From positions 254,009 through 318,008 of the forward strand of contig SGBD01000002.1 of assembly GCA_004195035.1 (NCBI GenBank): a stretch of DNA of 64,000 bases, given 5' to 3'. A model generated the notes under the pieces. That model did no database searches and was not told the DNA's origin. It saw only the letters and a list, made by a program, of their open reading frames with translations. The stretch comes from Candidatus Acidulodesulfobacterium ferriphilum. GTDB lineage: Bacteria; SZUA-79; Acidulodesulfobacterales; Acidulodesulfobacteraceae. The position numbers and the translations under genes were made by a program. How positions within the stretch are numbered: the stretch's first letter is position 1; the number at the start of each line of letters is the position of its first letter. Positions 1 through 64,000 of the stretch are shown here, piece by piece.

Positions 1-33
1 CATCTGTCTCGGGGAGCCAGTTAAAACCGCGGC

Positions 34-2790
34 TTACGGCTCTCTTAAAAACCGTAAAAGTTCGTCTTCGGGAACGGGTTTCGAGAATAAATATCCTTGA
101 ACCATGTCGCACCCGAAGGAATTTAATATTTCCAACTGCTCTTCGGTTTCCACCCCTTCGGCAATAGTCTTCATGCCTAACTTGGAAGCCAGAACCACGA
201 CGGTATTAACTATCGCCAAATCCTTGGGATTTTCCATCATGCCTCTTATAAATGAAATATCTATCTTGATAAAATCCGCGGGTATATTTTTAATATAAGA
301 CAAGGAAGAATAGCCCGTGCCAAAATCGTCTAATGAAATCTTAATCCCTTTTTCTTTAAAAGCATTCAATATTTTAAGAGCATAATCAAAATTTTGTATA
401 AACAGGCCTTCCGTTATTTCGATATTAAGCATGGACAGATTAATTCCGTATTTGTCCAACGCGGAAACAACCATGCCTATCAGGCCTTCCTTTCTAAAAC
501 TGGCAGGAGATATGTTCATTGAAACCGGCGCGATGTTAAGCCCCTTTTCTTTCCATTCCTTTAAATTTCCGCAAATCTTGTCTATCAAAAACTCTTCGAA
601 CCGCCTTATAAGCCCCGTCTTCTCAAGAAGAGGAATAAACTTAACAGGGGGTATGAAGCCGGCATCTTTATTGTTCCACCTTGCCAGAGCCTCCATGCCG
701 CATATTTTACCTGTTTTTATGTCGAAATAAGGCTGATAATGAATTAAAAACTCTCTATTTTTAAATGCGTTTATTACGCTGTTTTTCATCAGTAAAAACT
801 CGGATGCCATGGTGTTCATCGATGCCGTAAAAAATTCATATTCCCCTTCCCCCTGCTCTTTTGCGCTTGAAAGGGCGATGTCCGCCGATTTTAAAAGGTC
901 TCCTGCATTTTTTCCGTCATCGGGAAAGATAGATACACCCATAGTAAAAGAAATATTGAATGACTCGGGTATGGCCTCCTTTATATTGGTAATACTGTAA
1001 TAGTCTTCTGCTTCCAATTTGGGCGCTGATTCATCTTCGATATACAAAGGATTTTTAAATTCTTCTTTTATTCTATCGATTATCCGCAAAATATCTTCTT
1101 TATTTTGTAAATCGGTAAATAATATTCCAAACTTATCATCTCCCACCCTTGCAGCTATATCCCCATCCCGCATAACTTTATTTAATCTTTTTGAAAAACT
1201 TTGTAAAAGCTTATCTCCGACACTATACCCATAAGTATTATTAATATAGGATAATTTATAAAAATCAATTACCGCAAGAGAAGCGTTCAGCCCTTTATAT
1301 TCTCCCCTGCCAAGATAACCATCGATACGGGAGATAAAAAAACTCCTGTTCGGAAGATTAGTTAACGGATCGTGAAGCGAGATATATCTTAATTCTTCCC
1401 CCAATGTCTTTTCCTGCGTTATATCTTTAGCTATGGACACAAAATTTATGACTTTCGAATCTTCTTTATTTTTTATAGGAACAACCGTTGCATCTAAAGT
1501 AAATAATTCGCCGTTTTTTCTTCTGTTTGTAAAAATACCTTTAAAAACTTCTCCTGAACTTATTGTATCCCAGAAGGTTTTATAGAATTCGGCTTTATAT
1601 AATCCAGATTTGAAAATCCTCGGATTTTTTCCTATAAGCTCTTCTTTTTTATATCCGCTTATATTTTCTGCGCCGCTATTAGCATATTCGATATTTCCAA
1701 GCCTATCGGTTACCATCATCCAATCAGGGCCGTTTTCTATTGCCGTGTATAGAGTATGCATCCATTTTTCGTTTGCTATTTTTTCGGTTATGTCTAAAAT
1801 TATCACTAATAAGCACCGTTTATCGTTTAATGTAATCACGGTTATATGAGGCTGGACTATTTTTATTTCGCCGTTTTTAAGTTTATGTTGAAAAACTGCG
1901 ACCCTGCCCCCTTCCGCAGCCGCCGTTCTTCTAAAAGTTTTAAGTTCCTGAGGAGTATGGGAAACATTTATATCGTCCACATCCATATTCAGCAGCTCGT
2001 CTTTTGAATACCCGTAAAACTTCACGGCAATGTTATTGGCATCCATAAAACGGCCGCTTTCGACATCGACAATAAAAGAAGGGAGCGGCAGATTGTAAAA
2101 AAAAGATTTAAACCGCTGTTCACTTTTTAATAAAGTCTCTATTTCTATAAACTTATTTTTATTAAAGTAGCGAAAAAATAAAATTCCGAGAAGCAACACA
2201 ATAATAACGCCGGCTATCGTCGTATAAATAGCTATGTTAATAAGCCTGCCTGAGTATAGCTTAGTATCTTTAATAATATTTGCGGTAGGTAAATGGGAAA
2301 GATAAAGGGCATGTTTTAAAAAAAGCTTGTATGAAATTCTGGACGATATATATTTGGGATGTTTTACAATTATTTTAAGTATAGGTCTGCTGATATTTTT
2401 CCACTTAAAGTATGATTTATTAAAATATGATATAATCGGGCGGTTATTTTTTAAAAACGCGCTGTTTTTTTTAATAAATCCGTCAAGTTCTTTATACTGC
2501 TTATCGGTTCTTTTCAAGCTCTGTTCTAAGCTGTTTAAAGCCTGTTTAAAATGTATTTTTTGGGACGGCGAGGGTTTTAAGGCGCCGTAATATATAACTT
2601 TATCCACCCCGCTTTTAATATGTCTTATGTCTTTATTCAGTTCCATTGTTTTTAATAAAAGATTTGAATTAAAAGCGGTAATATTTTTTACGGGAATCGG
2701 ACCCGTGAAGAACAAAATAGCGGCAATTAGGACGGCGGCAATTAAAAATAAACCTTCTATTAAGTATATTGAGTTATTTTTAAATATCAT
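34..2790 (-). CDS. Membrane PAS-PAS-GGDEF-EAL protein, likely c-di-GMP phosphodiesterase
   Basis: This 918-residue protein has a membrane segment at about residues 8-29, a periplasmic stretch, and a second membrane segment at about 183-207. Two PAS domains follow (about 222-335 and 340-460), then GGDEF (about 465-640) and EAL (about 660-915). The GGDEF signature is degenerate: VGDDKF at 549-554 replaces GGDEF, and the usual FKxIND stretch is altered, so cyclase activity is unlikely. The EAL half keeps MEALARW, IEITE, DDFGTGYSSL, FIKID and AEGVE, so it probably hydrolyses c-di-GMP. Its periplasmic region shares a YFKWKN...PIL motif with the protein at 50422-52725. Nothing near it suggests an operon. 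The GGDEF domain may act as a regulatory GTP sensor; that is inference. Confidence 0.9.
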   Translation of the reverse strand: MIFKNNSIYLIEGLFLIAAVLIAAILFFTGPIPVKNITAFNSNLLLKTMELNKDIRHIKSGVDKVIYYGALKPSPSQKIHFKQALNSLEQSLKRTDKQYKELDGFIKKNSAFLKNNRPIISYFNKSYFKWKNISRPILKIIVKHPKYISSRISYKLFLKHALYLSHLPTANIIKDTKLYSGRLINIAIYTTIAGVIIVLLLGILFFRYFNKNKFIEIETLLKSEQRFKSFFYNLPLPSFIVDVESGRFMDANNIAVKFYGYSKDELLNMDVDDINVSHTPQELKTFRRTAAAEGGRVAVFQHKLKNGEIKIVQPHITVITLNDKRCLLVIILDITEKIANEKWMHTLYTAIENGPDWMMVTDRLGNIEYANSGAENISGYKKEELIGKNPRIFKSGLYKAEFYKTFWDTISSGEVFKGIFTNRRKNGELFTLDATVVPIKNKEDSKVINFVSIAKDITQEKTLGEELRYISLHDPLTNLPNRSFFISRIDGYLGRGEYKGLNASLAVIDFYKLSYINNTYGYSVGDKLLQSFSKRLNKVMRDGDIAARVGDDKFGILFTDLQNKEDILRIIDRIKEEFKNPLYIEDESAPKLEAEDYYSITNIKEAIPESFNISFTMGVSIFPDDGKNAGDLLKSADIALSSAKEQGEGEYEFFTASMNTMASEFLLMKNSVINAFKNREFLIHYQPYFDIKTGKICGMEALARWNNKDAGFIPPVKFIPLLEKTGLIRRFEEFLIDKICGNLKEWKEKGLNIAPVSMNISPASFRKEGLIGMVVSALDKYGINLSMLNIEITEGLFIQNFDYALKILNAFKEKGIKISLDDFGTGYSSLSYIKNIPADFIKIDISFIRGMMENPKDLAIVNTVVVLASKLGMKTIAEGVETEEQLEILNSFGCDMVQGYLFSKPVPEDELLRFLREP

Positions 2791-2916
2791 TTTTATCGGG
2801 CGCCCTTTTCTAATTATATGTTTACCCTTAAAGTACTATTTTGCACGATTAACATTAATTATACCATAACTTTTGCTAATTGCAGGAAGGCAATGGAAAA
2901 TTTTACAGTAAAATTT

Positions 2917-2995
2917 TTACTTGCTATTTACAAATAATAAGATATAATGGTAAAAAAATAACCTTTTTAAGAATTTACTTGCTATTTACAAATAA
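2917..2995 (+). repeat. 21-bp direct repeat upstream of the Q/N-rich protein gene
   Basis: The sequence TTACTTGCTATTTACAAATA is present at 2917-2936 and again at 2975-2994, and both copies also share the following A. The start-to-start spacing is 58 bp. The first copy contains the -35 hexamer of the best promoter candidate. The repeat could be a duplicated promoter part or a pair of regulator sites. Confidence 0.6.
2921..2948 (+). promoter_or_regulatory. Sigma70-type promoter for the Q/N-rich secreted protein
   Basis: TTGCTA at 2921-2926 is followed after 16 bp by a perfect TATAAT at 2943-2948. The start codon at 3052 lies about 100 bp downstream, and AAAGGAG precedes it. The match is good, but AT-rich DNA yields chance matches. 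Confidence 0.5.
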
Positions 2996-3051
2996 ATTAA
3001 AATTTAACTAAAATTAACAAAACAAAGTCAAAAGGGTTAAAGGAGTCGGTT

Positions 3052-3837
3052 ATGAAAACTACAAAATTTTTAAAATTTTTTTCGATCGGTTTTATTGCTT
3101 TAGCAATAGGTATATTCGGACTTGCATCTGTTTTTCCAGGAGCGTCTTACGGGGCGTCGACGCAAATCACGCATAAAACGGTAATTAATAGCAACGCAAA
3201 ATTAATAAAGTTATACATAAAGATACTTAACAAAGTCGGCAACAATAAACAGGCAGTATTAGAAATCGAAAAAAATCTTCAGGTAAGCCCCGCGGGATTA
3301 AAGTTATATATGAATATGAAAAAAGGCATGGGAGTGGGAAACGCCGTTTTTATAAAATTAATCAAAGACAACACTAATGCTATAAACAGAGCGGACACAA
3401 AAAACTTTATCAAGGAATATCTGGCTGATAACGACACCCTATCCCAGCTTAACGGCAACGAAGTAAATGTTAAAAATGTAATTAAAGAAATGAACGGCAC
3501 GGTTAACTTAAAGGTGGTAAACGAGGTTTATAAAACCGAAACCGGCGTAACCGTCGACCATACTCTGTCTCTTGCGGTCAACACCCCGAACACGACGCAT
3601 AATTTACAATTAGAAAATTATACGGCTAACAAAAACGGCAGGGTTTATCAAACTCATATCTTGCAAAACCAGATGAGTCAGGTAAACAACATGCAAAACC
3701 AGATGAGTCAGGTAAACAACATGCAAAACCAGATGAGTCAGGTAAACAATACCCAAAGGCAAATAAACCAAGTAAATAACACCCAGCAGCAGATTCAACA
3801 AACTAATAATATGCAGCAGCAGATGATGGGCAGGTAA
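3052..3837 (+). CDS. Secreted protein with C-terminal Q/N-rich decapeptide repeats
   Basis: This 261-residue protein starts with a clear Sec signal peptide: a basic n-region, a hydrophobic core at about residues 10-28 and a likely cut near SYGAS. The middle (about 40-200) is lysine- and asparagine-rich with no family that I recognise. The C-terminus (about 203-261) consists of ten-residue units of the type MQNQMSQVNN. Three are near identical, then degenerate copies follow and the protein ends in a Met/Gln-rich tail. The start is supported by AAAGGAG seven to twelve bases upstream. A terminator-like hairpin follows, then a barrel protein gene on the same strand. It could be a fibre, adhesin or amyloid-like surface protein, but the sequence does not prove a function. 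Confidence 0.8.
   Translation: MKTTKFLKFFSIGFIALAIGIFGLASVFPGASYGASTQITHKTVINSNAKLIKLYIKILNKVGNNKQAVLEIEKNLQVSPAGLKLYMNMKKGMGVGNAVFIKLIKDNTNAINRADTKNFIKEYLADNDTLSQLNGNEVNVKNVIKEMNGTVNLKVVNEVYKTETGVTVDHTLSLAVNTPNTTHNLQLENYTANKNGRVYQTHILQNQMSQVNNMQNQMSQVNNMQNQMSQVNNTQRQINQVNNTQQQIQQTNNMQQQMMGR
3661..3750 (+). repeat. Three tandem 30-bp coding repeats
   Basis: Three head-to-tail 30-bp units (3661-3690, 3691-3720, 3721-3750) are almost identical at DNA level and encode the QNQMSQVNN-type repeat. The first unit starts with TTG instead of ATG, and the last unit changes at its 3' end. Near identity at synonymous positions suggests recent expansion by slippage or recombination. Confidence 0.9.
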
Positions 3838-3865
3838 TTGATTTAAAATTTTATATAAACGATAT

Positions 3866-3925
3866 AAATGCAAGCTAAGTGCAAAAATACCCGAATATAA
3901 TTGTAATTTAGCTTGCATTTTTTTT
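3866..3925 (+). terminator. Rho-independent terminator-like hairpin with a long loop
   Basis: A perfect 13-bp stem (AAATGCAAGCTAA at 3866-3878 with TTAGCTTGCATTT at 3908-3920) encloses a 29-nt loop and runs into a T-tract ending at 3925. It lies just after the Q/N-rich protein gene and before the next gene on the same strand. The loop is longer than usual for a terminator. Confidence 0.6.
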
Positions 3926-3952
3926 GTAAAATAAAAAGGGGGATATTCGGTA

Positions 3953-4762
3953 ATGATAAGAAAAATAAAATTATTCTATGCCGTTTTTTTTGTTTTTGCT
4001 TTTTTAATAATTTCCGTAAATGTCAATATATCCAAATCGTTTGGCGCTCCAAATTTGCAGATAGGAACGGGCTATAACGAAACATGGGGCAAATACGGCA
4101 CGAATTATACCACATCCTTAATTTATATCCCGCTTAATATAAATTATTACCCTGATAAAACCTTTAATTTTCAAGCCACGATACCGTATATGCAGGTTCA
4201 TAAACAAACATCTACGGTGTTGGTCAACAATATACCAGTTCAAAAAGCGGGCGCTTCTACTTCGACCACCGAAAGCGGTTTGGGGGATATAGTTTTGACG
4301 GGAAATTATAACATTACAAATCAGGCGGTAAAACCTTCACTTCCGACTTTAACGGCAACGGTTTTTGTCGACCTGCCCACGGCCAGCGAATCTAACGGTT
4401 TGGGAACTGGAAAAGCAAATTACGGCTTTCAATTAGGTGTTACGCAGCTAATAAAATCTTATTTTTATTTTATAAACGGCGGTTATACCGTTTTAGGTAA
4501 ACCATCGGGCATTACGAGCCTTACCAACCCTTTTTCCGCATACGCAGGCGCTGGTAAATTAATCACGAAGAACCTATCGGCGGCCGTCTCGGGGGCATGG
4601 TCCCAGGCAATTATATCCGGAACGCACGATACCGTAACAGGAAACCTGTCCGTAATTTATACGGTGGTAAAAAATAATACGATAGGCGTTACTTATATAA
4701 AAGGTTTTACAAACGAAAGCCCGTCTCAGGGGATAATGCTAAGCTATTCGCTTATGTTTTAA
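3953..4762 (+). CDS. Outer-membrane beta-barrel protein, Phenol_MetA_deg-like
   Basis: This 269-residue protein has an N-terminal signal peptide (hydrophobic at about residues 8-24, cut near SFGA). It then shows alternating polar and aromatic strands and ends in a phenylalanine (YSLMF), as expected for an outer-membrane barrel. The stretch around DLPTASESNG, the Gly/Asn-rich turns and INGGYTVLGKP resemble the family once named MetA-pathway of phenol degradation. Members are barrels of mostly unknown substrate. A GGGGG ribosome site precedes the ATG. The neighbouring secreted Q/N-rich protein could be a partner, but only adjacency suggests that. Confidence 0.7.
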   Translation: MIRKIKLFYAVFFVFAFLIISVNVNISKSFGAPNLQIGTGYNETWGKYGTNYTTSLIYIPLNINYYPDKTFNFQATIPYMQVHKQTSTVLVNNIPVQKAGASTSTTESGLGDIVLTGNYNITNQAVKPSLPTLTATVFVDLPTASESNGLGTGKANYGFQLGVTQLIKSYFYFINGGYTVLGKPSGITSLTNPFSAYAGAGKLITKNLSAAVSGAWSQAIISGTHDTVTGNLSVIYTVVKNNTIGVTYIKGFTNESPSQGIMLSYSLMF

Positions 4763-4763
4763 A

Positions 4764-4988
4764 TTAATATTCATAAAATTTTAAAATAAATACGGTAACG
4801 AATAGCATTACGACTGAAAGCGCTATAAAATATAAAATAGAATATACCGCTATGCCGATAACTAAATAAAACAACAAAATTAATCTCTTAATGCGCTTGA
4901 GATCTTCATGGCGCAAAAGGAAGCCGATAAATATACTCACAATAATATATATAACGGATTCGATTATTATTATGTTAAAATTAATCAT
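4764..4988 (-). CDS. Small two-helix membrane protein, hypothetical
   Basis: This 74-residue open frame encodes two or three very hydrophobic segments (about residues 4-24 and 36-70) separated by a charged loop, RHEDLKRIKR. That pattern is typical of a small inner-membrane protein, but AT-rich DNA also gives hydrophobic chance frames. It ends two bases from the stop of the convergent barrel gene. A REP-like palindrome (4994-5018) sits directly upstream and supplies the AGGA that could serve as ribosome site. No family is recognised. Confidence 0.4.
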   Translation of the reverse strand: MINFNIIIIESVIYIIVSIFIGFLLRHEDLKRIKRLILLFYLVIGIAVYSILYFIALSVVMLFVTVFILKFYEY

Positions 4989-4993
4989 AAAAT

Positions 4994-5018
4994 GGATTCC
5001 TGCCTACGCAGGAATAAC
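4994..5018. repeat. REP-like palindrome, GGATTCCTGC/GCAGGAAT type
   Basis: ATTCCTGC pairs with GCAGGAAT around a short CTAC loop. This is one member of a palindrome family also seen at 6931, 15671, 15729, 20930-20955, 20985-21012 and 40125. Here it lies between the stop of the minus-strand epimerase gene and the small membrane ORF. Confidence 0.7.
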
Positions 5019-5023
5019 TTAAG

Positions 5024-5959
5024 TTAGCGTTTCAAAACTCTCCCGAAATAAGATATAGTCTTTTTAAGTCCCTCTTCGATGTCAACCTTTGGGTTGTATC
5101 CTAAAATCTTTCTTGCAAGCGTTAAATCCGGATTTCTTTGAACAGGGTCGTCCTTTGGCAATTCCACAAACCTTATTTTCGATTTTGAACCTGTTAGGGA
5201 CATAACCAATTTTGCAAAATCTATTACGGTAAATTCATAATTATTGCCCAAGTTTACGGGTCCCGTAAACTCACTTTTATTTTCCATGAAAAGCACAATG
5301 CCGTCTATTAAATCGGATATATAACAAAAAGATCTTGTCTGCCTGCCGTCTCCGTAAACGGTCAAATCATCTCCTTTTAATGCCTGTATTATAAAGTTCG
5401 AAACAACCCTGCCGTCGTTTTCGAGCATCTTCGGCCCGTAAGTGTTAAAAACCCTTACAACTTTAATATCCGCACCATACTGCCTGTGATAATCGAACAT
5501 TATCGTTTCTGCCGCCCTCTTCCCCTCGTCATAACATGACCTTATGGAAACGGGATTGACATTGCCGTTATAACTTTCAGGCTGAGGATGAACGCCCGGC
5601 GAGCCGTACACCTCCGATGTCGATGTGTGTAAAACCGGAATCTTAAGCCTTCTCACATTTTCCATTACATTAAATATCCCGTAAACATTGTCTTTCATCG
5701 TTTTAAGCGGGTCTTTCTGATAGTGCGGAACGGAGGCGGGGCAGGCTAAATTTATTATGAAATCGGCTTCTATTAAAAAGGGTTCGCTAATATCCTGCCT
5801 TATAACTTCAAATTTTGAATTGCCTAAAAATTCGGCTATATTATTTTTAGAACCCGTATAAAAATTATCGAGGCATAATACTTCATGCCCCATGTTTAAT
5901 AATCTTTCGCATAAGTTAGAGCCGATAAAACCCGCCCCGCCCGTGATAAGAACCTTCAT
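5024..5959 (-). CDS. UDP-glucuronate decarboxylase-like NAD-dependent sugar epimerase/dehydratase
   Basis: This 311-residue extended short-chain dehydrogenase has the NAD-binding GGAGFIG at residues 7-13. The active-site pair is Y143 and K147 within SCYDEGKR, with TSTSEVYG upstream. The wording RSCYDEGKRAAET and NTYGP followed by RVVSNFI is characteristic of UDP-glucuronate decarboxylase (UXS), which makes UDP-xylose for surface polysaccharides. Length fits the single-domain bacterial form. It lies 25 bp after cbiH on the same strand and may be read through from the cobalamin cluster, although its role is unrelated. A related NAD-sugar epimerase activity cannot be excluded. Confidence 0.85.
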   Translation of the reverse strand: MKVLITGGAGFIGSNLCERLLNMGHEVLCLDNFYTGSKNNIAEFLGNSKFEVIRQDISEPFLIEADFIINLACPASVPHYQKDPLKTMKDNVYGIFNVMENVRRLKIPVLHTSTSEVYGSPGVHPQPESYNGNVNPVSIRSCYDEGKRAAETIMFDYHRQYGADIKVVRVFNTYGPKMLENDGRVVSNFIIQALKGDDLTVYGDGRQTRSFCYISDLIDGIVLFMENKSEFTGPVNLGNNYEFTVIDFAKLVMSLTGSKSKIRFVELPKDDPVQRNPDLTLARKILGYNPKVDIEEGLKKTISYFGRVLKR

Positions 5960-5984
5960 GGTCTCTCCTTTTTTATTTGCCGGA

Positions 5985-6836
5985 TTAGGCTAAATCCAGA
6001 TTATATTTATTACCGTAGCCCCGTTTTGTTATCATAAAAAAATCTTTTACATAAGTATTGCTGTTTCCTATTATAATCGAGGTGTTCATGCTTACGATGT
6101 CAAACTTGTCCATATTTTCCAGCGTGGTTATAACAATTTCTTCATCCGGCCTCGTAACGGCCTTAATAATAGCGACAGGCCTGTCTTTATCCAAAGTTTC
6201 GAGTAAAATATCCTTTGCGATAGTAAGCTCGTTTTTTCTTTTCATACTCTTAGGATTGTAAAGTATTATAACAAAATCCCCCTGAGACGCCGCCCTTAGC
6301 CTTTTTTCTATATCTTCCCACGGCGTCAAAAGATTCGATAAAGAAATTACGCAAAAATCGTTCATTATAGGCGCTCCGACAGCACAGGAAGCCGCGCAAA
6401 AAGCCGGTATTCCCGGAATAAAATCAACCGGAATTTTTCCAAGCAGCGATTTTTTCTCGATAATCTCGAGCAAAAGCCCGCTCATGCCGTAAATGCCCGC
6501 GTCGCCCCCGGAAACAAGCGCGACATCCCTGCCCTCCATAGATTTTTTGACAGCCGCTTCGCACCGTTTAATTTCGTCTTTCATATTAAATGGCATCCTT
6601 TCCTGCGCCACGCTTAAAATACCGTCTATCTGTTTAAGATATGAGGAGTATCCTATTACCGTCTGAGAACTCTTTATAGCTTCAAGCGCCTTTTTACTCA
6701 AGTGGTCGGTATCGCCGGGACCAGTTCCGATAACCGTTATTTTGCCGAAGCAAGCCGTTTCGTGGTTTCCTCCTTCATTTACATTTACATTGTCGCGGCT
6801 GCCGCCATCGTTACATTGCCTTTCTTTTTCTTGCAT
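5985..6836 (-). CDS. cbiH: Cobalt-precorrin-3B C17-methyltransferase
   Basis: This 283-residue SAM-dependent methyltransferase of the tetrapyrrole methylase family shows ITVIGTGPGD at about residues 33-42, YSSYLKQI, the SGGDAGIYGM motif and the FIPGIPAFCAA motif. It contracts the corrin ring in the oxygen-independent cobalamin pathway. The start at 6836 lies inside cbiG (52-bp overlap) and is supported by AAGGAGC about eight bases upstream. That gives about 30 extra Asn/Gly-rich residues ahead of the core. The overlap implies translational coupling with cbiG, and in some organisms these two genes are fused. Confidence 0.93.
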   Translation of the reverse strand: MQEKERQCNDGGSRDNVNVNEGGNHETACFGKITVIGTGPGDTDHLSKKALEAIKSSQTVIGYSSYLKQIDGILSVAQERMPFNMKDEIKRCEAAVKKSMEGRDVALVSGGDAGIYGMSGLLLEIIEKKSLLGKIPVDFIPGIPAFCAASCAVGAPIMNDFCVISLSNLLTPWEDIEKRLRAASQGDFVIILYNPKSMKRKNELTIAKDILLETLDKDRPVAIIKAVTRPDEEIVITTLENMDKFDIVSMNTSIIIGNSNTYVKDFFMITKRGYGNKYNLDLA

Positions 6837-8221
6837 ATTAAAAGCTCCTTATTTTTAGACGATAAAAGGGCGCACGGTTCGCAAACGGAATAAGCGCCCG
6901 TATGTTTATAACACAAAGATTTCGTATTACGGATTCCTGCTTCCGCAGATATTCCTGTCTGCGCGATTGTCAAGGCATGTCCTTGACGCAGAGAGGAATG
7001 GACAAGTAAATTATTTCCACCACTTTTATTTTTATCTATAAATTCGTTAATTTCCTCTTTTGAATAAAAATCGACAAATTTTCCGTATTTTTCCCCGAAT
7101 TTTAAAATTCCGCCTTCATCCTTTTTAATGTCTATAGTCGCAATATTTCTTACGCAGTTTAAAGATAAGTTATATTCATCGAATACCGATGAAACAAACT
7201 CTTCTACCTCGTTAAAGTCCGTATTTTTATTGCAGCCGATACCCACAACAAGGCTTTTCGGCCTTAAAACAGCAACATTAATGTTATGTTTATCGGAAAA
7301 TTTGTTAAATTCATATAATTCTTCCAGATTAGCTCTTCTTGAAATAATAATTAAATTTAACGGAGTTATAGAATTTTTTATTAATTCCCTAAATTTTGAC
7401 GCAACGGTTATAAACCTAAAATCCTGTTCATTTGAATGCCTTTCGGCATACCGCCTTAGCTCTTTTATATAACGATTAAAATCTAATCCCCCTTTTATCC
7501 ATTCGCTTTCATTCAAATAAACGATAAACTTTTCGCCGTTTAAAGAAGCCTTGTTAAACTCTTTTATTTTGGTTTTAGCCTCCTCGATAAAAAACCCGAA
7601 TTTTTTTGCAAACATATCCACAGAAAATCTTCCAGAAACATCCGTTGCAGTAGTTATAACAGGTACCGCCCCTAAAAAATTCGCAGCCTTTTCCGTAAAT
7701 TCGTTTCCCCCTCCGATATGTCCGGACAATAAGCTTACGGCAAACCTGCCAAGTTCGTCTATTACCGTAATGCCGGGATCGTTTAATTTGTCTTTAATGT
7801 ACGGGGAAATAAGCCTTACGACCGCTCCCAGCGCTAAAAAAAATACGATAAAATTAAACTCATTAAATAAATTATTTAAAAAATCATTTGATAAGTTATC
7901 ATATGTTTTTACGCAAATCGAAAAATTATCGCTATTCACAGGTTTAAGTTTAAGGTCAAAGATTTTGGATAATTCTTCGTCTGCCATAAGAATTAAATCT
8001 TTTTTCGATTTTTCGATAAAAATATTTATATTTATAATATTATTTATATTAAAATCGCCTGTTTCACCGGACTTGTCCATCTTAAAAATACCTTCGGAAA
8101 TCTTTAAAGCCGATAACAAGCTGTTTTTAGAAAAAGGCATAAGCGCAATGTCCGTTATTCCGCCAGCGGACCTGTCAACCGCCTTCTTTAAGCCTGAACG
8201 AGTGTGAAAAATTCTTATCAT
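6785..8221 (-). CDS. cbiG: Cobalt-precorrin-5A hydrolase with an in-frame repeat insertion
   Basis: This 478-residue protein has the CbiG core, with GAVVRLISPYIKDK and SLLSGHIGGGNE, and the C-terminal domain starting at VVGIGCNKNT and ending with VCEPCALL and KKGNVTMA. It opens the delta-lactone of cobalt-precorrin-5A, releasing acetaldehyde. Residues of about 408-430 (SSLRQGHALTIAQTGI and flanks) are encoded by a palindromic REP-like repeat and have no place in the family, yet the frame stays open. The annotated start overlaps cbiF by 47 bp. A later start is possible because the first 20 residues look unlike the usual CbiG N-terminus. It lies between cbiF and cbiH in one coupled operon. Confidence 0.9.
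   Translation of the reverse strand: MIRIFHTRSGLKKAVDRSAGGITDIALMPFSKNSLLSALKISEGIFKMDKSGETGDFNINNIININIFIEKSKKDLILMADEELSKIFDLKLKPVNSDNFSICVKTYDNLSNDFLNNLFNEFNFIVFFLALGAVVRLISPYIKDKLNDPGITVIDELGRFAVSLLSGHIGGGNEFTEKAANFLGAVPVITTATDVSGRFSVDMFAKKFGFFIEEAKTKIKEFNKASLNGEKFIVYLNESEWIKGGLDFNRYIKELRRYAERHSNEQDFRFITVASKFRELIKNSITPLNLIIISRRANLEELYEFNKFSDKHNINVAVLRPKSLVVGIGCNKNTDFNEVEEFVSSVFDEYNLSLNCVRNIATIDIKKDEGGILKFGEKYGKFVDFYSKEEINEFIDKNKSGGNNLLVHSSLRQGHALTIAQTGISAEAGIRNTKSLCYKHTGAYSVCEPCALLSSKNKELLICKKKKGNVTMAAAATM
6931..6998. repeat. REP-like compound palindrome inside cbiG
   Basis: GGATTCCTGCTTCCGCAG begins the unit. Then an imperfect inverted repeat (ATTCCTGTCTGCG at 6951-6963 with CGCAGAGAGGAAT at 6986-6998) encloses the perfect palindrome GTCAAGG-CATGT-CCTTGAC. 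Related units lie in intergenic DNA at 4994, 40125 and 53785. The insertion keeps the cbiG reading frame. Confidence 0.8.
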
Positions 8222-8969
8222 ATAATTTCGACCTGTTTTTTTTGTAATATTTTCCCCTCAAAGCATCTCCAACAATTAAAACAGCCATATTTTTTACGGA
8301 GTGCTCCTCTGCCGTTTTAACCGCATCTTTTAATAAACAGTTTATTAAAAGCTCGCTTTCGAGCGAAACATCTTTGGCTATCAAACACGGCGTATCTTTG
8401 GAGTAATGTTCGAGAAGGTCTCCCACAACGGATTCTATTATCCCGAAACTTAAATATATAGCCATAGTTGCATTGTGTTTTGCAAGACTTTTTATGTCCT
8501 GTCCTTTAGGCATTTTCCCCGTTCTTCCCTCCCCCCTGCAAAATATAACCGTCTGAGATACATCCGGCAAAGTCAATGTTGACCTGTTTGCGGCGCTCGC
8601 CGCAAAGGCTGCCGTAACGCCTGGGATAATCTCGTAGTCTATCCCCATTTCTTCAAGATAAGTCATCTGCTCGTTAATAGATGAATAAATAGAAGAATCA
8701 CCCGCATGAAGAACGGAAATAATCCGGCGGACTTCGTCCTTTAATAAACTTTCAAACCGCTCTTTAATTTCATCAAAATTAAGGCTTTTCATATCTATGA
8801 GCATGGCTACGTTTTTAAATATATCAAGCATTTTGGGATTTATTAAAGAACCGGCGTAAAAAACAACATCCGATTTCTTTAATACATTGTAAGCCTTTAC
8901 GGTTAAAAGTTCGGGGTCTCCGGGACCCGCGCCCACAAAATATATCTTGGCCGCTCCATCTTTCTTCAC
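8175..8969 (-). CDS. cbiF: Cobalt-precorrin-4 C11-methyltransferase
   Basis: This 264-residue tetrapyrrole methylase has IYFVGAGPGDPELLTVKA near residues 9-26, the VFYAGSLINP stretch, LHAGDSSIYSS and EIIPGVTAAFAAAA-like wording followed by LPDVSQTVIF. These are diagnostic for CobM/CbiF, which methylates C11 of cobalt-precorrin-4. Length is normal. Its start overlaps the end of cbiL by 4 bp and its end overlaps the start of cbiG, so translation is likely coupled along the cluster. Confidence 0.94.
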   Translation of the reverse strand: MKKDGAAKIYFVGAGPGDPELLTVKAYNVLKKSDVVFYAGSLINPKMLDIFKNVAMLIDMKSLNFDEIKERFESLLKDEVRRIISVLHAGDSSIYSSINEQMTYLEEMGIDYEIIPGVTAAFAASAANRSTLTLPDVSQTVIFCRGEGRTGKMPKGQDIKSLAKHNATMAIYLSFGIIESVVGDLLEHYSKDTPCLIAKDVSLESELLINCLLKDAVKTAEEHSVKNMAVLIVGDALRGKYYKKNRSKLYDKNFSHSFRLKEGG

Positions 8970-9760
8970 AAAAATACCCCTATAAGAATAGAAAAATAAT
9001 CAAAATCAAATCCGGCTTCGGAGCCGCCATTATTTATCCTTGTTTTTAGGTTTAAATCGTTATCGCAGAAGCCGTCTAAAAGTTTTGACCTTTCGATTAA
9101 ATAGAGCTTAAGTTTTCCTTCTTTGAAATTATCGATATATGAATTTTTAAAGATTTCCATAATATTTTTTAAGTATGCCCCCGCCTTCATAAAAACGATA
9201 ACCTGCGGTTTCGCGCTTTTTTTTGCCATAAAATTTATCTCGTCTTCCATTTCTTTTAAATCCTTTTTGATAGGAACGGTTATAAAAACCGAACTGTTTT
9301 TTATTATATAAGGTTCGCCGATTAAATTAAAAGAATAATTAAAAGACGATATCCCGCCGATAATGTTTATATTTAATTCAGCGTTATTTTTTACCGCCTC
9401 ATCTTTAACGGCATTATATAAACCCCAATATGTGCTGTAAAACATCGGGTCGCCGATCGTTATATAGGAACAGACCCCTTCTCTTAATTTACCTAATATC
9501 TTAAGGGCATTTTCCCTATAAAGCTCGTCATTTCTGCCTTTCGACAGCTTCATTTCAATTTCGAGCGGAATCAGCCTTTCCGCCGCAATATCCCGTCCCC
9601 CGAACAATTCTATAAATTCTATGCCGCTTTTTACGATATTATAAGCAGCCTTATTTTTCCCGAAAGTTACATCGGGATAAAATATAAAATCGCTGCTTTT
9701 AAGAGCTTTAACGGCTTTTATCGTAATTAACTCGGGGTCTCCCGGTCCCACGCCGACCAC
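8966..9760 (-). CDS. cbiL: Cobalt-precorrin-2 C20-methyltransferase
   Basis: This 264-residue tetrapyrrole methylase starts directly at VGVGPGDPELITIKAVK. It has FYSTYWGLYNAV after TIGDPM and NIIGGISSFNYSF, as in CbiL/CobI, which puts the C20 methyl on precorrin-2. The only conventional start in frame is GTG at 9760. It has no clear ribosome site and leaves a very short N-terminus. An in-frame stop lies about 33 bp upstream, so an unusual ATT start at most could add about ten residues. The gene overlaps cbiF by 4 bp and follows cbiET after a gap of 111 bp. Confidence 0.9.
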   Translation of the reverse strand: MVGVGPGDPELITIKAVKALKSSDFIFYPDVTFGKNKAAYNIVKSGIEFIELFGGRDIAAERLIPLEIEMKLSKGRNDELYRENALKILGKLREGVCSYITIGDPMFYSTYWGLYNAVKDEAVKNNAELNINIIGGISSFNYSFNLIGEPYIIKNSSVFITVPIKKDLKEMEDEINFMAKKSAKPQVIVFMKAGAYLKNIMEIFKNSYIDNFKEGKLKLYLIERSKLLDGFCDNDLNLKTRINNGGSEAGFDFDYFSILIGVFL

Positions 9761-9871
9761 ATTTAATAAATTTAATTGATTAATGGCTGTTTACCCCCGC
9801 CGCGCTCTAACACTCCCCTAAAGGGGATGAATCTTTTTTCTGATTTTATTTTAAAATATCCATTCATTAAC

Positions 9872-11308
9872 TTATTTCAAGGTTTTATTTTCAAATTTAA
9901 AACCCGTATTCGTATTATTATGTTTGACTATTTTAGTGATATAAATCTGGTTTAATGCATGAAAATATGAATCTGACTTAATTGTTTTTAATCTCGCTAT
10001 GTTGGCGGCGATAACTTCGTATTTCATTTTAACTTTATTAGCCGCGTTAAAATTGCCTACGAACGACATTACCTTATTAAAGGAACTTAACAGTATACTG
10101 TTTACAACGATAACGCCTTCGTTTTTTAATATATGAAACGATTCCGTCAAAATATCTTCGAGATACTTGCTGCCCCCGCCTATGAATATGGCATCGGGCA
10201 AAAGAGCATTCGTGGTATTTTCTTTAAACATATTAAAAGCTTCGGGAAGTTCTCCGAGAATTGGAACAATATTCGGCCTTTGAAATCTTTTTATATTCTT
10301 TTTAAGGTTCTCAATTTTCGTTTCGTTGTTATCGATGGCATATACGACGCCGGCGGCGGCGATTGCGGAGGCTTCTATGCTGATACTGCCGCTGCCGCAT
10401 CCTGCGTCGATAATAACGGAATCCTTTTTAAGATTCATTAAACTTATGCTTATTGCCCTGATTTCCTTTTTAGTCGGTTCCCCTGCTATATGTACATATT
10501 TTTCATCCTCGATACCAAAAATCTGATTCCGGTTCTGAAACAGGATTTTAGAATAAGCCTCGCCGTCTTTGCTTGCTTTAAACAGTTTTTTTCTTTCAAT
10601 TATTACGATATTTTTTTTATTAGATAAACTCTCGAGGATTTCTTTCGTAAAACTCCTGTATATTTTTTCATTTTTAGAACACAAATCGGTTAAAACATAA
10701 AAATCGAATTCGGAGATAAACCCCTTTTCTTCCAGTTCCGTATATATTCTGTAAGGCGTATTGATATCGTCGGTATAAATTCCTATAACCCGTTTTTGGG
10801 AATATAAAGCTTCGTACATGTTTCTTAAATCGCGCCCGTGGACGCTCGCAATATAAGAATCGGTCATAGGTATTTTCAATTTCGAAAACCCGATTTGCAT
10901 AAAATTGATGGCAGGATAAATTTCCACAAATCTTTTTTCGTTTGTTTTTAATTCCCTTAAAATACTTCCCCCGATCCCAAAAAAATTTGGATCTCCGCCT
11001 GCAAATATAAGTATATTTTTTTTGCCGAGATTTTCTCTTACATAATCCAAAATAAATTTGAATTTGCTGTCGTAAAATATCGTCGCATTATTTATATGCG
11101 TTATTTTTTCGCTGCGTTCGAGATTTATACCCTTATTCATAATAACAAACTGCTCTTTAAGCCATGCCAATATGTTTGAATCGTCTTTTCTTCTCGCGAA
11201 CACGGCGTCAATCCTCTCAGCCTTATTCATAAATAAACCCTGAGCCGTCTTCTTAGCCGTTTCGGCATAACATGGAGAAATTCCCAGTATATGAACCTTT
11301 TTTGCCAT
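9872..11308 (-). CDS. cbiET: Bifunctional cobalt-precorrin-7 C5-methyltransferase / precorrin-6B C15-methyltransferase (decarboxylating)
   Basis: This 478-residue protein fuses two domains. The N-terminal half is the CbiE tetrapyrrole methylase, which reads AGGDPNFFGIGG and YPAINFMQIGFSKL. The C-terminal half (from about 275) is the CbiT Rossmann methyltransferase with PTKKEIRAISI and IIDAGCGSGSISIE as the SAM site. The fusion equals CobL. It performs the late C5 and C15 methylations and decarboxylation. It lies between cbiD (19-bp gap) and cbiL on the same strand. The first residues (KKVHILGISPCY) differ from most CbiE starts but align at the right position. Confidence 0.93.
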   Translation of the reverse strand: MAKKVHILGISPCYAETAKKTAQGLFMNKAERIDAVFARRKDDSNILAWLKEQFVIMNKGINLERSEKITHINNATIFYDSKFKFILDYVRENLGKKNILIFAGGDPNFFGIGGSILRELKTNEKRFVEIYPAINFMQIGFSKLKIPMTDSYIASVHGRDLRNMYEALYSQKRVIGIYTDDINTPYRIYTELEEKGFISEFDFYVLTDLCSKNEKIYRSFTKEILESLSNKKNIVIIERKKLFKASKDGEAYSKILFQNRNQIFGIEDEKYVHIAGEPTKKEIRAISISLMNLKKDSVIIDAGCGSGSISIEASAIAAAGVVYAIDNNETKIENLKKNIKRFQRPNIVPILGELPEAFNMFKENTTNALLPDAIFIGGGSKYLEDILTESFHILKNEGVIVVNSILLSSFNKVMSFVGNFNAANKVKMKYEVIAANIARLKTIKSDSYFHALNQIYITKIVKHNNTNTGFKFENKTLK

Positions 11309-11327
11309 TTGTTTATCCCTTCCAGAT

Positions 11328-12773
11328 TTATAATGTAGAAGCCAGCATTTTACCTTCGTACGAAATCAGTATAATATCGATATTTACTTGCTCTTTGGAC
11401 ATCCTGATTAAATTTTCCTTTGCCGTTTTTAAAATATTATAAAAAATCTTATCGGGCAGCGGGTTATAAATATTACACAACGATAAAATGTAGTCATACA
11501 CCTGTCTTGAGGTATTGGAATTAATTATTTTTTCATATAAATCGTTAACTTCATTCTCCGGTATAATATCTATATGTTCCTTTAAAACCGCTTTAACTAA
11601 AGCGCCCAAATATTTTAAATCCAGATTGCCGTATTTGGCATTAGTATTTCTTGCTCCCTGTGAAATTTTCACGATTTTTCCGAATTGCCCTGCAAAAATA
11701 ACCCTTTTTATGCCCGCCCCGGCGGCTTTTCTTATCGAATAAGACACATAGTCACCTATTTCTATAAAACTTTCTTTCGGCATATCTTTTAAAATCTTCA
11801 TAGCCGTTTTTTCGCTAAACCTTCCCGGTGTATAAACACATGCATCTATTTTATTGCAGGATAAAAAGGCAAGAGACGATTTAATCGTTCCAAGCCATGC
11901 CTTTGCGGATATCGGAATAACATAACCTGTGGTTCCCAGAATACTGATCCCGCCCTCGATGCCTAATCTCGGATTTAATGTTTTTTTTGCGACGATGCCG
12001 CCGTCAGGCACGTAAAGAATAGACAAAAGCACTCCGTTGCCTGCACAACAGTTTAACTTATTTTGATTTATGCCTGCCCTATCGTTTATCCTGCCGTTTA
12101 TTTCTTCCTTTACCGCCCATTCTATCATTTTGAACGGAACGGGATTTATAGCCGGAAAACCCGGACTAACCGGCAAGCCCTGCCTCCTTACTATGCCGAT
12201 GCCTGCCGAAGAAGAAAGTATAATGCTAAACCCAGAGTGTTTTATTATATTATAAATATATAATTTTCCATAATATTTTTTTACCTCGTCCGACAGACGG
12301 GTTAAAATTGTCTCGCCCGCCTTCTCGTATAAATGTAAAAGCATAAGGGTATTTTTGCTTCGGTTTATCGGACCGCCTTGATTGTCTCGATTTTGATTGC
12401 CCTTAATATCATCTGCCTCATTTAAAAGCATAGCGACTGCGCTGTCCGCATCGTCTAAAAACATAAAATCGGCACATATTTTTATGCCGTTTGTTACATC
12501 GGGATCATCCCCCGAATCCTTTATTACGGAAGCCCTCGAAACCCATCCCCCCCCTATCCTCTCCAAAGCGGGGGTGATAGGGGTGATTTTTGAAAGTTCG
12601 GCCACAGGTAGTAAGACATTTTCCCCTCCCGGCATTTTTATTTCTATCCGAAAAAACTTTTGATATTTAAAATAATACCTTATGGAAGCTTTTATAGCGG
12701 CGGCGCTTACGCTTCCGGTAGAAAATCCTTTTCTTAATCCATTATTGCAGGCATTACTGTTGACTGTTCCCAT
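11328..12773 (-). CDS. cbiD: Cobalt-precorrin-5B C1-methyltransferase
   Basis: This 481-residue protein carries the CbiD signature LRKGFSTGSVSAAA at about residues 13-26. It also shows PGGENVLLPV, GDDPDVTNG, GIGIVRRQGLPV, INPVPF and GILGTTG-like text (ISILGTTGYV). CbiD methylates C1 of cobalt-precorrin-5B. It is somewhat longer than average, with an inserted Asn/Gly stretch near 120-140. It is the first cbi gene in transcription order, 20 bp downstream of the Omp85 gene, so it may be read from a promoter above that gene. No cobalamin riboswitch is seen ahead of it. Confidence 0.94.
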   Translation of the reverse strand: MGTVNSNACNNGLRKGFSTGSVSAAAIKASIRYYFKYQKFFRIEIKMPGGENVLLPVAELSKITPITPALERIGGGWVSRASVIKDSGDDPDVTNGIKICADFMFLDDADSAVAMLLNEADDIKGNQNRDNQGGPINRSKNTLMLLHLYEKAGETILTRLSDEVKKYYGKLYIYNIIKHSGFSIILSSSAGIGIVRRQGLPVSPGFPAINPVPFKMIEWAVKEEINGRINDRAGINQNKLNCCAGNGVLLSILYVPDGGIVAKKTLNPRLGIEGGISILGTTGYVIPISAKAWLGTIKSSLAFLSCNKIDACVYTPGRFSEKTAMKILKDMPKESFIEIGDYVSYSIRKAAGAGIKRVIFAGQFGKIVKISQGARNTNAKYGNLDLKYLGALVKAVLKEHIDIIPENEVNDLYEKIINSNTSRQVYDYILSLCNIYNPLPDKIFYNILKTAKENLIRMSKEQVNIDIILISYEGKMLASTL

Positions 12774-12793
12774 TATCTTTAACTTAATTTAAT

Positions 12794-15607
12794 TTAAAAC
12801 GATGTTCCAATCGTAAAATTAACCCCGCCCGCCGGCCAATACGGTCTCCTGTTTAAAATAAAGCCGTAAGAAAAACTGATAGGTCCTATGGGCGACAGAT
12901 ACATTATGCCGGCTCCGGCCGATTTATATAAAGCAAGAGGTCTTACGCTCTGAGTATTTAAAAACACATTTCCGCCGTCCTGAAAAACAAAAAAATCAAA
13001 GTTATTATAAACAGGGATGTTTAACTGGAGATTATAGTTCTCCATAATATCCCCTCCTATCGGATATTGATACGGGTTTAAATTTACAAGCCCGATTGAA
13101 TCCTGCGGAAACCCTCTAACCGTCGTTCTGCCTCCCAAAAAAAATCTTTCATTTATCGGCACCTGTGTTGTGGGCGGCAGGGGTTTAATATAACCGAAAC
13201 GCAAAGAATACAACAACACGGTATTGTAAATAAACGGAATAAATTGCTCAGTATGGAAAAACAATTTCATAAAATTAATCTGGGAATCGAATAGTGTTGA
13301 AGAGTATGAGAATCTTAAGGTTGTTAAATTTCCCGATGTAGGATTAAATATATTATTTTTCGTGTTATAAATGATAGACGCTGCAACGGCGCTTATTCTT
13401 GTAAAACCTATATCTCTTGGGGTGATTTGCGCTCCGGGATTTAAGCCGGACAAGAAATTATAAAACATTTCATATGATAATAATCCTTTCAGATGACTGT
13501 TGAATCTCCTTATCAAAGAAAAAACTCCGCCTTCTTTATGAAGCGTATAATTTAAAGTGATTATATCGTTATCTAATCCTCTGGCGTTAAAAGCAAGTCC
13601 TCTATAATTATAAATAGCAGGATCGTAATAATCTAAAAGCAAATTTGTATAAACGGCGCTTTTTGAAAATCGCGCAGACAGGGATTTGCCTGAACCAAAA
13701 AGGTTGCTGTCATCTATTTGCACAAACCCCTTATATCTGGTATATGTTCCGTAACCGGCCCCAAAACTTAATGAAATAGGCTTTGCATCCCTTACTTTCA
13801 CGATTATATTCTTGTCCGGCTCAATATTTTGAGGATTTTCGATACTGATGCTGACATAATTAAAAATTCCGGCTCTATAAAGCCTGTTCTGGGTTTCGAT
13901 TATATTTTTTTGATTATAGATTTCTCCCTTTTTAAATAAAAGCAACCCTTTAATATAAGCCGTCTTTGTAATAGTATTTCCAAATATTAATATATTTTTA
14001 ATTCTTGTCAAGGGACCGCTGCTAACATCGTAATACAAATCGGCATATTTTTTATCTGCGCTATATTCGATATCGAGCCTTGTCTTAGAAAAAACATATC
14101 CGGAATCCGCAAGTTTCGTGGAAAGCAGATTTTTACCGTTCTCCGCTTTAATAATATAAAACGGTTTATTTTGCATGCCCTCAAAGTAACCGGTTAAATC
14201 CTTTGTTTTGACTTCCGGCGGCAAACCGGCAAGACTGACTTTCTTTACATAAGTTCTTATCCCCTTTTTTATGTCAACCAATATTGCCACGCTCTTTTTA
14301 TCCCTGCTAAAGGTCAAGCGCTGCGAAATACGCGCGGCAAAATACCCCTCGTTATTATAATAATTTTCTATATTGGTTATGTCGCCCGTAAGCCTTTTCC
14401 TGCGAAAATATTGCCTGCTAAAGAAGGAGGCGGGAGCGGTCTTCATCAATGATAATATTACGGATTTGCTGAACGGCTCATTTCCTTTTATGGTAATACT
14501 TTTTACGGCAACTCTGAAACCCTTATTCACCGTGTAATATAAATTTATCGTTTTATTATTAGAATCTTTTTCCTCCCTAAGAGAAACTTCCGCATAATAA
14601 TATCCTTCTTCTTTATAGAAATCTGTCAATACGGTTTTAAATGAAATAAATGTGGATTCGTCGAATATCAGGACATTTTTTATATTAAACACGGAATCTT
14701 CGATAAAACTTGCTTTTAACGGACTTATTCCCTTAAAATGAAAGAGAATTTTATACCCGGGATGAACTTCAACGGTTATTATGGCTTTATACTTAGAAAT
14801 ATATGTAATTTTAGGTTCAGGTATAATAGTATTAAGGTAGCCCTCCTCTTTATAGATGCCCCTTATTTTTCTTCTCAATTTTTTAATCAAAAGTTTATTT
14901 AAGGGTTTGCCCGTAATATCTTCGACGAGTTTTGCAACTTTTTCCTTCGGGTAGTAAACCTTAAACTTAACGAAAATATTTGAAATGATTACAGGTTTAT
15001 TTGGCGTTATATTTATACCTATAACATATTTCTTTATGTTTCTCAGAACATAGGACGAAATATCTATTTTGGCATCGGGATAACCCGCATCCGACATTAT
15101 ATTTTTTATTTCGTCTATGCTTATTTCTTTATAATACTTTAAAAACTGTCCCGCCTTTTTTAAAGGGATGGATTTTAATATATTTTCTTCGGATACCCCC
15201 GTATCCTTAAGCCCGCGTATATCGATTCTTTCTATATAAACACGCCGGACAAAAATAAATTTTAAGTACATAAATTTCTGCTTGCGGTCTATCTTTGAAA
15301 AAACCATAATATTTGAAAAATAGCCCGTGGAATACAGTGCTTTCAGCGTCTTTTCAAGCTGATACATCGAAAACCTTTGACCGCTTTTTATAGCAAAAAA
15401 ATTCTTAATATCTTTCAGGGGAATGTCGGACGGCAGCCTGTAATCTATTGACTTTATCGTATATTTTTCGGATGAAATATTATAAATATTTGTTTCGGGT
15501 AAACCCGACGCTATTGCGCGAGGCAGGCAATTAAAGGCAAAAATATAAAGCAATATAAATAAAAATAATGCCCCGGACTTTTTTAAATGCGTAAATCTAA
15601 GTATCAT
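12794..15607 (-). CDS. Omp85-family outer-membrane assembly protein with about seven POTRA domains (BamA/TamA-like)
   Basis: This 937-residue protein has a signal peptide (hydrophobic at about residues 12-32) and a long periplasmic part. I count seven POTRA-like units there, each ending in a GY/GIF-type turn: STGYFSN, DAGYPDA, EEGYLNT, EEGYYYA, NEGYFAA, DSGYVFS and RAGIFNY. The C-terminal 16-strand barrel contains the loop-6 motif VRGFPQDSIG after FFLGGRTT, and it ends in Phe (FTIGTSF). BamA normally has five POTRA domains and TamA three. The tamB-type gene lies just upstream on the same strand, so a TamA role in barrel-protein or lipid export is favoured. A BamA role is possible. Confidence 0.88.
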   Translation of the reverse strand: MILRFTHLKKSGALFLFILLYIFAFNCLPRAIASGLPETNIYNISSEKYTIKSIDYRLPSDIPLKDIKNFFAIKSGQRFSMYQLEKTLKALYSTGYFSNIMVFSKIDRKQKFMYLKFIFVRRVYIERIDIRGLKDTGVSEENILKSIPLKKAGQFLKYYKEISIDEIKNIMSDAGYPDAKIDISSYVLRNIKKYVIGINITPNKPVIISNIFVKFKVYYPKEKVAKLVEDITGKPLNKLLIKKLRRKIRGIYKEEGYLNTIIPEPKITYISKYKAIITVEVHPGYKILFHFKGISPLKASFIEDSVFNIKNVLIFDESTFISFKTVLTDFYKEEGYYYAEVSLREEKDSNNKTINLYYTVNKGFRVAVKSITIKGNEPFSKSVILSLMKTAPASFFSRQYFRRKRLTGDITNIENYYNNEGYFAARISQRLTFSRDKKSVAILVDIKKGIRTYVKKVSLAGLPPEVKTKDLTGYFEGMQNKPFYIIKAENGKNLLSTKLADSGYVFSKTRLDIEYSADKKYADLYYDVSSGPLTRIKNILIFGNTITKTAYIKGLLLFKKGEIYNQKNIIETQNRLYRAGIFNYVSISIENPQNIEPDKNIIVKVRDAKPISLSFGAGYGTYTRYKGFVQIDDSNLFGSGKSLSARFSKSAVYTNLLLDYYDPAIYNYRGLAFNARGLDNDIITLNYTLHKEGGVFSLIRRFNSHLKGLLSYEMFYNFLSGLNPGAQITPRDIGFTRISAVAASIIYNTKNNIFNPTSGNLTTLRFSYSSTLFDSQINFMKLFFHTEQFIPFIYNTVLLYSLRFGYIKPLPPTTQVPINERFFLGGRTTVRGFPQDSIGLVNLNPYQYPIGGDIMENYNLQLNIPVYNNFDFFVFQDGGNVFLNTQSVRPLALYKSAGAGIMYLSPIGPISFSYGFILNRRPYWPAGGVNFTIGTSF

Positions 15608-15640
15608 AATTATTAATAAAAACTATCCCCCATTTGTCCT

Positions 15641-15803
15641 CAAAATTGCCGATAGAAATTTATTTTTCTGGATTCCCGCTTTCGCGGGAATGACTTTGAG
15701 GGATTTTAAAAGTTCACCCGTTGGGTGTCATTCCCGCGAAAGCAGGAATCCAGTGTTCTTAATGCATTGCAATATGTTTAACAATCTCTATCGGCAATTT
15801 TTG
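15641..15803. mobile_element. MITE-like element with terminal inverted repeats, copy 1
   Basis: The 163-bp unit starts with CAAAATTGCCGATAGAAATT and ends with the inverse, AATCTCTATCGGCAATTTTTG. Inside lie two arms of a long inverted repeat. One is GGATTCCCGCTTTCGCGGGAATGAC near 15671-15695, given here for position only; the other is its complement near 15729-15755. The whole can fold into one cruciform. It holds no ORF and fills the gap between the tamB and Omp85 genes. A second copy lies at 20849-21060. Confidence 0.75.
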
Positions 15804-15837
15804 GGTATCATAAAACAACTTAGATTTTACCACTTTT

Positions 15838-18800
15838 TTAATAAAATCTGAAATGAAAAGCTATGCTGCCGCCGACCTCGCTGTATATATTGGAATTATT
15901 AGGGGCGAGTTCGTTGTTTTCCCAGACGCCTATAACTGAAATATGCGGGGTGAGTTTATAGGTAAGGGTCACGGATTGAGACGATTGCGAGGCTATTATA
16001 TTGCTGTACGAAATAGACATTTTTTTTGTTATGGTTTTTGTCACCGTCACCTGTGGAGCGGCGCTATGAGTTATTGCCGAATACGACGGAGCAACCGAAA
16101 GATTTTTAAATCCAAAATAACTTGAAATGGCGCCTGTAACGCTTTGCTCTACGCCGCCGCCAATCGCCGAGGCGGCTTCGGAAGCCGCAATTCCGCCGGC
16201 AGAACCTGCATAAACTGAGCTTGCGGGAGCGCCAAGCGCCAGCATGGAAACAATATCCAATTCCGAAAGCGGAGGAGTCGATGAAAGATTGACATTAAAA
16301 TTTAAAAGGGAACCGTTTGCATTCATCCTGACAATATACTGGTTTATGTCGGTATCCGCCGAAACGGCAAAGGTCGGGTTTATTTTATAGGGATTGTTAA
16401 AATCTATATTTGCATAAGACAGCCTGAATTTTGTCCCTCTGAAATATATCTCTCCGGCTTCGGCATTAGCCGTTCCAATCAAAACAGGATCGTAAAGGGT
16501 TCCTATAAGATGGAGTCTGGCACTAAAATCCGTATCCATAATATTATTTCTGATAAAGATACTTTTATCGGATTTAATCAAGAGGTTTAAATCCGGATTA
16601 AAAGCCCCTTTTTTAATCACGGGCTTAATTATATTGTATTTTTTATAACTTAAAAGAAATGACGAAAGATTTATTTTTTTATCATACAAAGCCTTTTTTA
16701 TGTCGATATCGCCGTATATGGTTCCATGGTCCGCACTGCCGTTATATCCGATACTTCCGTCCATATCGGCATAAAAATAGTTGGATTCCCTGTAAACCGC
16801 CGAACTAAAGTTCGTTTGCAAATTATATGAAACCGGCCTAAAATCACTTAATCTTACTAAGCCGTGCGCCGAAAAGATTCCGTTAAGAAGCCTGAACCTG
16901 CTTTTTTCAAGCACTATTAAATTATTATTAAATGTCAATCTTGCAAAAACCCTTGAAACGGTATAGCCCGGGTTTAACGAAGTTTCCATTAACCCCTTGC
17001 TTATTTCGGCAAACCCGTAAACTCGAGGATGCGCTTTAGGTCCAAAAATGACTGCCGAACCCGTTACAAAGCCGGATGAATTTATTATTTTATTTGAAAA
17101 AAGTCCCAAAATCCATAAATCGGTTTTGTCGTTTATTATAAGATTATATTTTTTTAGCGTAACATTTCCTCTAATTTGGAAGTAATTATTTCCCCCTTTT
17201 AACTCAAATCCGCTTAAATCTATCACCCTGTCCATATAAGAAATCCTTATATTTTTGGTATTTTTTAGGAAAAACGGCCCGTGTTTTAAATATACATAAC
17301 CGAGTTTTGCAAATAAATAGGAATTTTTTATATTGGAGAGTTTGCCGCTTCCGTAAATGCCGCCTGACAGCCTGAATAGCGTCTTGCGGTAATCGATATC
17401 TAATAAATTTATCTCTGTAATAAAACTGTAAGGATACCCCTTTTTTAATAAAATATCCGCTTTAGTTTTTAAACTATTTTTTAAGGCGGATAAATTTAAT
17501 ATCATCTTGCTTTTGGAAGAGGAAATTCCTACATCGATATTTTTCAAAAAGTAATCGTTGACATATACATCCCTGATAGCCGCATTTCCCGATATATAAG
17601 GCAGAGCGAATAACCCGCCGATATGCAGATTAAGATTTGCAATTCCCCTGATATGATATTTTTTTACAGGCTCTAAATTTAAATTTGCTAAATTAACCCC
17701 GTTTGAAATTAATCGCAAATCGTAATTAAAATTCTTGTTAACCGACGGCCTAAATCTAATTAAGCCGTAAATATTAAAAATTGCGCTATTATATGCTCCG
17801 TTAAGCCTTTTTATTTTCAAATCCTTTTTTGTCAATATTACATACGAATTGATATTTGATATATCCTGCCCGTAAACGGCAGCCTTTTTGGCATATGCCC
17901 GAATGTCGGCAACAGGATTTCCTAACTCGCCGCTTATTTTGCCGTTTGAATTTAAATAAAGGGATAGGGAAAAAGACGGTTTTTCAGAATTAATCCGAAT
18001 ATTTTTTGTTTCAAATTTCCCGTCTATATATTCTGTTTTTAAAATTTTATTTTCATAAATACGCCCGTTAAAATCTATCGTCCCTTTGTTTGTCCTTTGC
18101 GGCTTTTCCTCCAAAGCGACCTTTTTAAACAGGACATCGCCGGACGGCTCTATATCAACATTCGCAACACCCTTATAGCTATCCGTATATCTGTTTATAT
18201 AAAGCGATTTAAATTTGTTTCGAAAATCAAAGGATATTCTATTGAACTTGCCTGCTATAACGCCTTTAATAGTCCCGCTTCCCGCCGGTTCAAAATAACG
18301 GCTTCTAACCGCTTCTATAAAATTAACCTTCGGTAACTCTTTATATCCGGCATCAAATCCTATATTTAAATAACTTTTGTTATATGAGATAACCCCGTTT
18401 ACAACGCCGTTCGATTGACTCGAGGAAGCATGTAAATCTTTGAGAAGAACAAGTTTATCGTTAACAACTACCGACCCTTCAACCAGAACCGGCTGCCCGT
18501 AATCTATGGAATAAATAACCCTGTTCCCTTTTCTATTCCGGAATTCAAACAACTGCTCAGGTCTTTTAACATTTATTCTTTCGATATTTGCAGCATAAAA
18601 ATTTTTTCCGAGATGTAAATAGGTCTTAACGCTGCCGCCTGCTATAGCCGTAAACTGAGGGGTTTTTACGGAATTATAGAACTCTACCAATTTCCCTACA
18701 TCTATATCTTTTAATGTCGAATTAAACCTGCCTTCGTTTTCGTCAAGATTAATATTCCCGGCGGATTCCACAACCCCGTTAAACATTTTCAGGTTAATCT

Positions 18801-19932
18801 TCGTAAATTTTAAAACATGATTTCTTACCCTTCCAAACTCCCCATTGCATTTCACAAAACCGTCCTTTATATCGCCTCCCTGGAAAACAAAATTTTTTAG
18901 ATGGAACTGCGCTGAAGATTGAATCTTTTTTGAAAAGTCCCCGACTAAATGCAATCTAACATCAAGCCTGCCTTTCATTTGTATGGGAACAGCCTTAAAA
19001 TTTTTGGAGATATAGGACAAATGGTTAAAATTTATTACGGTTGTGTCGTTTATTTTACTTACGATTTGGGAGATTTTACCGAAAAGAATGTTTATTTTTT
19101 GGCTTAAAGTAATCTTCTTAACCGCGTTTTCTTCATGCGGAATATTCCTTTTTACCCCTTTTTCTTTATTTAAATCTAATATGCCGCTCGACACGGAATT
19201 GAAATAATTACCCTCTGCGCGAACCTTGCTGAATTTTATAAAACCGTTAAAGTAGTGAATTTGCAAAGCGGATGAACTATAAACCTGCGAGATATCAGGC
19301 ATACTTAAAAATATATGCGGCAAATCGTAATTAAAATAAATCCCGCTGCTATTATAAAATAGCTGGTTAAGAACCGGCTTTTTAAAAATATTTAAATCAA
19401 AATTTTTCAGGTTCAATAAAATATGCCTATCCATATCGTTTAATTTAAAATTACAATTATGAAAAGCAATATTTTGGAAAGAAAACGATATGAATGAAAA
19501 AGCTGGTTTTTTAATTAAAGATTTTATTGCCAGATTAATCCTTTTATAATTCGCAATTTTATTATTTTTAATTAGAATATTAAATTCGGGGCGGATTATA
19601 TCTATTTTATCTATGGTTATTTTTCTCCGGAAAAAATTTAACGGACCAAAAAAAAGGTTAATATCTTTAATGTAGGCAACATCCTTAACGCCCACTCCCT
19701 TTATAACGACCTGGGGCGCAAAAATAGATATTTTTAATGTTTCGATTTTAACCTGTTTGTGCAGGGTTTCGGTTAAGTAAAAGGAGGCATAACTTTTAAT
19801 CTTTGATGCAAAATAGGGCGATGTAATAAAAAATATTATCGATGCGGAAAACAGAACGATAGATAATAAAAAAAATAATACGATAAGGCTAAATCTCTTT
19901 CTAACTAACCGGCACAGAGATTTTAATTTCAT
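15838..19932 (-). CDS. tamB: TamB/AsmA-type translocation and assembly protein
   Basis: This 1364-residue protein has one N-terminal membrane helix (about residues 14-36) and an AsmA-like start (YASFYLTETLHKQVKIE). A very long beta-rich periplasmic part follows, made of repeating short strands. The C-terminal DUF490/TamB domain includes ARLHLIGTLYDPVL, GEIYFRGTKF, LSSTPPLSELDIVSMLALG and a final FHFRF-like end. TamB spans the periplasm and works with an Omp85 partner in outer-membrane protein insertion or lipid transport. It is transcribed just ahead of the Omp85 gene, with a MITE-like repeat between them. Length is near that of E. coli TamB (about 1260). Confidence 0.9.
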   Translation of the reverse strand: MKLKSLCRLVRKRFSLIVLFFLLSIVLFSASIIFFITSPYFASKIKSYASFYLTETLHKQVKIETLKISIFAPQVVIKGVGVKDVAYIKDINLFFGPLNFFRRKITIDKIDIIRPEFNILIKNNKIANYKRINLAIKSLIKKPAFSFISFSFQNIAFHNCNFKLNDMDRHILLNLKNFDLNIFKKPVLNQLFYNSSGIYFNYDLPHIFLSMPDISQVYSSSALQIHYFNGFIKFSKVRAEGNYFNSVSSGILDLNKEKGVKRNIPHEENAVKKITLSQKINILFGKISQIVSKINDTTVINFNHLSYISKNFKAVPIQMKGRLDVRLHLVGDFSKKIQSSAQFHLKNFVFQGGDIKDGFVKCNGEFGRVRNHVLKFTKINLKMFNGVVESAGNINLDENEGRFNSTLKDIDVGKLVEFYNSVKTPQFTAIAGGSVKTYLHLGKNFYAANIERINVKRPEQLFEFRNRKGNRVIYSIDYGQPVLVEGSVVVNDKLVLLKDLHASSSQSNGVVNGVISYNKSYLNIGFDAGYKELPKVNFIEAVRSRYFEPAGSGTIKGVIAGKFNRISFDFRNKFKSLYINRYTDSYKGVANVDIEPSGDVLFKKVALEEKPQRTNKGTIDFNGRIYENKILKTEYIDGKFETKNIRINSEKPSFSLSLYLNSNGKISGELGNPVADIRAYAKKAAVYGQDISNINSYVILTKKDLKIKRLNGAYNSAIFNIYGLIRFRPSVNKNFNYDLRLISNGVNLANLNLEPVKKYHIRGIANLNLHIGGLFALPYISGNAAIRDVYVNDYFLKNIDVGISSSKSKMILNLSALKNSLKTKADILLKKGYPYSFITEINLLDIDYRKTLFRLSGGIYGSGKLSNIKNSYLFAKLGYVYLKHGPFFLKNTKNIRISYMDRVIDLSGFELKGGNNYFQIRGNVTLKKYNLIINDKTDLWILGLFSNKIINSSGFVTGSAVIFGPKAHPRVYGFAEISKGLMETSLNPGYTVSRVFARLTFNNNLIVLEKSRFRLLNGIFSAHGLVRLSDFRPVSYNLQTNFSSAVYRESNYFYADMDGSIGYNGSADHGTIYGDIDIKKALYDKKINLSSFLLSYKKYNIIKPVIKKGAFNPDLNLLIKSDKSIFIRNNIMDTDFSARLHLIGTLYDPVLIGTANAEAGEIYFRGTKFRLSYANIDFNNPYKINPTFAVSADTDINQYIVRMNANGSLLNFNVNLSSTPPLSELDIVSMLALGAPASSVYAGSAGGIAASEAASAIGGGVEQSVTGAISSYFGFKNLSVAPSYSAITHSAAPQVTVTKTITKKMSISYSNIIASQSSQSVTLTYKLTPHISVIGVWENNELAPNNSNIYSEVGGSIAFHFRFY

Positions 19933-19975
19933 ATAATTAATTAAGACGGATATATTTTTAGAGTTTTAAATTAAT

Positions 19976-20698
19976 TCAAATTTCTTCATCTATAAACTTA
20001 TAACCTGCCCCCCTTATAGTTTCGATAAATTTAATCGACTCGTCTATTTCGATATTAGACCTTAGCCTTCTTATATGAACATCGACCGTTCTCGGTTCGA
20101 CAAATGAATTGTTTCCCCATACATTGTCAAGGAGTTTTTCACGCGAAAATACATCCCCTGCATATGTCATCAAAAAAATAAGGATTTTAAATTCGATCGG
20201 GCTCAGTTTTATTTCTCTGCTTTTTACTATTACGCTATGTTTGGTAACATTTACGCTGATATTCTTAAACTTAAATTCTTGAGAAGCAGGGGTTAGCGTA
20301 TTTACTTTTTGAGGAAGCGTTCTTTTAAAAATGGCCCTGATGCGGGCTAAAAGTTCGTTAATAGAAAACGGCTTAATCATGTAATCTTCGGCGCCTGCTT
20401 CAAAGCCCAAAACCTTATCGACCTCTTCCTGCTTTGCGGATAAAAACATGACGGGAATCAGGGATAGATATTTATTTTGCTTTATTCTTTTGCAGACCTC
20501 GTAACCATTAATGTCTGGAAGCATGAGGTCAAGAATGATGAGGTCGGGTTTAACCACTTCCGCGATTTTAATACCGTCAAACCCGTTAAAAGCAAATTCT
20601 ATATTATAACCTTCTTTTGCAAGATTGTATTTTAAAAGCTCGACCAAATCGGATTCGTCATCCACGATTAAGATATTCGCTTTAATTTCCGGGATCAA
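19976..20698 (-). CDS. OmpR/PhoB-family response regulator
   Basis: This 240-residue regulator has a receiver domain (acidic residues D13 and D14, phosphoacceptor D57 in ILDLMLPD, K in MIKPFS) and a winged-helix DNA-binding domain. The latter contains LSPIEFKILIFLM, FSREKLLDNVWG and RTVDVHIRRLR. It most resembles PhoB-like regulators. No histidine kinase gene is adjacent, so it is an orphan here. It may be read together with tamB, whose start lies 43 bp downstream. The start at 20698 is provisional, since the core begins at about residue 8. Confidence 0.92.
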   Translation of the reverse strand: MIPEIKANILIVDDESDLVELLKYNLAKEGYNIEFAFNGFDGIKIAEVVKPDLIILDLMLPDINGYEVCKRIKQNKYLSLIPVMFLSAKQEEVDKVLGFEAGAEDYMIKPFSINELLARIRAIFKRTLPQKVNTLTPASQEFKFKNISVNVTKHSVIVKSREIKLSPIEFKILIFLMTYAGDVFSREKLLDNVWGNNSFVEPRTVDVHIRRLRSNIEIDESIKFIETIRGAGYKFIDEEI

Positions 20699-20848
20699 AT
20701 TTAATCTCCGAATTCATTATGGAGCGGGAACAGGACTTAAACCATAAAAACCCCCGCTTTTTCAAAGAATTTTAAATGTGGTAATTGTTAAGCTGTTTGA
20801 GTAAATGTTACTATCTTTTTATTACTAAGTCAAGTTTTAATTAATTTC

Positions 20849-21060
20849 CAAAATTGCCGATAGAAAATTTCTTTTCTGGATTAACGCTTCGCTCTCGGCT
20901 TTTCAAGCCTCGTGAAGTCCTTTTAAGGACTTTCCCGCTTTCGCGGGAATGACACCCGCCGGGTTAAAGTCTAAATTCTCTTATTGTCATTCCTGCTTAG
21001 GCAGGAATCCAGAATTTATAATATGTTGAAACAGTCTCAAGATTTCTATCGGCAATTTTG
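20849..21060. mobile_element. MITE-like element with terminal inverted repeats, copy 2
   Basis: The unit starts with CAAAATTGCCGATAGAAA and ends with TTTCTATCGGCAATTTTG, an 18-bp perfect terminal inverted repeat. The interior carries the same palindromes as copy 1 (TTCCCGC/GCGGGAA near 20932-20951 and ATTCCTGC/GCAGGAAT near 20988-21008) plus an extra insert around 20882-20930. It occupies most of the 409-bp gap between the response regulator and the efflux lipoprotein gene. I see nothing else in that gap. Confidence 0.75.
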
Positions 21061-21107
21061 AGTAATTTCCCTTTTTTAACTTCTACCGATATAAATCCAT
21101 TGCAAAT

Positions 21108-22553
21108 TTAAATCTGAACATTTTGCTTAAGCCCCATACCGAGCGCATTATATATATCTATAATGTCTTCCTGCAAAAGCAGATTCTGATTTATCAGATT
21201 GTATTCCGCGTTTAGCAGGTTTAATTTATATGTTAAATATGTTATCCGGCCGGCAATGCCCGTCCTGTACTGCACATTGTAAATACGAAACAGTTTTGAG
21301 GAGTAGGCAAGATTATTTTCATAGCTCTTTAAAGTTTTAAAATCTCTTTTATAAGAGGCAAGAGCGCTGTCTGTTTCGCTGAACGCATTGATTATCGTGT
21401 TTCTATAATTAAGCACGGCCTGTTCGTATTGAAGTTTAGACCTTTCGTAAATGCTTATATTTTTCTTGTAATTAAACAGGGGCACCAGAATATTTAAACC
21501 GAAGCTCCATACGCTGTTTGCATCGGCAATAAAATTATTTAGGCTAAAACTTGCATAGCCGTACTCGCCCGTGAGGTTAAATACAGGAAAAAAATTGGCA
21601 AGGCTTGCTTTTTTAGCATAAGCATAAGATAATACATTATATTCCGCTTCTTTAACATCGGGTCTTTTAGTCAGTATCAGCGAAGGAATGTTCGGAGGTA
21701 TCAATCTGGTATAATTTATGTTATTAAAGCCGTTAAAGTTATATTTTTTTGTTTTTTTCCCGATTTTAAATTTTTCGGGGTATTTTCCTAAATAATAAGC
21801 CAGCGTATTTTGTGTAATCTCTTTTAGTTTTATAGAATTATTTAATTCGGTTTTTATCGCCTCGAGAGCAATTTTTGCATCTAAGGCGGGTTCACCGTTT
21901 ATAAGTCCGTCTTTATACTGAACTAAATTAATCTTTAAAATTTCTTTTTCGGCAAGGTATTGCTTTTTTAAATTCTTGATTCCTGAATTAAGAGCGATTA
22001 TCTGGAAATAGGACTGTGCAACATTGCTAATGAGCGTTAATTTTATAACATCTGCGTCTTCTCTGGAAACCGAAACATTTGCTTTAGCCTGATTTACCGC
22101 ATTGTTAATTTGATGCCATACATCTAATTCGTAAGAGGCGTTTAACCCTGCCTGATTTAAATTATAGATAATTGTGGATGCGGACGCCCGTCCGGATGAT
22201 ATGGAAGATTCATAACCCGGCAATTTATTTCTTGAACTAGCGTAGCTAAAATTAATATCAGGAAATAAATTAGATTCGTTTTGGGATACATAGGTTTTTG
22301 CAACCTGAATGTTTTTTACGGCAATCAGATAATTTAAATTATTCTTAAGGGCTTTGCCGACTAAGGTATTAAGTTCTTTATCTTTAAAGTTTTTCCACCA
22401 GTCGTTTTTTATGGGATAACCCCGGGTTTTAACCGAATATTTAAATTTCTCCGGTATTTTTACCGCAACTTTTTTTGGCGCGGCATATAAGGCGCACCCG
22501 CTAAAAAAAAGCGATAAACCCAGATAAATTAAAATTATAAATTTCCTTTTCAT
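21108..22553 (-). CDS. Outer-membrane efflux lipoprotein, NodT/OprM type
   Basis: This 481-residue protein has a lipoprotein signal peptide with lipobox FSGC (Cys20). Two repeats of the outer-membrane efflux family follow, rich in long helices (KALKNNLNYLIAVKNIQVA, PSLILTKRPDVKEAEYN). The motif TKRPDVKEAE is diagnostic of the NodT/OprM group. It forms the trimeric outer-membrane channel of a tripartite pump. The adaptor and RND genes start 114 bp away on the opposite strand, so it is their likely partner and is probably expressed from the shared intergenic region. Confidence 0.92.
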   Translation of the reverse strand: MKRKFIILIYLGLSLFFSGCALYAAPKKVAVKIPEKFKYSVKTRGYPIKNDWWKNFKDKELNTLVGKALKNNLNYLIAVKNIQVAKTYVSQNESNLFPDINFSYASSRNKLPGYESSISSGRASASTIIYNLNQAGLNASYELDVWHQINNAVNQAKANVSVSREDADVIKLTLISNVAQSYFQIIALNSGIKNLKKQYLAEKEILKINLVQYKDGLINGEPALDAKIALEAIKTELNNSIKLKEITQNTLAYYLGKYPEKFKIGKKTKKYNFNGFNNINYTRLIPPNIPSLILTKRPDVKEAEYNVLSYAYAKKASLANFFPVFNLTGEYGYASFSLNNFIADANSVWSFGLNILVPLFNYKKNISIYERSKLQYEQAVLNYRNTIINAFSETDSALASYKRDFKTLKSYENNLAYSSKLFRIYNVQYRTGIAGRITYLTYKLNLLNAEYNLINQNLLLQEDIIDIYNALGMGLKQNVQI

Positions 22554-22606
22554 TTTTATAAAAATTTATTGACCGGAAATTAAATTTGTTATATTCTAAA
22601 TTATAC

Positions 22607-22620
22607 TGACTATAAAGTCA
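22607..22620. promoter_or_regulatory. Small palindrome in the divergent efflux promoter region
   Basis: TGACTATAAAGTCA has 5-bp perfect arms around ATAA. It lies between the divergently transcribed efflux lipoprotein and adaptor genes and could be an operator. No regulator gene is adjacent, and so short a palindrome may be chance. Confidence 0.25.
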
Positions 22621-22666
22621 TATTGCAATATAAAAAATTAATTACGATTGAACCGGAGCCGGATTT

Positions 22667-23764
22667 ATGTTAAAGCGTTTTTTACTGACATTTATCGTTT
22701 TACTGATTATATTTGGCGGATTGTTTGGATATAAAGCTTATAATGACCACGAAATGAAAATTGCTATGATGAAGCGCAAATATCCGCCCGCATATGTATC
22801 TGCGGCTTTATCGAAAATCGGCGGCTGGCAGCCGTATATACGGACAATAGGCAATGTGGTATCCGTTAATTCGGTAAATGTAACCACCCAGGTCCCGGGA
22901 CAGGTGGTAGGCATATATTTCGGTTCTGGCGAGTTCGTTAAAAAGAATAAAATTCTCGTCAAATTAGATGATTCCCTCCAGCTTGCCCTGCTTCAACAAT
23001 ATAAATCACAATTAATAGCAAACAAATTTAACTATGAGCAATACAAAAAAGCATATAAAAAACATGCCGTATCTAAAGCATCTTATATTCAGATGCTATC
23101 AGCATTAAGGCAAAATGAAGCATTAATTAAACAAACCGAAGTTACGCTGCAAAATATGACTATCAGGGCGCCTTTTACCGGTGTAGTAGGGATAAGAGAT
23201 GCCGGCTTCGTAAATTTAGGACAGTATATCAATCCAGGCGCCAATATTATTTCTCTGTATTCCGTCAACCCTATGTACGTGGATTTTACAATGCCCCAAA
23301 ACGATTTAAGCAGACTTAAAGTTAATCAGAAAATAGACATTAGCGTAGATTCGTATCACGGTAAAATATTTACAGGCATAATAAAAACAATAAGCGTTAA
23401 TGTCAACAATGTTTCCCGCAATATAACCGTCAGGGCGGAGGTGAGCAATCCGAATATGATTTTAAGACCGGGCATGTTTGTAACGGGGAGCGTTTTACTG
23501 CCCGTAATACACAATGTAATTACGGTGCCTGCAACCGCCGTGACATATAATCCTTACGGAGATTTCGTTTATGTCGTGACGAAAAAGAACGGCGAATATA
23601 TAGCAAATACAGACTATGTGACGGTTGGGGACCAGAGGAACGGCGAGGCGGTTATATCCAAAGGCTTAAAAGCCGGCGAGACGGTTGTCACGGCAGGACA
23701 GGTTAAACTAAGAAACGGCGCCGAAGTAATCATCAGTAAAAACGGACAGGGGAATTCGGAATGA
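22667..23764 (+). CDS. RND efflux periplasmic adaptor subunit
   Basis: This 365-residue membrane fusion protein has one N-terminal hydrophobic segment (residues 4-22). A lipoyl-like half follows (VTTQVPGQVVGIYFGSGEFVKK), then a helical hairpin (about 95-150), the second lipoyl half (MTIRAPFTGVVGIRDAG) and a beta-barrel domain ending in LRPGMFVTGSV. These fit the AcrA/MexA adaptor family that links the inner-membrane pump to the outer-membrane channel. GGAGCC lies upstream of the ATG. Its stop overlaps the start of the RND gene by 4 bp, implying coupled translation. Confidence 0.93.
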   Translation: MLKRFLLTFIVLLIIFGGLFGYKAYNDHEMKIAMMKRKYPPAYVSAALSKIGGWQPYIRTIGNVVSVNSVNVTTQVPGQVVGIYFGSGEFVKKNKILVKLDDSLQLALLQQYKSQLIANKFNYEQYKKAYKKHAVSKASYIQMLSALRQNEALIKQTEVTLQNMTIRAPFTGVVGIRDAGFVNLGQYINPGANIISLYSVNPMYVDFTMPQNDLSRLKVNQKIDISVDSYHGKIFTGIIKTISVNVNNVSRNITVRAEVSNPNMILRPGMFVTGSVLLPVIHNVITVPATAVTYNPYGDFVYVVTKKNGEYIANTDYVTVGDQRNGEAVISKGLKAGETVVTAGQVKLRNGAEVIISKNGQGNSE

Positions 23765-26700
23765 ACGGTTTAAGGCACAACAAAGCGGGCAATTTTACCG
23801 ATATATTTATAAAAAGACCCGTTCTTGCTATAGTTTTGAGTTTAGTTATACTCATCTTGGGCGCAAGGTCATTATCGGAACTCAGTTTAAGGGAATATCC
23901 GAAAGTAGAAGACACCTTAGTTACCGTGCAGACCGCATATCCGGGCGCCACGGCAAATGTCGTTCAGGGTTTTATAACTATGCCGCTCGAAAGGGCGATT
24001 GCTTCAGCGGAAGGCATAGATTACATAACATCGTCAAGCACCGAAGGCATAAGCACGATAAGCGTATTTATGAGGCTTAATTATAATCCTAACGCCGCCC
24101 TTGCCGAGGTACTTTCGGAGACCAATTCAGTTTTAAATCAATTGCCTGCGCAATCACAGCGCCCCGTTATTACAAAAACAAGCGTAACTAATTTAGCCTA
24201 TCTGTACCTGGCTTTTACATCCGGGTCTATGAGCGGTTCTCAAATAACCGATTATATAAGCCGGGCGGTGCAGTCCAAGATACAGTCGATAAACGGTGTC
24301 GGACAGGTAATGATATACGGCAATAAGTCTTTCGCAATGCGAATATGGCTTAATCCGAAAAAAATGGCAGAATTTAATGTTACGCCGGTACAGGTTTCAC
24401 AGGCTCTTGCAAATAATAACTATATTTCCGCAAACGGATATACTAAAAGCAACTATATACAGGTCAATGTTTCCGCCGATACTTATTTGCACAATATAAA
24501 GCAATTTAAAAATTTAGTTGTCGCAAACGATGGCGGAACTCTGGTTAGAATCAAGGATATCGGTACCGTAGAACTGGGTTCGCAAAAATATGATGCCGGA
24601 AATATTATGAACGGAGAAAAAGCCGTCGTGATGGGTATATTTACGACCCCTACCGCCAACCCTTTGACCGTCGTAGGCAATATAAGGAAAATACTGCCGT
24701 CCCTGAGAGCGCAATTGCCTGCGCATCTCAAGCTAAGAGTGGCATTCGACAGGACGACCTTTATAAGAAGTTCTATAAGCGAAGTCGTTAAAGCAGTGGT
24801 GGAAACGATATTAATAGTTATTATCGTTATATTTTTATTTCTCGGTTCGGCCAGAAGCGTGATAATACCGATAATTGCAATACCGCTGTCCATTATCGGG
24901 GACCTTTTTATTATGTTTTATTTGCATTACTCGATAAACCTGCTAACGCTGCTTGCAATGGTTCTGGCTATAGGGCTTGTAGTCGATGACGCCATAGTAG
25001 TAGTGGAAAATGTCAGCAGGCATATAGAAGAAGGGAAAAAACCCGTAGAAGCGGCGCTTATCGGGGCAAGAGAACTGGGCATTCCTGTTATAGCTATGTC
25101 TATTACCCTTGTTGCGGTGTTTTTGCCCATAGGTTTTATGTCCGGTCTTACGGGGGCTTTGTTTACCGAATTTGCATTTACTCTGGCAGGCGCGGTGATA
25201 ATATCGGGTATTATCGCTTTAACGCTATCACCCATGATGTCGTCCAAATTTCTTAAAACGGATATGGGCAAAAAAGGTTTTACGCATTTTTTGGATGTTA
25301 CATTCGATAAAATTAAGTCGATATATTTAAAAATATTACATAGCGTATTGGATTATAAACCGATAGTCGCATTTGTGATAATCGTTGTGTTAGCAAGTTT
25401 ATATTTTTTATTTATAACGACAAAAACGGAACTTGCTCCGACCGAGGATCAGGGGGTTGTATTCGTTATGGGAACTGCCGCTCCAACCTCTACATTTAAC
25501 AATCTTAATGTTTATGCTAAACAAATCGGGGATATATATAGGACATTTCCGGAGCTCAGCCATTACTTTATGGCTTTAGGAGCTTCCGGCAATAATTCCC
25601 TTATATCGGGTTTTTTGCTTAAACCGTGGAGCCAAAGAAAAAAAACACAGATGCAGTTGACGCCGGAACTTCAGGGTAAGTTAAACACCGTGCCTGGTTT
25701 AAAATTAGTCGCCTTTCCTCTGCCGAGTCTTCCAGGTTCCCAAGGTTTACCTGTCGAGTTTGTTATAACTTCCGCCGCAAATTATAGCGAATTAAGAAGT
25801 GTTGCAGACGGCCTTGAGGAAAAAGCCATGAAGAGCGGCTTGTTTTTATATATGGACAGCGACCTTAAATACGACGAACCCCTCTTGAATGTTTCTATCG
25901 ACAGGAGCAAAGCTCAAAACATGGGTATAACTATGCAGGAAATAGGCGATACGCTTTCCACGATGTTGAGCGAAAACTATGTAAACTGGTTTGAGATGCA
26001 GGGTTACAGCTATGAAGTAATACCTCAGGTTATGCAGAAATACAGATTTAACGCAGGTATGTTAAAAAATTATTATATAGCCGCTTCTAACGGAAATATG
26101 GTGCCGCTTTCGAGTTTTATAAAAATTAAGACATCCGTAGTGCCGGAATCGTTAAACCAGTTTAATCAGCTAAATTCCGTTACGATATCCGCCACGACTA
26201 AACCGGGCGTAACTATGGGGCAGGCGCTTAGCTATCTCGAAAACATATCTAAAACTATATTTCCTATAGGCTTTACATATAATTTTGCCGGGCAGTCCAG
26301 GCAGTATGTCGAAGAAGGTTCGACTATGATTATAACCTTTTTTTTCGCCCTGATAATTATTTATTTAGTTCTTGCGGCATTATTCAATAGTTTTGTGGAC
26401 CCGCTTATCATACTCGTAAGCGTTCCTATGTCGTTAACCGGAGCATTGATATTTTTGAGTCTGGGCTTCGCCACTATTAACATCTATACGGAGGTTGGAC
26501 TTGTTACGCTGATAGGACTTGTCAGCAAACACGGTATTCTTATTACAAGATTTGCAAACGATTTACAAAATGAGGGCATAGACAAACGCAGCGCCATCGA
26601 GCAGGCATCCGCAATCAGACTCAGGCCGATATTAATGACCACTGCAGCGATGGTTTTCGGGGTCGTACCTCTTTTAATCGCCACAGGGGCGGGGGCAGTA

Positions 26701-26838
26701 AGCAGATTCGATATAGGATTAGTGATAGCCGCAGGATTGGGCATCGGCACATTTTTAACTATATTTATAGTGCCTGCCGTGTATATGTTTATCGGCAAGG
26801 ATATAAATAAGGATATAAATAAGAAAAACGAAGATTAG
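23761..26838 (+). CDS. RND multidrug efflux transporter, HAE1 (AcrB-like)
   Basis: This 1025-residue inner-membrane pump has twelve membrane segments and two large periplasmic loops. It begins FTDIFIKRPVLAIVLSLVI and carries the conserved YPGATANVVQGFIT stretch. TM4 reads LAIGLVVDDAIVVVENV, containing the proton-relay Asp pair. The second half has GLVTLIGLVSKHGILI with the relay Lys, followed by RLRPILMTTAAM. Length is normal for the HAE1 group, which exports drugs, dyes or solvents. It overlaps the adaptor gene by 4 bp. The substrate cannot be read from the sequence. Confidence 0.95.
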   Translation: MNGLRHNKAGNFTDIFIKRPVLAIVLSLVILILGARSLSELSLREYPKVEDTLVTVQTAYPGATANVVQGFITMPLERAIASAEGIDYITSSSTEGISTISVFMRLNYNPNAALAEVLSETNSVLNQLPAQSQRPVITKTSVTNLAYLYLAFTSGSMSGSQITDYISRAVQSKIQSINGVGQVMIYGNKSFAMRIWLNPKKMAEFNVTPVQVSQALANNNYISANGYTKSNYIQVNVSADTYLHNIKQFKNLVVANDGGTLVRIKDIGTVELGSQKYDAGNIMNGEKAVVMGIFTTPTANPLTVVGNIRKILPSLRAQLPAHLKLRVAFDRTTFIRSSISEVVKAVVETILIVIIVIFLFLGSARSVIIPIIAIPLSIIGDLFIMFYLHYSINLLTLLAMVLAIGLVVDDAIVVVENVSRHIEEGKKPVEAALIGARELGIPVIAMSITLVAVFLPIGFMSGLTGALFTEFAFTLAGAVIISGIIALTLSPMMSSKFLKTDMGKKGFTHFLDVTFDKIKSIYLKILHSVLDYKPIVAFVIIVVLASLYFLFITTKTELAPTEDQGVVFVMGTAAPTSTFNNLNVYAKQIGDIYRTFPELSHYFMALGASGNNSLISGFLLKPWSQRKKTQMQLTPELQGKLNTVPGLKLVAFPLPSLPGSQGLPVEFVITSAANYSELRSVADGLEEKAMKSGLFLYMDSDLKYDEPLLNVSIDRSKAQNMGITMQEIGDTLSTMLSENYVNWFEMQGYSYEVIPQVMQKYRFNAGMLKNYYIAASNGNMVPLSSFIKIKTSVVPESLNQFNQLNSVTISATTKPGVTMGQALSYLENISKTIFPIGFTYNFAGQSRQYVEEGSTMIITFFFALIIIYLVLAALFNSFVDPLIILVSVPMSLTGALIFLSLGFATINIYTEVGLVTLIGLVSKHGILITRFANDLQNEGIDKRSAIEQASAIRLRPILMTTAAMVFGVVPLLIATGAGAVSRFDIGLVIAAGLGIGTFLTIFIVPAVYMFIGKDINKDINKKNED

Positions 26839-26865
26839 GGACTTTTATATTTTTATGCTGTCCCT
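26837..26865. terminator. Possible bidirectional terminator between convergent genes
   Basis: AGGGAC at 26837-26842 pairs with GTCCCT at 26860-26865 around a 17-nt AT-rich loop. It lies between the ends of the RND gene and the convergent formate dehydrogenase gene. The stem is short, and no long T-tract follows directly. Confidence 0.35.
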
Positions 26866-26873
26866 GTTAAATT

Positions 26874-29800
26874 TTAATCAACCTTTAAAACCTTAATAGC
26901 CGCCAGGGCAAGTTTATGCAATAATTCCGGCGGCATCTCTTTGTTTCCGCTTATCGAACCTTCATAAACAATGGATTGAACCGCTTCCTCATTAAAACAA
27001 TTCTCATTTTCGCTTATATAAATTAGTTTTTCGATAAGCCGGCGCTCCCAGTATTTTTTTATATGGCCGGTTATTTCATTAATTGCCGAATCTTCGGGAT
27101 AAGGGGCAAAAATTAAAACAAGATTATAGAACATCCTTATAATTTCACCGCCGTAGGCCGTTTTATTCTTATCATTGCTTAAGCATTGAAGCGGTTCATC
27201 GGCATTATATCCATCGCTTGCATATAATTTATTATCGCCGTATTTTTTTACGGACACGGCTGTTACCTTATATTCCGGCGTCTCCGTTGACCAGTCGGAA
27301 TAGTCGCTGGTAAGCACATTTGTTTTGTATTCCGGAAAATGAAAAGTCGTGGCGACAACCCCCTGTTTCACCCTGCCGCTTATTTTTGCCGTTAGAGTAA
27401 CTTTTCCCTTTCTGCTTTCTATCAGCGCCGTATCGCCATCGTTAATATTTAAGTCTTTTGCATCTTCCCTGCTTATTTCAAGAATATCTCTATTATACCA
27501 TACGCTGTTTTCGGTTCTTCTCGTGTTATTGGAACAATTATACTGAAAAAGGTTTCTTACGGTCGTGAGAATATAAGGGTATTTTTTAGACACGCTATTT
27601 TTTGAACCTATATAAGAGGTTATAATAAACCTTCCTTTCCCTCTTATAAATTTGTCTTTATGAAGAATTTCGGCGCCAAACGGGTTGTATTCGGTGCACG
27701 GCCATTGCAATGAACCGAGCCTGTTAAGTTTATCATAGTTGACTCCCGAAAAAGAAGGAGTTAATTTTGCTATTTCATCCATTATTTCGGAAGGATTGGA
27801 ATAATTCATTTTATATCCAAGCGCATTTGAGAGGTCTATTAATATCTCCCAGTCGGGCTTACCCGCAACAGGCTCCAAAATCTTCCTGACTCTTTGAATC
27901 CTTCTTTCCCAATTTGTAAAAGTGCCTTCTTTTTCAAGGAATGAAGAGCCCGGCAGTATAACATGGGCATAATCCGCGGTTGCATTCATAAATATATCAT
28001 GAACCGCAACAAACTCCATCGATTTTAACGACGCTATTATTCGGTTGGCATCGGGGTCGGTTTGAACTATATCTTCCCCTAAAATATATAATCCTTTAAA
28101 TCTGCCTGCTAAGGCATCCCTTAACATATCGGGAAGCCTCATTCCCTGTTCGGGATCAAGCTTGCTATTCCACTCTTTTTCAAACAATAATCTGACATTA
28201 TCGTCCGATACATGCCTGTAACCGGGAAAAACGGAAGGTTCGGCGCCCATGTCCGCAGCTCCCTGAACATTGTTTTGCCCCCTTAACGGACTGACTCCGA
28301 CCCCTTTGCGTCCGATATTTCCCGTTAGCATCGCAAGGTCGGCTATGGCAAGCACGCCCGTTGAACCCTGTAAGTGCTCGGTTACCCCCAAACCGTAAAA
28401 TATCGATGCGTTTTTGGCTTTTGCATAAAGCCTTGCCGCGCCGGCTATATCTTCCCTATAAACGCCGGTTATGGCTTCCGCGGCTTCCGGGGAGTTGTAA
28501 TCATTCAAGATAAACTCTTCATAAAGATTAAAACTTTCAATGTCGCATCTTTCTTTTATAAAATCGGCATTTAACAAACCTTCCTTAATTATGGTGTAAG
28601 CTAAAGCATTTAAAAGAGAAACATTTGTCCCGGGCAAGGGTCTTAAATGGTATTTAGCCGATATGTGGGGGGATTTCGCAACTTCGGTTTCACGCGGGTC
28701 GATAACTATTAAATCAGCGCCGTTCCTTGCTGTTTTTCTTATAAATGAACCTACTACAGGGTGGGCTTCGGTAGGATTAGCCCCTATTATCATTATACAG
28801 TCCGAATCAAACATGGAACCGAGATCCTGCGTTCCCGCCCCCGCGCCGAATGCAACGCCGAGAGCATATCCTGTCGGCTGATGGCAAACCCTTGCGCATG
28901 TATCTATGTTATTGTTGCCAAAACCGGTCCTTATAAGTTTTTGCATCAGATAATTTTCTTCGTTCGTGCATCTTGAGGAGCTGATGCCGCCTACAGCTTT
29001 AACGCCGTATTTGGATTGTATTTCTTTAAATTTTTTTGCGGTAAAAAAGACGGCTTCTTCCCATGAAACTTCTTTAAACGGTTCATTTAAACTATTCCGT
29101 AAAAGAGGAGTTTTTAACCTGTCGCCGCTCTGAACATAACCCCATGCAAAGCGGCCTTTAACGCATGAATGACCATAATTTGACAGACTTTTATCGTTGG
29201 GCATCATTCTTACTATATTGTTCCCCTTATATTCAACATTAAACGAACATCCCACGCCGCAATACCCGCAAGTGGTCGTGGCGGCTGAATCTGCTTTGCC
29301 GTGATTAACAACGGTTTTTTCGATTAAAGCCCCTGTCGGACATGTTTTAACGCATGCGCCGCAGGAAACGCATTCGGAATTTAAAAAATTATCTCCAGCT
29401 TTTATAACAGAATCAAAACCTCTTTTAATAACGGTTAAGGCAAAATTTCCCTGGACTTCCCTGCATGCCCTTACGCATCTTGCGCATACGATGCACCTTG
29501 AAGGGTCAAACCTGAAGTAGGGATTTGATTCATCGACAGCGGCCAACAGATGGCTTTTACCTCTATACCTGATACTCCTTAAACCAAAATAAGCAGCCCA
29601 ATTCTGTAAATCGCAGATCAGGTTTTTCGAACATGTAAGGCAATCGTTAGGGTGGTCGGAAAGATAAAGTTCCATGAGCGTTCGTTTCAATGAAAAAAGT
29701 TTATCGCTATATGTCTTTATCTTCATTCCATTACTTGCGTAAACCGAACAGGCGTAAACATATCCTTTTTTACCTATCATTTCAACTGCGCAAAGCCTGC

Positions 29801-29942
29801 ATGCGCCGTAAGGCAGAAGTTCTTTTGATGCGCAAAGGGACGGTATTATTATGCCTGCATCTTTTGCGGCATTTAATATTGTGGTATTTTCGCAGACCGT
29901 TAAATTTTTTCCGTCTATTTCAATATTAACCGTGTTAATCAT
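26874..29942 (-). CDS. fdsA: NAD-dependent formate dehydrogenase catalytic subunit fused to an FdsD-like domain
   Basis: This 1022-residue molybdenum (or tungsten) enzyme carries, in order: a [2Fe-2S] domain (C37, C48, C51, C65), a His-ligated [4Fe-4S] site (H97, C101, C104, C110), a two-cluster ferredoxin domain (C150-C160 and C191-C201), and the catalytic domain with its own [4Fe-4S] cluster (C225, C228, C232, C260). The metal ligand is Cys353 in CARVCH, not selenocysteine. Residues of about 915-1022 read like the separate delta subunit FdsD (FAPYPEDSAINEITGHIKKY, WERRL). It oxidises formate to CO2 and passes electrons to FdsB/FdsG. It ends the dedA-fdsG-fdsB-fdsA gene run. No fdhD is seen here. 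Confidence 0.93.
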   Translation of the reverse strand: MINTVNIEIDGKNLTVCENTTILNAAKDAGIIIPSLCASKELLPYGACRLCAVEMIGKKGYVYACSVYASNGMKIKTYSDKLFSLKRTLMELYLSDHPNDCLTCSKNLICDLQNWAAYFGLRSIRYRGKSHLLAAVDESNPYFRFDPSRCIVCARCVRACREVQGNFALTVIKRGFDSVIKAGDNFLNSECVSCGACVKTCPTGALIEKTVVNHGKADSAATTTCGYCGVGCSFNVEYKGNNIVRMMPNDKSLSNYGHSCVKGRFAWGYVQSGDRLKTPLLRNSLNEPFKEVSWEEAVFFTAKKFKEIQSKYGVKAVGGISSSRCTNEENYLMQKLIRTGFGNNNIDTCARVCHQPTGYALGVAFGAGAGTQDLGSMFDSDCIMIIGANPTEAHPVVGSFIRKTARNGADLIVIDPRETEVAKSPHISAKYHLRPLPGTNVSLLNALAYTIIKEGLLNADFIKERCDIESFNLYEEFILNDYNSPEAAEAITGVYREDIAGAARLYAKAKNASIFYGLGVTEHLQGSTGVLAIADLAMLTGNIGRKGVGVSPLRGQNNVQGAADMGAEPSVFPGYRHVSDDNVRLLFEKEWNSKLDPEQGMRLPDMLRDALAGRFKGLYILGEDIVQTDPDANRIIASLKSMEFVAVHDIFMNATADYAHVILPGSSFLEKEGTFTNWERRIQRVRKILEPVAGKPDWEILIDLSNALGYKMNYSNPSEIMDEIAKLTPSFSGVNYDKLNRLGSLQWPCTEYNPFGAEILHKDKFIRGKGRFIITSYIGSKNSVSKKYPYILTTVRNLFQYNCSNNTRRTENSVWYNRDILEISREDAKDLNINDGDTALIESRKGKVTLTAKISGRVKQGVVATTFHFPEYKTNVLTSDYSDWSTETPEYKVTAVSVKKYGDNKLYASDGYNADEPLQCLSNDKNKTAYGGEIIRMFYNLVLIFAPYPEDSAINEITGHIKKYWERRLIEKLIYISENENCFNEEAVQSIVYEGSISGNKEMPPELLHKLALAAIKVLKVD

Positions 29943-29983
29943 ATAACAATCATGTAACCGTATAGAATATATAAAAGTTAAAT

Positions 29984-31627
29984 TTAACTAAGTATTTCTT
30001 CCTTAAAATATTTAAGCAAGCTGTTCACGGGATAATGCATGCCGCTTCCCAATCCGCAAAGGGACAGTTCTTTCATTGTTTCAAGTATTTCAGAAATAAT
30101 CTTTAAATTATTTTCAACATTTTGTTTGTTTAAAACCCTTTCAAAAAGCTCTTTAAGCCTAATTGAACCAATCCTGCAGGGGGTGCATTTTCCACATGAT
30201 TCATGTACGCAAAAATCTAAAATATTCGCAAGCACGAGTTTCATATCGGTATTTTCGTCAAATACCACAACTCCGCCATGCCCTAAAAGCCCGCCTTTTT
30301 CTGCAACGGCTTCATACGATAACTTTATATCGAGGAATTCGTCCGTTGCCGGAAAATATGCCCCTAAAGGACCGCCGATTTGAACGCACTTAAGATGTCC
30401 GCCTTCGGCGGAACAGCCGCCCATATCTAAAACAAGTTTTCTTAAAGAAATACCGGCGGGAAGTTCATAAAGGCCGGGATAGGCAGCCGCACCCGACAAC
30501 TGAAATGGTATCGTTCCTTTAGAGGTTTCGGTTCCCAACAGACTAAAATCATCTTCGGGGTTATCGATTCTTTGATGCCCTCCAAAACTTTCAAAATTTT
30601 TCCGCGCCGAATTCCGGCTTAAAATATAAGCAACCGAGGCAAAAGTCGTAACATTATTTAAAATAGTAGGCTTATCGTATAACCCTGAAATTGCAGGCAC
30701 GGGAGGACGAACCCTTACCGTTCCCCTTTTATTTTCGATACTTTCTAAAAGAGCCGTTTCTTCGCCGCATATATAGCTGCCTGCGCCGGCTATAAGATTT
30801 ATATCGAAACTCTTATCCGTTCCAAATATATTTTTGCCCAAAAGGCCTTCTTTATAACTTAATTCCAATGCCTTTTCTAATTTTTTCGCAGCCTTAAAAT
30901 ATTCGGACCTTAAATATATATAACCTTTTTCGGCATAAACGGTTATCCCCGCAATTGCCATGCCTTCGATAACCGCAAAAGGATCGCCCTCCAAAAGCAT
31001 TCTGTCCGCAAAAGTTCCAGAATCTCCCTCGTCTGCGTTGCAGACGATATATTTAACTTCCGATTTAGCATTTAACACCGTTTCCCACTTTAAATAGGTG
31101 GGAAAACCTGCCCCGCCCCTTCCTCTTAAACCGGATTTTTTGAGGATTTCTATTACGGAATTACCGTCCATATTAATGGCATTTTTTATGCCGTTCAGCC
31201 CATAATTATTTCCGTAATCGTCTAAAGATAACGGGCCAATAAGCCCTACCCGATTAAAAACCAGCCTCGATTGTTTTTTAAGCTGCGGAATATTTTTGCT
31301 TTCGCCAAGAAAAATCTGATTAAAGCCTTTAGAGGCGGTGACATTAAGGCGTGTTGGATTATTGTCGTAACCCGAAAAATTACCCGAAAAAACATTATTT
31401 TCAAAAAGCAAACCTGCATTGTCAATAGTTACCGGGCCAAATGCGAATCTGCCGTTTTTATTTTCTATCTCGACAAGAGGTTCAAATTTAAATAATCCCC
31501 TTGAACCGTTTCTTATAAGTTGTATATTAATTCCTCTTTTTTCGGCTTCCAAAGATATAACTTTTGCAATTTCATCGGAAAATAATGAAATAGAAGTTGT
31601 ATCATCGGGTATATATACTTTAACCAT
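29984..31627 (-). CDS. fdsB: Formate dehydrogenase NADH-binding (NuoF-like) subunit
   Basis: This 547-residue protein has an N-terminal thioredoxin-like region (about 1-120). The NuoF core follows, with GRGGAGFPTYLKWE for NADH/FMN binding, CNADEGDSGTFADR, and GAGSYICGEETALL followed by RPPVPA. The C-terminal [4Fe-4S] site is ESCGKCTPCRIGS with a later Cys in SLCGLGSG. It holds FMN and reduces NAD+ with electrons from FdsA. Gene order fdsG-fdsB-fdsA matches the Fds-type soluble formate dehydrogenase. A hydrogenase diaphorase (HoxF) is similar, but the adjacent fdsA argues for formate. Confidence 0.93.
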   Translation of the reverse strand: MVKVYIPDDTTSISLFSDEIAKVISLEAEKRGINIQLIRNGSRGLFKFEPLVEIENKNGRFAFGPVTIDNAGLLFENNVFSGNFSGYDNNPTRLNVTASKGFNQIFLGESKNIPQLKKQSRLVFNRVGLIGPLSLDDYGNNYGLNGIKNAINMDGNSVIEILKKSGLRGRGGAGFPTYLKWETVLNAKSEVKYIVCNADEGDSGTFADRMLLEGDPFAVIEGMAIAGITVYAEKGYIYLRSEYFKAAKKLEKALELSYKEGLLGKNIFGTDKSFDINLIAGAGSYICGEETALLESIENKRGTVRVRPPVPAISGLYDKPTILNNVTTFASVAYILSRNSARKNFESFGGHQRIDNPEDDFSLLGTETSKGTIPFQLSGAAAYPGLYELPAGISLRKLVLDMGGCSAEGGHLKCVQIGGPLGAYFPATDEFLDIKLSYEAVAEKGGLLGHGGVVVFDENTDMKLVLANILDFCVHESCGKCTPCRIGSIRLKELFERVLNKQNVENNLKIISEILETMKELSLCGLGSGMHYPVNSLLKYFKEEILS

Positions 31628-31692
31628 GCATTTTTTAATTTAATAAATTAAATTATTTGATTATTAAGTATTTAACATAGGCTGTTAATCTA

Positions 31693-32193
31693 TTATTCCA
31701 GCGCTTTTATTATATTTTTAAGATTTTCTATATTCATTTTTCCGTAAATTTTATCGTCAATCATAACGGTCGGACCTGCCCCGCAATTTCCGAAGCAATA
31801 AATATACTCTAAAGAATATTTTCCGTCATTTGAATAATAAACGGCATCCGCATCATTTTTAACCGAATTTGCCCTTAAATCAAATCCAAGGTTTTTTTTA
31901 ATGTAATCGGTAGTTTCTTTTACGCCTAAAGCATGGCAGCTTTCGGACAGGCATACCTTTATAGTATGTTTAGCGGGCAAAGAAAATTTAAAGTCTTTAT
32001 AAAAGGTGATAAAGCCGTAAACTTCGGCATTGGACATGTTTAGCCTTTCGGCAATTAAAGAAATAGACTTTTGCGGAATATACCCAAATTTATCGTTAAG
32101 TCCGTGAAGTATTTTTAAAAGCAGGCCGACATCCGCACCGCCGTTGTAATCTTCTTCTATTGCCGATATAATTTGTTCAACCGTCGGTTCCAT
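31693..32193 (-). CDS. fdsG: Formate dehydrogenase gamma subunit, NuoE-like [2Fe-2S] protein
   Basis: This 166-residue protein has the thioredoxin-like [2Fe-2S] fold of the 24-kDa complex I subunit. The ligands are seen in CLSESCHALG (CxxxxC) and CFGNCGAGP (CxxxC). The helical N-terminus contains LLKILHGLNDKFGYIP. It relays electrons between FdsA and FdsB. It starts 2 bp after the dedA stop and lies 65 bp ahead of fdsB on the same strand, so the genes are probably one transcript. Confidence 0.92.
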   Translation of the reverse strand: MEPTVEQIISAIEEDYNGGADVGLLLKILHGLNDKFGYIPQKSISLIAERLNMSNAEVYGFITFYKDFKFSLPAKHTIKVCLSESCHALGVKETTDYIKKNLGFDLRANSVKNDADAVYYSNDGKYSLEYIYCFGNCGAGPTVMIDDKIYGKMNIENLKNIIKALE

Positions 32194-32195
32194 GT

Positions 32196-32834
32196 TTATA
32201 TTTTATAATCTTTTTTTCTTTTTTTCCATAGCAGCCACAAAAAAATAGCAATAAATAAAGCCGAGATTATTATGATTAAACCGTAATAGCCAAAACTTTC
32301 TATTGACGGAATATATTTGAAAAAACGGCTGCCTAAAGCATAACTCCCGTATCCCCAGAAAAGTATCCATAAAGCGGCGCCGGCAGAATTATACAAAAGA
32401 AACCGCTTCCAGTTCATTCCCGCGCTTCCCGCAATTATTCCGTTTAACTGACGCGCTCCTTCGATAAAACGGGCGATTAAAACAAAGCCGCCTCCGTAGC
32501 GGTTAAAAAATACCATAGCTTTTGCATATCTTTTATGCGTTAATCCAACCTTGCCCCCGTAACGCGCAAGCAGTTTCTCCGCCCCAAAATAACCTATAAT
32601 AAAACCTATGTTGTCTCCGATGACCGCGCCGCACCATGCCAGCAATAACACTAAAGTTATATTGAGTCCGCCTTCCGAAGCTATTAACGAAACGGAAATC
32701 AAGGTAATCTCCCCGGGCGACGGGACGCCGAAATCTTCAAGCATTATTAAGAAAAAAACGGCGAGATATCCGTAATTATGAATAAAAATATAATGAGTTT
32801 TAATAAAATCCTGAATTATTGAACTAAGAGGCAT
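32196..32834 (-). CDS. DedA family membrane protein
   Basis: This 212-residue protein has the DedA (SNARE-associated/VTT) layout, with several hydrophobic segments. FLIMLEDFGVPSPGE appears near residues 28-42, and the conserved RFIEGARQLNGIIAGSAGM near 122-140. Family members act in membrane lipid homeostasis and include undecaprenyl-phosphate and phospholipid flippases. It is the first gene of the strand run leading to the formate dehydrogenase, separated from fdsG by 2 bp. No functional link between the two is evident. Confidence 0.88.
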   Translation of the reverse strand: MPLSSIIQDFIKTHYIFIHNYGYLAVFFLIMLEDFGVPSPGEITLISVSLIASEGGLNITLVLLLAWCGAVIGDNIGFIIGYFGAEKLLARYGGKVGLTHKRYAKAMVFFNRYGGGFVLIARFIEGARQLNGIIAGSAGMNWKRFLLYNSAGAALWILFWGYGSYALGSRFFKYIPSIESFGYYGLIIIISALFIAIFLWLLWKKRKKDYKI

Positions 32835-33268
32835 GTTTTATGATATTTCGATAACGGGTTTTGACGCAAAATTACTAAATCAGCGTTTATAACGTTTATA
32901 ACAAATGGTAAATTAATAAAACCGCGCATAAAAAATTATACAATTTTATATAAAATTTATACAAGCTGTTTTTTGCGCCGTTTTTGCGGCAGCTTAGAAT
33001 GACTTTTTTATAACGGTTTTTATTGGATATGGATTAAGAATAAGATATTGTTAAATCCCTGACACGGAGATTTAATGACTTTTTAAAAAAATGCGATATA
33101 CTCTTATTATAAAAATAGCAAGATACCATTTAATAATAATTTATTTAAAATTAACTTCTTTATGTTTGTAGGGTATATAGGTTAATTGCGGAAGTCCGTT
33201 TCTTAAATAAAAGTTTTTATTTTATCTCGTTCTTTCAGGCGCTGACCCTGATTGTTTAGTCCGCCGCC
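32835..33268. other. 434-bp gap without a gene
   Basis: The stretch is AT-rich and has no credible ORF. It holds an imperfect hairpin near 32963-32995 (AAGCTG...CAGCTT with an inner CCG/CGG) that could be part of a leader or a terminator. I see no RNA family that I recognise. It separates the divergent dedA gene from the decayed ODP-GGDEF gene. Confidence 0.5.
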
Positions 33269-33280
33269 GTGAGGGTTATT

Positions 33281-33644
33281 ATGAAAAGTAATAATGATAA
33301 ACCTGTGGAAATAGCTCAAAATATTTATTGGGTAGGCCATAAGCTAGAACATGACACATTTCAATGCCATGCTTATCTGATAGAAAACGGTAAAGATTCT
33401 ATTTTAATAGACCCCGGTTCCAAAATCACTTATTTTGAAAAGCGCAATAAAATTAGCCAAAAGAATAAGATTAAAAGTGGAAGCGGTTAAACATCCTTAT
33501 TTAAACGGCAAACAAGTTACGCTAAGCATAGGCGTCGACATATTAAATAAAGACGAACATTTTGAAGTCGCGCTAAAACGGGCGGATACCAAACTCTATT
33601 TTGCAAAAAAAACCAGAAAAAATAAAATTTACACAGAATTGTAA
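33281..33644 (+). pseudogene. Remnant of an ODP (metallo-beta-lactamase-like) - GGDEF fusion gene
   Basis: A frame starting at 33281 behind AGGG encodes the first 45 or so residues of an ODP domain (IYWVGHKLEHDTFQCHAYLI, then LIDPGSK). It then runs into unrelated residues. In another frame, from about 33435, the next 69 codons encode the C-terminus of a GGDEF domain (LAKRIRLKV, VTLSIGVDIL, RADTKLYFAKK). The metal-binding part of ODP and the GGDEF motif itself are gone. A large internal deletion with a frame change explains this. The parent would have been an oxygen-sensing diguanylate cyclase. Confidence 0.75.
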
Positions 33645-33694
33645 AATTCGATTAACCTTATAGAACGGGCAGAGCGCCTTTTTTATCGCTATAT

Positions 33695-35242
33695 TCACAA
33701 GCCCTGCCGTCCAGATTTGGGCGGAAGCAAAGGAAATTTCGACCGTGCTTGATGAACGTGTGCCGCTCCGGACGAACGCCGCTGCCCTGCGAACGGCTTT
33801 TGCGACTGACCCGGCTCTGCCCGATGTTTGCCGTTGCCGCCACGCGCTTGCCTCTCACGCTGTTGCGGATTGAGCTGTTTTTGCCCTTGGTCTTCGCGGG
33901 GCGGCCGATTACGGTTGCCTGCACCTGCGGTACGCGGCACATTAGTTCTTTTTTGTCCGCGCTGTGAATGCTGCGGGCGCGGGGCCTCGGCGGGAAGATT
34001 AGCCGGCGGCACAAAGCTGTCAAATGCTACTTTCGGAATTCCACGTTTAATCAATCGCTCAATGTCTTTGAGATAACGGAATTCTTCCTTGTCCACTAAT
34101 GAAATTGCCACACCGCTGCTACCCGCACGCCCGGTACGCCCGATGCGATGCACATAATCTTTCGGCGCATTCGGCAATTCAAAATTTACAACATGGGGGA
34201 GTTGATCGATGTCCAATCCGCGCGCTGCTATATCCGTCGCAACCAGCGCTAACAATGAGCCGTCCTTGAATTGTGCCAATGCCTTGGTGCGTGCGGGTTG
34301 GCTCTTGTTGCTGTGTATGGCGGCGGATGGAATGCCGTCAGCAACCAGCTTTTCAGTTAATCGATTAGCGCCATGTTTGGTGCGGGTGAACACTAACACC
34401 TGCTTCCAGTTATGATGCTTGATTAGATGCGAGAGCAGGTGGCTCTTAAGGCGTTGCGGCACCAGATGAACGCTATGCTCCACCAGTTCCGACAGGGTGT
34501 TGCTGCGTGCCGCTTCGATGAATGTCGGGTTGTGCAGCAGACCACCTGCAAGGGCCTTTATTTCATCGGATAAGGTTGCCGAGAATAATAAGCTCTGATG
34601 TTGTTTGGGCAGCAGCGCTATGATTTTTTTGATGTCGCGGATGAAGCCCATATCAAGCATGCGATCAGCTTCGTCCAGCACCAGAATTTCAATGCCTGAC
34701 AGATCCAGCGTTTTTTGCCCAACATGGTCGAGCAATCTCCCCGGCGTAGCAACGAGTATATCCACATGCCCGCGCAATGCCTTAATCTGGGGATAAATGT
34801 TCACGCCGCCGAACACTGCAACGGATTTCAGCGGAAGATATTTGCCATAGGTTTGCGCCGATTCTTCTATCTGGGCGGCAAGTTCACGCGTCGGGGCAAG
34901 AACTAAGCATCGCGGACGACCGGAACGAGAATTCGCGGCTGATTTTTCGGCGAGGCGATGCAATATCGGAAGCATGAAGGCGGCAGTCTTGCCTGTGCCC
35001 GTCTGTGCGCCCGCCAGCAAATCGCCTCCGGCCAATACCAGCGGAATCGCTTGCGCTTGAACTGGGGTTGGGGTGGTGTAACCCGCGTCGGCAATGGCGC
35101 GATTTAAAGGTTGCGCCAGATTTAAGCCGGTGAAAGTAATTTCATTATTAGACAAAGGTATTTTGATATTTTCCTCTTTGTTTACTTCAAATACTGCTTT
35201 TGTTTTAAATTTTGAATCGTAATTTTTTTTGTTTTTAAACAT
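33695..35242 (-). CDS. rhlE: DEAD-box RNA helicase, RhlE type, foreign-looking
   Basis: This 515-residue helicase has all core motifs: the Q motif region (GYTTPTPVQAQAIP), AQTGTGKTAAF, PTRELAAQ, VATPGRLLDH, VLDEADRMLDMGF, LFSATL, ARGLDIDQLPHV and HRIGRTGRAGSSG. A basic Arg/Pro/Gln-rich tail of about 120 residues follows. It unwinds RNA, for example in ribosome assembly or cold adaptation. Its codons are far richer in G+C than the neighbours, as in a betaproteobacterial gene. The first 30 or so codons are AT-rich like the host. This suggests transfer, possibly with fusion to a native start. GAGGTG lies about 11 bp upstream of the ATG. Confidence 0.93.
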   Translation of the reverse strand: MFKNKKNYDSKFKTKAVFEVNKEENIKIPLSNNEITFTGLNLAQPLNRAIADAGYTTPTPVQAQAIPLVLAGGDLLAGAQTGTGKTAAFMLPILHRLAEKSAANSRSGRPRCLVLAPTRELAAQIEESAQTYGKYLPLKSVAVFGGVNIYPQIKALRGHVDILVATPGRLLDHVGQKTLDLSGIEILVLDEADRMLDMGFIRDIKKIIALLPKQHQSLLFSATLSDEIKALAGGLLHNPTFIEAARSNTLSELVEHSVHLVPQRLKSHLLSHLIKHHNWKQVLVFTRTKHGANRLTEKLVADGIPSAAIHSNKSQPARTKALAQFKDGSLLALVATDIAARGLDIDQLPHVVNFELPNAPKDYVHRIGRTGRAGSSGVAISLVDKEEFRYLKDIERLIKRGIPKVAFDSFVPPANLPAEAPRPQHSQRGQKRTNVPRTAGAGNRNRPPREDQGQKQLNPQQRERQARGGNGKHRAEPGQSQKPFAGQRRSSGAAHVHQARSKFPLLPPKSGRQGL

Positions 35243-35528
35243 TTTTTTCTTTTACACCTCAATTATACTTCAATAATAGTTTTTGCGGATTATTATACGC
35301 CTTAAAGCCATATCTAAATTTTTAAGGGATATTATAAATTTAGCACATATTTTTCAAAAATATTATCGCTAAATTATAAAAATCTGCCGTTAGCCTGACC
35401 GGGCAACCGGAATTTTTTGTGATCGGACGGTGAGATCCCAAAATGGACGGTGGAAAGTAGACTTATGTTATCTTATCAAAATTTCAATATTTTTTCAATT
35501 ACTTATTTTTTTAATGTTGTAGATAAAA

Positions 35529-36458
35529 TCATAAGGCCGAAAGGGCGAGCATTAAAACACCTAATAGAATTATAAATGTTCCCTGATAAATCCTCAAAAT
35601 TTTCGCTTTGGAATTTTTAGAAATAAAAGCGCCGATTTTAGAACCAGTTAAAGCGCCTGCTCCTAATGGAATAATGTAAATTGCCATATGTAAAGGATTT
35701 TTAATATAGTAAAAGTGGATTAGCCCGCCTATTAAAGAAATAATTGCCATAATAGATATTATAGTCGAAAAGGCAATCCTTGGCGGGATTTGCTCAACGG
35801 CAGTTAAAAAAGTTCCCGTTATTCCCCCTATGCCGATCCCGATAAATCCGGAAACAAAGCCTGCGATTAAAGAAAAAATATTAATCGACAAAGGGCTTTT
35901 TATTTCATAATCGTAAGTCGTTCCATTCGATTCCTTAAGAGTCTTTCTTATATGCCCCCTTAAAAAGCGGCGATGCCGGTTTTTTAAGGGGGCAGCATAC
36001 TTATCGCTATAATTATTTTTATATGCCGCCTGTTTTTTTGTCGCAATCAACGAAAATATTCCGATTCCGATTATAATAAAGGACAAAACCCATTTAAATT
36101 GATCTGTTAAGATGTAACGGCTTAATACGGAACCTATTATGATGCCGAAGAGCGCGGGCAGCAAAATCATTAAATAAAGATTTAAGTCGATTGTTTTATC
36201 CTTGTAAAAAATATAAGAACCTCCCATGGCGCTTAACATTATGGTAAAAAGAGACAACCCGCTCGATTCCAAAGGCGACAAATGCATATAGAAAATAAAA
36301 AACGGGACGAGCAGGATTCCGCCGCCTATCCCGATCGTATTGCCGACAATTCCGACAAAAAGCGCAGTTATAAAGAGGGTAAAATATACTATCAATAAAT
36401 TTAAAAAATGCATATGCATAAATACATATATTAAACGACATAAATTTTTGAATTGCAA
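35529..36458 (-). CDS. Sulfite exporter TauE/SafE family membrane protein
   Basis: This 309-residue protein has about eight membrane segments. It contains the family motif GNTIGIGGGILLVPFF near the N-terminus and its internal repeat GFIGIGIGGITGTFL in the second half. A charged loop of about 40 residues separates the halves. The family transports sulfite, sulfoacetate or other organosulfur anions. The more likely start is the internal Met of MHFLNLLIVYF rather than the annotated MQFKN, since the extra residues are atypical. It stands alone on its strand. The substrate is not known. Confidence 0.87.
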   Translation of the reverse strand: MQFKNLCRLIYVFMHMHFLNLLIVYFTLFITALFVGIVGNTIGIGGGILLVPFFIFYMHLSPLESSGLSLFTIMLSAMGGSYIFYKDKTIDLNLYLMILLPALFGIIIGSVLSRYILTDQFKWVLSFIIIGIGIFSLIATKKQAAYKNNYSDKYAAPLKNRHRRFLRGHIRKTLKESNGTTYDYEIKSPLSINIFSLIAGFVSGFIGIGIGGITGTFLTAVEQIPPRIAFSTIISIMAIISLIGGLIHFYYIKNPLHMAIYIIPLGAGALTGSKIGAFISKNSKAKILRIYQGTFIILLGVLMLALSAL

Positions 36459-36507
36459 AGTAAATAATGCGGAAGCGTAAAATTTTACGGCGGGAACTTG
36501 ATTTATA

Positions 36508-36582
36508 TGGAGCGGGAAACGGGGCTTGAACCCGCGACCCTCACCTTGGCAAGGTGATGCTCTACCACTGAGCTATTCCCGC
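36508..36582 (-). tRNA. tRNA-Gly (GCC)
   Basis: A full cloverleaf can be drawn. The acceptor GCGGGAA pairs with TTCCCGC, the D-arm is TAGCTCAGTGGTAGAGCA, and the anticodon stem-loop CACCTTGCCAAGGTG carries GCC. The T-arm is CGGGTTCAAGCCCCG. The CCA end is encoded. It reads 5' to 3' from 36582 to 36508. Confidence 0.96.
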
Positions 36583-36619
36583 GAAAAGATAACTATAACA
36601 ATATTTATAGTTGATAACT

Positions 36620-36648
36620 ATTTAATTATATTTTTTATAATTTGTCAA
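36620..36648 (-). promoter_or_regulatory. Candidate promoter of tRNA-Gly
   Basis: On the minus strand a perfect TTGACA (36648-36643) is followed after 17 bp by TTAAAT (36625-36620). That lies about 38 bp ahead of the tRNA 5' end. The -35 match is strong and the -10 match is moderate. A hairpin (AACTATAA/TTATAGTT) lies between the promoter and the tRNA. Confidence 0.45.
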
Positions 36649-36683
36649 TAGCCTATCCTTACTATAAGCTAACAAACCATAAA

Positions 36684-37484
36684 TTAATATTTTCCCAAAA
36701 TTTTAATTGCGCCGTTCTTTATTTTAAAGCCGAGCAAACTATCCTTTTCACCCAAAACATTCAGCCCGTAAACAGGTATTCCTTCTATTTCGGATTTGCA
36801 AACTCCGTGATGATGACCGAAAAAAACAATCTTCGGCTTGATTTTTAAGATAAGTTCCCTGAGTCCTGCGGCTTTCGGATAATATCTCTTTTTATCGTTA
36901 TCTTCTATAAGAACGCCTTCGGGGGCATCGTGCGAAATAAAGATATCTATATTCCCGTTTGCATGCTTTATTAAATTGTCTATCTCATATTTGGTGTAAT
37001 ATCTATCTGCCTCACGATGATTAAAATATTCGGGGTCATATTTTCCACCAATTCCTGCAACAACAAGATTTTCGGTGTTGCCGCCATTGAGACTTGCATC
37101 TTTGCCGCTTTTATATGCAGCCATTCCTGTTCCGGCTTTAATATCAGCAACCGTCCCATTCGGCACATAAAAGAGATTCTTAAGTATCTCGAAATCCCCC
37201 GACAGTTTTACGGCTTCAAGGAAGTTAAAATCCTCATTGTTGCCGTTTATAAAATATGTTTTTATGGGAACGGCTCTTTTTCCTTTATGCCACTTTGGAA
37301 AATCTCCTGTCCCGCCATGAAGTTTAGTTATTCCGTCATGATTTTTTTCGTCTATCCATATGCCAAAATCGCCAACCTGTAAAACAACATCAAAGCTAAT
37401 TTTAAGCTTTAATTCAAAATCCCTTATATTTTCATAAAATTTGTCGATTCTTCCGTGAACATCGCCCGCAACGCATATATTCAT
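36684..37484 (-). CDS. Calcineurin-like metallophosphoesterase
   Basis: This 266-residue protein has the phosphoesterase metal-site motifs in order: AGDVHGR at residues 6-12, QVGDFG, INGNNEDF, ISHDAPEGV and FFGHHHG near the C-terminus. These bind two metal ions and hydrolyse phosphoesters. The target is unknown. It lies 18 bp after hypB on the same strand and may share its transcript, though no role in hydrogenase maturation is known for such proteins. Confidence 0.87.
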   Translation of the reverse strand: MNICVAGDVHGRIDKFYENIRDFELKLKISFDVVLQVGDFGIWIDEKNHDGITKLHGGTGDFPKWHKGKRAVPIKTYFINGNNEDFNFLEAVKLSGDFEILKNLFYVPNGTVADIKAGTGMAAYKSGKDASLNGGNTENLVVAGIGGKYDPEYFNHREADRYYTKYEIDNLIKHANGNIDIFISHDAPEGVLIEDNDKKRYYPKAAGLRELILKIKPKIVFFGHHHGVCKSEIEGIPVYGLNVLGEKDSLLGFKIKNGAIKILGKY

Positions 37485-37502
37485 TCTTTAGATTATATTA
37501 TC

Positions 37503-38222
37503 TTACTTTTTTAATACGGAAACTTTTAAATTAACATTATCTTTTATGAAAGAGATAAAATCCCGTAATCCGTTATTTTCGATATTTTCCGCTTTCGAAT
37601 TATTTTTGCACGATGTTTCGAAAATCACCAAATCCTTATTTATAGACAAAGCATTTTCCCTTATTTTAGCAATATCGGAATCCAGAACGGACAAAAGGTC
37701 AATTTTATTTATAACCATGACTTTAGACTTATAAAAAGCGGCAGGATATTTTAAGGGTTTGTCATCGCCTTCCGTTATCGAAAGAACCACAACCTTTATA
37801 TCCTCGCCAAGATTAAACGCCGTGGGGCAAACAAGATTTCCTACATTTTCTATTAATATTATATCCGCATCCTTTATGTCTAAATTATTAAGCGAGCCGT
37901 TCACCATTTTTGCATCTAGATGACATGTCCCGTTTGTAATAATTTGATATGCAGGAACATTTAACTTATCTATTCGTTTTTTATCTAAATCCGTCTCGAC
38001 ATCCCCCTCTATAACTGCTACCTTAAAGCCGTCCGATTTTAAAATAGGAACTATAGATTCCAGCAACGATGTCTTGCCCGAACCCGGAGAGCTCAAAAAA
38101 TTCATAACAAAAGCCTTTTTGAATAATGCTTTATTTTTATTTGCGATAATATCATTTGTTTCTAAAGCATTCCTCTGAATCAATAATGACCTGCCTGCGC
38201 GCCTTTGACTCGAATTTAACAT
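37503..38222 (-). CDS. hypB: Hydrogenase nickel-incorporation GTPase HypB
   Basis: This 239-residue GTPase shows the P-loop SSPGSGKTSLLE at about residues 43-54, EGDVETDLD, the nickel-site-like NGTCHLDAKMV, ILIENVGNLVCP and the NKIDLL specificity motif. It delivers nickel to the hydrogenase large subunit together with HypA. It lacks the N-terminal His-rich or CCxxC nickel-store segment found in some species. The hypA gene lies 102 bp upstream on the same strand, and the structural genes are divergent from hypA. Confidence 0.95.
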   Translation of the reverse strand: MLNSSQRRAGRSLLIQRNALETNDIIANKNKALFKKAFVMNFLSSPGSGKTSLLESIVPILKSDGFKVAVIEGDVETDLDKKRIDKLNVPAYQIITNGTCHLDAKMVNGSLNNLDIKDADIILIENVGNLVCPTAFNLGEDIKVVVLSITEGDDKPLKYPAAFYKSKVMVINKIDLLSVLDSDIAKIRENALSINKDLVIFETSCKNNSKAENIENNGLRDFISFIKDNVNLKVSVLKK

Positions 38223-38324
38223 GGTGATAACAAATATACTCTATTAAATTTTTTTTATTTACTTTTTTATGATTTTATAGTTTTCATTTTACATTTTAAT
38301 GCCGTAACATTATCAATTATTTTA

Positions 38325-38564
38325 TCAATCAACCAGAATTTCCTGAATGGTTATTTCATCGCCGCCGGCTGGAATAAAATCGAGCAAAACATTCTTAAAT
38401 CTTTCATCGTTTAAATTTTGAAACGCAAAGACAAGGTAATTTTTATCAATCCCGGAATATTTGCCGAGATTTAATTTTACCTCGCTGACACTTTTTACGC
38501 CTTTTAAATAGCCGTTTTCTTGAAGCGTATCGACTATTTCTAAGGCTATGGAAAATTCGTGCAT
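38325..38564 (-). CDS. hypA: HypA-like nickel-delivery protein lacking the zinc domain
   Basis: The protein begins MHEFSIALEIVDTL, the HypA start with the Met1-His2-Glu3 nickel site, and continues with VKLNLGKYSGID and FAFQNLND. It then jumps from LLDFIP to AGGDEITIQEILVD, which matches the end of normal HypA. The two CxxC zinc-binding pairs and about 35 residues between are absent, giving 79 residues instead of about 113. I chose the ATG at 38564; an upstream TTG would add eight hydrophobic residues. No ribosome site is obvious. Whether it still works with HypB is open. Confidence 0.8.
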   Translation of the reverse strand: MHEFSIALEIVDTLQENGYLKGVKSVSEVKLNLGKYSGIDKNYLVFAFQNLNDERFKNVLLDFIPAGGDEITIQEILVD

Positions 38565-38708
38565 AAAAAAATCAATAAAAAAATTCAAAACTTAATTTGA
38601 CATTTTATATTTTAATGATAATATTTTATATATTATATATCATTTAATTTCTAAATATAATAATTTTAATAAAAAATTATAAAATTACCATATATTTATA
38701 ATGTAATA

Positions 38709-38732
38709 ATTAATTAAATTTATTTAATTAAT
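38709..38732. promoter_or_regulatory. Perfect AT-only palindrome upstream of the hydrogenase genes
   Basis: ATTAATTAAAT (38709-38719) and its exact complement ATTTAATTAAT (38722-38732) are separated by two bases. The site lies 33 bp ahead of the small-subunit ATG in the divergent hypA/hydrogenase gap. It could be an operator, but palindromes occur readily in such AT-rich DNA. Confidence 0.3.
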
Positions 38733-38765
38733 AATGTAAAATTTGTTTATAATTTAGGAGGTTAT

Positions 38766-40091
38766 ATGGGAAATGGCAAAAGAATCCGCGCCGCAAAAAA
38801 TGAAAACGATAATCCTTTTTCAATGCCCGAAGAGGATAATAATTTCAATTTCAAATGGGACCCCTTAAGGAATATCGCGGACGACCCTGACGAGGTTTTA
38901 AAAAGGGTTGATGAACGGTTAGACAGCCTTGAAAAAGAGCGCTTTAGCGGCAAAAAAGATAAAGACGGCAACCTTGAAAATATCTTTAGTCTCCATGGAG
39001 TAACAAGAAGGGACTTTATCAAATGGAGTGCTTTCTTAACATCGGCCATGATGCTCCCTTATATATTCAGTCCCAGAGTAGCGAGAGCCGCCAATATACT
39101 GACAAGAACCCCTTTTATATGGCTTGATATGGCGGATTGTATGGGAAACACCGAAGCCTTTATCAGAACCGCCCACCCCACGCCCGCCGAAATAATTCTT
39201 AACTATGTCAGCGTGGATTATATGGAATCCATAATGGCTCCCGCCGGTTATCAGGCGGAAGCAAGACGAATAGAAACCGTCAAAAAGCATAAAGGAAAAT
39301 ATATTTTAGTAGTGGAAGGTGCAATCCCTACAGGTCTTAACGGAAAATTTCTCACTATCGGAGCAAAAGGAGATTCTGGTCTAAAAATTGCCAAAGAAAC
39401 ATCCAAAGATGCAGGCATTATAGTTGCGATAGGCAATTGCGCTTCTTACGGAGGCATACCCGCCGCACGCCCAAATCCTACTTCGGCCGTCGGTCTCAGC
39501 TCCGTTACAAACAGGCAGGTTATAAATATCCCCGCCTGTCCGGCAAACCCGGTAAATGTCGTAGGCACTTTAGTGGAATATATATTGGTGGGAAAAGCCC
39601 CTCAGCTTGACAGCCTTGGAAGACCGCTGTGGGCATACTCCGGAAGGCTTCACGATAACTGTTATAGAAGGGGGCATTTCGAAGCGGGCGAATATGTGAG
39701 GCAATGGGGCGACGAGGGGGCAAAAAAACAATATTGCCTATATATGATGGGATGCAAAGGGCCTTTTACATGGAATAACTGCACCGTGGTGGAATATAAT
39801 CAGGATATAAGCTTTCCTATGAGAGCGGGACACGGTTGTATCGGCTGTTCTCAGCCCGCATTCTGGGATAGAATGACCCCGTTTGAGAAGCCCAATGCGG
39901 ATGCAAAAATTATACTCCCCATGGTCGAAGCTACCGCCGATGAATTCGGCGTGGCTCTTCTCGGAGCGGCCGGCGCCGGAATTGCGGCTCATGCTATATA
40001 CACGGGGGTTAAAAAGAAAAGAGAATCCAAAAAAACATCTGAAAAGAAAAAAAGTGATTCAGATAAAAATGATGACAATAATGACAAGTAA
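38766..40091 (+). CDS. [NiFe] hydrogenase small subunit, Tat-exported, atypical proximal site
   Basis: This 441-residue protein starts behind a strong AGGAGG. About 80 charged residues precede the twin-arginine motif VTRRDFIKW (R81, R82). Then come a hydrophobic Tat core and the iron-sulfur part. The first proximal ligands read DCMGNTE, with Cys125 present but Asn128 where CxxC would have the second Cys. The rest is regular: GNCASYGGI, ACPANP, HDNCYRRGHFE, CLYMMGCKGP, NNC and GHGCIGCSQPAFWD. A C-terminal hydrophobic helix (about 400-420) anchors it in the membrane. It belongs to the group 1 uptake type, facing the periplasm. Confidence 0.95.
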   Translation: MGNGKRIRAAKNENDNPFSMPEEDNNFNFKWDPLRNIADDPDEVLKRVDERLDSLEKERFSGKKDKDGNLENIFSLHGVTRRDFIKWSAFLTSAMMLPYIFSPRVARAANILTRTPFIWLDMADCMGNTEAFIRTAHPTPAEIILNYVSVDYMESIMAPAGYQAEARRIETVKKHKGKYILVVEGAIPTGLNGKFLTIGAKGDSGLKIAKETSKDAGIIVAIGNCASYGGIPAARPNPTSAVGLSSVTNRQVINIPACPANPVNVVGTLVEYILVGKAPQLDSLGRPLWAYSGRLHDNCYRRGHFEAGEYVRQWGDEGAKKQYCLYMMGCKGPFTWNNCTVVEYNQDISFPMRAGHGCIGCSQPAFWDRMTPFEKPNADAKIILPMVEATADEFGVALLGAAGAGIAAHAIYTGVKKKRESKKTSEKKKSDSDKNDDNNDK

Positions 40092-40124
40092 AGAATAAGA
40101 TAATATAAAATCCCGAATCAATAT

Positions 40125-40149
40125 GGATTCCCGCCTTCGCGGGAATGAC
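40125..40149. repeat. REP-like palindrome between hydrogenase subunit genes
   Basis: ATTCCCGC and GCGGGAAT form a perfect 8-bp stem around CTTC, flanked by GG and GAC as in the family members at 15671 and 20932. It lies in the 93-bp gap between the small- and large-subunit genes and could affect mRNA stability or the subunit ratio. Confidence 0.75.
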
Positions 40150-40184
40150 TGTACTTAAATATTAATAAAATATTTGGAGGATAT

Positions 40185-41870
40185 ATGGCAACAAAGATTA
40201 TAGTCGATCCGATAACCAGAATAGAGGGACACCTGCGAATAGAAGCGATTCTTAACGGCAATGAAATAACCGAAGCATATTCATCGGGCACTCTATTCAG
40301 GGGGATAGAACTTATACTTAACGGAAGAGCTCCCGAAGACGCAGGGCTTTTTGCCCAAAGAATTTGCGGGGTCTGTACCTATGCCCACTATGAAGCCGCC
40401 ACATGGGCGGTTGAAAACGCTCTCGGCATACATCCTCCAAAAAATGCCAGAATTGCCCGCAATATATTAAAAGGCGCACAAATGGTTCAGGACCATTTAG
40501 TCCATTTTTACCAGCTTGCCGGTTTGGACTGGGTCGATATAGTGTCTGCGCTTAAAGCCGACCCGAAAAAAACGATGGATCTGGCGTATGCCTATACAAA
40601 GACGCCTTATAACGCGAGTTTAGCAAGATTCGAAGAAGTAAAGGCAAGGCTCAACAACTTTGTCAAGTCGGGCCAACTCGGGCCTTTTGCGGGCGGCTAT
40701 TGGGGAAACCCGTCTTACAAACTTCCCCCCGAAGGAAACCTTTTGATAGCCTCGCACTATTTAGACAATCTTAATATTTTAAGAATACCCGCCCAAATCA
40801 TAGCGATTTTAGGAGCAAAAGACCCTCATCCTCAAACCTGCGTGGTCGGCGGCATTTCATCTATCGCGGACATTATTAACCCTCAAAGAATGGATGATAT
40901 TTTATTCAGGATAGGAAAAATTACCGACTTCATCAATAATGCCTACATACCGGATTTGCTGACCGCGGCTGAGTTTTATAAAGAAGAAGCTCTTCAGGGC
41001 ATCGGCGGCGGACTTAAAAACTATCTTTCGTACGGCGCATTTCCTCAAACGGATGATGAAAATCCGGATGATTATTATTTAATGAGGGGTATTATATTCG
41101 ATAGAGACCTCGGCAAGGTTCACGGTTTGGATGAAAAAAAGATAACGGAGTTTGTTACGCATTCATGGTATAAATACCCGAATGAAAAGGTAGGGCTTAA
41201 CCCGTCCGTCGGAATCACGGACCCTGATTATACAGGCTTAAACAAAGACGGAAGCCTTAAAGAAGACGAGAAATACAGCTGGCTTAAATCTCCGAGATAT
41301 GAAAATAAGGCTATGGAAGTTGGACCTCTTGCGAGAACGTTGGTTGCATATGCCAAAGGAAATAAAACTATAAAATCTTTAGTGGATTACGTCCTAAAAA
41401 CATCGGGGTTGCCCGTAACCGCGCTATTTTCCACTCTTGGAAGAACGGCGGCAAGAGGAATAGAAGCGAAATACGTAGCCGACGCATTAGAATCATGGAC
41501 ATTAGAACTGATTAAAAATGCGGCGATTGACCAGACAAGCTGGACAAAGTATGATATGCCTTCGAAAGAAATTACGGGAATCGGACTCGACGAGGCTCCA
41601 AGGGGGGCTTTAGGCCACTGGGTAAGAATAAAAAATAAGCAGATAGCCCATTATCAAATAGTAGTGCCATCGACATGGAACGCTTCTCCGAGAGACGCAT
41701 TTAACAACCCGGGGGCTTATGAAGCATCTTTAGTCGGCGTTAAGCTTGCAAACGCTTCCGAGCCTCTTGAAATTTTGCGGACGGTTCATTCGTTTGACCC
41801 CTGTTTAGCCTGTGCCGTCCATATAATAGACCCGAAAACAAATGAAATAAAAAAATTTAAAATTAGTTAA
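40185..41870 (+). CDS. [NiFe] hydrogenase large subunit
   Basis: This 561-residue catalytic subunit binds the Ni-Fe(CN)2CO centre through RICGVC (Cys61, Cys64, with H68) and DPCLACAVH (Cys540, Cys543, H546). The 15 residues after His546 are the C-terminal peptide that the maturation protease removes after nickel insertion. Length and motifs match group 1 respiratory H2-uptake enzymes. GGAGG precedes the start. Lacking its own signal peptide, it would be carried out by the Tat signal of the small subunit. Confidence 0.97.
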   Translation: MATKIIVDPITRIEGHLRIEAILNGNEITEAYSSGTLFRGIELILNGRAPEDAGLFAQRICGVCTYAHYEAATWAVENALGIHPPKNARIARNILKGAQMVQDHLVHFYQLAGLDWVDIVSALKADPKKTMDLAYAYTKTPYNASLARFEEVKARLNNFVKSGQLGPFAGGYWGNPSYKLPPEGNLLIASHYLDNLNILRIPAQIIAILGAKDPHPQTCVVGGISSIADIINPQRMDDILFRIGKITDFINNAYIPDLLTAAEFYKEEALQGIGGGLKNYLSYGAFPQTDDENPDDYYLMRGIIFDRDLGKVHGLDEKKITEFVTHSWYKYPNEKVGLNPSVGITDPDYTGLNKDGSLKEDEKYSWLKSPRYENKAMEVGPLARTLVAYAKGNKTIKSLVDYVLKTSGLPVTALFSTLGRTAARGIEAKYVADALESWTLELIKNAAIDQTSWTKYDMPSKEITGIGLDEAPRGALGHWVRIKNKQIAHYQIVVPSTWNASPRDAFNNPGAYEASLVGVKLANASEPLEILRTVHSFDPCLACAVHIIDPKTNEIKKFKIS

Positions 41871-41915
41871 TTTTCATGTTTTTATATTTAATTAACTTTT
41901 AAAATGGGGTTAATT

Positions 41916-42680
41916 ATGGAAAATAAAGAAAAAAAATACGGCGATATACAATTAGTCCACAGAATGACGGTTATAAAAAGAATTATACACTGGTCATTTT
42001 TTTTAGCTATCATTAATAACATCATTACGGGCTTTTATATAGCCTATCCATTTCTTATATTTGGAAAAACCCCTGCGCAATCCGATTCCCTTTCAAAAGG
42101 GATTATTAATTCAGGAGAAACATATCAGGCATTCATAATGACATGGATGAGGGAATTCCATTTTATCGGCGCTGTTATTATAGATGTTATTTTTATCGTC
42201 TGGCTGTATCTGGCTTTTTTTTCGTGGAAAGAGCCTCTTTATAAAAGCTTTATACCTTTCGGGGATAAAATAGCGGAGGCGGGGAGAATGGTTAAGCACT
42301 ACTTCACGCTCAAAGACAAGCCTGAAACAACCCGATATCAAGACCCTTTAAATGCCGTAATATTCACTATTTTTCATCTGCTTATTTTACTTCAAATGGT
42401 AACCGGATTTCAGATGTATGTGGCTTCGTTTACCGGAACTTCGGCCGTAGGCGGTTGGTGGCCATGGCTTATGCATTTTACGACCGATTGGACGCTTGTC
42501 GTATTCGGCGGACTGACGGGCGTTACGCTTGTTCATCTTTTTACAATGTGGCTGATTATAATATTTATAGTTTATCATATTTATATAGAGGTTTGGCGTT
42601 CGGTAATGTGGAAAGAAGGGGATATCCTGATACCGTTCGGAGGATATAAATATATCAGAAATAAAACGGAAACGGACTGA
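41916..42680 (+). CDS. Hydrogenase cytochrome b subunit
   Basis: This protein of about 254 residues has four membrane segments and belongs to the HyaC/HupC di-haem cytochrome b family. Candidate haem-binding histidines include IIHWSFFLAI, MREFHFIGAV, IFHLLILLQ and IIFIVYHIYIEVW. It takes electrons from the small subunit into the quinone pool. An ATG at 41904 is possible, but its GGGG spans the ribosome-site position for the ATG at 41916, which I prefer. It lies between the large-subunit and protease genes on the same strand. Confidence 0.92.
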   Translation: MENKEKKYGDIQLVHRMTVIKRIIHWSFFLAIINNIITGFYIAYPFLIFGKTPAQSDSLSKGIINSGETYQAFIMTWMREFHFIGAVIIDVIFIVWLYLAFFSWKEPLYKSFIPFGDKIAEAGRMVKHYFTLKDKPETTRYQDPLNAVIFTIFHLLILLQMVTGFQMYVASFTGTSAVGGWWPWLMHFTTDWTLVVFGGLTGVTLVHLFTMWLIIIFIVYHIYIEVWRSVMWKEGDILIPFGGYKYIRNKTETD

Positions 42681-42701
42681 ACCTGAACGGGATTTTTACT
42701 T

Positions 42702-43211
42702 ATGACTGGAATTATAGGAATCGGAAACCTGCTCTTAAAAGACGAAGGATTCGGGATTCACTTTATCGATTATCTTAGAAAAAAATATATTTTCGACTTA
42801 AATCTGAGAATAATTGACGGAAGCACAATGGGCTACGGGCTTTTGGACGACATATTTAACCTTGACAATATTATTGTCATAGATGCCCTTAAAACAGATG
42901 AAAACCCGGGAAGCATATTTAAATTCGACAGCAAAAACATCCCGGTTGATTTAATGAAAAAAACAGCCCATGATGTTGAATTTATCGATGTAATAACTAT
43001 GTGCAGCCTTCAGGGGCATAACCCGAAAATAACAATTTTTGCAATATCTCCAGAAGACATAAGTAATGTTGGAATGGATATTTCATTCCCTTTAAAAAAT
43101 GCGATTCCAAGGCTTGAATCTCTCGTTCTGGAAGAGATAAAGCCGTTTGGCATAGAATGGAGCATAAATCCTGAATATCGCAAAATTGCCGAATTTAAAC
43201 CTTTAATTTAA
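42702..43211 (+). CDS. hyaD: Hydrogenase maturation endopeptidase
   Basis: This 169-residue HyaD/HybD-type protease begins with IIGIGNLLLKDEGFGIH, which includes the nickel-sensing Glu, and shows IIDGSTMGYGLLD and IVIDALK with its conserved Asp. It clips the C-terminal peptide of the large subunit once nickel is in place. It follows the cytochrome gene by 21 bp and ends the structural operon. The hyp genes come next on the opposite strand. Confidence 0.94.
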   Translation: MTGIIGIGNLLLKDEGFGIHFIDYLRKKYIFDLNLRIIDGSTMGYGLLDDIFNLDNIIVIDALKTDENPGSIFKFDSKNIPVDLMKKTAHDVEFIDVITMCSLQGHNPKITIFAISPEDISNVGMDISFPLKNAIPRLESLVLEEIKPFGIEWSINPEYRKIAEFKPLI

Positions 43212-43218
43212 ACCGGAA

Positions 43219-45735
43219 TTAATCTATCAGTCCGCCGTAAACCGCCTGACCGAATGAAATACCGCCGTCATTGGGGGGGATTTTTTTATTAAAAAAGATA
43301 TTAAATCCGCTTTCTTTTAAAATTTTACCGCTTTTATCCCTCAAAAAAGCATTTTGGAATACCCCGCCGCTCATACAGACATTTTTGCAGCCTATTCTTA
43401 AAGCAATATCCCTTATAATGAGGGCAAGGGTATTTATAAATCTTTCTGCAATATTATTATATAATTCTGCATGTAATTCTGAATTATTATTATTAATAAT
43501 AATTTTTATAATCTGAAGCAACATAGGGTTATAATCGATTATAAACAGGCCGTTTATTTTATCATAATCCAAGGCATATTCAAAAAAATCGGATTTTTCT
43601 ATCCCGTAATCCAATGAGCTCCGCTGATTTTCAATTTCCTCTTCCTCGCTGCCGCATAAATTTTCTAAATACACTGCCGCCTCTCCCTCATAAAAAATGT
43701 CCCCTTTAAAGCCGCATAAACACGAAACGGCATCAAAAATTCTTCCGCAAGAAGATGTATATGGAGAATTAATTCCACTCTCCCACATCTTAAAAAATAT
43801 GTTTATATTTTCTAGGGAAAGACCTGTTAAATTCGAAATACCGTCAAATTTAAAATAGTCGCCCATGCCGTTAAAATTATAATTTTTGGCAGATTCATTT
43901 CTATTTTTAAAAAAGAGACCAAATAGAAGGCTCAAAAGAACCCTTTGCGGGGATTTAACGGCTTTATCTCCACCAAGAAGCCTGAATTTTTTGAAACTCC
44001 CCACCCTCTTTAAATTCATATAGTTTCCCTTAAAAAATTCCCCTCCCCAAATACTTACATCGCTTCCGTCATCCCCGTAACCTGTTCCGTCAAATGCCGC
44101 GCCAAAAACTTCATCATTCAACCCCAATCCGTTTTCGGCCATACAGGAAATAATATGAGCCCTGTGATGTTGCAAGGATAAACACTTTATACCTTCTTTT
44201 TCAGCTTTTTCTTTAACCCACCTTGTATTTTCATAACCGGGATGGCTGTCGCAAACTATCATATCAGGTTTAAAATTATAAAACCTTTCAAAATCTTCCA
44301 CATTTTCGGTAAAATTGACGAAGCTGTCAATACCGTCCAAGTCCCCGTTATGCTGGCTTAATATAACCGCTCCCCCGTTATCGTCGTCTCTGCCTTTATA
44401 TGCTATTGCAAATGTGTTTTTAAGAAAAGAACCCGCCGCAAAAACATTTCTTTTTAAGTTAAAAGGTAATTTAACGGGATCTGGAACATAGCCTCTCGAA
44501 CGCCTGATAAAAACCGGATCTTCACCTATCATTTTTATAACGGAATCATCGCATCTTCTTAAAATATCCCTGTTATGTATTAAAAAACCGTCCGCGATAC
44601 CTTTCAGTTTAAAAATAGCCTCCCCGTTATCTTTTATTATCGGTTCTCCGCCTATGTTTGCCGATGTAGCTACTAAAGGTTTCCCAAATAATTCTAAAAT
44701 AATATAATGAACCGGCGCGTACGGCAAAAATACTCCTATATCCTTCAGTCCGCAGTTTACATAATAAGATAAAGCGCCTTTGTCTTTCAGCAGGCAGACA
44801 GGTCTTTCTTTTGATGTCATTAAAGCCGTAGAAATATCATCTGCATAAGCATATTTTAATATCTCGTTTATATCTTTAAACATAACGGCAAACGGTTTCT
44901 TCGGCCTATTTTTTCTCTCCCTTAACTTTTTAACCGCTTTATCGTTTGCGGCGTCAGCCATTAAATGAAAACCGCCTATACCTTTAACACAGGCAATCCC
45001 GCCATTTTTTAATAGTTCGACCAATGATTTTATGGCATCTAAGCCTTTTGCGTTATTTATATTGCCCGCCGGCAAGCAGGATAATAATTCCGGCGGCTTA
45101 CAATTCGGCTTACTTAAAACAAATTCAACCCCGGGTCCGCATGAAAAACATCCGTTAGGTTCCGCATGGAACCTCCTGTTTAACGGATTTTTATATTCGC
45201 CTTCGCATGCGGGACACATTTTAAACTTATCCATGGCGGTAGATGCCCTGTCGTAAGGCATCCCCTTAATTATCGTAAATCTTGGGCCGCAATCGGTGCA
45301 GTTTATGAAAGGATAAAGGTATCTCCTGTCCGAAGGATTTAAAAGCTCCTTTAAACATTCATCGCATATTGCAATATCAGGAGAAGCTATTAAATTGAAA
45401 TTGCCTTTACCGTTATTGTTCGTATAATTAAGCGGTTTATCCGATTCTTTAATATTAAAATTATTATAAAAAACGGGGGGATTAAAATTGACGGTTTTTG
45501 TATTTATAGCCGCCAGAGGGGGTTTTTCTAAATCTAAAAATTTTATAAAATTTGCTAAATCGTTTTCCTTTCCTTCGGCATCGATTGCAACCCCTTCCAT
45601 ATCATTTAAAACATAACCTTTAATGCAATATTTTTCTGCGAGCCTGAAAACAAAAGGCCTAAAACCCACTCCCTGAACCCTGCCTGATAATTTAATTACA
45701 GCCCTTTTAATCTTTTTATTATTTTTCATCAGCAA
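43219..45735 (-). CDS. hypF: Carbamoyltransferase HypF
   Basis: This 838-residue protein has the full HypF order. An acylphosphatase domain (SGRVQGVGFRPFVFRLA, about 15-31) is followed by zinc-finger pairs (CDECLKELL, CTDCGPR, CPACEGEY, CFSCGPG), a YrdC domain (KGIGGFHLMADA) and a Kae1-like domain with QHHRAH and AFDGTGYGDDG. It makes the carbamoyl-AMP from which the CN ligands of the active-site iron derive, and passes the carbamoyl to HypE. Its start overlaps the hypE stop by 7 bp. The gene converges with hyaD. Confidence 0.96.
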   Translation of the reverse strand: MLMKNNKKIKRAVIKLSGRVQGVGFRPFVFRLAEKYCIKGYVLNDMEGVAIDAEGKENDLANFIKFLDLEKPPLAAINTKTVNFNPPVFYNNFNIKESDKPLNYTNNNGKGNFNLIASPDIAICDECLKELLNPSDRRYLYPFINCTDCGPRFTIIKGMPYDRASTAMDKFKMCPACEGEYKNPLNRRFHAEPNGCFSCGPGVEFVLSKPNCKPPELLSCLPAGNINNAKGLDAIKSLVELLKNGGIACVKGIGGFHLMADAANDKAVKKLRERKNRPKKPFAVMFKDINEILKYAYADDISTALMTSKERPVCLLKDKGALSYYVNCGLKDIGVFLPYAPVHYIILELFGKPLVATSANIGGEPIIKDNGEAIFKLKGIADGFLIHNRDILRRCDDSVIKMIGEDPVFIRRSRGYVPDPVKLPFNLKRNVFAAGSFLKNTFAIAYKGRDDDNGGAVILSQHNGDLDGIDSFVNFTENVEDFERFYNFKPDMIVCDSHPGYENTRWVKEKAEKEGIKCLSLQHHRAHIISCMAENGLGLNDEVFGAAFDGTGYGDDGSDVSIWGGEFFKGNYMNLKRVGSFKKFRLLGGDKAVKSPQRVLLSLLFGLFFKNRNESAKNYNFNGMGDYFKFDGISNLTGLSLENINIFFKMWESGINSPYTSSCGRIFDAVSCLCGFKGDIFYEGEAAVYLENLCGSEEEEIENQRSSLDYGIEKSDFFEYALDYDKINGLFIIDYNPMLLQIIKIIINNNNSELHAELYNNIAERFINTLALIIRDIALRIGCKNVCMSGGVFQNAFLRDKSGKILKESGFNIFFNKKIPPNDGGISFGQAVYGGLID

Positions 45736-46802
45736 ATTCGCGGCAAAAGTTCGCCCGACGGATAGTCCAATAATCTATTAACGCCGTAAATGCCTTTTAA
45801 AATAACCTTCCCTTTTAAATCCGGGCTATTATTAATATCATTATTGTTTTCGACAACTCCTATCACCCTTGCATTTTTACCGAGCGGGTGGGATTTAAGA
45901 ATATCCAAGGCCTTCTTTGCATGCTCAGGCTTGACCGCAAAAACCGCCCTCCCCTCGCATGCAAGTTGATACGGTTCAAAACCCAAAAGCTCGCAAAAAC
46001 CCCTCACGCCGTCCCTTACCGGAATCTTATCTTCTTCTATGTAAATAGAAACACCCGCGGTTAAAGCCCACTCGTTAAGAACCGCGGCAAGCCCGCCTCT
46101 CGTGGCATCTCTTATAGCGCTTACGATAACCCCCTGTTTTAAGGCCGTATCTATCATATCCCATAAAGAAGCGCAGTCGCTTTCCGTTTCCACATCCATA
46201 TCTATGCCGTCTCTTTGCGACATAATAGCGGCTCCATGGTCACCTACTTCGCCGGAAACAACTATGACATCCCCATCCGCTATATTATAGACGGAAATAT
46301 TTTCATATAAAACCTCGCCTATTCCGCTTGTATTTATAAAAATACCGTCCGCTTTTCCTCTTGGGACGACCTTTGTATCTCCCGTTACAATCTTGACTCC
46401 GCTTTTTTTTGCCTCTTGAGCCGCCGAATTTATAATCTTTTTTAAATCTCCTGTCAAAAATCCTTCTTCTATTATAAGTCCTAAACTTAAAAAAAGCGGT
46501 TTCGCCCCCATAACGGAAAGGTCGTTTACCGTTCCCGCAACGGACAATTTTCCTATATCGCCGCCATTAAAAAAGATTGGGCTCACCGTGAAGCTATCGG
46601 TAGTAAAGGCTATTTTTTGCGGAGAAGTTAAAATCGCGGCATCTTCCAGCAATTTTATTTGATTTTTTGCATTATCGCTATTTAAACCTGGTCCGTAAAG
46701 TTCCCTAAAAAGTATATTAACGATTAATTGGGATGTCTCTTTTCCGCCGCCGCCGTGGGAAAGCAAAATTTTATCGCTATCGTTTAATTTATATGAATTC
46801 AT
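45729..46802 (-). CDS. hypE: Carbamoyl dehydratase HypE
   Basis: This 357-residue protein of the PurM/SelD fold has SHGGGGKETSQLI, TTDSFTVSPIFF, GTVNDLSVMGAKP, TGDTKVVPRG and ATRGGLAAVLNEWA. It ends in PRIC, placing the carbamoyl-accepting Cys357 at the very C-terminus as required. It dehydrates the thiocarbamate to thiocyanate and hands CN to the HypCD complex. It is coupled to hypF by overlap and follows hypD by 24 bp. Confidence 0.96.
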   Translation of the reverse strand: MNSYKLNDSDKILLSHGGGGKETSQLIVNILFRELYGPGLNSDNAKNQIKLLEDAAILTSPQKIAFTTDSFTVSPIFFNGGDIGKLSVAGTVNDLSVMGAKPLFLSLGLIIEEGFLTGDLKKIINSAAQEAKKSGVKIVTGDTKVVPRGKADGIFINTSGIGEVLYENISVYNIADGDVIVVSGEVGDHGAAIMSQRDGIDMDVETESDCASLWDMIDTALKQGVIVSAIRDATRGGLAAVLNEWALTAGVSIYIEEDKIPVRDGVRGFCELLGFEPYQLACEGRAVFAVKPEHAKKALDILKSHPLGKNARVIGVVENNNDINNSPDLKGKVILKGIYGVNRLLDYPSGELLPRIC

Positions 46803-46826
46803 AAGTTTATAATTTATAAATGTTTT

Positions 46827-47933
46827 TTAAAAATTACGATATTTATAATATGCGGCGCACGCCCCTTCAAAAGAAACCATACACGCCCCAATTGGATTTT
46901 CGGGAGTACAAACTCCGTCAAACAGGGGGCAATCGTCCGGCTTCAGTCTTCCTTTAAGTATTTCCCCGCATTTACAAGCCGCATTTTCTTTGGCATCATG
47001 GGTCGATTTCCCTAATTTATCCGCAAAAACATATTCGGCATCAAAATCTTTAAAGTTATCTTTTAATTTCAGCCCGCTTTTCGGAATATTGCCGAACCCT
47101 CTCCATTCGAACCCGTCCCGAACCTCAAAATATTTATCGACTAAGTCCTGCGCCTTTTTATTTCCCTTTTCTTTAACCGCTCTTTTATATGCAATTTCCA
47201 CCGCTGGATTATCGTTGTTAATCTGTCTGACTATCAAAAGAATTGCGCTTAAAATGTCATAAGGTTCAAATCCCGCAATAACCGCCGATTTTTTATATTT
47301 TAGCGGAATATCCGCATAAATACCGCTTCCGGTAACAACGCTTACATGTCCGGGACAGATAAAACCGTCTATTAAATTGTCGTTGGAATCTAAAATAGCA
47401 TTTATAGGCGGAGGCACAAGAACATGATTAATATAAAATAATATATTTTCGATTTTTTTCGCTATCACTTCTTCGATAAGAGCTGCCGTCATCGGCGCTG
47501 TCGTTTCGAACCCTATTGCAAAAAAAATAATCTTTTTATCCTTATTGCTTTTATCCGCCGCTATTTTTATAATATCGAGCGGGGAATATATCATCCTTAC
47601 ATCTCTTCCTTTAGCCCTCTCTTTTATGAGGGAACTATTTGTTCCGGGAACCCGCATCATATCGCCGTAAGCCGCAAGTATAACATCGGGCAAACCCGCA
47701 ATTTCTATAGCCTTATCGATTCTTTTTATCGGCATAACGCAAACGGGACAACCGGGGCCGTGAAGAAAGCTTATCTTGTCTTTAAGAAGGGTATTCAGTC
47801 CGTATTTCATAATGGAATGGGTATGCCCGCCGCATATTTCCATTATATTGATCGTTTTTTTGGCTTCGATGCTTATCAGAGAGGTTAGCCGTTCTATATC
47901 GCCTTGTTGCTTAAAAGAGGAATATATGCTCAT
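46827..47933 (-). CDS. hypD: Hydrogenase iron-centre assembly protein HypD
   Basis: This 368-residue protein contains the HypD signatures MEICGGHTHSIMKYGL, GPGCPVCV, FFAIGFETTAP, and the C-terminal cluster ligands ACKCGEILKG and CPLFDGVC with GACMVSFEG. It carries a [4Fe-4S] cluster and a redox thiol pair and builds the Fe(CN)2CO unit with HypC. It is read after hypC and before hypE in one run on the minus strand. Confidence 0.96.
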   Translation of the reverse strand: MSIYSSFKQQGDIERLTSLISIEAKKTINIMEICGGHTHSIMKYGLNTLLKDKISFLHGPGCPVCVMPIKRIDKAIEIAGLPDVILAAYGDMMRVPGTNSSLIKERAKGRDVRMIYSPLDIIKIAADKSNKDKKIIFFAIGFETTAPMTAALIEEVIAKKIENILFYINHVLVPPPINAILDSNDNLIDGFICPGHVSVVTGSGIYADIPLKYKKSAVIAGFEPYDILSAILLIVRQINNDNPAVEIAYKRAVKEKGNKKAQDLVDKYFEVRDGFEWRGFGNIPKSGLKLKDNFKDFDAEYVFADKLGKSTHDAKENAACKCGEILKGRLKPDDCPLFDGVCTPENPIGACMVSFEGACAAYYKYRNF

Positions 47934-47955
47934 TCTGACCCGTTCTAACCGGTTT

Positions 47956-48183
47956 TTAATCCATTTTATTTTCGATTTCCCTGAACAAATTAAGGCTTTC
48001 TATTGCTTCATTCTCGTCTATTTTTTGCATCGCGTAACCCACATGGATAAGCAAATAATCCCCTATTTTAGCCTGCTCCTCTAAAAGCATGGTGGATATA
48101 AGCCTTTTAGAACCCATCGTATCTACGACGGCAATGTTATCGCCTTTTATTTCTACCACTCTGGAAGGGATTGCGAGACACAT
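47956..48183 (-). CDS. hypC: Hydrogenase assembly chaperone HypC
   Basis: This 75-residue protein starts MCLAIPSRVVEI. Its Cys2 binds the iron centre after Met removal, and the family text GDYLLIHVGYAMQKIDENEA follows. It shuttles the Fe(CN)2CO unit from HypD to the large subunit. It is the first gene of the hypCDEF run. The 289-bp gap upstream separates it from the divergent TDT transporter gene and should hold both promoters, which I cannot fix with confidence. Confidence 0.95.
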   Translation of the reverse strand: MCLAIPSRVVEIKGDNIAVVDTMGSKRLISTMLLEEQAKIGDYLLIHVGYAMQKIDENEAIESLNLFREIENKMD

Positions 48184-48472
48184 CGATTATGTCCAAGTAT
48201 AGATTAAATTAATATTTCGATACTGCTTTATCTATTATTTATTTTACCCCGTTTATCTATAAAATTCAATGTATAAGATAATACCCAAATTAAATTATTT
48301 AATGGACTTTATATAAAAAATAAGTTAAGATAATGTTCACTGTCTTTTACTTGTATAATTTATCATACTTCATGTTTTATATGTCGTTTTCTGTCTAAAT
48401 TCCGTAAAAATCATTCAGGGCAAAGGTAATACAATAATACAAAGCTGATGTTTTACCGTTTATGAGGTTTCT

Positions 48473-49639
48473 ATGAAAAGATTAAATAACATGGCATACA
48501 ATTTGCGTCCGCTTAAACAGATGTCGCATCCAACCGACCTTATAAAGCAGTTTACCCCGAATTGGTTTACTATGAATATGGGAACAGGTATTCTGTCGCT
48601 TATGCTTGCGGCTTTTCCATATCAGGTTGCAGGATTGCATCTGATAGCGGAGGGCTTATGGATAGTTAACATCGCTTTGTTTATAATTTTTAGCATTCTT
48701 TTTATCGGACGCTTTATATTTTATTTTCAATCTGCAAAAAAGCTGCTAAAACATCCTGTGCAATCGATGTTTTTGGGAGCTATACCTATGGGTTTAGCTA
48801 CTATTATAAACGGATTTTTAATATTTGCAGGAGCGCAAATGACACCCATAGCCTTAAATTTATGGTGGTTTGACGCTTTTATTTCTATAATCGTAGGTTT
48901 GTTGGTTCCTTTCTATATGTTTACGAATCAAAAACATAGCATAGAAGACATGACCGCAATATGGCTGCTGCCGATAGTCCCGGCTGAAGTTGCCGCCGCA
49001 TCGGCAGGTTTCTTAGCTCCGCATGTTGCTCCCGCTATAGGCAGATATGTTATTATCCTCGGTTATGCGCTATGGGCATTTTCCGTTCCCCTTGCTTTCG
49101 GCATTCTTGTCATACTGTTCTTGCGTCTTGCATGGCACAAGCTCCCGCACAGGGATATGGCGGTATCTACATGGTTGACATTAGGACCGATAGGCACAGG
49201 CAGTTTAGGTTTGCTTCTTCTTGGAAACGATGCGCCTGCGGTATTTACAGGAACAAAACTTTATATTTATGCTAAAACCGCTTATAGCGTCGGACCTATA
49301 GGGGGACTAATTATGTGGGGATTCGGCTTTTGGTGGCTGATAATAGCTATCCTTATGACATTCAGGTATATGCAGGAAGACTTGCCTTTTAATATGGGCT
49401 GGTGGGGATTTACCTTTCCTCTGGGAGTTTATACTTCGGCAACTATTACACTGTTTAGATTAACGGGAATGGAACTTTTTAAGGTAATCGGCGCTATTTT
49501 TGTCATCATGCTTGCGTTTTTCTGGACCGTGGTTACATCGAAAACATTGCATGGAATGTGGCACGGCTACTTATTTAAAGCGCCGTGTTTGTCAATAGAA
49601 ACCGGACTTCCAGATAAAGATATGAGATGTGCCGATTAA
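48473..49639 (+). CDS. TDT family (TehA/Mae1/SLAC1-like) anion transporter
   Basis: This 388-residue protein has about ten membrane segments and the typical opening FTPNWFTMNMGTGILSLML. It also has PIVPAEVAAASAGFLA and FWWLIIAILMTFRYM, placing it in the tellurite-resistance/dicarboxylate transporter family. Members carry C4-dicarboxylates, sulfite or other anions. GAGGTT lies eight bases ahead of the ATG. It stands alone between the divergent hyp run and the convergent carbonic anhydrase gene. The substrate cannot be told. Confidence 0.88.
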   Translation: MKRLNNMAYNLRPLKQMSHPTDLIKQFTPNWFTMNMGTGILSLMLAAFPYQVAGLHLIAEGLWIVNIALFIIFSILFIGRFIFYFQSAKKLLKHPVQSMFLGAIPMGLATIINGFLIFAGAQMTPIALNLWWFDAFISIIVGLLVPFYMFTNQKHSIEDMTAIWLLPIVPAEVAAASAGFLAPHVAPAIGRYVIILGYALWAFSVPLAFGILVILFLRLAWHKLPHRDMAVSTWLTLGPIGTGSLGLLLLGNDAPAVFTGTKLYIYAKTAYSVGPIGGLIMWGFGFWWLIIAILMTFRYMQEDLPFNMGWWGFTFPLGVYTSATITLFRLTGMELFKVIGAIFVIMLAFFWTVVTSKTLHGMWHGYLFKAPCLSIETGLPDKDMRCAD

Positions 49640-49671
49640 TCGAATAAATCCTTTGACAAAGCCCAAAAACC

Positions 49672-49728
49672 CCAAAATTGCCGGCAAAATTTTTAAAATA
49701 TTTTAACATTTTCTACGGCAATTTAGGG
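49672..49728. repeat. Degenerate MITE-like inverted repeat at the end of the carbonic anhydrase gene
   Basis: CCAAAATTGCCG at 49672-49683 and CGGCAATTTAGGG at 49716-49728 resemble the terminal repeats of the elements at 15641 and 20849, with an AT-rich interior of about 32 bp. The right arm includes the carbonic anhydrase stop codon. The hairpin may now serve as a terminator for both convergent genes. Confidence 0.5.
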
Positions 49729-50373
49729 TAAAACAGGTTCATTGATTTTTTCATAGTAATTTTTATCAAAAGAATAATTATACACCTCGCCTGTTTCTAT
49801 AATATAATGCCACCCATATATGTTAATTTTTTTGTCCGTTAATTTAGCTTTAATATAAGGATATGAATATAAGTGTTTGACTTGTTCTTTTACATTCTCT
49901 CTTTCGGTCAATGACTCCCTTTCTTTTTCATTGAGGTCAAGATTATTACCTGCTGCTAAATTTAACACTATTTTTTTAACATCTTTAGCCAGTTCTAACC
50001 ATTTTTTTGTATGAGGAATATTCTTTAGATCCTCGTCCGTCATGTATAAAGCCCTACATCCTCCGCAATTTGAATGTCCGCATACGACGATATTTTTTAC
50101 ATCTAATATATTTACGGCATATTCTATCGCGGAAGTGGTTGCCAAAAACTCATTGACAGTCCTATATAACGGGACTATATTGGCAATATTCCTTACGACA
50201 AAAAGTTCTCCGGGTAATGACTTAGTGATAAGATTTGGAACAACCCTCGAATCGGAACACCCGATAAAAAGCGTATGCGGATTTTGTTTTGCTCCTATTT
50301 TTTTAAAAAGTTCACTATATCTTTTATACTCATTATTATTAAAATTAATTACGCCTTCAAATAAATTATCCAT
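49723..50373 (-). CDS. Beta-class carbonic anhydrase
   Basis: This 216-residue enzyme has the zinc and active-site residues of the beta class: Cys39, Asp41 and Arg43 in GCSDSR, and His100 and Cys103 in CGHSNCGG. It interconverts CO2 and bicarbonate in the cytoplasm, which fits CO2-fixing or pH-regulating needs. Its stop codon lies in the arm of a MITE-like inverted repeat. It is followed upstream by a separate PAS-GGDEF gene on the same strand, 48 bp away. Confidence 0.95.
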   Translation of the reverse strand: MDNLFEGVINFNNNEYKRYSELFKKIGAKQNPHTLFIGCSDSRVVPNLITKSLPGELFVVRNIANIVPLYRTVNEFLATTSAIEYAVNILDVKNIVVCGHSNCGGCRALYMTDEDLKNIPHTKKWLELAKDVKKIVLNLAAGNNLDLNEKERESLTERENVKEQVKHLYSYPYIKAKLTDKKINIYGWHYIIETGEVYNYSFDKNYYEKINEPVLP

Positions 50374-50421
50374 GTTAAACTTCTCCTTTGAAACTGCTTT
50401 ACGCCATTATAATTTTGTAAT

Positions 50422-52725
50422 TTAAAGGCCTTCTTCCACCCTGTTTCTTCCGTTTTCTTTTGCCCTGTATAAGGCATTATCAACCCGCTTAATAAGACTG
50501 TTAATGATGTCTTGCGTATTACCCAAATTATCTTTTTCGCCATATTCTACAGCCCCGAAACTACAGGTAAGCCCGTAAATATATTTAAAGACATTTTCCT
50601 CGATTAATTTTCTTAGGCTTTCAGCCTTTGCTTTTGCGTAAGCTAAATTGGTTTCGGGCATTAATATCATAAACTCTTCTCCGCCAAATCTGACAAAAAA
50701 ATCGGTTTCCCTTAAATTGGTTTTTATAAGATTAGCAAGCTCGATCAAAATATTATCTCCTATCTGATGGCCGTAATTATCGTTTATTTCTTTAAAGTGG
50801 TCTATATCGAACATAATTAGAGACAGCGGCCTATTATATCTAAACGCCAGTTTAACATACTCGTCTAAAATATTATCTAATTTTCTCCTGTTAAAAATCC
50901 CCGTAAGAGGGTCTGTTTCGGATAACTCTTGAAAGCGTAATTTCTCTTTTTCTAATTCCCTTTCCAGCAACACCTTATCGGTTATATCGAAAAATATAGC
51001 GAGAGAGACGAACCGCCCTTGATAAACAATGGTTTGGACATGAAACAATATATATTTTTCTTTGCCCTTTTTGGTAAAAGTATGAAAAGTGTATTCAAAA
51101 TAAAATTGTTCTCCCTTAAGCCTTCTTTCTATATTGGCTTTGATAACAGGTCTATCTTTTTCCCCAAATAAATCCCATGTGTGCATATCGTAGAGTTCTT
51201 TTTCCGGATAACCAAAAAACTCCACGGCTGCGGGATTGGCATAAAGTATCCTCGTGTCATTAATGTAAACCCCTTCGGCCATACCGTTAACTATAGCGCT
51301 AAAAAGTTCCTCGTTCTCCTTTAACCTCTTTTCTAATTCTTTCTCTTTAGTAATGTCCAAAAGCACGCAATCTATCATATCTTTTCCGTAGCCATCTTTT
51401 TTCAAGCGGCAGGCAATATACACATCGATAATCCTGCCTTTTAAAGTCTTTCTTTTCCCTTCAAATTCATAGACCCCTTTTTTCATTATATTTTTAATAA
51501 CATTGGCTCTTTCTTCCCCTTCAACATATAAATCCACAATTTTGGTATTAATTAACTCTTCTTTGCCGCTTGCTTCAAAAATTGTTACCATATAATCGTT
51601 TACATTAATAAAACGTCCTTCTTCATCTGTTGTTGCCTGATATACTCCGATAGGCAGAAATTTTACAAGGTTATTATATTCGAGATAGGAATCCAGAAGC
51701 TTTTTTTCAAGCCCCTTCCTTGCGGAGATATCCCTTGCTATGCAAACACCCATCCTTGTTTTTCCGATATCGAAAATATTATCAACCGCTTCAACCTGTA
51801 TAATTTTTCCGTCCTTTGTAAGATGATTAGCTTCATAAGTTAAATATCCTTTTGAAGCCAGCTCAATAAAATAATTTTTCATTTTGTCATAATCGGCTTT
51901 CGGTATTATATTAAGTGGAGAAAGATTAAGAAACTCGCCTTTAGTATAGCCAAGCCTTTTAAGCCCTGCCTTGTTTGCATCGATAAATCGCGCGGGAAAA
52001 CCCTCCTTAGAATACTCCATTAAAAAAACCGCATCCCCTACCCCGTCAAAAAGCATTCTGTATTTCTTCTCGCTCTCCTGTATTTTTAACTCCTTGCTTG
52101 AAATATTAAATATAAACAGTATTAAAATTATAAAAAATAAAAAGAAACTGGTAATAAAAATCAGGTTTAAAATCAGATGAAAATATGAGGCATCTTTAAC
52201 CCGGTGTTCGAAAGCCTGTTCCATTAAAGGAGCATAATTCGGACCGGCTTTATACATATTAATGAATAAAGGTTCCATAAACGCACTTTTTGCCATAATT
52301 TTATGGTGGATAATAAGGGTAACAAGAATGGGAACTATCAAATTTTTCCAATTGTAATAAGCTTTGTTCTCAAAAGGAAGAACGGTCTTCTCTAAAAAAG
52401 GGAATTTTTCAAGATTTTTATTGAATTCTTCAAACCTTTTATTTGTGAGGCCTATTAAGGCGCTTAATTTTAAAAGAGATGATTTTAACCTTTTTTTATC
52501 GTTTTTCTGTGAAAAATACACTACATCTTGCGCGGAATCTACGGTCAGCCTTATGCTGTCCGAAAGTTTTATAACCCCCAGCTGAATATTATTATCCGCA
52601 TTCATATCGTTTTCCATTTTTAAAATAACAGAATTATAAATAATTGCGGAAATAACAATATATGCGGCCAAAATAATAATGCCGAATAAAAATGTTTTCG
52701 ATTTGATTAATTCGTTGATACTCAT
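50422..52725 (-). CDS. Membrane PAS-PAS-PAS-GGDEF diguanylate cyclase
   Basis: This 767-residue sensor has membrane helices at about 12-31 and 183-207 around a periplasmic region. Three PAS domains follow (about 222-340, 345-460, 470-590), then a C-terminal GGDEF domain with an intact signature, RFGGEEF, DIDHFKEINDNYGH and DPLTGIFNRR. It should make c-di-GMP. The periplasmic region carries YYNWKN...PIL at 123-134. It matches the region of the GGDEF-EAL protein at 34-2790 at almost the same distance from both membrane helices. It may share a transcript with the carbonic anhydrase. Confidence 0.93.
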   Translation of the reverse strand: MSINELIKSKTFLFGIIILAAYIVISAIIYNSVILKMENDMNADNNIQLGVIKLSDSIRLTVDSAQDVVYFSQKNDKKRLKSSLLKLSALIGLTNKRFEEFNKNLEKFPFLEKTVLPFENKAYYNWKNLIVPILVTLIIHHKIMAKSAFMEPLFINMYKAGPNYAPLMEQAFEHRVKDASYFHLILNLIFITSFFLFFIILILFIFNISSKELKIQESEKKYRMLFDGVGDAVFLMEYSKEGFPARFIDANKAGLKRLGYTKGEFLNLSPLNIIPKADYDKMKNYFIELASKGYLTYEANHLTKDGKIIQVEAVDNIFDIGKTRMGVCIARDISARKGLEKKLLDSYLEYNNLVKFLPIGVYQATTDEEGRFINVNDYMVTIFEASGKEELINTKIVDLYVEGEERANVIKNIMKKGVYEFEGKRKTLKGRIIDVYIACRLKKDGYGKDMIDCVLLDITKEKELEKRLKENEELFSAIVNGMAEGVYINDTRILYANPAAVEFFGYPEKELYDMHTWDLFGEKDRPVIKANIERRLKGEQFYFEYTFHTFTKKGKEKYILFHVQTIVYQGRFVSLAIFFDITDKVLLERELEKEKLRFQELSETDPLTGIFNRRKLDNILDEYVKLAFRYNRPLSLIMFDIDHFKEINDNYGHQIGDNILIELANLIKTNLRETDFFVRFGGEEFMILMPETNLAYAKAKAESLRKLIEENVFKYIYGLTCSFGAVEYGEKDNLGNTQDIINSLIKRVDNALYRAKENGRNRVEEGL

Positions 52726-52851
52726 CGTAACTCCCCTTCCCCGTCAATGGGATACAAAAGCATGCCTTTTGTGGTTAGTGGGGGGGGTAGAATTAGGTTT
52801 TTCAGACTTTTCCCGTGTTTTTATAGCGATATAGGCATCTATCAACATATT

Positions 52852-53325
52852 CTACCGCTGCAAGGGGGCGGGTGAATCTATACTAAACACCGGATACCCT
52901 TTGCGTTTAATCTGATTCATTAAACCGCTGACCGCTTCTTTCACTGAATTAAGCAGCGAACTCTCGCGCTCAAAAGAATCGGGATTATACCGCCTGAACC
53001 CGATATATGAATTAATAAGGTAATAACTGGTTATATTATTTTTGCCGATATTACGGTATAATCCGGCGCTGGAATAATAAACATATATTCCCGCCTTTTT
53101 GTAAAAAAAATCATTGGCCATCACATGTATCCCATATTTTTTATAAGGATATTTGACGGTAAACCATGTCGGAACATTATCCGCCAACCGCCTGTTTATG
53201 AATTTGGTCGGAACGGACGAAAGATTGGAAACCGTATAGCCAAATGTTCCAGCCGCATGGCTTGTTTGAAACATCGCTAAAAATATAAATGAACAAACCG
53301 ATAAACTAATTAAAATTTTTCTCAT
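52852..53325 (-). CDS. Secreted protein of unknown function
   Basis: This 157-residue protein has a clear signal peptide (hydrophobic at about residues 5-19, cut near SHAAG). The mature part is rich in Tyr and Asn (VKYPYKKYGIHVMAND, IYVYYSSAGLY) and ends in a helical stretch and a proline-rich tail. I recognise no family. It lies upstream of the PAS-GGDEF gene on the same strand with a gap of 126 bp, so a link to that sensor is possible but not shown. Confidence 0.65.
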   Translation of the reverse strand: MRKILISLSVCSFIFLAMFQTSHAAGTFGYTVSNLSSVPTKFINRRLADNVPTWFTVKYPYKKYGIHVMANDFFYKKAGIYVYYSSAGLYRNIGKNNITSYYLINSYIGFRRYNPDSFERESSLLNSVKEAVSGLMNQIKRKGYPVFSIDSPAPLQR

Positions 53326-53546
53326 TATTTTCTTCCTCTTAAATTAGCTGCTATTAACACATTCAAAATAACCGCGCAGGTATGCTTTTTCACACAAGCA
53401 TTTAAAATACTTTAAAAAATTCGATTTAGCCTGTATATTCGGGATTTTTTAAGAAACTTTTTTAGTTATAACTTATTTTAATATTGATTAGGCTATCATA
53501 ACATATCGATATTATGCAAGATATATTTTTTGGGAAATATTAATTA

Positions 53547-53576
53547 TTGACTTAAAATAAGATAATATAGTATCAT
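53547..53576 (+). promoter_or_regulatory. Candidate promoter of tRNA-Ala
   Basis: TTGACT at 53547-53552 is followed after 18 bp by TATCAT at 53571-53576. Each hexamer is one base from consensus. It lies 25 bp ahead of the tRNA, a fitting distance for a short leader. Confidence 0.5.
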
Positions 53577-53601
53577 TAATCATAACGCAAAACACGAAAG
53601 A

Positions 53602-53677
53602 GGGGCTGTAGCTCAGTTGGCAGAGCGCTTGCATGGCATGCAAGAGGTCGTCGGTTCGACCCCGATCAGCTCCACCA
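53602..53677 (+). tRNA. tRNA-Ala (GGC)
   Basis: The acceptor GGGGCTG pairs with CAGCTCC. The D-arm is AGCTCAGTTGGCAGAGC, and the anticodon stem-loop CTTGCATGGCATGCAAG carries GGC. The T-arm is GTCGGTTCGACCCCGAT. The CCA end is encoded at 53675-53677. Confidence 0.95.
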
Positions 53678-53679
53678 TT

Positions 53680-53776
53680 AAAAGCATCGATAAATAAGCC
53701 TTCATCAGACCTTGATAATCCATTCTATGCAGTTTATATTAAGAAAGCGGGTATTAACGAATTAATCACGGCATAA
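53680..53776 (+). pseudogene. Possible coding remnant downstream of tRNA-Ala
   Basis: An open frame begins right after the tRNA and reads SSDLDNPFYAVYIKKAGIN, then ELITA and a stop near 53776. It has no start codon. The residue mix looks protein-like, but I recognise no family. It could be the end of a lost gene that once followed the tRNA, or chance. Confidence 0.2.
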
Positions 53777-53784
53777 ATTTAAAT

Positions 53785-53808
53785 TTGTCAAAGCATGTCT
53801 TTGACGCA
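53785..53808. repeat. Palindrome related to the repeat inside cbiG
   Basis: TTGTCAAAGCATGTCTTTGACGCA differs from the core of the cbiG-internal repeat (6967-6990) at two compensating positions, so the stem GTCAAAG/CTTTGAC is kept. The following GGCGGAAT also resembles the flank of the cbiG copy. Confidence 0.6.
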
Positions 53809-53850
53809 AGGCGGAATACCGGAATAAAAAATTTTAACGGTGATTTAAGG

Positions 53851-55227
53851 TCAGATATTGATTTCCTCGCCATAGTCCGGAATATAGGCATTAAATCCGT
53901 TTTGTTTGAGCTTGTCTTTATATATTTTCATAACATTTTCGTCGCCGTGGACTAAGCATACTTTTTGAGGCTTGGTCTTTACGGCGGTTATCCATTCTAT
54001 AAGTTCATTCTGGTCCGCATGAGACGAGAACCCGTTTATCGTATGAATCTGCGCATTTACTTTAAAGCTTTCGCCTAAAATATTCACTTCTTTTTCTTTT
54101 TCGACTATAAGCCTTCCCAGAGTCCCCTTAGCTTGATAGCCGACAAATATAACGGCATTTTCTTTTTTCCAGATGTTATGCTTTAAATGATGGAGAATCC
54201 TGCCGCCGTGAAGCATTCCGCTTCCGGCAATGATAATAGCCCTTCCTGATACATTATTAATTTGCTTCGATTCTTCGATATCTCTTACGATATTTAAATA
54301 CGGAAAGTCGAAGGGGTCGCCTTTTTTAAAAAGCGGAATTTTATCCTCTTTAAAATAAGAAAAATTTTGAACAAATATATCGGTTACACTTAAAGCAAGC
54401 GGGGAATCCAAAAACACCTTGCATGACGGAAGAAGACCCTGTTCGTAAAATTCCCTAAGCATATAAAGTATATCCTGCGCCCTCTCCGTAGCATAGCTTG
54501 GAATCAAAACATTGCCGTTGTTTTTGAGCGTATCCGTGATTGCCGCTAAAAATTCTTCTTTAGATTCCTGAAAACTTCTGTGATTTCTGTCTCCGTAAGT
54601 TGTTTCGGTGTACACTATATTTGCTTCATCGGGATATTCAAAGTTTTTAACTATAGGTTTTTCTTTGTTTCCCAAATCACCTGAAAAGATAACCGATTTA
54701 TCACCCTTCTTTATTTTTACGAAAGATGAACCCAGAATATGTCCTGCGTCGCGAATTTCTACAACAAACCCGTTTTTTAAATCGTAAGGCTTATCGTATT
54801 CTAAAACAGGATTAAAAAAATCGAACGAGTTTAAAACATCTGATTCGTCATATAAAAGTTCCGGCTTTTTTTCGTTTTTCCTTAAAGATTTTTTTAATTC
54901 GTATTTATAATTTTCAAATATTATCTTTCCGGTATCCAAAAGCAAAATCTTTGAAAGTTGATATGTCGGTTTAGTGCATAAAATTTGCCCTTTAAATCCG
55001 TTTTTTACCAAAAAAGGGATTCTGCCGCAATGGTCTATATGGGCATGGGTAAGTATTAAATAATCAATCTTTTTAGGATCGAAATCCAGTTCATAATTTT
55101 TATCCTCAAAATCCCTTTCCTGAAACAGTCCGCAATCCACCATTATATTGATGCCGTCTTTATCGCCGGTTAACAGGTGGCAGCTTCCGGTCACATTTTT
55201 TGCGGCTCCGAAGGATTTTATAATCAT
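53851..55227 (-). CDS. Beta-CASP metallo-beta-lactamase-fold RNA nuclease
   Basis: This 458-residue protein has the metallo-beta-lactamase motifs LTHAHIDHCGRIP and SGDLGN, followed by a beta-CASP region (ETTYGDRNH, VLIPSYATERAQ) and IIIAGSGMLHGGRI. It then shows QIHTINGFSSHADQNEL and LVHGDENV. These define the CPSF/YSH1-like family of predicted RNA endo- or exonucleases. It is probably a cytoplasmic RNA-processing enzyme. It stands alone between tRNA-Ala and the barrel gene. Confidence 0.92.
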   Translation of the reverse strand: MIIKSFGAAKNVTGSCHLLTGDKDGINIMVDCGLFQERDFEDKNYELDFDPKKIDYLILTHAHIDHCGRIPFLVKNGFKGQILCTKPTYQLSKILLLDTGKIIFENYKYELKKSLRKNEKKPELLYDESDVLNSFDFFNPVLEYDKPYDLKNGFVVEIRDAGHILGSSFVKIKKGDKSVIFSGDLGNKEKPIVKNFEYPDEANIVYTETTYGDRNHRSFQESKEEFLAAITDTLKNNGNVLIPSYATERAQDILYMLREFYEQGLLPSCKVFLDSPLALSVTDIFVQNFSYFKEDKIPLFKKGDPFDFPYLNIVRDIEESKQINNVSGRAIIIAGSGMLHGGRILHHLKHNIWKKENAVIFVGYQAKGTLGRLIVEKEKEVNILGESFKVNAQIHTINGFSSHADQNELIEWITAVKTKPQKVCLVHGDENVMKIYKDKLKQNGFNAYIPDYGEEINI

Positions 55228-55268
55228 TTTTACTTTATAATAATGTTAATATAACACCTAAAATGCGG

Positions 55269-56090
55269 TTAAAACCTCAGTTTTAAACCAATCTCCGGGC
55301 CGGCAAATGTCAGACTTCCGTCAACATTGCTGACATTGACATGCACCTTATCGTAAACATAATCGGCAAATACCGCTAACGGTTTTATCGGATAATAATT
55401 AATGCCCGCATTAACATGTTCATAGTAGCCCCTTGAACCGATTGTGAACCCCTGTATCTTTCCGATAATAGACAGAAAGTCCAGTGGCGCAATTTTTAAT
55501 CTTGCGCCGATTAAGGGGATCGGGGCATCGATGGTCCTTGATTCGTAATAGCCGAGGGTAGGTGCGTCAAGCTCGGCTTTAGCGGTTATCGCGTTAACGC
55601 CGATGCCTAAACCGAGAGCCACATACCTGTCCAAAGAAAAATTATGGGTAAAGAAAAGTTTATAACTGTAAAGGTCTAATGTTGAATTTACCTGCGTATT
55701 TGCCGTGTATGTTTGGCCGTTAAAATTGATTGACTGGGAAATTATTTTTGACCCGCTGTAAGTATATGGAACATAAGTAAAAGAAACCCTGTTCGTGTAC
55801 AAAAACAAAAGCACGGCTTTAAACATCGGTTCGGTTTTAGAAGTTGGAAGACCTATATCGGAAGGGGTAATGTTTGTCGGTACCAAAGAACTGCCCGAGT
55901 TTCCCACTGATACATTGCCGGATAAATGCTGAAAGTATGCCCCGCCTTTCAGTTCAAGTCCGAGTATACCTGAAGCATAAGCCTTAGGCGTATTTAAGGG
56001 TATGAAAGATATTAAAATCAAGCCGGCAAAAGCGGCAAAAATAAAAATAATAGATGAGCGGAATAATTTTAGAGATTTATTATTGTTCAT
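55269..56090 (-). CDS. Outer-membrane beta-barrel protein, unknown
   Basis: This 273-residue protein has an N-terminal signal sequence (hydrophobic at about residues 13-32, cut near AYASG). It consists of alternating strands and ends in Phe (GLKLRF), as outer-membrane barrels do. The text GLGIGVNAITAKAEL and NAGINYYPIKPLAVFADY resembles small eight-strand barrels such as OmpW/OmpA-like porins, but I cannot place it. A strong AGGAGG lies ahead of the ATG. It may share a transcript with the downstream nuclease gene (41-bp gap). Confidence 0.7.
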   Translation of the reverse strand: MNNNKSLKLFRSSIIFIFAAFAGLILISFIPLNTPKAYASGILGLELKGGAYFQHLSGNVSVGNSGSSLVPTNITPSDIGLPTSKTEPMFKAVLLFLYTNRVSFTYVPYTYSGSKIISQSINFNGQTYTANTQVNSTLDLYSYKLFFTHNFSLDRYVALGLGIGVNAITAKAELDAPTLGYYESRTIDAPIPLIGARLKIAPLDFLSIIGKIQGFTIGSRGYYEHVNAGINYYPIKPLAVFADYVYDKVHVNVSNVDGSLTFAGPEIGLKLRF

Positions 56091-56229
56091 AATAAATACC
56101 TCCTATTTATTAAAAGTCGTTTATTTATTATATATTTATATTGCGAATATAGATTGTCTCTTTTTAACTTTTTTATTTTTTATTTTATTATTGTTAATAT
56201 TTATTTTAAAACTTGTCAAGATATTTTTC

Positions 56230-56257
56230 TTGCTTTCAATAATGTATAAAATATAAT
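56230..56257 (+). promoter_or_regulatory. Candidate promoter of the GAF-GGDEF-EAL gene
   Basis: TTGCTT at 56230-56235 and a perfect TATAAT at 56252-56257 are 16 bp apart and lie 70 bp ahead of the start codon. The surrounding DNA is very AT-rich, so chance matches are likely. Confidence 0.4.
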
Positions 56258-56326
56258 ATAATTCTTGCATATTTAACGGGTCTTTTTTGTTTCAACAAAT
56301 TTACATAACGGGGGTCCATTATTTTA

Positions 56327-58606
56327 ATGAATTTTAAATATCTGGAAAACCTTACAAAGGTGGTCGAAGGAGTACTTTCAAATTATAACATAACCTATGC
56401 ATGGATAGGTATAAAAAAAGATAATTTCCTAATCCAGCCGATTCTTTCCATAGGATTCGAAAAATCTTTTCTCGATGAAATCGAGATAAGATGGGACGAC
56501 TCGAAATACGGAAACGGTCCGACGGGAAGATCGGTTAAAAGCGGCAAGCCCGTTGTATTAAACGATGTAAATAACGACCCCTCCTATAAATCTTTTTTAG
56601 TTTATGCCGAAAAATACGGCTATAAATCCTCTGCGGCAATTCCCCTTAAAATGGACGATACAATTTTAGGTTCGCTCAATGTCTATTCTAAAAGAAAAAA
56701 CTATTTCTCGGACAGGCTAATGAGTGAAATCACGGCTTTTAGCGAAGCGTTATCCCCGCTCATATATAATACGATAATCAAAGAACCGCATCTCAATGAA
56801 AAACTGACGGAATACATGGAAGTGCTTTACGATATAACACTCAATATAAATAAGGGGGTAATGTCCGATTTAAATATAAATTACTTAATCTTAGACGCAT
56901 TATCCATTATCGAAAAACTGCTTATGGCTGACGGTTCCGAATTTATAATTTATAATAGAACGACGCATAAGCCCGAATTAAATGTTCCTTCGAAACTATG
57001 GATAAAAAATTTTAGGAAATCGTCTTCGGATGAAGTTTTTCATGGAATAACGCCTGCCCTTGATTTTTTACTCAGCAGCTCGAAACCTTACACCTATGAC
57101 TATACGAAATTTCCTCCCGCCATCCCGTTTTATTTAAAAAAGGGGCTTAAAACCATAGGCGGCGCTTCTATGAAGGCATACGTGTATGACAGGCAGTATG
57201 AAGCCGTGCTAGTTCTTGCGAGAAAATATAACAAGTTGTTTAAAGAAAGCGAACTCAGCCTGCTCCGGCTCCTATCACAGCTTTTTTTCTCGAGCTATGC
57301 CGTAAACAAGTATATGTCGAATATAACCGCTCTCAGTAAAGACCTCGATATTCTTTCCCATATCGATGTTTTAACGAATACATATAACAAAGAATCCTTT
57401 ATGATGCTTCTTAACGAAGAAATAAACCGCTATAAAATAGCAAAGGAAAGTTTTGTTATCGGGATAATCGACATCGATAATTTTAGCCACATAAACGATA
57501 CTTACGGCTACTCGATAGGCGACATCCTGATAAAAATGGTTGCCGAATACTTAGAAGAAAGCCTTTCAAAATTTGGAATAATAGCGAGGTTAAGCGGTGA
57601 TGAATTTGGCGTGATTATGCAAAACACGACTAAAAAAATTGCAAATTCTACTTTAAATAAGCTGATTTCGGATTTATCCGATAAAAAGTTTAATTTGGAC
57701 AATATCTCGTTAAATTTAGGCATCACGGCAGGCATTGCAGAATTTCCGTCCGACGCGTCTCTCACGGATGAACTTCTGTCCATTGCCGATAACGCCCTTC
57801 ATTTTGCCAAAGAAGAAGGAAAAAGCATGGTGGGGTATAAGGAAATTGCAAAAAATTATATAATTAAAAGCTCCAAGACCGATTTAATTTACAAAGCTAT
57901 CGAACAGGACCTCTTTCTGCCCGCATTTCAACCGATAAGAAATATCGGCGATCTTGCAATTTACGGCTATGAATCCCTTGCAAGAATTAGAATGAACGGT
58001 GCGGTGTACTCGGCCTACGAATTTATTGACACGATAGAAAAGCTTAATCTTATTAACAAACTCGATTTTATTTTAATGGAAAAGGCTTTTGATATTTTTA
58101 ACAGGTTTTCAATGGATAACGCAATAGAAACAAAGCTTTTTTATAATATAAATCCCGGCATGTTTAAAAACGTAAAAAATATCGACGAATTAAAGAAAAC
58201 AATTAGAAAACATAATATGGAAGGAAAATTGTTCTTCGAAATTACGGAAAGAGAAACTCTCCCAAATTTAGAAGGATTTTCAAAATTTGTTAAGATTATG
58301 GACGAAGAGGGAATATTTTTTGTGCTGGACGACTTTGGAAGCGGATATTCTTCCCTTAATTATCTTAAGTATCTTCCATCGACCCCTATTATAAAAATCG
58401 ACGGCTCTTTCATTAAAAACTGCCATAAGAATAAAAGGGATGCCAGCCTTGTCGAGGGAATAGCGACACTGGCAAAAAGCATAGATATCATCCCGTTAGC
58501 CGAATTTGTCGAAAACGAAGAAATACTGACCGAATTAAAACAGAGGGGCATAGAGCTTGTTCAAGGATATTACACAGGCGAGCCTTCATTCGATATCAGC
58601 CTTTAA
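56327..58606 (+). CDS. GAF-GGDEF-EAL c-di-GMP turnover protein
   Basis: This 759-residue cytoplasmic protein has an N-terminal GAF domain (about 1-150, with GRSVKSGKPVVLNDV and SSAAIPLKM) and a second GAF-like region (about 165-335). GGDEF follows (about 340-500), then EAL (about 510-757). The cyclase signature is RLSGDEF, a variant found in active enzymes, with DIDNFSHINDTYGY. The EAL part has YESLARI, FEITERE, DDFGSGYSSL, IKIDGSF and LAEFVENEE, so phosphodiesterase activity is plausible. Both activities may be present. It stands alone on the plus strand and converges with the next cyclase gene. Confidence 0.9.
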   Translation: MNFKYLENLTKVVEGVLSNYNITYAWIGIKKDNFLIQPILSIGFEKSFLDEIEIRWDDSKYGNGPTGRSVKSGKPVVLNDVNNDPSYKSFLVYAEKYGYKSSAAIPLKMDDTILGSLNVYSKRKNYFSDRLMSEITAFSEALSPLIYNTIIKEPHLNEKLTEYMEVLYDITLNINKGVMSDLNINYLILDALSIIEKLLMADGSEFIIYNRTTHKPELNVPSKLWIKNFRKSSSDEVFHGITPALDFLLSSSKPYTYDYTKFPPAIPFYLKKGLKTIGGASMKAYVYDRQYEAVLVLARKYNKLFKESELSLLRLLSQLFFSSYAVNKYMSNITALSKDLDILSHIDVLTNTYNKESFMMLLNEEINRYKIAKESFVIGIIDIDNFSHINDTYGYSIGDILIKMVAEYLEESLSKFGIIARLSGDEFGVIMQNTTKKIANSTLNKLISDLSDKKFNLDNISLNLGITAGIAEFPSDASLTDELLSIADNALHFAKEEGKSMVGYKEIAKNYIIKSSKTDLIYKAIEQDLFLPAFQPIRNIGDLAIYGYESLARIRMNGAVYSAYEFIDTIEKLNLINKLDFILMEKAFDIFNRFSMDNAIETKLFYNINPGMFKNVKNIDELKKTIRKHNMEGKLFFEITERETLPNLEGFSKFVKIMDEEGIFFVLDDFGSGYSSLNYLKYLPSTPIIKIDGSFIKNCHKNKRDASLVEGIATLAKSIDIIPLAEFVENEEILTELKQRGIELVQGYYTGEPSFDISL

Positions 58607-58612
58607 CCTTTA

Positions 58613-58635
58613 TACCCTAAAAACGCCGCAGGGTA
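58613..58635. terminator. Possible hairpin between convergent genes
   Basis: TACCCT at 58613-58618 pairs with AGGGTA at 58630-58635 around an 11-nt loop. It lies between the ends of the two c-di-GMP genes. No T-tract follows on the plus strand, so terminator activity is uncertain. Confidence 0.3.
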
Positions 58636-58690
58636 AAGCCGTGCACAGTATCTTCGGAATATTCGCAACAACAACAGATGCGAAACAGCT

Positions 58691-60121
58691 TTAACGGCCG
58701 GCTAATAATTTAGAATGAATAGATTTTTTCATTTTATAAAGCCTTTTATCGCCCTTTAGATACAAATCGTCAATTGTTTTTCCGTCTTCAAGATATGTCG
58801 CAAAACCCATCGAAGTACTAAGATTTATTATTGCATCATCTTCCAATATAAATTTCTTGTTTTTAAGCTCGTCTTTTATCTTTTTAATTATGCTCTTAGC
58901 GCCGCCTGCGTCGGTGTCCGGAAGTATCACCATAAACTCGTCTCCCCCGAATCTCGATATGACATCACAGCTTCTTAAAGATTCCTTTAAAAAATTAACA
59001 AACATTTTTAATGTTATGTCACCGATTTTATGTCCGTACTTATCGTTAATATCTTTAAAATTATCGAGGTCGAACATTAAAATTGAAAATATAGCTTTGT
59101 TCCTGCCTGCCCTTGCTATCTCTTTTTCCAAAAAACTTTCGGCAAATCTTCTATTGAAAGCCTCTGTCAGGGGATCGACGGTTGCGTAAAAATGAGCTTC
59201 TTTATATACCTTTAGCGCCATTATGTAGGATGATATGGTGTTGGCAACATCAACTACAAAGTTTACTACTTCATCCGTAAAGTAATCTTTTTCCAGATTA
59301 AAAATATGAATTAACCCCTGAACTCTTGAATTAAAAGATATGGGGACACATATATAACCGCCACTTTTTTGGGGATATATATGGTAGCGGCAGGTATAGT
59401 CCTCATTTATATCTTTTACGGTAAAAGGCTTATTTTCTCTTATTATATAACAAAGCGAAGGGTTATGGGTAACCTCTTTAGATTCGATAAAGACATCGCC
59501 GACAGGTTTTAACGAGGTTACGATATTAACCCTTTGCGAGTCAAAATCTATATTTTTTATTAATATCTGATTAGCTTTTACATTTTGTTTTAAAAAAATA
59601 AGCGCATCATGATAAATATCCTCTTCGTTTATTTCCCCTTGAATTTTTTTGATAAAATCGTTAAATTTCCTGAGCCTTTCCTGCGTACTAAGCAATTCCT
59701 CTTTTTGTTTTTTAAGTTTATTTTCATTTTCTTTTACTTCGGTTATATCCGTTAATATGCAAAACCTGCCTGAATACTTGCCGTCATCATTGTAAATAGG
59801 AGTGGTAATCCTTCTTATGTATTTAACTTTATGGTTTAACTTGCGGGATATAATAGTTTTAAGCTGTTTTGGAGCGTTTTCGGCATCGCCGTTAATTTTT
59901 TTGGGAAAGAAAGGCACCAGAGTTTTAATAGATTTATCGACTTTTATCAATTTAAATAAATCCGAAGCTTTGGAACCCCTTAATTCAATTCCTTTTTTGT
60001 CAAGTCCGTATATTTCCATAAAAGCTTCGTTATAGTCGATTATCGTGTTATTTGTATCGTAAAATATAAAGCCGTCTGGAATATTTGAAAGCACATTTTT
60101 GCAAATATCGAGCTTTTCCAT
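58691..60121 (-). CDS. PAS-GAF-GGDEF diguanylate cyclase
   Basis: This 476-residue cytoplasmic protein has an N-terminal PAS domain (about 1-130), a coiled linker (about 130-155), a GAF domain (about 155-310) and a C-terminal GGDEF domain (about 315-476). The GGDEF domain contains DPLTEAFNRRF, FDLDNFKDINDKYGH and RFGGDEFMVIL. All key residues for c-di-GMP synthesis are present. It is the last chromosomal gene before the tRNA-Pro fragment that marks the integrated element. Confidence 0.93.
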   Translation of the reverse strand: MEKLDICKNVLSNIPDGFIFYDTNNTIIDYNEAFMEIYGLDKKGIELRGSKASDLFKLIKVDKSIKTLVPFFPKKINGDAENAPKQLKTIISRKLNHKVKYIRRITTPIYNDDGKYSGRFCILTDITEVKENENKLKKQKEELLSTQERLRKFNDFIKKIQGEINEEDIYHDALIFLKQNVKANQILIKNIDFDSQRVNIVTSLKPVGDVFIESKEVTHNPSLCYIIRENKPFTVKDINEDYTCRYHIYPQKSGGYICVPISFNSRVQGLIHIFNLEKDYFTDEVVNFVVDVANTISSYIMALKVYKEAHFYATVDPLTEAFNRRFAESFLEKEIARAGRNKAIFSILMFDLDNFKDINDKYGHKIGDITLKMFVNFLKESLRSCDVISRFGGDEFMVILPDTDAGGAKSIIKKIKDELKNKKFILEDDAIINLSTSMGFATYLEDGKTIDDLYLKGDKRLYKMKKSIHSKLLAGR

Positions 60122-60201
60122 TTACAACTCCATAAATTACAATAAATTGCAATTTTTCGTTTTACCAGCTAAAGAGATAAGAATTTATAAATTTTTTTTA
60201 A

Positions 60202-60251
60202 TGGTCGGGACGACTGGATTTGAACCAGCGACCCCTTGCTCCCGAAGCAAG
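60202..60251 (-). other. attachment site: 3' fragment of tRNA-Pro (CGG)
   Basis: Read on the minus strand, this stretch holds the anticodon stem-loop CTTGCTTCGGGAGCAAG, the T-arm CTGGTTCAAATCCAG and the acceptor end CGTCCCG with ACCA, as in tRNA-Pro (CGG). The 5' half (acceptor strand and D-arm) is missing, because the sequence diverges just past 60251. A 3' tRNA fragment of this kind is the usual scar left at one end of an element integrated in a tRNA gene. The intact tRNA should lie at the far end, outside the window. Confidence 0.85.
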
Positions 60252-60306
60252 CTTTATGGCTTGTAAGTTAGTAAAATTATTAATAAATTTATGCCTACTT
60301 ATAATT

Positions 60307-60326
60307 TAGTAGTAATATAGTAGTAA
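60307..60326. repeat. Tandem TAGTAGTAA repeats near the attachment site
   Basis: TAGTAGTAA occurs at 60307-60315 and 60318-60326, about 60 bp inside the element from the tRNA-Pro fragment. Paired short direct repeats at this distance resemble integrase arm-binding sites. The inference rests on position only. Confidence 0.4.
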
Positions 60327-60392
60327 GACGAATTAGAAAATGTTTTGTCATGATGAATTAAACCTGCTTCGTTTTTAATTTTTATGCAAATA

Positions 60393-60650
60393 CTATCTTA
60401 CGCCTTTTTCCTGCTTAACTCTTTCGTAAAGCCAGATTTTAACCAACGCACCCCTATCTACGCCTATTTTCATTCTTATATCGTCTATTTCTTTAACTAA
60501 AGACTCTGATACGTCGATTGTAAGGCGAACTTTTTTACCTCCGCGCGTTATAACGGCCTTAGAAATGTCAATAAGGTCGGTAATGTCCTCTCCTTCGTCG
60601 AAACGGCGGTCGAATTCTTCTGCGGTTTTAGTTAAAATATTTTTCTTCAT
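60393..60650 (-). CDS. BrnA-like ribbon-helix-helix antitoxin
   Basis: This 85-residue protein has an acidic N-terminal part (EEFDRRFDEGEDITDLID) and a C-terminal ribbon-helix-helix (KVRLTIDVSESLVKEID, KIGVDRGALVKIWL). That layout fits the CopG-type antitoxin of BrnTA systems. Its start overlaps the toxin stop by 23 bp, and toxin precedes antitoxin as in BrnTA. It would neutralise the toxin and repress the operon. Confidence 0.75.
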   Translation of the reverse strand: MKKNILTKTAEEFDRRFDEGEDITDLIDISKAVITRGGKKVRLTIDVSESLVKEIDDIRMKIGVDRGALVKIWLYERVKQEKGVR

Positions 60651-60900
60651 ATAATTTTACCTCTTTTTTTCTTGAACGTCTTGCCGAAATAATTCTTATG
60701 GCGTTTCCCCTTATCGTAAAAATAACCGTCCATAATTTTCTGTTAAGTTTTCCTATGGTAATAAATCTATTTTCTATCGGATATGGGGCAATAATTTCAA
60801 TACGGTTTTCATCTAAAAATATATTTTTTGCGGTTTCAAAATCAATGCCGTGTTTAATTTTATTTGAATTACTTTTGGACTCGTCCCATTCGAAATTCAT
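60628..60900 (-). CDS. brnT: BrnT-like ribonuclease toxin
   Basis: This 90-residue protein reads MNFEWDESKSNSNKIKHGID with FETAKNIF following, then RFITIGKLNRKLWTVIFTIR and IRIISARRSRKKE. These are the BrnT signatures of a RelE-fold ribonuclease toxin. I chose the ATG at 60900; an upstream TTG would add nine residues. It lies directly ahead of its antitoxin in the integrated element and probably helps to stabilise it. Confidence 0.85.
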   Translation of the reverse strand: MNFEWDESKSNSNKIKHGIDFETAKNIFLDENRIEIIAPYPIENRFITIGKLNRKLWTVIFTIRGNAIRIISARRSRKKEVKLYEEKYFN

Positions 60901-60996
60901 AATATCATTTTTACATATTTTATACAAATATGCAACAATATCTGGTTATAATTATATTATATAAATATTAAAAACAAATATAAAATTTATAGCAAG

Positions 60997-61848
60997 TCAA
61001 ATGTTGTCGTAAAATACGCAACGCCCGTCTTCAAATAACATTTCCAACGGTATTCCTATCCTCTTTTCAACTTCAGCACTCGAACAATCGAAAGAATTTT
61101 CCAATAACACCTGAACTATATGATTGGCATCTCTTTTAGAAAAGAATTTAACCAGTCTTACAGCATTAATGATATTAGCGTTCATTTTGCTTCCTGTAAT
61201 TATTTTTTTAAGAGCTTCCTCATCAGCTTTATTTTTATGTGGTTTTGTCATTGGGCGTTTAAATGTTTTTGTCATCGTCCTGAAATCCCTGCCGTTTACA
61301 CCGGAGAGAGAATTATTGAAAAGCTTGGCTATATTGTAATATGATACACCGTTTTTAAGCAAAAATTCTATATCTTTTCTTGGGTCAACATAAATTTTTT
61401 TAAGGAACTTTCCATATAGGAAATATATATCGTTAGACGATAATTTAAGTTTTTCATTCCTGCAAATATCGTCAAGATAATCTTTGACCGCAAAAAAATC
61501 CGAATCCTTAGAAAAATCATAAAAACCTTTTTGAGACAAGAGGGTATGTGTTAAGCTGTTATCATTGATTCCATATTTTTTCAATAATTCGCCCCATTTG
61601 TTATAATCTATTTTTCTTGCTTTAATAATTTTAACAAATTCTTTTACCCTTTCATCGGATAAATCTATACTGGAAATAAACTTTTTATACAGGCTCGGCT
61701 CTTTTCTTAAGCTCTTTTCCTTCCTCTCTCTTTTCCTTAATTCAATGATTTTTAAATCCTTGTATCCTAAACCAAGATATTCGGCAATATAACCGACCTT
61801 TAATCCAGCCTCGTATAGTTTGTCCGCAATGTATTCGTATTTAATCAT
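60997..61848 (-). CDS. Unrecognised helical protein of the integrated element
   Basis: From the ATG at 61848 this is 283 residues; a TTG start at 61896 would give 299. The N-terminus (YIADKLYEAGLKVGYIAEYL, then GLGYKDLKII) looks like a helix-turn-helix of the kind that recognises DNA. Then a Lys/Arg/Glu-rich helix follows and several helical units of similar spacing (YGINDNSLTHTLL, GVSYYNIAKLFNNSL, DANHIVQVLLENSF). No enzyme motif is seen. It diverges from the HTH gene at 61916 by 67 bp. It could be a regulator or replication-linked DNA-binding protein; I do not recognise the family. Confidence 0.6.
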   Translation of the reverse strand: MIKYEYIADKLYEAGLKVGYIAEYLGLGYKDLKIIELRKRERKEKSLRKEPSLYKKFISSIDLSDERVKEFVKIIKARKIDYNKWGELLKKYGINDNSLTHTLLSQKGFYDFSKDSDFFAVKDYLDDICRNEKLKLSSNDIYFLYGKFLKKIYVDPRKDIEFLLKNGVSYYNIAKLFNNSLSGVNGRDFRTMTKTFKRPMTKPHKNKADEEALKKIITGSKMNANIINAVRLVKFFSKRDANHIVQVLLENSFDCSSAEVEKRIGIPLEMLFEDGRCVFYDNI

Positions 61849-61915
61849 TTTTGAATTCCAAAATTGGTAAAAATACAACCTATTATGTCTTTCCAAAACA
61901 TTTTATCATAAATAT

Positions 61916-62107
61916 ATGAACAATAATGAAGAAAAATTATACGGTATGCATGAAGCGGCAGAATATCTTGGAATCTGCTACCGCACTATGCAAAATATCG
62001 TCTATGCAAGGGAGATCGGTTTCGTAAGAATAAGGAAATATTACAAGTTTCGCGAATCTGACCTTAAAAAATATATAGAAAAGAATTACATAAAACCGGT
62101 TAATTAA
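61916..62107 (+). CDS. Excisionase-like MerR/HTH_17 DNA-binding protein
   Basis: This 63-residue protein has the small winged-HTH pattern YGMHEAAEYLGICYRTMQNI, then VRIRKYYKFRESDLKKYIEKN. That fits excisionase or helix-turn-helix 17 family proteins of phages and integrated elements. Such proteins bend DNA at attachment sites or regulate early genes. It is the first gene of the plus-strand run that leads to the primase-like gene. Confidence 0.8.
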   Translation: MNNNEEKLYGMHEAAEYLGICYRTMQNIVYAREIGFVRIRKYYKFRESDLKKYIEKNYIKPVN

Positions 62108-62129
62108 GACGTAGGAGGTAAAACTTATA

Positions 62130-62570
62130 ATGGAAATTAAGGAGAAAAGCAATATCACAGTGTATGTTGCAGATTTTGATGAGAATTTTTTTTATTTGGT
62201 TTCTTCTGACCCTATGACTGAAAATTACGTATCAGACAATTATATTTACATTTTACCAAAAACTAAAGCTTGTTTTAAGGAATTCCCGCATCAATTTATG
62301 GAAACAACGGTATATATTGAAAAAATTACAGGACGCGAAGTTTACCTATCACAAGTTCATTGGTTATATATGAAAAATCTAATCAAAGCCGAACTCGGTC
62401 TAGAAGTGAAAATTATTAAACGCTATCCTGGCATACTTACGGTAGGAGAACTTAGAACACCAAATCAGGGAATTGATAAAGCAGCATTAAAAAAGCTATC
62501 GGAAAAATTTTCGGAAAAAATTTATATAAAACCTTTAAATACTCATCTAAATCAAAGTAAATTAATATGA
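62130..62570 (+). CDS. Hypothetical protein of the integrated element
   Basis: This 146-residue protein starts behind GGAGG and overlaps the start of the primase-like gene by 4 bp (ATGA). The N-terminal half looks like a small beta domain (ITVYVADFDENFFYLVS, YIYILPKTKACF), and the rest is mixed. I recognise no family. Coupling to the next gene suggests a role in the same replication module. Confidence 0.65.
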   Translation: MEIKEKSNITVYVADFDENFFYLVSSDPMTENYVSDNYIYILPKTKACFKEFPHQFMETTVYIEKITGREVYLSQVHWLYMKNLIKAELGLEVKIIKRYPGILTVGELRTPNQGIDKAALKKLSEKFSEKIYIKPLNTHLNQSKLI

Positions 62571-63472
62571 TAGACACGGAAAAGTTAAAAACGATTGAGG
62601 CGGAAACGGTTTTAAATGCTCTTGGACTTCCATATAAAAAAACTGGAGACAGGCTAATGGCATTGGCAGTTTACAGAGACGAAAATACTGAAAGCATTTC
62701 AATCCAAAAACGTGACGAAAAATGGCTATGGAAAGATTTCGGAACAGGAAAGGGCGGCAGTTGGATCGACCTTGTTATGTCTGCTTTGAGTTTAAACTAT
62801 ATTGACGCTATAAAATTTTTAAATAATATAGAAAATGCGGAAATAAATAACGACTACTATAAGAAAAACTTTTCTTTTGGCTGCCAAAAAGAAAAAGAAT
62901 TTAAGCCAACTGCCTTTGAAATAACAACTATCACCGAGATAAAAAACTTCGAATTAATTGATTATCTTCACTCACGAGCCGTATATTTTATACCGGACTG
63001 GCTCAAACAGATAAATTATTCCATTATTAAAAATAATAAGACTTATCTAAATTCCGCCTTAGGCATAAAAAATTCTGCCGGAAGGTACGCATTAAGAAAC
63101 GAAAAAATAAAAATGAATATCGGGAAAAGCGCATATTCTTTATTCTCCAAAGACCCCAAAAAACAGCTAATTTTTGTAGTCGAAGGAATGTTCGACGGTT
63201 TAACCGTCGCAGAAAAGATGAAAGGTAGATTGTACGACTTAATAATTTTAAATTCCGTAAAAAATCTTAACGGACTTGTTTTAAAAATCTTATCAAATTA
63301 CAAAAATATAATCCTCGCACTTGATAACGACGAAGGCGGCAAAGAAGCGCAAAATAGAATTATCCGGCATATTAAAAGCGTTCCTATAAATAAACTAACC
63401 TTTAAAGCTAAAGACTTAAACGAAGCTTTAATTTTAAAAGAAAAAATAGGAGTTGCCCTATGCCAGCTATAG
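62567..63472 (+). CDS. Primase-like protein with Toprim domain
   Basis: This 301-residue protein has an N-terminal part resembling the CHC2 primase zinc domain in layout (LMALAVYRDENTESISIQ, then WKDFGTGKGGSWIDLVM) but without the zinc Cys/His set. A C-terminal Toprim domain follows, with VVEGMFDGLTVAEKM and ILALDNDEGGKEAQNRI. It resembles the primase-like proteins of phages and integrative elements that work with a helicase. The DUF3987-type gene follows at once, overlapping by 13 bp. Confidence 0.8.
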   Translation: MIDTEKLKTIEAETVLNALGLPYKKTGDRLMALAVYRDENTESISIQKRDEKWLWKDFGTGKGGSWIDLVMSALSLNYIDAIKFLNNIENAEINNDYYKKNFSFGCQKEKEFKPTAFEITTITEIKNFELIDYLHSRAVYFIPDWLKQINYSIIKNNKTYLNSALGIKNSAGRYALRNEKIKMNIGKSAYSLFSKDPKKQLIFVVEGMFDGLTVAEKMKGRLYDLIILNSVKNLNGLVLKILSNYKNIILALDNDEGGKEAQNRIIRHIKSVPINKLTFKAKDLNEALILKEKIGVALCQL

Positions 63473-64000
63473 CGCCAATAACATTTAAACCGGAAGAAAC
63501 AAAAAAGGTGTTTTGTCCTGTTCTTATGAAAGAATCGGATTGCGAACTGTTTTTTGGAAAATACTGCGGTAAAAATCTACCTGAAAGAATGGAATGCGCA
63601 AGGCTTCTTGATACTCCAAGCATATACGGCTTAATTCCGCATGGGTCATTTTTATATCATTTCATTGAATACTGCAATAAAATAACGGACGCTCCCGATA
63701 TTTTTGCGTTCGCTGCAGGGTTAACCGCAATTTCTGCTATTTTGCAAAAAAATGTTTTTATGAAATGGACTGGGGGCAAACTCTACGCTAATATGTATAT
63801 CCTGATGATTATGAAATCAGGCGGAAGGAAAAGCACGGTCTTAAGGGTATTAAAACAAATAATTGAAAATTTCGATACGGAAGACGGCTCTTTGATTTAT
63901 CCTTCCGACGTAACGCCCGAAGCGTTTTACATGGTTGCTCAGGGTAGGCCTTACGGAACGTTTTTTCACGGAGAGTTCGGCGGATGGCTTAAATCGCTTG
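63460..64000 (+). CDS. DUF3987-type ATPase/helicase, partial (cut by window end)
   Basis: The first 180 residues are visible and the frame stays open to the window end. The region AIAPITFKPEE, PSIYGLIPHGSFLYHF, and FAFAAGLTAISAILQKN, then the P-loop-like SGGRKSTVLRVL, match the DUF3987/YfjI-like family often found beside primase genes in integrated elements. The P-loop is the GxRKS type rather than classic GKS/T. It overlaps the primase-like gene by 13 bp, and the ATG follows AATAGGAG. Confidence 0.75.
   Translation, partial: MPAIAPITFKPEETKKVFCPVLMKESDCELFFGKYCGKNLPERMECARLLDTPSIYGLIPHGSFLYHFIEYCNKITDAPDIFAFAAGLTAISAILQKNVFMKWTGGKLYANMYILMIMKSGGRKSTVLRVLKQIIENFDTEDGSLIYPSDVTPEAFYMVAQGRPYGTFFHGEFGGWLKSL

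Follow-up and report, generated by a model that had tools for sequence, protein, structure and literature searches.

Hydrogenases in which one cysteine ligand of the proximal iron-sulfur cluster is replaced by Asn or Asp have been described before. HupS of mesophilic verrucomicrobial methanotrophs has Asn for one of the four proximal Cys, group 1f enzymes of Roseiflexus, Geobacter and Frankia carry Asn or Asp at the proximal site, group 2a enzymes likewise have Asn there, and the literature treats such three-Cys forms as regular members (PMC5364354). Position 2 of the proximal motif is changed from Cys to Asp in G. metalloreducens and from Cys to Asn in N. punctiforme, and engineered C81D and C81N forms of the Alteromonas hydrogenase are functional (PMC4070099). 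The clusters reported for these enzymes vary: in Huc, a group 2a enzyme of Mycobacterium smegmatis, cryo-EM and EPR show all three clusters to be [3Fe-4S] (PMC10017518), isolated N. punctiforme HupS is listed in a review as having two [4Fe-4S] and one [3Fe-4S] (PMC4463661), and for group 1h, ligation of a proximal [4Fe-4S] by the Asp has been described (PMC7174314).

The window, a stretch of 64,000 nucleotides from Candidatus Acidulodesulfobacterium ferriphilum, encodes on its forward strand a [NiFe] hydrogenase small subunit of 441 amino acids (38766..40091, ATG start). The protein scores 397.2 bits against TIGR00391, above the curated cut-off of 179.5, matches PF14720 and PF01058, and has group 1 enzymes as its nearest PDB matches, in keeping with its initial annotation as a group 1 small subunit. 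It has a long N-terminal extension, a Tat motif (RRDFIKW, residues 81–87; 39006..39026, forward strand) and a C-terminal anchor helix. The extension ahead of the Tat motif (38766–39005) is unusually long at about 80 amino acids, is modelled as helices, and is in part common to the Sulfurovum relative described below. An AlphaFold2 model of the small subunit, which is cofactor-free and has a mean pLDDT of 67.8, includes the C-terminal helix and shows the group 1 fold by structure comparison (Z up to 22.5), and confirms nothing beyond that fold.

The forward-strand codons tgt atg gga aac (39138..39149) specify C125-M-G-N128, with aac for Asn128 at 39147–39149, so that the reported Asn for the second Cys of CxGC is correct. 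By alignment, the other proximal ligands are C125, C225 (in GNCAS; 39438..39440, forward strand) and C258 (in PACPANP; 39537..39539, forward strand), the medial ligands are C339, C358 and C361, and the distal ligands are H296, C299, C324 and C330. There are nine Cys in all (125, 225, 258, 299, 324, 330, 339, 358 and 361), and as these and His296 are all used at other ligand positions, no Cys is left over for position 128. The earlier statement that all other cluster ligands are in place thus stands, and a spare Cys nearby that would replace N128 is ruled out in the window protein; the site departs from the classical four-Cys arrangement in that N128 takes the fourth place. The two extra Cys of the group 1d [4Fe-3S] cluster are absent from the window protein, which has Gly127 and Gly230, and Cys at 230 is found in 13 of 50 CxGC rows. 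Group 1d-type oxygen tolerance was considered and rejected for the window protein on the grounds that it lacks the extra Cys, and with this six-Cys motif absent oxygen tolerance cannot be inferred from the sequence. The changed redox behaviour that the initial annotation expected of Asn128 is plausible.

Downstream of the small subunit lie, in order and all on the forward strand, genes for the large subunit (40185..41870; PF00374, 671 bits; motifs RICGVC and SFDPCLACAVH), a TIGR02125-like b-type cytochrome subunit (41904..42680; PF01292; 114.8 bits against TIGR02125, slightly below the cut-off of 121.5) and a HyaD/HybD-type maturation protease (42702..43211; PF01750, TIGR00072). The L1 region of the large subunit reads CGVCTYAHYEAAT, as compared with the common CGVCTTVHA form. 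Maturation genes flank the operon on both sides on the opposite strand: a HypB-like GTPase (37503..38222; PF02492), HypF (43219..45735; HypF domains in Pfam), HypD (46827..47933; PF01924, 492 bits) and, between the latter two, a HypE-like protein (45729..46802; PF00586 and PF02769). The locus thus has the group 1 combination of a Tat signal, a partner large subunit carrying the L1 and L2 motifs, and cytochrome b. The Tat motif, C-terminal helix and cytochrome b fit a membrane-bound, outward-facing enzyme, with uptake as its presumed catalytic direction. It is the sole clear [NiFe] hydrogenase detected in the genome, which also carries dsrA and cytochrome bd.

A protein search of 30 genomes of the Acididesulfobacter/SZUA-79 lineage recovered the small-subunit gene in 22, with Candidatus Acididesulfobacter and SZUA-79 among the named relatives. 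All 22 copies (the window and 21 others) have Asn in the position-128 column, encoded by AAT in 18 and AAC in four, and these come from independent assemblies. The uniform Asn and its two codons exclude the possibility, raised earlier, that codon 128 reflects faulty sequencing or assembly; we found no evidence in favor of such an error and regard it as vanishingly improbable.

The residue is also widespread outside this phylum. We aligned hydrogenase small subunits at this position, much as the initial annotation had proposed, and found N in 97, C in 68 and D in 49 of 214 rows, some genomes being counted twice; no other residue occurs in the column. Loci from four other phyla were collected with a profile of relatives and the best-scoring copies were counted. 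These gave N 9 and C 21 for the phylum of the Acidobacteria locus, N 16, C 12 and D 2 for that of the Anaerolineae locus, D 17, N 2 and C 11 for that of the Thermosulfurimonas locus, and D 18 and N 12 for that of the Nitrospirae locus, although the profile is rich in Asn forms and these best-match shares are not unbiased frequencies. By itself the protein is unsurprising. A large proportion of the group 1 uptake enzymes carry Asn or Asp here. To the question raised earlier, whether the variant is known in another group 1 subclass, the answer is yes, since it is published for 1f (PMC5364354); the observation is correct and of a kind already on record. Its modest novelty lies in a CxGN lineage that spans a phylum, is of uncertain subgroup and does not fall clearly within group 1f.

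Residues around the cluster also differ between the two types. In most non-Cys rows, position 121 is E or D, position 124 is D and position 260 is not Pro, whereas CxGC rows have H at 121, E at 124 and P at 260, albeit with E121 and D124 in a few of them. The window protein has D121, D124 and A260, a pattern common to Sulfurovum and the Thermotogota-type branch. The correlation of these second-sphere residues with the non-Cys state partly reflects ancestry. We note that column 213 holds a Cys in L042, in L163 and in most of the 1f rows, and that within 1f this Cys covaries with Asn or Asp at the proximal site; it is also present in some CxGC proteins, and the window protein has Ser.

The window protein resembles group 1f in having a non-Cys residue (Asn or Asp) at proximal position 2, the same other ligands, about 40–50% identity and common second-sphere residues, but the two form separate clades in both the small-subunit and large-subunit trees. 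In the small-subunit tree (125 rows), a quick tree without bootstrap in which the Anaeromyxobacter and Acidobacteriota-type rows were labelled 1f by inference, the window clade joins Sulfurovum on a starred branch (97), apart from the 1f N/D clade. The labels N and D require nine and ten changes on this tree, at least eight of each on starred branches, so Asn and Asp interchange readily. The large-subunit tree, also quick and without bootstrap, places the window clade with CxGC Desulfovibrio-type rows (starred, 95). We compared constrained trees for groups that were named after viewing a tree: one clade uniting every non-Cys row is not rejected for the small subunit (p-AU 0.514; 116 rows, without 1h), nor is a window plus 1f clade for the large subunit (p-AU 0.107), but a large-subunit clade of window, 1f and the Thermotogota/Acidobacteriota CxGN branch is rejected (p-AU 0.00084). 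The large subunit thus rejects, and the small subunit allows, one common origin for the non-Cys forms of group 1, which implies, as far as such trees can be read, either that these forms arose twice or more within group 1 or that lineages exchanged small subunits.

In both trees the window lineage has as its sister a plasmid hydrogenase of Sulfurovum mangrovi (L073), which has CAGN, about 50% identity to the window protein, a similarly long N-terminal extension and the same gene order. Unlike the window gene, the Sulfurovum copy (L073 4893–6148) is unannotated, and in that record its frame is split by a frameshift. Adjoining it is a second, Huc-related small subunit (L073 2120–3013) that is also of the CxGN type (CNGN).

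Two enzymes with solved structures have a non-Cys residue in this column. HucS (PDB 7UUR, 7UTD) has CSGN in the same column by sequence alignment, and the window protein shares this CxGN motif of Huc-like 2a enzymes. Huc is a distant relative and differs at the distal site, where the window protein keeps His and three Cys, a conserved set that would argue against a [3Fe-4S] cluster there. Huc is not known to have Tat export or a cytochrome b anchor. HofK of Cupriavidus (group 1h, PDB 5AA5) aligns with CDGD (GLGCDGDS), in agreement with the comparison to actinobacterial-type enzymes made in the initial annotation. Like the window protein it is non-Cys at this column, but it has Asp, as do the other 1h rows, in the CxGD form that the window protein lacks, and its sequence similarity is far lower.

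The locus probably encodes a working [NiFe] hydrogenase for H2 uptake, exported by Tat and bound to the membrane, with a proximal cluster held by C125, C225 and C258 and with Asn128 at the fourth position. This reading draws on CMGN lacking a spare Cys, its conservation in 22 of 22 copies, the operon and hyp genes, the group 1 fold of the model and the repeated N/D interchange on the tree, as well as on Huc, in which CSGN occurs with all clusters [3Fe-4S] (PMC10017518), and the active C81N variant (PMC4070099). Electrons from H2 would pass from the Ni-Fe site to the three-Cys proximal cluster, on to the medial [3Fe-4S] and the His-ligated distal [4Fe-4S], and then through cytochrome b to quinone. 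Loss of a thiolate probably lifts the potential of the proximal cluster and biases the enzyme toward H2 oxidation. As the clusters reported for Huc and HupS disagree, a three-Cys cluster can be predicted from CxGN, whereas its nuclearity cannot. By analogy with Huc, which shares CxGN, there is about an even chance that the proximal cluster is [3Fe-4S], although N. punctiforme HupS also has Asn and is reported with two [4Fe-4S] (PMC4463661) and Huc is only distantly related; for a [4Fe-4S] whose fourth iron is weakly ligated by solvent or Asn we put the chance a little short of even. The literature searched contained no spectroscopic study of a CxGN enzyme from group 1. Resolving these conflicting reports on CxGN nuclearity, [3Fe-4S] in Huc and [4Fe-4S] in cyanobacterial HupS, would reveal how H2 oxidation is tuned without the known six-Cys solution.

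Direct ligation of the fourth iron of a proximal [4Fe-4S] by Asn128, in the manner of the 1h Asp, is possible but rather doubtful. The Asp of HofK in the same column, the description of the 1h Asp as a [4Fe-4S] ligand (PMC7174314), the apparent interchangeability of N and D over at least eight changes each on starred branches, and the two [4Fe-4S] reported for N. punctiforme HupS (PMC4463661) all speak for it, but uncharged Asn binds iron poorly, and Huc has [3Fe-4S] with the same CxGN (PMC10017518). It is improbable that Asn128 reflects neutral drift at a ligand site tolerant of change, even though engineered substitutions here keep activity (PMC4070099) and the state changed several times on the trees: N, D and C are the only residues in the column and N is fixed phylum-wide, so the site is constrained.

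An adaptive role for Asn128 in H2 scavenging, whether with high affinity or with oxygen tolerance, seems equally improbable. Groups 1h, 2a and 1f, which have Asp or Asn here, include oxidizers of atmospheric H2 (PMC7174314; PMC6776052), and cytochrome bd is encoded in the genome; however, dsrA suggests sulfur-compound reduction and frequently anoxic conditions, the protein lacks the six-Cys 1d motif, and the proximal motif is common in several phyla, its link with affinity or tolerance being a correlation only. A broader scenario, which we consider unlikely, is that CxGN and the accompanying second-sphere changes arose convergently in separate group 1 lineages (1f; the window phylum with Sulfurovum; and the Thermotogota/Acidobacteriota branch beside 1d), and that selection on function thereby produced a three-Cys proximal cluster of higher potential for H2 scavenging.

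Elsewhere in the window, a formate-dehydrogenase-like protein is encoded at 26874–29942; its C-terminal part matches FdsD, which is usually a separate delta subunit, and the gene is followed by NuoF- and NuoE-like genes.
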